Notes under the pieces: generated by a model
Databases searched by the model: none
Told to the model about the DNA's origin: nothing
What the model saw: only the letters and a program-made list of their open reading frames with translations
Program-made: the position numbers and the translations under genes
In this document: positions 1-22,641 of the stretch, piece by piece
Layout of the letters: each line of letters opens with the position of its first letter
Numbering within the stretch: the first letter of the stretch is position 1
Source: a virus
Length of the DNA stretch: 22,641 nucleotides
Direction: 5' to 3' (one strand)
Virus record (IMG/VR): IMGVR_UViG_3300042298_000781
Location: 1 to 22,641 of that record

Positions 1-1
1 C

Positions 2-379
2 ACGGTCAACAAGAAAGAGAAACGCCAGATTGACCCGTATCAACTGGCTGCCTGGCTGGAGATACAGCGCCCGCTAATCAAATTCGCCGTGGTTGAACAG
101 GTTGGTACCATGCCCGACCAGGGTATCACGTCCGCATTTAATTTTGGCTTTACAACAGGTTGTATTCACGGTATTATTGCAGCCTGTGGTATTAAAATAC
201 GTACGGTACCGCCGCAGGTGTGGAAACGAAAATATGGGCTGCTCGGCCAGAACAAGGACGCCAGCCGCGGGGAAGCAAGTCGCAGGTTCCCCGAGTTCAC
301 CCACCTGTGGCCATTAAAGAAGCACGATGGCCGGGCAGAAGCGGCGCTGCTGGCACTTTATGGGAGTGAGACGACATGA
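2..379 (+). CDS. RuvC-like Holliday junction resolvase, 5' truncated by window
   Basis: The frame is open from base 2 with no start visible, so the true N-terminus lies outside the window and about 125 codons are seen. The protein resembles phage RuvC-like crossover-junction endonucleases, RNase H-fold enzymes that cut four-way DNA junctions to resolve recombination or replication intermediates before packaging. Visible family features are a beta-strand ending in an acidic residue (FAVVEQVG, the glutamate matching the second catalytic acid), a PPQVWKRKYGL segment, and a C-terminal HDGRAEAALLALYG, whose Asp and Glu fit the last metal-binding acids. The first catalytic Asp must lie upstream of the window. 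The stop TGA overlaps the next ATG by 4 nt. The reading as RuvC-like is fairly sure; the exact subfamily is not. Confidence 0.8.
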   Translation, partial: TVNKKEKRQIDPYQLAAWLEIQRPLIKFAVVEQVGTMPDQGITSAFNFGFTTGCIHGIIAACGIKIRTVPPQVWKRKYGLLGQNKDASRGEASRRFPEFTHLWPLKKHDGRAEAALLALYGSETT

Positions 380-534
380 TCCCCTCGATTGCAGATCAGT
401 TGCTGTACATGGGCCTGGGCGCCGGCATCATGCAACTAATCCATGAATACTACGCTTTCAAACCTGACCATGGCCGGGTGTTCGGTGCCATCCAGATGGT
501 GTTGTTCTGGACTTACTTGTTGGTGAAGACGTGA
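376..534 (+). CDS. Small hydrophobic protein, 52 aa
   Basis: This short ORF starts with an ATGA overlap on the resolvase stop and ends with a GTGA overlap into the next gene, which is the main reason to believe it. The product has two hydrophobic stretches, about residues 5-22 (LLYMGLGAGIM) and 36-50 (IQMVLFWTYLLV), separated by a polar turn HEYYAFKPDHGR. This suggests a two-helix inner-membrane protein. I do not recognise the family. It belongs to a run of three tiny hydrophobic genes between the resolvase and the nucleotide phosphohydrolase. Possible roles such as superinfection exclusion or membrane anchoring of replication are guesses only. Confidence 0.6.
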   Translation: MIPSIADQLLYMGLGAGIMQLIHEYYAFKPDHGRVFGAIQMVLFWTYLLVKT

Positions 535-773
535 GTTACCTCGCCGCCTTCGCTGCATCCTTCGTCTATATCTGTTTGAAGGCCATGCAGCAGATCAACG
601 TGGTGCGGGACGCGCAGCGGTGGATCCTGCCCACATCCTTGGGTATGACGGCGTGCGAGTTCTACATCGTAGGCTACATCGCCGCGGTCGGGCCGACGCT
701 GCCGGGCATCATGGCTATTGGTATTGGCTCCGGCCTGGGCTGCCTGCTGGCTATGCGGATACATCGCAAGTGA
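531..773 (+). CDS. Small membrane protein, 80 aa
   Basis: A GTG start overlaps the previous stop by 4 nt, and the stop overlaps the next GTG in the same way. The protein is strongly hydrophobic. The N-terminal helix is about residues 2-18 (SYLAAFAASFVYICL), then a polar stretch QQINVVRDAQRW, then two hydrophobic segments near 34-53 and 55-75 that are rich in Gly (IMAIGIGSGLGCLLAM), ending in a basic RIHRK tail. This fits two or three transmembrane helices with a cytoplasmic C-terminus. Family unknown to me. Because the gene sits among replication and recombination genes rather than the lysis cassette, a holin role is not favoured. Confidence 0.65.
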   Translation: MSYLAAFAASFVYICLKAMQQINVVRDAQRWILPTSLGMTACEFYIVGYIAAVGPTLPGIMAIGIGSGLGCLLAMRIHRK

Positions 774-973
774 TCTACATCCTGTACGTCGCCTACATTG
801 TCACGGCATCCGGCGTGCCGCACCCGCAGCAGATCGGGCCGTTCAAAGGCATTATCGCCTGTGAACACGCTGCCGCTCAAGTCCAAGCAGTTGACAACCG
901 CATCCGATCCACGGTATGCTTATCGTTGAACCATAAACCAATGCACTGGAATGGAAAGGAACTCCCAAAATGA
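770..973 (+). CDS. Small protein with N-terminal hydrophobic anchor, 67 aa
   Basis: A GTG start overlaps the preceding stop (GTGA), and the stop overlaps the ATG of the next gene (ATGA). A longer reading of the same frame is open upstream but would lie almost wholly inside the previous gene, so the coupled GTG is preferred. Residues 2-15 (IYILYVAYIVTASG) form a hydrophobic N-terminal segment like a signal anchor. The rest is polar, with two cysteines (C31, C50) that could pair if the protein faces the periplasm. Family unknown. Confidence 0.55.
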   Translation: MIYILYVAYIVTASGVPHPQQIGPFKGIIACEHAAAQVQAVDNRIRSTVCLSLNHKPMHWNGKELPK

Positions 974-1299
974 CCCTCCCGACCGACGCTGCCGCCCGCA
1001 AAGCCATTCCGGTGTACAGCGGGTTCATCAAATATTTCCCCCGCGGCATGATCGCCGTGGCCCAGTTGTCCAAGATCGGTAACGAACAGCACAACCCTGG
1101 CCAGCCTCTTTACTGGGATCGGTCGAAGTCCGGTGACGAGATGGACGCACTGGTGCGGCACATGCTGGACGACGCCATGGGCGTGCCAGTGGACACTGAC
1201 GGGGTGCTGCACGCCACCAAGCTGGCCTGGCGCGCGATGGGCAATCTGGAGAAGCTGCTGGAGAATAAAGCGGCAAATACCCGGAACGGGGTGAAATGA
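970..1299 (+). CDS. dATP/dGTP diphosphohydrolase-like protein (MazZ-type N-terminal domain, former DUF5664)
   Basis: The 109-residue product carries the hallmark pattern of the dATP/dGTP diphosphohydrolase N-terminal family: IPVYSGFIKYFPR, VAQLSKIGNEQHNPGQPLYW, then DRSKSGDEMDALVRHMLD and a late HATKLAWRAMGNLEKLLE helix. In the founding examples this all-alpha domain removes pyrophosphate from purine dNTPs, giving dNMP and PPi. In phages with 2-aminoadenine (Z) genomes the reaction feeds the PurZ pathway, but the domain also occurs in phages with ordinary DNA. No PurZ-like gene lies in the window, so Z-DNA is not shown. The gene is coupled to both neighbours by ATGA overlaps, which suggests co-expression with the replication genes. 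The family call is by eye and fairly confident; the substrate is inferred. Confidence 0.72.
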   Translation: MTLPTDAAARKAIPVYSGFIKYFPRGMIAVAQLSKIGNEQHNPGQPLYWDRSKSGDEMDALVRHMLDDAMGVPVDTDGVLHATKLAWRAMGNLEKLLENKAANTRNGVK

Positions 1300-2183
1300 T
1301 GCCCTATAAAGACGTTACCAAGAAACGGGAGAATGACCGCAAGTATTGGCTGAAGGTCAAGGGCGCCGGCCCTTTGCCGGTATCAACCGCCATGAACCGA
1401 GCCATAGATGTGGTACAACACATTAAGATCAAGGTGCCGAAGCACGGACTAAAGATTGCCTACATCCCGGACGCGCAGGTCATGCCGGGCGTTGACATGC
1501 GGCACCTGTTCTGGTGCGGGCAGTATCTGGCAGAGAAGCGCCCGGACGTGATTGTCTGTGGTGGCGACTTTGGCGACTTTCCCAGCCTGTCACGCTTTGG
1601 CCGCGGGGAACGCAAGTTTGAAGGGCTGCGCTACCGCCGGGACATTGACGCTTTCCATCAAGGCATGGAACTGTTGATGACACCGATTGCGCTGGCCAAG
1701 AACTACAAGCCGGCGCTGCACTTCACCCTTGGCAACCATGAAGACCACATCAATCGCATCACGCAGGAGCACTCCTTTCTGGAAGGGCTGATCTCGCAAG
1801 ACGACCTGCACTTGGCTGACTATGGCTGGAACGTTCACCCGTTCATGCAGCCTATTGCCATTGCCGGCGTGGCCTTCTGCCACTACTTCCCGAGCGGCGG
1901 CCTGGGTCGCCCAATCACGACCGCGCGCGACATCCTGAACAAGCTGCACATGAGCGCCATTGCCGGCCACCAGCAGGGCCGGGACATTGCGTACGGCAAG
2001 CGGGCTGACGGGCGCCAGATGACGGCGATCATCAGCGGTAGCTTCTACCAGCACGACATGAGCTACCTGTCGCCATTTACCAACGCCCACTGGCGCGGTA
2101 TGTGGCTTCTCCATCAAGTTAAAAATGGCGAATTTGACGAGATGGCACTTTCAATCGACTACCTGAAACGGAGATATGCGTGA
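1296..2183 (+). CDS. Calcineurin-like metallophosphoesterase
   Basis: A 295-residue protein with the ordered metal-binding motifs of the calcineurin-like superfamily: IPDAQVMPG near 58 (D59 then Q61, the DxQ variant common in phage members where others have DxH), GGDFGDFPSLSR near 89-100, LGNHEDHINR near 145-154, CHYFPSGG near 195 and AIAGHQQGRD near 221-230. These would hold two metal ions and hydrolyse a phosphomono- or phosphodiester. The substrate may be a nucleotide or DNA end but cannot be read from sequence. The start is the first of two adjacent ATGs, giving an ATGA overlap with the upstream gene. The first 45 residues are basic and may be a nucleic-acid-binding extension. It ends with a GTGA overlap. 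Confidence 0.8.
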   Translation: MMPYKDVTKKRENDRKYWLKVKGAGPLPVSTAMNRAIDVVQHIKIKVPKHGLKIAYIPDAQVMPGVDMRHLFWCGQYLAEKRPDVIVCGGDFGDFPSLSRFGRGERKFEGLRYRRDIDAFHQGMELLMTPIALAKNYKPALHFTLGNHEDHINRITQEHSFLEGLISQDDLHLADYGWNVHPFMQPIAIAGVAFCHYFPSGGLGRPITTARDILNKLHMSAIAGHQQGRDIAYGKRADGRQMTAIISGSFYQHDMSYLSPFTNAHWRGMWLLHQVKNGEFDEMALSIDYLKRRYA

Positions 2184-2410
2184 GCAACACCGTAGACGCA
2201 AACGTGTTACGAGCGGTGTTCGCCGCGCGCGTGTCGCTGGCCAAGCTGACCAAGGCCGAAGCGGTAACGCACGCGAAGGATGAATGGGAAAAGACCCAAC
2301 GCTGGGTCGCGTCTGCCAGCAGCAAGGAAGGGTCGTTCGTCTGGTTCTGCCAGGAGTTTGACTTGGACGAGTCCGCAGTCCTGCGGGCAATACGGGAGCG
2401 GCGGAAATGA
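2180..2410 (+). CDS. Small hypothetical protein, 76 aa
   Basis: GTG start and TGA stop are both shared with neighbours in 4-nt overlaps. The product is soluble, alpha-helical in appearance and charged (KLTKAEAVTHAKDEWEK, then FVWFCQEFDLDESAVLRAIRERRK). The C-terminal part, from about residue 50, has the spacing of a small helix-turn-helix-like segment, but no clear DNA-binding motif can be claimed. I do not recognise the family. It lies between a phosphoesterase and a Rossmann-fold protein. Confidence 0.6.
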   Translation: MSNTVDANVLRAVFAARVSLAKLTKAEAVTHAKDEWEKTQRWVASASSKEGSFVWFCQEFDLDESAVLRAIRERRK

Positions 2411-3276
2411 GTGGCGCGGATAAAGAATACAAGTTCGGTCCAAAAAATAACTGGCGGCGCTCAGTGTGGAACCAAATTAAAGCAAGGCTCAGGGTTCCCG
2501 CCAAAGACGCGCTTGTGCTGTACTTGGCCGGCCCCGGTGATTATGACCGCGAGGTAGCAGTAAGCAAAGGGTTCAGGGCAGACAATCTAATATCAGTGGA
2601 GCGCAACAGCGCCGTGCTGTCACAGTTGCGAGAGAAAGACGTGCTGACGATCCGAGGCGATTTTGTGGATGCCGTAAGAACGTGGCCCGCAAAAAAGCCG
2701 TTTGATGTGGTGTTTGGCGACTTCTGCGGCGACTTGTCGCAAGGTCTGCTTGACGCCATAGGTTGTTTTGCGGTGGTTCGGCAAACCCAACGCAGTGTAT
2801 TTGCGTTTAACTTTCAGCGCGGGCGGGACGCGACGCTACGCAATTTACGGGCAAAGACCCCCCACATTAAACACCGAGGCGAGTTGCTGGCCGAGGCGTT
2901 AGCCTGCGTCGAGTCTCCTTCCTATTTATCTTATCGGAGTGGAACGCTTTTGTTTGATTCCGTCGTGTATTTGTCTGTTTTAGAGGCTAGGCGCCGCTTT
3001 ACAGATGATTACCGGGCGGACGCTTTTGCCTTTCTCGCAAAGTCGCGGCGCCGTATCGCAACAAGCCCACTAGGGGCCACCCATCCGTTGTGTTTAAAGG
3101 AGTTAGAAGCTGCCCAAGAGTATTTGAATGCGGCTACTGTGTTTGAGCCTTACGACGCAGCCTTGCAGCCGCTTGTCGCGCAAAACACTAAAGAATGGCG
3201 GGGTGATGTTCCGACGCGGACTAAACGCAGTGCGGCTGCGATAAGTGCCATTCACACCCGCAGAGCGGCGTGCTAA
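2407..3276 (+). CDS. Rossmann-fold, SAM-methyltransferase-like protein
   Basis: A 289-residue protein whose N-terminal half looks like a class I SAM-dependent methyltransferase: ALVLYLAGPGDYDREVAVS (about 35-53) in place of the glycine loop of motif I, LISVERNSAVLSQL (about 61-74) with an acidic residue ending the second strand, DVLTIRGDFVDAV and DVVFGDFCGDL (about 99-109) as the later strands. No NPPY or PCQ signature is present, so the target could be DNA, RNA, protein or a small molecule, or the fold may be non-enzymatic. The C-terminal part (about 200-289) is basic and ends in an Arg-rich tail. Base composition drops to about 50% G+C here, below its neighbours, hinting at separate acquisition. 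It overlaps the helicase gene by 7 nt. Confidence 0.6.
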   Translation: MSGADKEYKFGPKNNWRRSVWNQIKARLRVPAKDALVLYLAGPGDYDREVAVSKGFRADNLISVERNSAVLSQLREKDVLTIRGDFVDAVRTWPAKKPFDVVFGDFCGDLSQGLLDAIGCFAVVRQTQRSVFAFNFQRGRDATLRNLRAKTPHIKHRGELLAEALACVESPSYLSYRSGTLLFDSVVYLSVLEARRRFTDDYRADAFAFLAKSRRRIATSPLGATHPLCLKELEAAQEYLNAATVFEPYDAALQPLVAQNTKEWRGDVPTRTKRSAAAISAIHTRRAAC

Positions 3277-4475
3277 CTCCCCGCCCATATCAGATCGAAG
3301 GCCGGGATTTTCTGGCCAGCCGCACACGCGCCCTGCTGGCCGATGAAATGAGGGTCGGCAAGTCCTGCCAGGCGATCATGGCTGCGCACAAGCTGGGCGC
3401 GCAGTCCATGTTGGTGACGTGCCCTGCCATCGCCGTGCCCCACTGGCACCGGGAGATCGAAAAGTGGTGGCCGTCGGGTCCGCTGCCGAAAGCGCAGGTG
3501 CTGTCCTACAACAAGGCCACGACCCTGTGGGAAGAAGGGTTCAGTCAGCCCCGGTTCGACGTGTTCATCCCGGACGAAGCACATTTTGCTAAGACACCAA
3601 CCGCCAAGCGCACACGCATGGTCTACGGCAAGACCGGGTTTGGTCAAGCCGCCGGCGCCATCTGGCCGCTGTCCGGCACACCCGCACCGAAGCACGCCGC
3701 CGAACTCTGGCCGATGCTGAAAGCCTTTGGCGTGGTCGGCATGGATTACCAGGCGTTCATCGAACGCTACTGCGTATACGACAAGTGGGCCGACAAGATC
3801 CGCGGCACCAAGCAGTCCATGATCCCGGAACTGCGCACCCTGCTGGCGACCGTGATGCTGCGCCGCACCCGCAAGGATGTGGCACCGGACATGCCGGCCA
3901 TTGACTTTCAGTTCCTTGAGATCACACCGACCACCGCGGCTGACCTGCCGGCGGGCATTGACACCGAGCACCTGGAAGACAACCCGACTTCGATGCAGGC
4001 CGAGCGTATTGCCGTGGCGCAGTCCAAGGTGCTGCCGCTGGCCAAGAACATCGACTTTGCCATCAGCAACGAACTGCTGAAGCAGACCGTGGTGTTCGGC
4101 TGGCACACCGAGCCACTGGAGCACTTGACACGGCTGCTGAATTCTCTTAATATAAAGACCGAACTGATTACCGGCAAGACGACGCCGGTGCAGCGGGAGC
4201 GGATACAAAATAATTTTCGTAGTGGCTTGACACAAGTTATTGCCGGGAATATTATGAGTTGTGGCACGGCGATTGATCTTAGTTCCGCCAGTCACGGCCA
4301 CTTTTTAGAGCTAGATTGGGTCAGTGGTAACAATGTGCAGGCCGCCAACCGGCTGGTCAGCATGGAGAAAAAAGAGAAGGTCACGATTGACGTGGCCACG
4401 GTGCCGGGAACGATTGATGACGGCGTGCAGCAAGTGTTAATGCGTCGAGTTAAAGAGTTGTCAGCGTTGTATTAA
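3270..4475 (+). CDS. SNF2-type DEAH-box superfamily 2 helicase
   Basis: At 401 residues this is a compact two-lobe helicase/translocase. Seen in order: PRPYQIEGRDFL (Q-motif-like, 5-14), ADEMRVGKS (Walker A, 24-32), LVTCPAIAVPHW (motif Ia), DEAH (102-105, Walker B), LSGTP (134-138, motif III), MLRRTRKDV, then lobe 2 with VVFGWHTEPLEHL, ELITGKT, VIAGNIMSCGTAIDL (motif V) and QAANRL at about 357 (motif VI). Phage SNF2-like proteins of this size act as dsDNA translocases or branch-migration helicases in replication and recombination. Motif VI is odd: the usual second Arg and the HRIGQ context are replaced by NRLVSMEKKEKV. The GTG start lies inside the upstream gene. G+C falls sharply at about 4,140-4,330 within lobe 2. 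Confidence 0.85.
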   Translation: MLTPRPYQIEGRDFLASRTRALLADEMRVGKSCQAIMAAHKLGAQSMLVTCPAIAVPHWHREIEKWWPSGPLPKAQVLSYNKATTLWEEGFSQPRFDVFIPDEAHFAKTPTAKRTRMVYGKTGFGQAAGAIWPLSGTPAPKHAAELWPMLKAFGVVGMDYQAFIERYCVYDKWADKIRGTKQSMIPELRTLLATVMLRRTRKDVAPDMPAIDFQFLEITPTTAADLPAGIDTEHLEDNPTSMQAERIAVAQSKVLPLAKNIDFAISNELLKQTVVFGWHTEPLEHLTRLLNSLNIKTELITGKTTPVQRERIQNNFRSGLTQVIAGNIMSCGTAIDLSSASHGHFLELDWVSGNNVQAANRLVSMEKKEKVTIDVATVPGTIDDGVQQVLMRRVKELSALY

Positions 4476-4482
4476 TTAAAAC

Positions 4483-4887
4483 ATGGCTTATAAAAATCAC
4501 GAAGATTTACTTGAGTATCGGCGTCAATACCGCATTAAGAATCGAAAACGGATGAACGCATACGCCCGCCAATGGCAAAAAAATTACCGCATAAAAAACG
4601 GAGAAGCCGTTAGCGCGTATAAATCCGAATACGATTTGAAACGAAAGTATGGGATAAGCTCTGCCGAGCGCGACGCAATGCTGCAGGAACAGGGCGGGGC
4701 GTGCGCCGTATGCAAAACAAAAGAACCAGACGGAAACGGCCGGTGGCGGGTAGATCATTGCCACGTTTCTGGAAAAGTACGAGGGATACTGTGCTCTTCG
4801 TGCAACTTGGCATTAGGGCTTATGAAGGACAACATTGCTTCGTTTCGCAGAGCCATTATCTATTTAAATAAGGAAAACAACGAATGA
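4483..4887 (+). CDS. Recombination endonuclease VII-like HNH nuclease
   Basis: The 134-residue product has the endonuclease VII core: GGACAVCKTKEPDG (C74, C77), then RVDHCHVSGKVRGILCSSCN, where D91-H92 is the catalytic pair and C104/C107 complete the zinc site, followed by the ALGLMKDN helix. T4 gp49, the model member, cuts Holliday junctions and branched DNA. Here it could cooperate with, or duplicate, the RuvC-like protein at the window start; family members also occur as mobile nucleases. The N-terminal 50 residues are strongly basic, with two YRIKN repeats, and probably bind DNA. The gene is A+T-richer (about 45% G+C) than its surroundings and, unlike most neighbours, is separated by 7 nt from the upstream stop. 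Its stop overlaps the next ATG. Confidence 0.85.
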   Translation: MAYKNHEDLLEYRRQYRIKNRKRMNAYARQWQKNYRIKNGEAVSAYKSEYDLKRKYGISSAERDAMLQEQGGACAVCKTKEPDGNGRWRVDHCHVSGKVRGILCSSCNLALGLMKDNIASFRRAIIYLNKENNE

Positions 4888-5393
4888 TCGAAGTCACATT
4901 TAAGTTTGACAGCATTGAGAAAGCTATCGCTACACTGGGTTCGCTGATGAAGGGCGCCGCACCGGTGCCGAACATTGAGAATCCGGCGAAGCCCGAAGGC
5001 GCACTCGCTGGCAAACAACGTAAACCCCGTGCGGATGCAGGCAAGGCGCGCGGGCCGTACAAAGACAATGGGGTGGCTACGCCGCCGGCGCCCGCCGAAG
5101 CGGACAATGCCCAACCGTCGGGAGAAGTGCCTGCGGAAGTCACCCCGCCCGAAACCGCAGCGCCGAAGGAGACTACAATCGCAGCTGACTCCGTGCAACA
5201 GCCGACGGAACCCGCTTCGGCCGCTGCGGCCACCCAAGAGCAAGCCCAGGCTGCATTGGAATCTTTGTTCGCAACCAAAGGGCTGCCAACGGCGCAGGCC
5301 ACAATGGCACTGTTTGGCGTGTCGCGGCTGCGTGACATGAAGCCGGAAGACTACGGCCAGTTCGTGATTGCGGCGCAGGAGGCAACCAAGTGA
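4884..5393 (+). CDS. Pro/Ala-rich two-domain protein of unknown function, 169 aa
   Basis: Three parts are visible. A short N-terminal module MIEVTFKFDSIEKAIATL (1-18) looks like a beta-strand followed by a helix. A long low-complexity linker (about 28-120), rich in Pro, Ala, Glu and Thr, contains a basic patch KQRKPRADAGKARGPYK. A C-terminal helical module (about 123-165: ALESLFATKGLPTAQATMALFGVSRLRDM) resembles short C-terminal domains I recall from other phage proteins without known function. The gene sits between the HNH nuclease and the Cas4-like and SSB-like genes, so a role as a DNA-replication or recombination adaptor is possible but not shown. It is coupled on both sides by 4-nt overlaps. 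Confidence 0.65.
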   Translation: MIEVTFKFDSIEKAIATLGSLMKGAAPVPNIENPAKPEGALAGKQRKPRADAGKARGPYKDNGVATPPAPAEADNAQPSGEVPAEVTPPETAAPKETTIAADSVQQPTEPASAAAATQEQAQAALESLFATKGLPTAQATMALFGVSRLRDMKPEDYGQFVIAAQEATK

Positions 5394-5512
5394 ACTACCG
5401 CCCGCAATATCCGATGGCTAACTACTTCTACTGCTTGTCCGAACTGGTCGCCTTTGACCTGCCGGTGGACACATTCATCTTGGGCTGGATCGCCAACGAG
5501 GAAAACCAGTAA
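5390..5512 (+). CDS. Very small hypothetical protein, 40 aa
   Basis: A GTG start overlaps the previous TGA, and the TAA shares one base with the next ATG (TAATG). The product is aromatic and acidic (YRPQYPMANYFYCLSELVAF, ending GWIANEENQ). An internal ATG at 5,414 could also start it. Family unknown. The only evidence is exact fit between two coupled genes in an otherwise gapless operon. Confidence 0.5.
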   Translation: MNYRPQYPMANYFYCLSELVAFDLPVDTFILGWIANEENQ

Positions 5513-6249
5513 TGGCGTTTCACGCCAAGCTGTCAGCGTCAGCCGCACACCGCTGGATGAACTGTCCAGCTAGTGTGCGGCTGTCAGAAGGGGTGCCGCA
5601 CGTTGAAAGCCCGCACGCCAGTCTTGGCACCATGGCGCACTCAGTGGCGGCGTATTGTTTGAAGCATAAGCTGCCGGCCAGCGCCATCTTGGACGATCAT
5701 GCCGACAGCGTGCAGTTCTACCTAGACTTCTGCCGTAAACAGAAAGGCACACACGCGATTGAGATTGACTTAGCGCCTGCCTTGGCCCGCATCGACCCGG
5801 ACACTGGCGGCACGGCGGACTTCGTATGCTGGACGGAAGACGGCAAGCACCTGCTGGTGGCCGACTTCAAGTTCGGGACTGGCGTGCCGGTAGCGGCGGA
5901 AGACAACAAGCAGTTGAAAATGTACGCGCTTGGCGCTATGCTGTCCCTGTTCCTTTGCCCGGAAACTGTGGAAGTGGCCATTGTGCAGCCCCGGCTGGAG
6001 GATCCAGAGCAGTGGGTCAAGCGCAGCACCTTTCGGGCCATTGATCTCTTGGACTTCGCCGCGGATGTGCAGGAAGCGGCAGTGAAGGCGCGGCTACCGG
6101 ACGCGGAGCCAGTGCCGGGCGAAGAACAATGCCGTTGGTGCCAGGCGGCGAAGGCGAAGCGGTGTTCGGTGGCCGTCAAGACTGGCTACCGCAAACCCGC
6201 TGGCGCCAAGATTAAAGCAGATGACTTTGCGGTAATGACGGGACCGTGA
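5512..6249 (+). CDS. DUF2800-type Cas4-like PD-(D/E)XK nuclease, short form
   Basis: The N-terminus KLSASAAHRWMNCPASV, GTMAHSVAAYCL (H43), GGTADFVCW (D103), LLVADFKFGTG (D118, K120) and QLKMYAL (Q134, Y138) give the H-D-DxK-Q order of Cas4/RecB-family nucleases, here DUF2800. Four cysteines (C18, then C207, C210 and C218 in QCRWCQAAKAKRC) match the four-cysteine Fe-S cluster of Cas4 and AddB relatives. The probable role is a single-strand exonuclease acting with the SSB-like and helicase genes in recombination or replication-fork processing. At 245 residues it ends soon after the cysteine cluster, whereas members I recall are nearer 370; the C-terminal domain is missing. A 7-bp inverted repeat (6,236-6,242 with 6,269-6,275) spans the stop codon. 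Confidence 0.8.
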   Translation: MAFHAKLSASAAHRWMNCPASVRLSEGVPHVESPHASLGTMAHSVAAYCLKHKLPASAILDDHADSVQFYLDFCRKQKGTHAIEIDLAPALARIDPDTGGTADFVCWTEDGKHLLVADFKFGTGVPVAAEDNKQLKMYALGAMLSLFLCPETVEVAIVQPRLEDPEQWVKRSTFRAIDLLDFAADVQEAAVKARLPDAEPVPGEEQCRWCQAAKAKRCSVAVKTGYRKPAGAKIKADDFAVMTGP

Positions 6250-6278
6250 GCCTGACGTAATTTTCTCCCCCGTCACTT

Positions 6279-6284
6279 TAGGAG
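6279..6284 (+). promoter_or_regulatory. Shine-Dalgarno of the DUF2815 gene
   Basis: TAGGAG lies 9 nt before the ATG at 6,294. This is one of few plus-strand genes with a free-standing ribosome site rather than a stop-codon overlap, consistent with independent and probably strong translation of the SSB-like protein. Confidence 0.7.
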
Positions 6285-6293
6285 TAACACACT

Positions 6294-6887
6294 ATGGGTA
6301 CCCGAGTTCGTATCAACGATGTCCGTTTCAACTTCACCAACAACCTGTTCACCGCCGGCAAGGCCAAAGGCAACGACAGTGGCAAAGAGAAGTTCAGTGT
6401 CGTCGCCATCTTCGGACGTGAGCATCCGCAGATTGCCGAGATCAAGGCGGCACTGCTGGAAGCTGCAACCGCCAAGTGGGCGGCCAAAGCGCCAGAAGTG
6501 CTGAAGCAACTGGCGGCTGGCGACCGCATCTGCCTGCACGACGGCGATGCCAAGAGCGACCACGCGGGCTACGCGGGCAACTACTTCATCAATGCCAGCA
6601 ACGAACTGCGCCCGCTGGTCATCGGCCCGAACCGGGAGAACCTGGTGGTGGCGGACGGCAAGCCCTACTCCGGGTCTTACGGCAACATCATCCTGGAGTT
6701 CTGGGCGCAGGACAACCAGTTCGGCAAGCGCGTGAACGCTTCGCTGCTGGGTGTGCAGCACACCAAGGACGGCGAACGCCTGTCCGGTGGCGGGATTGCC
6801 GCGGCGGATGACTTCGAAGCCATCCAGATGCCGCCCCCGGCTGCAGGTTCCGGCGGTGGCAGCAGCGGCGCAGCAGCACTGTTCTAA
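6294..6887 (+). CDS. DUF2815 single-stranded DNA-binding protein candidate
   Basis: The 197-residue protein opens with TRVRINDVRFNFTNNLFTAG and continues with GKEKFSVVAIFGREHPQ, IAEIKAALLEAA, LHDGDAKSDHAGYAGNYFINA, and KPYSGSYGNIILEFWAQDN, all typical of DUF2815. That family is generally treated as phage ssDNA-binding protein with an OB-like fold, comparable in role to T7 gp2.5. A low-complexity Gly/Ser tail ends in a terminal Phe, as in many SSBs that recruit partners through the C-terminus, although this tail is less acidic than usual. It follows the DUF2800 gene, a pairing common in phages. It has its own Shine-Dalgarno and is followed at once by a terminator, both fitting high, stand-alone expression. 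Confidence 0.78.
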   Translation: MGTRVRINDVRFNFTNNLFTAGKAKGNDSGKEKFSVVAIFGREHPQIAEIKAALLEAATAKWAAKAPEVLKQLAAGDRICLHDGDAKSDHAGYAGNYFINASNELRPLVIGPNRENLVVADGKPYSGSYGNIILEFWAQDNQFGKRVNASLLGVQHTKDGERLSGGGIAAADDFEAIQMPPPAAGSGGGSSGAAALF

Positions 6888-6899
6888 AAGACGGCCCTT

Positions 6900-6936
6900 C
6901 CCCGCCGGCGCTGTGTGGGCTGGCGGGGTCTTTTTC
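6900..6936 (+). terminator. Rho-independent terminator after the SSB-like gene
   Basis: CCCCGCC (6,900-6,906) pairs with GGCGGGG (6,922-6,928) around a 15-nt loop, followed by TCTTTTTC. The stem is all G/C and the T-run is adjacent, a good intrinsic terminator. It lies between co-directional genes, 15 nt before the next ATG, so it may cut transcription down before the methyltransferase and polymerase genes. Confidence 0.8.
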
Positions 6937-7044
6937 TTCTGGAGAATTCAATGGCCGCTTACTACAACGAGATTGATCCCTACGCCGCCCAGTGGCTGCG
7001 TAACCTGATCGCCGCGGGGCACATTGCGCCGGGCGACGTGGACG

Positions 7045-7051
7045 AAAGGAG
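7045..7051 (+). promoter_or_regulatory. Shine-Dalgarno for the +1-frame ORF inside the methyltransferase gene
   Basis: AAAGGAG lies 8 nt before the ATG at 7,060, optimal strength and spacing, in the middle of the methyltransferase gene. It decides the likely start of the overlapping +1-frame ORF. In the methyltransferase frame the same bases encode part of DERSI. Confidence 0.6.
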
Positions 7052-7059
7052 CATCAACG

Positions 7060-8013
7060 ATGTCAAAGCCGACGACCTTAAAAACTACACCCAGTGCCAC
7101 TTCTTCGCCGGCATCGGGGTCTAGTCTTATGCCCTCCGACTCGCAGGCTGGCCCGACGACCGGCCTGTGTGGACTGGAAGCTGCCCCTGCCAGCCATTCA
7201 GCGCAGCAGGAAAGCAGCAAGGAACCGCAGACGACCGGCACCTCTGGCCAGTCTGGTCAGAACTTATCCGCCAGCGAAAGCCTGCGGTTGTCTTTGGTGA
7301 ACAGGTTGAAGCAGCAATCCGCCACGGCTGGCTCGACCTTGTTCAAGCTGACCTGGAAGGAATCGACTACGCCTTCGCAGCGGCCGGTATCCCTGCTGCG
7401 GGCTTCGGTGCGCCGCACATCCGACAGCGATTGTGGTTCGTGGCTGAGTCCAACCAGTTGCAGTCCGAACAGTTTGCGCGGTCAGGGGCAAGACCCGGAG
7501 TTGCGGAAGGCGCAGGGTCATGCGGTGAACCTGCAAGATCAGGTACGCCTCGCCGGCTGGGTAACAACAACAACAACAACAAGGGACTGGAAGGACACTG
7601 CGGCGGACATCAAGCCGAGGGAGGATGGGACGGAGCGGTTCGATCAGCTGCCGCGGCAGGCGAATCTGGCGGGGTGGCAGACTCCGAAAGCGATGGACGG
7701 GGTGTTCTCGACACCACGAACGTCGGATCGTCCGATGCACCGAGCAACGCATCTGCAAACGCAGACGATGGCGCAACTGTCCGACAAGAGCGACCTCCCG
7801 GCCAACGGGCCGGCCCGACTAACGGCCACTGGCGAAATGCTGATTGGCTCCACTGCCGGGATGGAAAGTGGCGGCCAGTTGAACCCGGCACATTCCCGCT
7901 GGCTCATGGGGCTGCCAGCCGAGTGGGACGCCTGCGCGCCTACGGCAACGCGATCGTCCCGCAGGTCGCCGCAGAAGTCATCTCAGCCTACATGCTTGGC
8001 TGATCTCCTGTGA
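7060..8013 (+). CDS. Overlapping +1-frame protein inside the methyltransferase gene, 317 aa
   Basis: This ORF lies almost wholly within the cytosine methyltransferase gene in the +1 frame. Possible starts are GTG 7,024, ATG 7,060 (preferred, strong Shine-Dalgarno) and ATG 7,129 (5 nt after the methyltransferase TAG, suited to re-initiation). Its TGA overlaps the GTG of the polymerase gene by 4 nt, as at nearly every real junction here. Recognisable segments are [71 protein letters not shown], and [19 protein letters not shown] followed by [12 protein letters not shown] recall very similar proteins, often labelled as cytosine-methyltransferase-like, in other phages. No catalytic motif is visible, so function is unknown; a partner or specificity factor of the methyltransferase is a guess. 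Confidence 0.65.
7563..7580 (+). repeat. (AAC)6 trinucleotide repeat
   Basis: Six perfect AAC units. They encode six Asn in the methyltransferase frame and Thr in the +1 frame. Slippage in units of three would change both proteins' length while keeping both frames open. Confidence 0.9.
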
Positions 8014-10037
8014 CCGAACCCGTCGCCCACGGTGACTTTGAAACCCGCAGCGCCGTTGACCTGCGGGAAGTCGGGTTGCACAACTACGCCCGCCATGAAT
8101 CCACGGATGCGTGGTGCTTCTCCTGGGCCATCGGGGATATGGAGCCGGAAGTCTGGGTGCCCGGCGACAAGTTCCCTGACGTAATGCGGCGACACATTGA
8201 ATCCGGCCGGCAGTTCCATGCCTGGAACGCACCTTTTGAATTGGCGATCTGGAGCGAAGTCATGCGCCGTCGTTACAATTGGCCCGCCATTCGGCCCGAG
8301 CAGACGCATTGTGTGATGGCCCGCGCCTACGCAATGGGGTTGCCTGGGGCGCTGGAAGATGCCGCTCTGGCGCTGGGCCTTCCGCTGCTGAAGGATACTG
8401 AAGGTAGAGCGCTTATGCTTCGCATGTGTAGGCCGCGCAGCAAGCCCAACCAGCCGATTGCATGGTGGGATGATCTGGATAAGCAAGAACGACTGCGCAC
8501 GTATTGCCAGCAAGACGTTCGTGTCGAACGTGAAGTTGGCCGCCGCGTGCTTCCGCTCTCGGACAAGGAACGCCAAGTCTGGTTGCTGGACTACCAGATC
8601 AACCAGCGTGGCGTGATGATTGACGTGCCCACGGCCAAGGCAGCGATCACCCTGGCTGATACCATGAAGGTGAAATATGACGAACAGATGGCCGAAGCCA
8701 CCAATGGTGCCGCGACTTCATGCACGGCGCTTGCTCCGATCAAGGAGTGGCTTAATCAACAAGGCTGCCACAAAGCACTCGTTGGCTTGGCTAAAGCGGA
8801 TGTCACGGAACTGCTGGCCGACGATACCTTACCCGCTGCTGCCCGACGTGTCCTGACACTGCGGCAAGAGGCGGGCAAGGCCAGCAATGCCAAGTTCAAC
8901 GTCATGGTCAACCAAGCCGGCGACGATAACCGGCTGCGCAATCTAGTCCAGTATCATGGTGCCGCCACCGGGCGCTGGGCTGGCCGCGCGGTGCAAGTCC
9001 ACAATCTAGTCCGTGATATGCCGAAGGCTCACATCATTGAGCACGTATTGGAACTGGTGCGGGGCGGGCAGCATGAAGCTATCGACATGATCTACGGGCC
9101 GCCACTGTCCATGGTGTCCCGGTGTATGCGGTCGTTCTTTACGGCAGCGCCCGGCAAGATGCTGCTGGCGGCGGACTTCTCAAACGTCGAAGGGCGGGGC
9201 GCTGCGTGGTTCGCTGGCGAACACTGGAAGATCGAAGCCTTCCGCGCAGCCGACGCCAAGACAGGGCCGGGCATCTACGAGTTGGCCTATGCCAAGTCGT
9301 TCAACGTGCCGGTGGAGTCTGTCAAGAATCCCTCGGAAGAACGGCAGGTCGGCAAGACGATGGAGTTGGCTTTCGGCTACCAGGGTGGGGCCGGCAGCTT
9401 TCATGTGATGGGCAAAACTTACGGAGTGAAAGTCACCGATGAAAAAGCAGACGAGTTCAAAAACGCCTGGCGCTCGGCGCACCCGCGCATCGTCGGCACG
9501 TGGTATGGCATCCAAAGGGCGGCAATCAGCGCCGTCAAAAACCCCGGCGAAGTCTACGCTTGCGGCCACCCCGGTCGCCAAGCCAAGTTTAAAGTGGCCG
9601 GTTCGTTTCTATGGTGCCTGCTGCCAAGCGGTCGCGCAATTTGCTATCCGTATCCGAAATTGCTGGAAGGCGAATACGGGCCGCAGCTGACCTACATGAC
9701 CAACCCTTCCCCGGACGACCGGAAGAAGGGCAAGGTCATCAAGGATCCGCAGAACTCGGCCAACTGGGCGCGGGTCGGCACCTACGGCGGCAGCCTGTTC
9801 AACAACATTATCCAAGGCACCTGCCGTGACCTGCTGGCGGATTGCATGTTGCGTTTGTCCGCCCTTGGTGCTAACATAGTTCTTCACGTCCATGACGAAG
9901 CGGTTGTGGAAGTTGACGCGGACAAGGCAGAAGCCGCGCGCCAGAAGATGCAGGAGATCATGCGAACCCCGCCCGAGTGGGCTGCCGGGTTCCCCCTTTG
10001 GGCTGACTGCGGAGCGATGAAACGATATGGTAAGTAA
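8010..10037 (+). CDS. DNA polymerase, family A, with 3'-5' exonuclease domain
   Basis: A 675-residue replicative polymerase. The exonuclease domain shows HGDFETRS (Exo I, D9 and E11), [12 protein letters not shown] (Exo II, with Glu77 where the textbook residue is Asp) and YCQQD (Exo III, Y165, D169). The polymerase domain shows [11 protein letters not shown] (motif A, D389), [16 protein letters not shown] (motif B, R445, K449, Y457) and [10 protein letters not shown] (motif C, H628-D629-E630). There is no N-terminal 5'-3' exonuclease domain, as usual for phage enzymes. The GTG start overlaps the stop of the +1-frame ORF by 4 nt, while the methyltransferase stop lies 6 nt upstream. Its own end overlaps the primase gene by 11 nt, coupling polymerase and primase expression. 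Confidence 0.95.
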
Positions 10038-11832
10038 ACTTGACGCCGCCATCGCCCTTGCAGCCAAGGGCTTTGAGGTGTTCCCGATCAAGCCGGGGGC
10101 GAAGTTCCCGCCCTTGGTCAAGGACTGGCCCAATAAGGCATCCAATATTGTCCAATTCTTTGGCCCGTGGTGGGACAAGAACCCGGACGCGAACATCGGG
10201 ATCCACGCCAAAGGCATGATTGTCATTGACGTTGACGTCAACAAGGGCGGTGACGACTCGCTGGCCCTACTGGAGATGACGCACGGGTTTCCTGAAACCC
10301 TTACAACGATCACCCCAACTGGCGGGCGCCACCTGTTCTACCGCACCGACGCGCCGGTCGCCAACGGGGTGGACTGCCTTGGCCGAGGGGTGGACATCCG
10401 TGGGCAGAACGGCTACGTTGTAGCCCCTGGCTCAGAGGTCGAAGCCGGGCGCTACCGGTTCGACAAGGACATCCCGATAGCCGACGCGCCCGACTGGCTT
10501 GTGCTAAAACTTGGCACGGTCGTACACAAAACCAGCACGTCCACCACCGATGTACAGGATGCGCCAGTGGACGTGGTGGCGCGGGCGCGGGAGTGGCTGG
10601 CCAAGCAACCCGGCGCCGTCGAAGGCGAGGGTGGCGACGCGCAGACCTTCAAGGTCATCTGCGCCCTACGGGATCTGGGGCCGTCAGCCGAGCAGGCCGG
10701 CGAACTGCTGGCGGAGTGGAACGATCGCTGTTCCCCGCCGTGGACGCCCAACGAATTAGGCGTTAGGGTGGGTAACGCCTACCGCTATGCACAGAACGAC
10801 GCTGGCGCGCGCGCCGCCATGCCGGATGACTTCCCAGTCATGGATGTGCCGCCGGCGCCACCCCGCAAGCCCACCAAGGTCACTCGCCTTTCTCAATTCG
10901 CGAATCAAGAATCCAAGGGCGCGGGCTACTTGGCCAAGGGGTTGCTGCAGAAGGCATCCTACGCCATCGCCTACGGCCCCCCTGGCGGCGGCAAGACCTT
11001 CACCCTGCTGGACTTGGCCTACAACATTGCCGCCGGCAAGGACTGGATGGGTCATAAAGTCCACGGCGGGCCGGTGCTCTACCTGCCTTTTGAGGGTGGT
11101 GGCGGGCTAATCAAGCGCGCCCAGGCGCTGCGCCAGAAGTATGGCAACGAGGACGTGCCGTTCTTCATCGCCCCTGCCAGCTTCAATCTGCGGGAGCAGA
11201 CTGGCCGCAAGGAACTGGGTGCCGTCATTGCTGACCTGCCGGAGAAGCCGGTGCTGATCGTGATCGACACCTTGGCGCGTGCGCTGATGGGCGGGGACGA
11301 GAATTCCGCACAGGACGTAGGGGCTTTCAACAGCGCGGTGGCGGCCCTGATCGAATCGACCGGCGCCTGTGTGCTGATCGTCCACCACTCCGGCAAGAAC
11401 CAGAACGCCGGGGCGCGCGGGTCGTCAGCCCTCTTGGGCGCTATTGACACGGAGTTGCAGATCAGCGACAATAGAGTGACTGCCAGCAAGCAGCGGGACG
11501 TGGAGATTGGCGCCCCGATTGGCTTCAAGCTGGTGCCCGTGGTAGTGGGGCTGGACTCCGATGGCGACGAGATGACGAGTTGTGTGGTGGAGCCGGACGC
11601 CGTAGGCACAGGCCCGACTGGCAGACTGGCCGGCCACGCCAAGCGGGGGTTTGATGTGCTGTGCCGGCTGCGGCCGGACAACACTTCAATCAGCGACATC
11701 GAATGGAAGGAAGCGTGCCTAGAGTTCCTGCCGGCGCGCAAGGCTTCGTTCTATGACATGAAGAATGTGCTTCTGAAGAAGCGATACATTGTGGTTGACA
11801 ACGAAGGGCTGGTAACACGGAGGATGGAATAA
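10027..11832 (+). CDS. Bifunctional primase-polymerase fused to RepA-like helicase ATPase
   Basis: A 601-residue fusion. The N-terminal Prim-Pol (archaeo-eukaryotic primase) domain has VFPIKPGAKFP, IVIDVDVNKGG (D68, D70), TPTGGRHLFYR (H102) and VDIRGQNGYVVAPGS. A linker near 185-256 (AREWLAKQPGAVEGEGGD to NAYRYAQND) resembles primase C-terminal modules. The RecA-like ATPase has GPPGGGKT (Walker A, 317-324), LYLPFEGGGG, VLIVIDTLARA (Walker B, D414) and VLIVHHSGKN (about 449-457). The end (about 565-601) looks like a winged helix. It likely primes and unwinds DNA at the fork, serving as primase plus helicase for the family A polymerase, as in phage and plasmid RepA-type systems. It overlaps the polymerase gene by 11 nt. 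Confidence 0.9.
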   Translation: MVSKLDAAIALAAKGFEVFPIKPGAKFPPLVKDWPNKASNIVQFFGPWWDKNPDANIGIHAKGMIVIDVDVNKGGDDSLALLEMTHGFPETLTTITPTGGRHLFYRTDAPVANGVDCLGRGVDIRGQNGYVVAPGSEVEAGRYRFDKDIPIADAPDWLVLKLGTVVHKTSTSTTDVQDAPVDVVARAREWLAKQPGAVEGEGGDAQTFKVICALRDLGPSAEQAGELLAEWNDRCSPPWTPNELGVRVGNAYRYAQNDAGARAAMPDDFPVMDVPPAPPRKPTKVTRLSQFANQESKGAGYLAKGLLQKASYAIAYGPPGGGKTFTLLDLAYNIAAGKDWMGHKVHGGPVLYLPFEGGGGLIKRAQALRQKYGNEDVPFFIAPASFNLREQTGRKELGAVIADLPEKPVLIVIDTLARALMGGDENSAQDVGAFNSAVAALIESTGACVLIVHHSGKNQNAGARGSSALLGAIDTELQISDNRVTASKQRDVEIGAPIGFKLVPVVVGLDSDGDEMTSCVVEPDAVGTGPTGRLAGHAKRGFDVLCRLRPDNTSISDIEWKEACLEFLPARKASFYDMKNVLLKKRYIVVDNEGLVTRRME

Positions 11833-12074
11833 TGCCGTTATACGATTTGTTCTGCCCCACCTGCCACCGCACGGTCGAACGCCAGTGCAAGATTGACGAC
11901 CGGTTAAGCCAACGCTGCTACCACGATGGCGATGTGTTGACCGTAAAGGTGGCACCTGTCTACGGCAAGATGGCGGGCACGGTGCTGAAAGGTGGCGGAC
12001 CTGATCGGTTCACCGCGGACGTGCTCGGTGTGCGGCTGGACGAACTGCCTAGCGGATTGCGGACAACCAAATGA
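11832..12074 (+). CDS. FmdB-like zinc-ribbon protein, 80 aa
   Basis: The start MPLYDLFCPTCHRTVERQCKIDD matches the small FmdB-type zinc ribbon (MPxYDYxCxxCG). The first knuckle is intact (C8, C11), but the expected second CxxC is reduced to CYHDG, so zinc binding may use one Cys plus His or Asp, or may be lost. The C-terminal half (GGGPDRFTADVLGVRLDEL) is not part of the ribbon. The start shares TAATG with the primase gene. Function unknown; a small nucleic-acid or polymerase accessory is possible. Confidence 0.65.
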   Translation: MPLYDLFCPTCHRTVERQCKIDDRLSQRCYHDGDVLTVKVAPVYGKMAGTVLKGGGPDRFTADVLGVRLDELPSGLRTTK

Positions 12075-12511
12075 GTTTCACCGACGGCAACAAAGCGGAC
12101 GGCAAGCACTACTGGCTTACGCCACCGGAATTGATGGACCGGTTGCAGTTAGAGTTCGACTTCAACTACGACCCCTGCCCTTTCCCTAAGCCCGAGGACT
12201 ACGACGGACTGGACGCTGAGTGGGGGTCGCGCAGTTACGTCAACCCGCCATTCGGCGTCGTCATGCATAAAGGCAAAAAGAAAGGCGCCACTGCTTGGGC
12301 GCGGAAGTGCATCGAAGAACACCGCAAGGGCAAGACCGTGGTGATGGTCTATCCGATTGACAAGTGGGTGTTGATGCTGCTGGACGCCGGCGCCAAGGTG
12401 CGCAACCTAAAGGACGTGAAGTGGTGCGCCACTGAGGACGGGACGCCCGGCAAAGGCACCGGACGGCATGTTGCTATGTTCGTGCTAGAGGCCGAACAGC
12501 CGCCCAAATAA
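12071..12511 (+). CDS. Dam-like phage N6-adenine DNA methyltransferase
   Basis: The 146-residue protein has the layout of the phage Dam family: YWLTPPELMDRL, FDFNYDPCPFP, DGLDAEWG, SYVNPPFG (motif IV, N58-P-P-F61, the (D/N)PP(Y/F) catalytic loop), then GKTVVMVYPIDKWV and a late GRHVAMFVLEA. Such enzymes methylate the N6 of adenine in short sites using SAM and can protect phage DNA from host nucleases. This is a short form with motif IV ahead of the other conserved parts. It is the last plus-strand gene, and its final 38 bp overlap the end of a minus-strand gene. Confidence 0.85.
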   Translation: MSFTDGNKADGKHYWLTPPELMDRLQLEFDFNYDPCPFPKPEDYDGLDAEWGSRSYVNPPFGVVMHKGKKKGATAWARKCIEEHRKGKTVVMVYPIDKWVLMLLDAGAKVRNLKDVKWCATEDGTPGKGTGRHVAMFVLEAEQPPK

Positions 12512-12635
12512 ATCCGATGTTGGCCACGGCGTACGCAGCCCACGCCATGGCCATGCCCGGATCACCGGCTTTGCCGTAGCGCACCGCCACCGACAGATAC
12601 AGGCCGGCGGCGATGATCAGTTCCCAAGGTGTCAC
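12474..12635 (-). CDS. Small two-helix membrane protein, 53 aa
   Basis: A GTG start on the minus strand overlaps the 3-TM holin stop by 4 nt, and the frame ends at TAG 12,474-12,476 inside the Dam gene. The product has two hydrophobic segments, WELIIAAGLYLSVAV (4-18) and MAMAWAAYAVANIGFIWAAV (28-47), joined by RYGKAGDPG. It is the last gene of the lysis cassette and may be a lysis accessory or antiholin, but this is inference. It is the only complete gene here ending in TAG, so TAG works as a normal stop in this genome if the ORF is real. Confidence 0.6.
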   Translation of the reverse strand: MTPWELIIAAGLYLSVAVRYGKAGDPGMAMAWAAYAVANIGFIWAAVRPLART

Positions 12636-13033
12636 TTGCTAACGCCCTTCGACTTCTCCACAGAGCGCAGGGTGCCGAGGCCCAGCATACCGGTCACAAC
12701 GACCCACAGGAGGTCGATGTTGACATCCGGCGGCGCTGGCCAGCCCTTGGCCGCACCAACCCACACCAGCACTGGTTGGACAATCGTAGCGTAAACAAAG
12801 CCTGCGCCGCCCGCCCAGCCAAAGAACGGCCGCCAGCCGGCAACGAATACGGAAGCGTGCTGCGCCTCGCGCGCATTGATCTCCAACTGACCCATGATCT
12901 GTTTCAGATCACCATCCTGGGTCATCTTCATCAGTTCCAGTTCGGCCGCTGCCTTCTGCGCAGGATCCGGGAAGATGCGGTCGATGATGCCTTTGCCCAA
13001 TTCAAACAGCGGGCCGAGCAGTAACGGGTTCAT
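12632..13033 (-). CDS. 3-TM holin (Holin_3TMs / GTA-type)
   Basis: A 133-residue protein beginning MNPLLLGPLFELGKGIIDRIFPDP, then a charged helical segment AELELMKMTQDGDLKQIMGQ and AREAQHASVFVAGWRPFFGW. Hydrophobic helices follow near 70-92 (GGAGFVYATIVQPVLVWVG) and 104-122 (IDLLWVVVTGMLGLGTL), with a basic tail. This is the pattern of the three-TM holins named after gene transfer agents, which permeabilise the inner membrane and release the endolysin. Its start overlaps the endolysin stop by 4 nt, which fits a lysis cassette. Confidence 0.8.
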   Translation of the reverse strand: MNPLLLGPLFELGKGIIDRIFPDPAQKAAAELELMKMTQDGDLKQIMGQLEINAREAQHASVFVAGWRPFFGWAGGAGFVYATIVQPVLVWVGAAKGWPAPPDVNIDLLWVVVTGMLGLGTLRSVEKSKGVSK

Positions 13034-13365
13034 TTCTTCCCCTCATGTTCCAGACTGTAATGATTGCCGTCGTTGAAGCGGCCACCCCATGTGCCGCCCA
13101 TCTTTTCCCACTGTTCACCCAGCGGCGCGTGACCCTCTGTGGTTTCCAAGAACACCCCGTCCTTGAACAGATTGAAGTCTACCGCCAGACGGATCTTGTG
13201 GCAGGAGTTGGCCGAGCCGTAGCCGACCTTCCAACCAATCTGGCCGTGCAGCCGCGGGTCACGGTAGGCGTCACCGAAGGTCAGTTCGTAGCTGTTGTCA
13301 TACGCCCAGACGATCAGGTCCGCAATCATGCGGACGAACTTGCGCTGCTTCTGGCCGAGGGTCAC
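13030..13365 (-). CDS. Endolysin, M15-type peptidase
   Basis: The 111-residue protein has the VanY/endolysin M15 metal site: SCHKIRLAVDFNLFKDG (H56, D63), GGTWGGRFNDGNHYSLEH (D99, H102), and conserved WEKMGG before it. This matches small phage L-alanyl-D-glutamate or D-Ala-D-Ala peptidases that cut the peptide stems of peptidoglycan. No signal peptide or SAR segment is visible, so export must depend on a holin, and holin-like genes lie on both sides. The stop overlaps the 3-TM holin ATG, and the start overlaps the previous gene's stop. Confidence 0.85.
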   Translation of the reverse strand: MTLGQKQRKFVRMIADLIVWAYDNSYELTFGDAYRDPRLHGQIGWKVGYGSANSCHKIRLAVDFNLFKDGVFLETTEGHAPLGEQWEKMGGTWGGRFNDGNHYSLEHEGKK

Positions 13366-13661
13366 AACGTCACCAAAGGCTTGATGGCCTGTGCCGGGAT
13401 CACCGACACAGTGCCGTCATCGAAGTACAACCCAATGGCCCCGGCTTCTGTAAAGCCACCGAAGCAACCCTCGTTGGTCTTGCCGTTCTGCGTCCACGTT
13501 GCTCGCAGCGGCAGGTTCTTCACCGCTGGCAACCGGCACTTCTCGTCAAACAGCGTGACGGTAACGCCCGGCGCATTGGCCGCGGCGATGGGTGCGGCGT
13601 ACAGCCCGACCCAAATAAACAGCAACCCGACAGCGATAACACCTTGCACAATGGTTTTCAT
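13362..13661 (-). CDS. Exported hypothetical protein, 99 aa
   Basis: The N-terminus (MKTIVQGVIAVGLLFIWVGL then YAAPIAAANA) is a clear signal peptide, probably cleaved near AANA (about 29). No lipobox Cys is present, so it is not an obvious spanin lipoprotein. The mature part has two cysteines (about 42 and 66, possibly disulfide-bonded), a beta-rich TVTLFDEKCRLPAV start, and LYFDDGTVSVIPAQAI near the end. I recall similar small exported proteins in phage lysis regions but no function. Position between a metallopeptidase and the endolysin suggests a periplasmic role late in infection. Confidence 0.65.
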   Translation of the reverse strand: MKTIVQGVIAVGLLFIWVGLYAAPIAAANAPGVTVTLFDEKCRLPAVKNLPLRATWTQNGKTNEGCFGGFTEAGAIGLYFDDGTVSVIPAQAIKPLVTL

Positions 13662-13999
13662 ACGCTCCCCTTTGACCAGCCCATTTCAATCTCAATGGCA
13701 CGGGCGGCTTCTTTGAAGTCGGTGTCGTGCGCGTACTTGTTTGGCACCTGGTCGTGACCGAGAGCCGCGTGCAGCATTTCATGCGCTAGGATGCGGAGCA
13801 GCATGTCCAGTGATTTTGTGTCGGTGGTGTCTACCCAGATACAGTGGTTGTCGCCAGCCTTGCCATGGTAGCCATGGGCTTTGAGCGGCTTGGCCACGAA
13901 CACCATCTTGTTGACCGAGGGCAGGCGGCGGTCACTGCTGAACGCAATCTTTTTGAGGAAGCAGTAACCCGCGCGCAGGTCACTCTCGTCAAAGTTCAT
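13658..13999 (-). CDS. SprT-like zinc metallopeptidase, 113 aa
   Basis: The signature is ILAHEMLHAALGH (H73-E74-x-x-H77), the HExxH zinc site, with a possible third ligand at H91 in KYAHDTDFKEAARAIE. The upstream VNKMVFVAKPL and DNHCIWVDTTD strands fit the SprT-like fold. Such phage proteins are usually annotated as metallopeptidases of unknown target. Despite its position in the lysis cassette, there is no signal peptide, so it probably acts in the cytoplasm. Both ends are coupled to neighbours by overlaps. Confidence 0.75.
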   Translation of the reverse strand: MNFDESDLRAGYCFLKKIAFSSDRRLPSVNKMVFVAKPLKAHGYHGKAGDNHCIWVDTTDTKSLDMLLRILAHEMLHAALGHDQVPNKYAHDTDFKEAARAIEIEMGWSKGSV

Positions 14000-14181
14000 T
14001 TTTTGCGCAGCCAGTCCTGCACAGTCTGCGTTTCGTATATCCTAATGCACGTCCAGACAATAGCGGCAATGGTGGCGATGATGGTCAGCGCGGTAGAGAA
14101 CACCCCGAGCCACGCAGCGAATACCGTACCATAAGCCGCTGCGTCGGCTAGGTGCTTAACTTGATCCGTTTGCTGCACCAT
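13996..14181 (-). CDS. Putative single-TM (class II/III-like) holin, 61 aa
   Basis: The preferred start is the ATG at 14,181, which has AAGGGG 7 nt upstream (14,189-14,194); an upstream ATG at 14,199 has no visible ribosome site. The product has a polar N-terminus QQTDQVKHLADAAAYG, one long hydrophobic segment VFAAWLGVFSTALTIIATIAAIVWTCI (about 19-45), and a RIYETQTVQDWLRKK tail. The RxxETxTV ending is one I associate with small phage holins. With the 3-TM holin downstream, the cassette has two holin candidates; one may act as antiholin or pinholin. Confidence 0.65.
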   Translation of the reverse strand: MVQQTDQVKHLADAAAYGTVFAAWLGVFSTALTIIATIAAIVWTCIRIYETQTVQDWLRKK

Positions 14182-14188
14182 TTTACCG

Positions 14189-14194
14189 CCCCTT
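14189..14194 (-). promoter_or_regulatory. Shine-Dalgarno choosing the holin-like gene start
   Basis: On the minus strand AAGGGG lies 7 nt before the ATG at 14,181. It supports that start over the ATG at 14,199. Confidence 0.55.
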
Positions 14195-14209
14195 GTCATG
14201 TTGTTGTGT

Positions 14210-14266
14210 TTACCGCGGTGACTTTCCGCGTGCGGCGTTCTGTCTTGCTTTAGAAAGTGTTGTCAT
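14210..14266 (-). CDS. Micro-ORF, 18 aa, basic
   Basis: ATG at 14,266 shares TAATG with the preceding micro-ORF and has AAAAGGA (14,274-14,280) 7 nt upstream, a better ribosome site than most genes here. It encodes MTTLSKARQNAARGKSPR and stops at TAA. The peptide is basic and unrecognised. It may be a leader or a decayed remnant of a longer protein. Together with its neighbour it accounts for the only apparent gap on the minus strand. Confidence 0.35.
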   Translation of the reverse strand: MTTLSKARQNAARGKSPR

Positions 14267-14367
14267 TACTCAATCCTTTTCACAGTAAGCCTGTTATAAC
14301 TTCCGTCAGTTACGACGGTGACGGCCTCTCCCATAAACGCTTCGACTTTTATCGTAATTGAGGCCAT
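14266..14367 (-). CDS. Micro-ORF, 33 aa
   Basis: ATG at 14,367 shares TAATG with the tailspike stop; its own TAA shares TAATG with the next micro-ORF. It encodes a short beta-rich peptide (MASITIKVEAFMGEAVTVV then TDGSYNRLTVKRIE). No family is known to me. Exact coupling at both ends is the only support; it could be a real small protein or a detached C-terminal fragment of a tail protein. Confidence 0.4.
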   Translation of the reverse strand: MASITIKVEAFMGEAVTVVTDGSYNRLTVKRIE

Positions 14368-16835
14368 TACGTAAGCCTGTTCTGGTGAACGTATACATAA
14401 TCCACGGTCACGTTCCTTGTGGCGGTCGAACGCGATATCGCTGCAACAACCGGAGTCATCGGCGTGTTTGGTGTAACAGCCCCAGCAACAGTAACTCCAA
14501 CAAGAACGCCGTTTCTGTAAAAGGTTGCGGCGCCGGTGCCGTCATCTACTTCAATTCGCCACGTCTCGTAAGTTGCTGCAGCAGGCGCTACACCCATGTT
14601 CTGCTGGACCGCATCAACATCCGTGGCGACCCCCACAGCCCACCAGTTATCCGTAGACATCGACGTGTCAAACATGACCCCGAAGGCATTAGACGCGTTG
14701 GTATTGATCGTGTCCGCAGACGCCGCAGACTCGATGGGGAATTCCAAAGCAGCGATCTGGTCCGTCATCCCGACGAACACGGCGACGTTCGTAATGGCGC
14801 TAATTTGCAGTCGAAACTCGCAAGCGAAGCCGCCTTGCGCGGGACGCCATGTAAGTTGAGAATGAAGTTGCACTCCGTTCGTCGCCATCGTCCCGGCCGC
14901 GTCGTCCCCGGTAGTCATTCGCATGGTTCCGTGAGTCGCAATCACAACAGCAGGAGCCACAACTTGCGGGTCACTGCCTATTTGCGAACCCCACTCGTCG
15001 GCCAGAAAATCGCCAAGGAAGTCGTCAAAATGCTCTACGCGCTTCGTGATCGCTCGGCTGATGCGGTGGCGTTCATTGCTACCGTAGGCAACTAACTCGA
15101 TGTGTCCTCGTCCAGCGTCCTCTAAAATAAGGCCACCGCTTCTCCCGGTTAGTGGTGCTGGCAGATCGGCGCTTACAACAAGCGCGTGTCGCATCAGCGG
15201 CGAGTTGCCGTTGTAACAATAGACCGCGTACTCCCCAAGCGGGGAGTTTGTGGACGTTGGCATCGACTCAAACAGTCGCGTAAAAGTCGTCAACGTAACC
15301 GTGGCCAAGTCTTGAATCTGCACGTTCTCACACACCAACAACGAACGCGCTTGTGCGGTAATGTCAAGAGCAGTTTTTCCTGCCCCGCCACCGGAGCTGA
15401 TATTCCTAAGTGAAATGTTGCTGACGTTCCTGAGATAAATTCCGTTCTCGTTACCCAGGTAAGAATCCGACAAAGCAAAAGATCGCAGAAGTTGCGCTGC
15501 TGATAGGTCAATGTAGATAGGCCAGTACCCTGCGTTGCCTTGTTCGGTGCGTAAATTTTCTATAGAAAGAGGGTAGGAAATACCAGTCGCCGCTGTGCTG
15601 ACCCAATACAAACCGTGCGTTCCTCCTACCCATGCTTGAGTACCGGAAAACTTCACGTTCGACAAATCGACGCCGCTTTCTATTTCGACGGCCTTGGCGG
15701 TCGTAATTAGGTAAACATCGTTAAATTCAAAGTGATCTATGTCAATCGGAGCGTAATTAGGATTCGTAGAAATCAGCAGAGGCCGCAGGCAGTTGATTGC
15801 GATGCGGCTGAAATATGACGCATCTCGTCCATTGGTCTTTATCCCGATGCTAGACCCCGCCCAAGAATTAACCGCGAAGTCCTCGCATACAAAGAGGTTC
15901 ACATCAACAACATTGAGCGCGGTTTTGGTTTGCGTGTTGCCGCCGCCGCTAATAAAGCCGATACCCTTTATAGAGGACTGCACCAACTGAGTCGCCGTGG
16001 CTTTTTGGAAGCGAACGCATGTTGCCTCCCCTGATGGCCGAAAATCAATGGTGCTGGATTGAGGCCCATCGCCGCGAAGATTTATACGATCATTGCTAAT
16101 ACGTATCTCGGAGGACACAAGATAAGTGCCCGGTGGAAAGTAGATCAAACCCTTTGTCGCGGTTGAGGCTTCTACCGCGCTGATCGTTCTCTGGATTGCG
16201 GCAGTATCATCAGTGACACCATCACCGACAGCACCAAAGTCTTTGACGCTGACACTCTCGCCAAGTTTTGCGGTAACGCTGCGTTCAACAGCGCCAGTTC
16301 CTGATTGTGTAAACGTGCTGGTGTTGGCGTCACCCACTGCTAACTCAAAGGCGTTGCCTGCCACATTGCGGCGGAGGTAATAACCTGCTTTGCCTGTAAC
16401 AGTGATGTCAGTTTGCTCTCCCTCAGATGACGGCACTTTCAGTGACCGACCTATTTCTTCATCAATCTGTTGGTCGATCATGGTCAACCGGTCGAGCCGG
16501 TCTTCCAGCACTTCCGCGTCGTTGATGTCGTTGTTCAGGAAGTCGTCGTCTTGTGTCAGGGGCAGCACGCGGCGAATAACCAGCGTAATCCCCGCAGCCG
16601 GTGCGCCGTAGGGGCTGGAGCCGCCAGCCAAACTAACCGTTCCGGTGGCTCCTGCGCCGCCGGATACCGTGTAGTCCGTGTTTTCGACCAAGGCTTCGGA
16701 CGCGCCGGTTGAGTCCGTGACCGCCGTGAGCACAAGGTCACTGGTGTCAAAGAAGACCACTGGCGACGTGGCGAAGCTGGTCGTAACACCGTTGCCAGCG
16801 AAGGTCTTGCGGTTAGTTACTGAACTGACAGTCAT
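14367..16835 (-). CDS. Tailspike/tail fibre with pectate-lyase-like beta-helix
   Basis: An 822-residue receptor-binding protein. Residues 1-130 (NRKTFAGNGVTTSFAT, VIRRVLPLTQDDDFLNND, VLEDRLDRLTMIDQQIDEEIGRSL) match the T7-type fibre head-binding domain that docks to the tail. Near 196-215, SVKDFGAVGDGVTDDTAAIQ is the start of a pectate-lyase-3 type right-handed beta-helix, which runs to about 590 and probably binds or cleaves a surface polysaccharide. From about 600 (VEHFDDFLGDFLADEW) to the end, a beta-sandwich, lectin/LamG-like domain (EFRLQI, WWAVGVATD, YETWRIEVDDG) caps the trimer. AGGGG before the ATG is a good ribosome site. G+C falls to about 35-45% in parts of the beta-helix, as expected for a domain swapped between phages. 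Confidence 0.85.
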   Translation of the reverse strand: MTVSSVTNRKTFAGNGVTTSFATSPVVFFDTSDLVLTAVTDSTGASEALVENTDYTVSGGAGATGTVSLAGGSSPYGAPAAGITLVIRRVLPLTQDDDFLNNDINDAEVLEDRLDRLTMIDQQIDEEIGRSLKVPSSEGEQTDITVTGKAGYYLRRNVAGNAFELAVGDANTSTFTQSGTGAVERSVTAKLGESVSVKDFGAVGDGVTDDTAAIQRTISAVEASTATKGLIYFPPGTYLVSSEIRISNDRINLRGDGPQSSTIDFRPSGEATCVRFQKATATQLVQSSIKGIGFISGGGNTQTKTALNVVDVNLFVCEDFAVNSWAGSSIGIKTNGRDASYFSRIAINCLRPLLISTNPNYAPIDIDHFEFNDVYLITTAKAVEIESGVDLSNVKFSGTQAWVGGTHGLYWVSTAATGISYPLSIENLRTEQGNAGYWPIYIDLSAAQLLRSFALSDSYLGNENGIYLRNVSNISLRNISSGGGAGKTALDITAQARSLLVCENVQIQDLATVTLTTFTRLFESMPTSTNSPLGEYAVYCYNGNSPLMRHALVVSADLPAPLTGRSGGLILEDAGRGHIELVAYGSNERHRISRAITKRVEHFDDFLGDFLADEWGSQIGSDPQVVAPAVVIATHGTMRMTTGDDAAGTMATNGVQLHSQLTWRPAQGGFACEFRLQISAITNVAVFVGMTDQIAALEFPIESAASADTINTNASNAFGVMFDTSMSTDNWWAVGVATDVDAVQQNMGVAPAAATYETWRIEVDDGTGAATFYRNGVLVGVTVAGAVTPNTPMTPVVAAISRSTATRNVTVDYVYVHQNRLT

Positions 16836-16857
16836 TTTTAATCCCCTATATTCCAGT

Positions 16858-17388
16858 TTACCCTAAGAGCAGGAACATTGTTTCAAGTTCTTGTTTCCGT
16901 TGCTTTTTCTTTGTTGGCGTTTGCACCGACATGGCCATCACGTCCCAGTATGCGATGGGCGGGGGCAGTCGGGTGACGCTGAGTTCCGCATCCTGCCCCG
17001 TCACACTGAACGTGCCGTGCTGCGCCACCAGTTCGTAACCCGCTGTGACCGGCGTGTATGTGATGTCGATGTCTTGCCCGGCCAGCGCAAAGCTGCCATG
17101 CAAAGGCGACAGCGCGCGGTTGCGGGCCAGCGCAGCATCCTGGCCGGTCAGACTGAACGTGCCATGGTTGGCTTCGATCAGCTTGCTGCGCAGCAGCGTG
17201 ATGTTCTGCCCTGAAAGGCTGAACGTCCCGTGGGTCGGCGATAGCGCCCGGTTGCGGCTGATCGTAACCGACTGACCAGTCAGGCTGAACGTGCCGTGCT
17301 GCGCCGTGATGTCGTAGTTGACCGGCGCCCCACCGCTTGCTGGGTTGTCGGCAATCGTGCCGTCGGCTATGGTGCCGTAGGCGATCAT
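16858..17388 (-). CDS. Virion-associated protein of HGTFSLTGQ-type repeats, 176 aa
   Basis: The core consists of five copies of (H)G(T/S)F(S/A)(L/V)(T/S/A)GQ starting at residues 31, 53, 75, 97 and 124, so four successive starts are exactly 22 residues apart and the last step is 27. Each unit looks like two beta-strands. The NRALSP segment occurs before repeats 2 and 4. Flanks are a low-complexity start (IAYGTIADGTIADNP) and a Lys-rich C-terminus (TPTKKKQRKQELETMF). I recall similar FTLTGQ repeats in phage tail-region proteins. Position between the glycine-rich protein and the tailspike suggests a tail or tail-spike accessory; function unknown. Confidence 0.7.
   Translation of the reverse strand: MIAYGTIADGTIADNPASGGAPVNYDITAQHGTFSLTGQSVTISRNRALSPTHGTFSLSGQNITLLRSKLIEANHGTFSLTGQDAALARNRALSPLHGSFALAGQDIDITYTPVTAGYELVAQHGTFSVTGQDAELSVTRLPPPIAYWDVMAMSVQTPTKKKQRKQELETMFLLLG
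16983..17298 (-). repeat. Five imperfect 66-bp coding repeats
   Basis: DNA encoding the 22-residue units; related bases such as GAACGTGCC recur along the plus strand (for example near 17,007, 17,155, 17,223 with one change and 17,288). The last interval is 81 bp. Imperfect identity suggests old duplication with drift rather than recent slippage. Confidence 0.75.
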
Positions 17389-17391
17389 GCG

Positions 17392-18321
17392 TTACCAACA
17401 CGTCAGGATGGCGAACGCATCGCCGCCGAAGCCCACCTGGCCGACGGTAGATGTGGTCAGTGCACCACCCATGCCCCCGCCGCCGCAGCCTGGCGCGCCA
17501 TGGCCACCACGGCCTTGAACGAGGCCGGTGGTTAAAGCAGTGCCGTGTGTGGAAGCACTGCCGGTGCCGCCTATGAAGTAGCCAAGATTCGCAACCGGCC
17601 GGAAACCAGCATTGCCAAAAGCCGCAGGAACGGTGGCCGTAGCGGAACCCTGCCCGCCAAGCAGCGTGGGAAAGGCACCCGCGCCCGTTAATTGTCCGCC
17701 GTTGGTGCCGGTCGCCGCTGCTGCCGGCAGTCCGCCGCCGCCCGTGCCGCCCGTAACAAACGCGCCGGTGGTCGGCAGCGTCAGGTTGGCCGCCGCGACA
17801 GTCGCACCGCCTGCCGTGCCGACTTGTGACGCCAGCACTTGAATCGCATACATCCAGCCCAGCGGCATGTTGGTTGCGGCAGCAATCGCCGCAGCGGTGC
17901 CGACCGTGCCGCCTGTTGCACCCGAAGCGTTGCCACCATGTAAGCCGCCGTTGGCAAACGCGATGACGCCGTTCGCGGCGGTGGCCGGCTCGATCGCCAC
18001 ATAGCTGGCAAAGTTTGCCGTTGCCGTGGGTTTGCGCCCCGCCAGTGATAAATACAGCCGATCCGGCAATACAGCCAGGGGCATTTGAAGTATCGTGATT
18101 GCCCCACTTTGCCCGCCCGCACCACCAGCAGCGGTTGAGTTCGCGCCGACCACACCAGTGCCGCCATTACCACCGGCGCCAACCAGCACAATGGACAGCA
18201 TGGACTTGCCACGTGGCTTGGTCCACGTTTTCCAAGACGTGCCAGCAGTTACCGCGTCGCCAAAGAACCACTGAACATCAGCGGCGCCTGTTGACTTCGG
18301 AGTGTGGGAAAAGTCCAGCAT
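17392..18321 (-). CDS. Glycine-rich phage structural/adhesion protein, 309 aa
   Basis: After a start with WFFGDAVTAGTSWKTWTKPRG and a strand MLSIVLVGAGGNGG, the protein is dominated by Gly, Ala and Thr with many GG and GGGG runs, ending GGMGGALTTSTVGQVGFGG and a terminal Cys-Trp. The WKTWTKPxG lead followed by IVLVGAGGxGG is a pattern I recall from glycine-rich phage tail proteins. Polyglycine-II type sandwiches in phage adhesins are a possible structural model, but this is inference. It overlaps the upstream gene (ATGA) and lies next to the tail genes, consistent with a host-contact or tail-tip role. Confidence 0.65.
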   Translation of the reverse strand: MLDFSHTPKSTGAADVQWFFGDAVTAGTSWKTWTKPRGKSMLSIVLVGAGGNGGTGVVGANSTAAGGAGGQSGAITILQMPLAVLPDRLYLSLAGRKPTATANFASYVAIEPATAANGVIAFANGGLHGGNASGATGGTVGTAAAIAAATNMPLGWMYAIQVLASQVGTAGGATVAAANLTLPTTGAFVTGGTGGGGLPAAAATGTNGGQLTGAGAFPTLLGGQGSATATVPAAFGNAGFRPVANLGYFIGGTGSASTHGTALTTGLVQGRGGHGAPGCGGGGMGGALTTSTVGQVGFGGDAFAILTCW

Positions 18322-18770
18322 CAGTATTTGCCGCCAATGACTGACACGGCCCAGCCGGTGGTGACTGCCGTGCCAATCCCTCCATAGATGCGATAGCCGG
18401 GAGGGATGGCCATGTTCAGCGTGTACTCAATGTCAGGCGACGCTGCGACGATGCTGTATGCCGTGGCGGGGAGTGTCACTTCACCGATTAGCACGTTGTT
18501 GGCCGGGGTGGCCGGGGTGCTGCCGTTGTTCAGGAACAGACGCAACACCGATGCGGTGGACGTGCCGGTGATGGCTGCGCACTTGGCGCGCACTCTTTGC
18601 ACAAAGCCGCCATTGGTGGCGTCCGCCGTGAACAACAGCACAGCATTGGCATCGCTGCCGTTAAAACCGGACACGTTGGCGGCGGTCATTGCAGTAGCGA
18701 TCAGCGCGGACGTGCCGTTCCACTGAATGTCTGCTACCTTGCTATAGATTGGGTCATTATTACCGGGCAT
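18321..18770 (-). CDS. Probable virion structural protein, 149 aa
   Basis: The protein (MPGNNDPIYSKVADIQWNG, then FTADATNGGFVQRVRAK, VLRLFLNNGS, IEYTLNMAIPPGYRIYGGIG) is beta-rich with Ala/Thr/Gly composition. I recall similar small proteins in phage tail-fibre regions, annotated only as structural or hypothetical. An AAGGAG ribosome site stands 8-9 nt before the ATG. It overlaps the glycine-rich gene by 4 nt, so the two are probably co-translated. Function is not recognised; a small trimeric beta-sandwich on the virion is plausible. Confidence 0.6.
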   Translation of the reverse strand: MPGNNDPIYSKVADIQWNGTSALIATAMTAANVSGFNGSDANAVLLFTADATNGGFVQRVRAKCAAITGTSTASVLRLFLNNGSTPATPANNVLIGEVTLPATAYSIVAASPDIEYTLNMAIPPGYRIYGGIGTAVTTGWAVSVIGGKY

Positions 18771-18781
18771 TGTCTATCTCC

Positions 18782-19132
18782 TTATGGCATTGCCATGCCG
18801 TTAAACTGTGCAACTTGGTAGCCTACGTTTGCGTGGCTGACTGTCTCTGCTGTCGCTGTGCAGTAGACATTCGATGTCCCTGCCAGCGTGATCGCGTTTC
18901 CTGAATTAGAACTGCTCCGTATCAAGTCTCTGGTCAACCCCGTAGTACCGTTGAACACACCTTCACCCACTTCCCACAATGCTCCAGACACCAGCAGGTA
19001 GGTCACTTTCAGCGACGCACTGCCGAACGCTGAAGCAAAGGTGCGGTAGTTGGTGACAGCCCCCGCAAGGGTGACGGCCCCCGTCCCTGTGGTGGCGGTA
19101 GTCTCTTGAACCCTGTCAGCGATGTATGGCAT
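18782..19132 (-). CDS. Conserved phage virion-associated protein, 116 aa
   Basis: The opening ADRVQETTATTGTGAVTLAG, then AVTNYRTFASAFG, ALWEVGEGVFNGTTGLTRD and SSSNSGNAITLAGTSNVYCT form a pattern I know from many phage tail or neck gene clusters (ADRVxETTxTTGTGxxxLxGA). These proteins are usually annotated as structural; exact role unknown. It shares TAATG with the upstream gene. The protein is beta-rich and lacks signal or membrane segments. Confidence 0.65.
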   Translation of the reverse strand: MPYIADRVQETTATTGTGAVTLAGAVTNYRTFASAFGSASLKVTYLLVSGALWEVGEGVFNGTTGLTRDLIRSSSNSGNAITLAGTSNVYCTATAETVSHANVGYQVAQFNGMAMP

Positions 19133-19545
19133 TACGTGGCCTGGAATACGCCGTTGGTGCCGTCAAGAGTGACGGTAACTGTCTCGCCTGCTGCGACCAC
19201 TTGGCTGCTGCCGTAGTCCCAGTAGCCAATCACGTTGTTGTTCGTGCTGTTGACCAGCAAGGCGTAGCGGAAGGTGAAGCCACCGCCACTGGCCGTCCAC
19301 GCGGTCGGGGAAGTCAGCACCAGTTTGTAGGTGCCGCCAGATTGCGTGGCGCTGGATACCGCGGCAGAATTGCCGCCCTGCGTGTAGCCGCCGCCAGTGG
19401 CCAAGTCCGTGGTGCCCGGCGTGAAGGCGGCGTTGGCCGGCGCAGCGGCAGACAAGGCAACCGCCCAAGTGTCGGAGCCAGCATTGACGGCTTCAAACAA
19501 CGGCTCAATCGCCGCGTTGATTTTTACGAATGATGCGGTTGGCAT
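19132..19545 (-). CDS. Conserved phage virion-associated protein, 137 aa
   Basis: The protein starts MPTASFVKINAAIEPLFEAV and continues DTWAVALSAAAPANA, LATGGGYTQGGNSAAV, TYKLVLTSPTAWTASGGGFTFRYALLVNST and VTLDGTNGVF. The LATGGGY and WTASGGxxTFRYA segments recur in phage tail-region proteins that I recall as hypothetical or structural. A GGAG lies about 6-9 nt before the ATG. Its stop shares TAATG with the next gene, so the run of small virion proteins is translationally linked. Confidence 0.65.
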   Translation of the reverse strand: MPTASFVKINAAIEPLFEAVNAGSDTWAVALSAAAPANAAFTPGTTDLATGGGYTQGGNSAAVSSATQSGGTYKLVLTSPTAWTASGGGFTFRYALLVNSTNNNVIGYWDYGSSQVVAAGETVTVTLDGTNGVFQAT

Positions 19546-19557
19546 TGCTGTCTCCGA

Positions 19558-19920
19558 TTAACGTAGTACGGTTCTGGACCGCATGGTGCCGAGTTCATCA
19601 GGCACCATCACGCGGTCGGCCAAAGCGGCCTGAATCATCTTATCCATGCGCTTCGCCAGCGACACTTCCAACTTCTCAATTGCCGCCACCAGCGCCGCGT
19701 CTTCCGGGGCGTCTTCTTCGTCGGCTTCTTCCACTTCAACGGGCTTACGGACTTCCCGGCGCAGTTCATCAATCTGCGTTTGCAGTTCCGCAGTCATGCG
19801 CTCGGCGGCGATGGCGCGGTCTTCCAGCACCAGGATCAGCCGCCCGAGTTGCCGCGCGGTTTCGTCTGACGTGTCATCCGGCAGCTTCAATTCCCTGCCA
19901 TTGCCAAGGTCGAGTATCAT
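19558..19920 (-). CDS. Coiled-coil hypothetical protein, 120 aa
   Basis: Residues about 17-60 form a likely coiled coil (TARQLGRLILVLEDRAIAAE, ELQTQIDELRREVRK), followed by a very acidic stretch (EVEEADEEDAPEDA) and another helix IEKLEVSLAKRMDKMIQAAL. The N-terminus MILDLGNGRELKLPDD looks like a small beta-hairpin. No family is recognised. Its start overlaps the upstream gene's stop (ATGA). Location next to the ejection protein suggests a virion or assembly role. Confidence 0.6.
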   Translation of the reverse strand: MILDLGNGRELKLPDDTSDETARQLGRLILVLEDRAIAAERMTAELQTQIDELRREVRKPVEVEEADEEDAPEDAALVAAIEKLEVSLAKRMDKMIQAALADRVMVPDELGTMRSRTVLR

Positions 19921-20129
19921 CGGGTTGCCCTAATTCGCCGTTCAGCTACGGGTGCCGGAGCCGCCACAACGGGCGCCGGTTCCTCTTTCCTAATCACTGG
20001 CGGTTGTCTAAAAAACATCTCTTGGTTGATAGCCCGCTGTGCTTGTTCCAGTATCTCTTGCCGATCTTCTTCGGAGCCAAACCGGTAAGCCGAAGACCGC
20101 CGTGCAGACTCCATTATAGCGTCAATCAT
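19917..20129 (-). CDS. Small hypothetical virion-region protein, 70 aa
   Basis: The ATG at 20,129 gives a 4-nt ATGA overlap with the large upstream gene and is preferred over a TTG at 20,156. The protein has a helical N-terminal part (MIDAIMESARRSSAYRFGSE, DRQEILEQAQRAINQE) and a Pro/Ala/Val-rich C-terminus ending in RRIRATR. Family unknown. It follows the ejection protein and may be a small ejection or core component, by position only. Confidence 0.55.
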   Translation of the reverse strand: MIDAIMESARRSSAYRFGSEEDRQEILEQAQRAINQEMFFRQPPVIRKEEPAPVVAAPAPVAERRIRATR

Positions 20130-22615
20130 CGCGCGGCCTCGCTGGGTGGCAACCAAAAGGTTTGGCTGTTGTCCTTTTCCACCTGTCGTTCGTAGCGTCG
20201 CAAATAGCCAGGGTTCAAGGCTTCCATTGTGCTGTTCAGGATTAGATGATCCAGTGCTAGGCGGGCGTAAAATATATTAGCAAACGGAGTGGATCCAACC
20301 GCCGCCCGGACTGCTTTGGCTCGGGGATCGTCGCCATCTCGCGCCGCTTGCAACACCCCTACGTATTGCTCCAGCAATCCAGCAGCGGGACCGGCTAATG
20401 TGCCAACAACCCCGCCGCCAAACCGGTTGGTGTTGCCAAACAAAAAGTCACCGTAGATGCCCACGCCGCCGCCCTGCTGCATGGCCGCCATAGCCAATTT
20501 GGCCCAGCCCGCCGCGTCTTCCGGCTCCCGCGGGTTGCGCCCTTTGGCGTATTCTTTGGCCGTCATGGCCACGTAGCCCAGCGCCGTAGTGCCTACGATC
20601 AAGTTTGCCAGCCCGCCGGCGTTTACGGTGTCACCTCGGTTTAGCTCCCTGCCTAAATGCTTCACTATGTAAGTCACTGGAAACTGTTTGAACTGCATGA
20701 TGTAGCGCACCGCTTCGCCTAACGGCGTGCCGGAGGAACTGCCAAAGGTTGTCAACGCCTGCTCCTTGGCGCCGGCAAAGGTCATTGACTCTCGCACTTG
20801 GTCGGTGTAGTAGGCTGACAGGCTGGTTTTCAAGTTGTCGCGGCCTTCGTCTACTGCGCGGGTTGACGCGTCTGCTTTGTCCAAGTAGCTACGGATGGCT
20901 GCCTCAGACAAGCCATCAACCGCATCCGGCGTCAGGAACGTCTGCCCGTCAGCTTCATGCAATTTGGCTTCTTGCAGCGCGCCCCATGCCCGTTCTGATA
21001 TACCGTAACGGCCAAGGGTGGTGCGCAATAAGGGGTCAAGATTGGCGTAAGGCACTTTGTTGCCGACTTGGATAGCCATGTTGCGGGAGAGCATTACCCC
21101 CATGCCGCGGGACATTGCATCCGTCCACCACGTCAACCCTGTGGCTTTAAAGAAAATATTGCTGAGTCGAGTCAGAGTGCCGGGCGCACTGTCTGTGGCA
21201 TGAAACCGCTCGTAAACGCCGCCAAGAATACCCTGCGTGCCTGCGTTCAGTAAGTCACCTACCTCCCGTTTACCACTGCCACGGAAATTGCCAAACAGCG
21301 AGTCCAGTGAGTTCTTGTATCCCTCAAACAGATTAACGCCGTTGTGCCGAAGGACAGAAGCGCGAACCGCAATGTCAGGGAGGGAGGACAGCACCACACC
21401 GCCCAGCTTGGCCATTGATATGACCGAACGAATACCGCCGTTGATGGCCGCCGCGTTCGGGTTGCCATGCTGCAGAACACCGCCGCTGATCTGATTAAAC
21501 TCGGCTTCTAGCATAGAACTGCCGAGGGCGTTAATCTCTTTAATGTCTGCGGTTTTCTTAGCTGACTCGATAGCGCGGTCAATGTCGGCACGAAACGCCG
21601 CTTCCGGGTTGGTGCCAAACGTGCGCATCAACGCCGTGTTGCGTGCGGCAAAACCCAAACTGTCCAAGACTGATTCGTACAGCGAAGCCCGGCCAAACTC
21701 GTTGTTGTAAGCCAGCCATTCGTCCGGGCCTTTAAACATCAGCACTCGTTCTTGGCTGATACGTTTGGCTAGATTACCCGACCCCTTGAAGCCCCCCATC
21801 CAGTCTGACGCGCCAGTGGCTCTCATGTGGTTGCCGCTGGCTAAATTGGCGTAAACGGCCGTCAAGAATTTGTCAACATCCAAAGCGTCGTCAAATGTGC
21901 GCACATCCAGCAGCGGCGTGATCTTGGCTTTCCAAACATCGAACCCTGCCTTGGCAATTTTTAGCTGGTCGTGGCTTTGCCGCGCCACGTAACCTTCCAT
22001 TTTTCTAATGTAGGCGCCTGCCTTGTTCTGCAACGTGCGGGCGGTTTCCGTGTATTTGGCGAAAATGGCAGCAAGTGCCTGGGCGTTAGAGTCGCCAGTC
22101 GGTTGGACATTCTTGGCGCCGTTGGCGATAGCCATTTCCCGCGCCACGTTGCGCTCAAAGTCCGGGTCTTTCATTACTGCGGCTTCCAGCAGGTTGGCTC
22201 GTTCCAGTTCCACTACCATCGGGCCAAGCATCTCGGCTTCCAAAGCGTGCTTGACGGCATCTACACTGCGGCCAGCGTCTTGCCACGGCCCTTCCCTACC
22301 AACGGTCAGCGCCCGAATAGCCTCTGCTCGTTTGACTTTCTTGCCTTCCAATCCCTTGTAGAAATCTTCACGGGACAAGTTACGCATCCGATTAATGGCT
22401 TCGTTGCGGCGTTCTATCAGCGCTGCCAGCTTTTTTTCCGACGCCAGTGACTCCGCGGCGGCGACAATTGCCTGCTCGTTGGTCATCGTTGGGTTGTCAC
22501 GGAGTTGCGCTTTTGAACGCCGGTCCAGCAACTCAAAAATATCATTAAGTTGTTTCTCGGTATTGTCTTCCCCGAGTGCTTCTTTTACCGCGTCGATGCA
22601 ATCCTTGGCGGCCAT
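20126..22615 (-). CDS. Large internal virion / DNA-ejection protein candidate, 829 aa
   Basis: The largest gene in the window. Residues 1-220 are charged and largely helical (AIVAAAESLASEKKLAALIE, then RRNEAINRMRNLSRED). The central part includes SLGFAARNTALMRTFGTNPE, VLSSLPDIAVRASVL and FFKATGLTWWTDAMSRGMG, and the C-terminal third VRYIMQFKQFPVTYIVKHL, LIVGTTALGYVAMTAKEYAK and GIYGDFLFGNTNRFGGG. I recall this combination from big podovirus structural or internal virion proteins, and some segments resemble large polyvalent-protein-associated domains. Amphipathic or hydrophobic stretches near 665-690 and 735-757 could enter the host envelope during ejection. No transglycosylase motif is evident. 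The start shares TAATG with an upstream gene. Confidence 0.65.
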   Translation of the reverse strand: MAAKDCIDAVKEALGEDNTEKQLNDIFELLDRRSKAQLRDNPTMTNEQAIVAAAESLASEKKLAALIERRNEAINRMRNLSREDFYKGLEGKKVKRAEAIRALTVGREGPWQDAGRSVDAVKHALEAEMLGPMVVELERANLLEAAVMKDPDFERNVAREMAIANGAKNVQPTGDSNAQALAAIFAKYTETARTLQNKAGAYIRKMEGYVARQSHDQLKIAKAGFDVWKAKITPLLDVRTFDDALDVDKFLTAVYANLASGNHMRATGASDWMGGFKGSGNLAKRISQERVLMFKGPDEWLAYNNEFGRASLYESVLDSLGFAARNTALMRTFGTNPEAAFRADIDRAIESAKKTADIKEINALGSSMLEAEFNQISGGVLQHGNPNAAAINGGIRSVISMAKLGGVVLSSLPDIAVRASVLRHNGVNLFEGYKNSLDSLFGNFRGSGKREVGDLLNAGTQGILGGVYERFHATDSAPGTLTRLSNIFFKATGLTWWTDAMSRGMGVMLSRNMAIQVGNKVPYANLDPLLRTTLGRYGISERAWGALQEAKLHEADGQTFLTPDAVDGLSEAAIRSYLDKADASTRAVDEGRDNLKTSLSAYYTDQVRESMTFAGAKEQALTTFGSSSGTPLGEAVRYIMQFKQFPVTYIVKHLGRELNRGDTVNAGGLANLIVGTTALGYVAMTAKEYAKGRNPREPEDAAGWAKLAMAAMQQGGGVGIYGDFLFGNTNRFGGGVVGTLAGPAAGLLEQYVGVLQAARDGDDPRAKAVRAAVGSTPFANIFYARLALDHLILNSTMEALNPGYLRRYERQVEKDNSQTFWLPPSEAAR

Positions 22616-22641
22616 TAGGCTTTCCTCATTCCACAGGCGGC
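22615..22641 (-). CDS. C-terminal end of an upstream minus-strand gene, truncated by window
   Basis: The frame ends ACGMRKA then TAA, sharing TAATG with the ejection-protein ATG. Only eight sense codons are visible, so nothing can be said of the product. AGGAAA within it probably serves as the ribosome site for the ejection protein. Confidence 0.4.
   Translation of the reverse strand, partial: AACGMRKA

Follow-up and report, generated by a model that had tools for sequence, protein, structure and literature searches.

The locus described here raises the question of what a single in-frame stop codon means in a viral gene for a cytosine methyltransferase (MTase) that otherwise looks whole. The stretch of DNA analysed, referred to throughout as the window, is the 22,641-base virus record IMGVR_UViG_3300042298_000781, and the frame in question (6951–8003) contains exactly one in-frame stop, a TAG at 7122–7124 directly 3′ of motif I (FFAGIGV). 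A first-pass annotation had offered two outcomes for this codon, namely loss of the enzyme if it is a true stop or, if it is read through, a stop acting as a switch on methylation.

The interrupted catalytic frame

The interrupted frame, termed frame A, encodes the catalytic chain (α), and its elements are as follows.

6941–6944, plus strand: Shine–Dalgarno-like GGAG of frame A, seen in the sequence six bases before the ATG at 6951
6951–8003, plus strand: frame A (α), C5-cytosine MTase catalytic protein with motifs I–VIII and X and a TAG at codon 58
7101–7121, plus strand: motif I (FFAGIGV), frame A
7122–7124, plus strand: TAG at an invariant Trp codon, from comparison with homologues and sister sequences
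7176–7202, plus strand: motif IV (GSCPCQPFS) with the catalytic Pro-Cys, frame A
7293–7307, plus strand: motif VI (FGEQV), frame A
7416–7433, plus strand: motif VIII (HIRQRL), frame A
7926–7982, plus strand: motif X, frame A

C5-MTase signal is present on both sides of the TAG: residues 1–57 match phrog_363 (E 8e-26), and the DNA from 7125 to 8000 matches phrog_363 (E 8e-57) and Pfam DNA_methylase (E 3e-16), which bears out the earlier description of an otherwise intact cytosine MTase interrupted once after motif I. The PF00145 catalytic domain, with motifs I, IV (PC), VI and VIII, is recognized by this Pfam match, by the α profile, which matches M.HhaI across residues 71–170, and by the fold of an intact homologue, the model of the α chain from a sister sequence matching that of M.HhaI with E 4e-8. 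In this model residues 1–178 and the last helix are ordered, and residues 198–259 are disordered. No target-recognition domain (TRD) was found between motifs VIII and IX within the α chain, where frame A is unconstrained and predicted to be disordered, and in the window phage the frame itself is not continuous, codon 58 being the TAG.

The identical TAG occurs in three further IMG/VR contigs (L002, L003 and L084), all of which are 100% identical to the window over 1,063 bp. Across 22.7 kb the 43,945-base contig of L002 matches the window at 99.96–99.99%, in permuted order and with about six differences, all outside the shared 1,063 bp, so that nearly the same phage was assembled separately in the two records. 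At 12836–12926 of the window the two matches to this 43.9-kb contig overlap by 91 bases and join its ends; the contig probably represents a near-complete genome that is circular or terminally redundant. The sister contigs L004 and L086 (92% identical) carry TGG at the position of the TAG, and alignment of the homologues places TGG (Trp) at codon 58 in 119 of the 119 other distinct sequences, in agreement with the single G-to-A change of a Trp codon that had been proposed. Over α codons 37–166 the window differs from its sister at nine third and two second codon positions, the TAG being one of the latter; because these codons show no other decay, the stop is taken to be recent. The TAG is best read as a recent nonsense mutation removing the catalytic protein, and the loss foreseen for a true stop is the most likely fate of that protein.

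Two other readings of the codon were weighed. The TGG of the sister sequences would be compatible with a sequencing or assembly error, but four contigs taken from different IMG data sets agree on the base, and two of the four are shown to differ at other sites; an error of this kind is hardly credible. Read-through of the TAG by a suppressor tRNA or through weak termination, switching methylation, is very unlikely. It would fit the otherwise undamaged state of α, with its small number of second-position differences, but the recency of the mutation accounts equally well for the missing decay. A scan for tRNA genes found none in the window or in the near-identical 43.9-kb contig, and comparison of TAG use across genes revealed a minor but ordinary stop, which ends four of the 46 crude ORFs of that contig; neither mark of a TAG-recoded phage, a suppressor tRNA or the avoidance of TAG as a terminator, is present, and the earlier judgement that genome-wide reassignment is unlikely holds. 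In E. coli, termination at TAGT, the tetranucleotide present at the site, is strong. Among the relatives, α is broken by TAA, TGA and frameshifts as well, with no bias towards TAG: the single lesions found in eight of them are TAG in L140, TGA in L187, L217, L253 and L327, TAA in L093 and L116, and a frameshift in phage PMG1. Broken frames were counted on core regions, where most of the remaining 'breaks' of frame B (see below) are its normal end; L134 and L225 were rejected from the count, as they are not real breaks in frame A. The types of lesion form a pattern of ordinary loss and not that of a decoded amber codon, and they leave the proposed methylation switch unsupported.

The gene ending in TAG at 12,474 that had been cited against reassignment does not exist: the ORF at this place, 12071–12511, terminates with TAA, and the closest TAG (12486) lies out of frame. 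This ORF, on the plus strand, gives a weak match to phage N6-adenine methyltransferase (Dam) that falls below the Pfam cut-off.

A second frame conserved across the same gene

The first-pass annotation missed a second conserved protein, which is encoded in the +1 frame across the same DNA and is intact despite the TAG.

7045–7051, plus strand: Shine–Dalgarno sequence AAAGGAG of frame B, inside frame A, eight bases before the ATG at 7060
7060–8013, plus strand: frame B (β), +1 to frame A, proposed target-recognition subunit of 317 amino acids, with ATG at 7060 and TGA at 8011–8013

The stop of β lies 10 bases past that of α. Frame B matches phrog_1008 (E 2e-28) and phrog_31772 (E 1e-31), phrog_363 being the family matched by frame A, and searches with either frame lead to the same phage loci. 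Judged from one sequence, frame B could be a chance ORF in GC-rich DNA, open only through the constraint on frame A: synonymous shuffling of this one gene of the window often leaves +1 open (273 of 350 codons expected, p = 0.13). Across 120 distinct loci, however, the mean longest +1 open run is 317 codons, compared with 172 after synonymous shuffling, and the +2 control gives 68 codons compared with 79. Since this set had been found partly via frame B, a second test used 80 bacterial loci collected via frame A only; frame B was open in +1 and matching in all 78 of the 78 loci with a full-length frame A, and the longest +1 run averaged 314 codons, where synonymous shuffles gave 163 (66 and 77, respectively, in the +2 control).

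The count of stop codons across the family is equally uneven. In 178 sequences frame B contains 23 stops where 585 are expected, 25-fold below expectation: eight (301 expected) lie in the part from the frame B start up to motif VIII, and the other 15 (283 expected) in the part that runs from there to near the end. Upstream of the frame B start, by contrast, 334 are found where 256 are expected, and the +2 frame shows an excess over expectation; these sequences are related, so that the counts are not independent, and the non-redundant subset comprises 81 sequences with pairwise identities below 80%.

Frame B is also preceded by a start signal of its own. A Shine–Dalgarno sequence of at least four bases together with a start codon in frame B is present in 92 of 120 homologues, compared with 37.7 in synonymous shuffles and with 27 for the +2 frame, and the commonest start site, used by 51 sequences, is the ATG equivalent to that at 7060. 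Where α codons overlap this signal, AGG accounts for 33 of 118 Arg codons (24 of 891 elsewhere) and GAT for 80 of 112 Asp codons (311 of 970 elsewhere). A start of frame B at the ATG at 7129, just after the TAG, was rejected, this ATG being absent from close relatives, L005 and L087 among them.

In a +1 overlap the base read third in a frame A codon is read second in frame B, and the base read first in frame A is read third in frame B; the ratio of substitutions at these two frame A positions (A3/A1) was followed along the gene in 94 independent pairs of related genes. It amounts to 3.6–5.2 across most of codons 1–75 (2.5 at codons 31–45), about 1.2 at codons 121–150, 0.11–0.50 at 166–285, 1.5 at 286–300, 0.34 at 301–315 and 2.6 at motif X. 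Read in this way, constraint lies on frame A alone at the N-terminus, on both frames around codons 106–150, on frame B alone between motifs VIII and X, on frame B at an 11-residue segment, and on frame A again at motif X. The rapid evolution of the third codon position of frame B between motifs VIII and X, which is the fastest there, the enrichment of its Shine–Dalgarno sequence and ATG and the family-wide deficit of stops all stand against a chance frame, and the family-wide sequence data refute that reading, which retains next to no probability. As for the TAG itself, the base change replaces Gly by Ser in frame B, within an N-terminal stretch without constraint, and the glycine at this site is imposed by the α Trp codon.

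As far as sequence comparison can tell, the nested MTase locus is widespread in phages and prophages of Proteobacteria. Both frames are annotated in the record of phage fKuEco01 (KE1_032/033). In Pseudomonas phage PMG1 (L163) a frameshift close to the beginning of frame A divides it, and the record annotates frame B alone, as 'DNA methyltransferase, Mte8-like'; in Salmonella phage SAP012 (L165, 1801–2596) both frames are open and neither is annotated, which leaves a gap of about 800 bases in the record. No paper on the second frame in these phages was found in the literature, of which few subscription papers were reachable, so that this absence proves little.

Frame B as the probable target-recognition half

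Three segments of frame B bear on its identity.

7270–7410, plus strand: helix and beta hairpin of frame B (β residues 71–117), the confidently modelled part (pLDDT about 77–92)
7438–7710, plus strand: W-x-T-P-x-x-x-D repeats of frame B (W128, W167 and W206), matching the single-frame TRD
7870–7941, plus strand: segment of frame B matching the single-frame motif IX region LxPAFPEWMMGWPAGW

In the single-frame mycobacteriophage enzymes Moonbeam gp69 and ShiLan gp70, motif VIII is followed, all in one frame, by LLPTPSAADG...RLHPAFPEWMMGWPAGW...IGNGVVPQQ. The frame B profile was aligned by hhalign to the region after motif VIII of single-frame mycobacteriophage MTases with a probability of 85% (E 5.8e-6), against at most 0.2% for ten column-shuffled controls and one reversed control; the variable region of α gave 0%, and the motif X of α matched the single-frame motif X with 38%. 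Because of these profile alignments, the TRD and motif IX part is assigned to frame B and the catalytic part with motif X to frame A. Motifs I–VIII and X are found in α and the motif IX region in β, motif IX being identified by alignment to the single-frame relatives. Frame B appears, from these comparisons, to be the target-recognition half of the enzyme, left intact by the TAG. The structure models agree with this assignment; in that of β the first residues are disordered and confidence is low outside residues 71–117. No PDB match to frame B was obtained by sequence search or by Foldseek with the β model, nor did frame B match Pfam, an HNH domain included, or have a family in NCBIfam.

Within the recognition region, at 7563–7581, window and sister phage differ by two units (6 bp) in the length of an AAC trinucleotide run, which is read as Asn by frame A and as Thr by frame B and leaves both of them open. 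At 7679–7812, again in the recognition region of frame B, differences from the sister are dense and confined to this segment, with nearly identical flanks, as if a recognition module had been exchanged.

Among far more distant C5-MTases, those of Microbacterium phage R1 (L169) and Paenibacillus phage Lily (L173) contain, as judged by eye, an LPTP...MGFP-type segment in +1, and an internal gene is annotated there in the Lily record. The split may thus predate the proteobacterial phage family or have arisen outside it. In Gordonia phage Getalong (L168, 1609–2699) the C5-MTase is split into the consecutive genes gp85 and gp86, which is another way of separating the last motifs.

A proposed nested two-subunit enzyme

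The locus is most plausibly a nested two-subunit C5-cytosine MTase of which α is broken and β intact in the window phage, a reading to which we assign a probability of roughly 0.78. The α chain would bind S-adenosylmethionine and carry the catalytic cysteine, with motifs I–VIII and X. Translation of the β chain would begin independently on the same mRNA, in +1, at the ATG at 7060 and with a Shine–Dalgarno sequence of its own; β would supply the target-recognition and motif IX region absent from α, and the two chains would assemble into one enzyme. In the lineage of the window phage, a recent G-to-A change would have turned the invariant α Trp codon into TAG and ended α after 57 residues; with an α chain lacking motifs IV–X, methylation by the locus should be lost. 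The β chain is still open and could be made, with the catalytic partner from the same gene missing. Frame B is likewise open in about nine homologues that have a stop or frameshift in frame A, and in these β could act on its own.

The change of the constrained frame along the gene, and the A–B–A order in which the corresponding parts follow one another in the single-frame relatives, might also be expected of a single protein made by programmed frameshifting, running from the catalytic part in frame A to target recognition in frame B and back to motif X in frame A. Such a protein is improbable: two opposite shifts would be needed, and it would have no need of a frame B that is open and constrained upstream of motif VIII, as the deficit of stops there indicates, or that has its own Shine–Dalgarno sequence and ATG; frame A, moreover, is open throughout the variable region. 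It is quite improbable, too, that frame B encodes a phage protein in its own right, whose function has nothing to do with the methyltransferase. The homologues in which it stays open beside a broken frame A would agree with such a role, yet none of the loci examined has frame B in the absence of frame A, frame B matches the target-recognition part of single-frame enzymes, and the part missing from frame A is exactly this one. The nested two-subunit enzyme is the reading retained in what follows.

Comparison with known systems

The small chain of M.EcoHK31I was reportedly described by Lee and co-workers in 1995 as nested in an alternative frame of the large chain, with both chains needed for activity; a second frame nested inside the α gene is what is found here. 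As in M.EcoHK31I, α holds motifs I–VIII and X and β the motif IX region, a likeness drawn from descriptions of that enzyme. M.EcoHK31I (YGGCCR) consists of two polypeptides, of which the larger carries motifs I–VIII and X and the smaller motif IX (PMC3404938). The predicted TRD resides in its larger chain (PMC3404938), whereas in the window locus sequence comparison places it in β. Unlike the small chain of M.EcoHK31I, β is about as long as α, with its 317 amino acids, and spans nearly the whole gene; the window locus is, in addition, phage-borne, without a known nuclease partner, and its α is broken in the lineage. M.AquI is a naturally split C5-MTase with motifs I–VIII on one chain and motif IX on the other (PMC3404938); its split runs through the variable region, and its small chain holds motif X together with motif IX. 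In the window locus, by contrast, β lies inside α in another frame.

The single-frame actinophage C5-MTases Moonbeam gp69 and ShiLan gp70 have the same catalytic part and the same TRD and motif IX module as the window locus, but all in one frame, whereas the TRD module of the window locus is in +1. ShiLan also provides an example of an out-of-frame protein inside a phage methylase gene, a hidden HNH endonuclease (PMC11855218); that case is an inserted homing endonuclease, whereas frame B has no HNH or other Pfam match. The families phrog_363 (frame A) and phrog_1008 (frame B) are both labelled DNA methyltransferase and listed as separate protein families; in the window locus they are two frames of one gene.

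Implications

The locus probably belongs to a large and for the most part overlooked family of cytosine MTases in phages and prophages, the catalytic and DNA-recognition halves of which are encoded in two frames that overlap over about 1 kb. It is unusual for DNA phages and bacteria to have overlapping genes this long that are maintained in hundreds of divergent loci of phages and prophages, and here one can trace along the gene which frame is under selection. Where one frame is constrained the other is free, which would let recognition modules change in frame B, where frame A is only filler.

If β is the recognition subunit, many proteins annotated separately as 'DNA methyltransferase' or as hypothetical would be the two halves of one enzyme, the proteins concerned being those of phrog_363 and phrog_1008, the Mte8-like protein, N15 gp58 and the epsilon15 cytosine methylase, and studies of expression or specificity in which one recoded frame is cloned would miss half of the enzyme. 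The TAG in the window phage is an ordinary loss, yet a useful natural mutant of one enzyme half, and the locus provides a testable case of a single-frame enzyme becoming split over two frames.

Follow-up and report, generated by a model that had tools for sequence, protein, structure and literature searches.

The 22.6-kb virus record analysed here in full (hereafter the window) carried a replication block composed of an exonuclease, a ssDNA-binding protein, a family A polymerase and a primase-helicase, together with tail and virion genes. Two reading frames were superimposed just ahead of the polymerase gene. Frame B (6951..8003, +) encoded a cytosine-5 DNA methyltransferase catalytic chain comprising motifs I-VIII and X, 350 residues long on readthrough of a TAG codon at Trp58 (7122..7124, +). 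Frame A (7060..8013, +), in +1 relative to B, was open from ATG 7060 to TGA 8011-8013 and encoded a 317-residue chain containing GWxTP-type repeats, its C-terminus being motif IX-like. An initial annotation of this DNA had described a +1 frame open over more than 300 codons, preceded by an AAAGGAG Shine-Dalgarno sequence and joined to the polymerase gene by a GTGA overlap that the methyltransferase stop does not form, and each of these elements was recovered: the Shine-Dalgarno sequence (7045..7051, +) ended 8 nt before ATG 7060, the TGA of A overlapped the polymerase GTG (GTGA, 8010..8013, +) and B ended at TGA 8001-8003. The same four-nt overlap had been attributed to ten other genes, which held for the seven plus-strand junctions checked (970, 1296, 2180, 2407, 4884, 12071 and 19530). 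No restriction endonuclease gene was recognised adjoining the methyltransferase locus.

Frame B was assigned from PHROG 363, from its matches to PF00145 (E 4e-16) and to residues 71-180 of M.HhaI, and from an AF2 model whose best Foldseek matches were M.HhaI and M.HaeIII. Both the PCQ motif (PCQPF, residues 79-83) and the catalytic-domain fold were found, the catalytic cysteine C80 being invariant in the B alignment. The model displayed a mostly confident catalytic domain (approximately residues 1-170) and, beyond a low-confidence, structureless stretch at about 180-295, a final helix in motif X that was again confident. The structureless stretch corresponds, in a single-chain enzyme, to the position of the recognition domain and of motif IX. 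These parts, expected between motifs VIII and X, were missing from the B chain, and parts matching them were encountered in A. In profile-profile comparisons with single-chain mycobacteriophage enzymes, B aligned over motifs IV-VIII with E 3e-18 and, weakly, over motif X (E 0.011).

The Shine-Dalgarno sequence and ATG of A sit within the DERSIxDV segment of B, the former lying in the codons for D-E-R-S; it was identified from its sequence, its spacing and the codon bias around it. The arginine of this segment was encoded by AGG in 51 out of 150 relatives, against 6.9 % of the other arginine codons in the same ORFs. In 117 of the 150, its aspartate codon was GAT with a following G, giving rise to the ATG; GAT represented 37.7 % of the other aspartate codons. 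The start signals of A are hence maintained by an unusual codon choice in B, and AAGGAG, AGGAG or GGAG was found at 8-nt spacing from an A-frame ATG in many lineages.

Searches with A returned 203 phage records, in agreement with the statement in the initial annotation that segments of the +1 product are conserved in other phages, and yielded 80 viral loci; A lay in +1 to a B frame in all 86 loci analysed. The bias of searching with A was removed by using B only, namely its N-terminal and catalytic sequence against viral contigs and the whole of B against GTDB genomes. A was present at +1 in 156/156 relatives found in this way (80 viral contigs and 76 bacterial-genome loci), among which near-duplicates are possible and a few had broken frames. 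They included planctomycete, verrucomicrobial, acidobacterial and many proteobacterial genomes, and the overlap mostly spanned 600-1,150 nt. When the whole 22.6-kb window was used in a near-match DNA search, all of the matches listed (eight of the 54 phage records) were confined to the dual-coding gene; Xanthomonas and Bordetella phage records matched about 150 bp of its C-terminal part with 87-89 % identity.

Conservation of A beyond the level forced by the methyltransferase was assessed by synonymous codon shuffling of B; the methyltransferase protein then stays unchanged, and A acquires a mean of 4.4 stops. The A profile score exceeded that of every shuffle in 143 out of 143 genes (100 shuffles each; median z 14). 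The mirror test likewise showed B to be conserved beyond what A forces in 157/157. With separate training and test sets, residues 55-125, 126-250 and 251-300 of A outscored all shuffles in 64/65, 57/57 and 65/65 genes, respectively. Fourfold-site diversity in B decreased from 0.66 before the start of A to 0.59 over motifs I-IV, 0.37 over V-VIII and 0.24 over the C-terminus.

These tests bear on the idea that A is a shadow ORF, never translated, whose openness and similarity are forced by the methyltransferase frame and by GC-rich codon usage. For the window, openness is indeed not significant: its A frame (scored on L087, identical in sequence, downstream of the TAG) stayed open in 38 % of synonymous shuffles of B, so that open-frame length was rejected as evidence and the case for A rests on conservation, length being unremarkable in this 62 % GC stretch. 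The first 54 residues of A were also mostly forced by B; they outscored all shuffles in 44 of 65 genes and not in the window. An apparent similarity between the N-terminal half of A and mycobacteriophage methyltransferases read in their +1 frame (E 8e-7) was discarded as entirely forced, synonymous shuffles scoring equally well or better. The shuffle tests over the rest of A, the synonymous constraint, the codon bias at its start signals and its occurrence in every locus retrieved with B nevertheless already contradict a shadow ORF, which is thus hardly credible. The claim that two proteins are selected in one stretch was upheld by conservation in both directions, by synonymous constraint and by the conserved start signals of A: dual coding at 7060-8013 is real and is established by computation.

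Frame A was assigned from PHROG 1008 and 31772, from the shuffle tests and from a profile alignment to single-chain enzymes over their recognition region and motif IX. Its residues 55-125 (7222..7434, +), overlying motifs V-VIII of B, comprised a predicted helix (71-90) and beta hairpin (96-103, 109-116). The variable recognition region (7561..7830, +) overlay the predicted disordered stretch of B, and members of the family displayed zero to five WxTP repeats per protein (counted with a simple pattern), followed by a C-terminal segment. Residues 114-289 aligned with the motif VIII-X interval, motif IX included, of single-chain mycobacteriophage enzymes (probability 91 %; E 1.3e-6 in a one-profile comparison, the match being to a single family and motif IX being short). 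This match was not reproduced with 15 A alignments regenerated from synonymous shuffles of B, which gave E 0.09-0.43. The motif IX-like segment (7879..7929, +) overlapped the stretch of B directly before motif X; from its place and the general motif pattern, the LNP..RWLMG segment of A probably represents motif IX. An AF2 model of A alone was poor (mean pLDDT 59.9) and gave nothing with Foldseek, and a PDB profile search with A yielded no match up to E 10.

The motifs of a single-chain enzyme are divided between the two frames, since A aligns with its recognition region and motif IX while B aligns with IV-VIII and X. The locus would accordingly encode one two-chain cytosine-5 DNA methyltransferase read in two frames, a reading to which we give a probability of about 0.8; computed from sequence and models, the split-enzyme function appears well supported. 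Frame B would provide the catalytic chain, with motifs I-VIII including PCQ, plus motif X. The small-domain chain, consisting of the target-recognition region with GWxTP repeats and of motif IX, would come from frame A, whose translation would begin at its own Shine-Dalgarno sequence and ATG inside B. Both chains would assemble into the active enzyme, A reading the DNA target, and the methyltransferase would probably shield phage DNA from host restriction. Points that weigh against this reading are the poor AF2 model of A, its lack of Foldseek and PDB matches and the interruption of B in this phage. A might instead be translated and selected for another role, e.g. as a regulator or an anti-restriction protein; its own fold was unrecognised and it was intact in several loci with a broken B, but the parts of the enzyme that are missing from B reside in A and align with their counterparts in single-chain relatives, which makes such a role unlikely.

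Comparison of the window with its relative L009 uncovered approximately 90-100 % identity on either side of the variable region and 39 % in the 7700-7799 bin, inside the repeat region of A. Exchange of a specificity cassette would fit this pattern. The start of the polymerase gene (window 8100-8599) was only 57-78 % identical to L009, regions further downstream exceeding 93 %, and this divergence suggests a replaced segment. Replacement of segments would then not be limited to the methyltransferase gene, because the polymerase gene also diverged over about 8100-8599. Before the variable region, the two sequences differed by 11 changes, of which three altered B (one being the stop) and ten altered A. 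As only three of the 11 touch its protein, B was under strong selection until recently. The ten changes in A are a point against the two-chain enzyme; they indicate that the N-terminal part of A tolerates change.

The catalytic frame of this phage was interrupted by the TAG at Trp58, a column occupied by tryptophan in all 59 aligned relatives (all 60 aligned B proteins). The TAG was found in four assemblies (the window, L006, L007 and L008, the latter three differing from the window at 0, 0 and 1 positions in 5-6 kb), while the codon is TGG in the closest relatives, L009-L011. The simplest reading is that TAG 7122 would be a recent, isolated nonsense allele. With a nonsense codon at an invariant tryptophan, full-length B of this phage is probably not made and non-functional, unless the TAG is suppressed. 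The TAG would separate motif I from the remaining motifs, and a product restarting at GTG 7167 would retain the PCQ motif without motif I. General recoding of TAG in this phage was considered and found unsupported: the window displayed no tRNA gene and no other identified gene that clearly needs readthrough.

The initial annotation correctly placed this TAG 4 nt ahead of ATG 7129 of frame A and proposed that termination there could feed re-initiation of the second protein and so couple the two outputs. Two observations go beyond that annotation, namely that the interrupted residue of B is invariant and that A resembles the recognition chain of the same enzyme. The position of the codon in four assemblies, its use as a stop in none of 18 checked window genes and the mostly silent nature in B of the changes since L009 speak for such coupling, conceived as a designed one. 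However, the TAG is private to this phage, its place being taken by TGG in L009-L011 and by tryptophan in all aligned relatives; of 128 aligned relatives, only 27 have a methionine at the position of 7129, and further upstream lies the conserved start of A itself, ATG 7060 with its Shine-Dalgarno sequence. The absence of a window tRNA gene and of any other identified gene clearly requiring readthrough also speaks against it. Re-initiation at ATG 7129 is therefore unsupported and designed coupling very improbable. Somewhat less remote, and still improbable, is that the amber codon does not mark decay, A being made without full-length B and having its own function or a catalytic partner encoded elsewhere.

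Several relatives departed from the common arrangement. In L018, L078, L125, L138/L169 and PMG1 (L288), A was open and B broken by a stop (a frameshift in PMG1) and L130 displayed the reverse, such counts being biased because A served to find some of the loci. In L114, L115 and L144, the two frames were swapped by indels in the variable region; in L144 the catalytic part of B read on without a frame change into a C-terminus of the A type, motif X lying in a third frame. These swaps may represent decay, assembly error or rearrangement. An intein-like insertion appears to interrupt the PC-QPF motif of B in L247:636-3131 (EBPR siphovirus 2 gp44). Frame A of this locus contained stops across most of the insert and was open again only from its last part on, so that A cannot start at the usual place.

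More distant loci were also encountered. In L248:1815-3081 (Roseicitreum antarcticum plasmid pRA03), a full methyltransferase frame, about 37 % identical to B where the two matched, was accompanied by a +1 frame containing WPTP repeats and LNPLFVGWLMGWP. As both frames are recognisable in so distant a locus, the two-frame layout is not confined to the family tested here. L246:1815-2786 (Streptomyces platensis plasmid) carried LPTP-type repeats in the +1 frame and motifs IX and X in the methyltransferase frame, and is perhaps another partition of the same enzyme.

Two-polypeptide cytosine-5 methyltransferases are exemplified by M.EcoHK31I (X82231) and M.EaeI. An alternate frame within the large gene encodes the small chain of M.EcoHK31I, and A is placed within B in the same manner. 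The genes of M.AquI are not known to overlap over most of their length. In M.EcoHK31I the large chain contains motifs I-VIII and X and the small chain motif IX, the predicted target-recognition domain being placed in the large chain; M.AquI is split in the variable region, motifs IX and X both residing on its small chain (PMC3404938). Compared by description, the present locus resembles M.EcoHK31I in its large chain with motifs I-VIII and X (X being weak here, E 0.011) and in the location of motif IX in a separate small chain, A. It differs in that the recognition-like repeats lie in A and in that no endonuclease was recognised beside it, while M.EcoHK31I is part of a restriction-modification system. 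With M.AquI it shares the composition of one enzyme from two chains and the split in the variable region, but not the assignment of both IX and X to the small chain. When M.EcoHK31I was sought in E. coli genomes by DNA similarity, the opened loci were prophage-like and none had a neighbouring restriction endonuclease.

Among phages, the single-chain mycobacteriophage enzymes (e.g. Fancypants gp73) similarly carry LPTPxAxD repeats and W(M/L)MGxPxGW between motifs VIII and X, although all in one frame and one chain. The overlapping 'DNA methyltransferase' ORFs of K1G and PhiXhv-18 and the 'Mte8-like' proteins belong to the same family with the same +1 arrangement; B of K1G and PhiXhv-18 is uninterrupted, unlike that of the window, and their annotation proposes no relation between the two ORFs. 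Annotation was inconsistent, K1G and PhiXhv-18 listing both ORFs and PMG1 listing A, while B alone was annotated in N15, epsilon15 and most of the opened E. coli prophage loci. No earlier description of this overlap in phages was found in the literature searched, which left out most subscription journals. The type of two-frame split was already known from M.EcoHK31I; its breadth, as the standard arrangement of a large family in phages and prophages, and its patchy annotation appear to be under-recognised.

Many annotated phage methyltransferases, such as those of N15, epsilon15 and the E. coli prophages, may fail if cloned from the annotated ORF only, because the likely recognition chain is omitted. 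Some 900 nt of same-strand DNA selected in both frames is an extreme case, and it is conserved among phages and prophages as well as in bacterial genomes from several phyla. The locus is a natural system for the co-evolution of two proteins in one sequence, and it also bears on how a recognition cassette is exchanged while remaining open in two frames.
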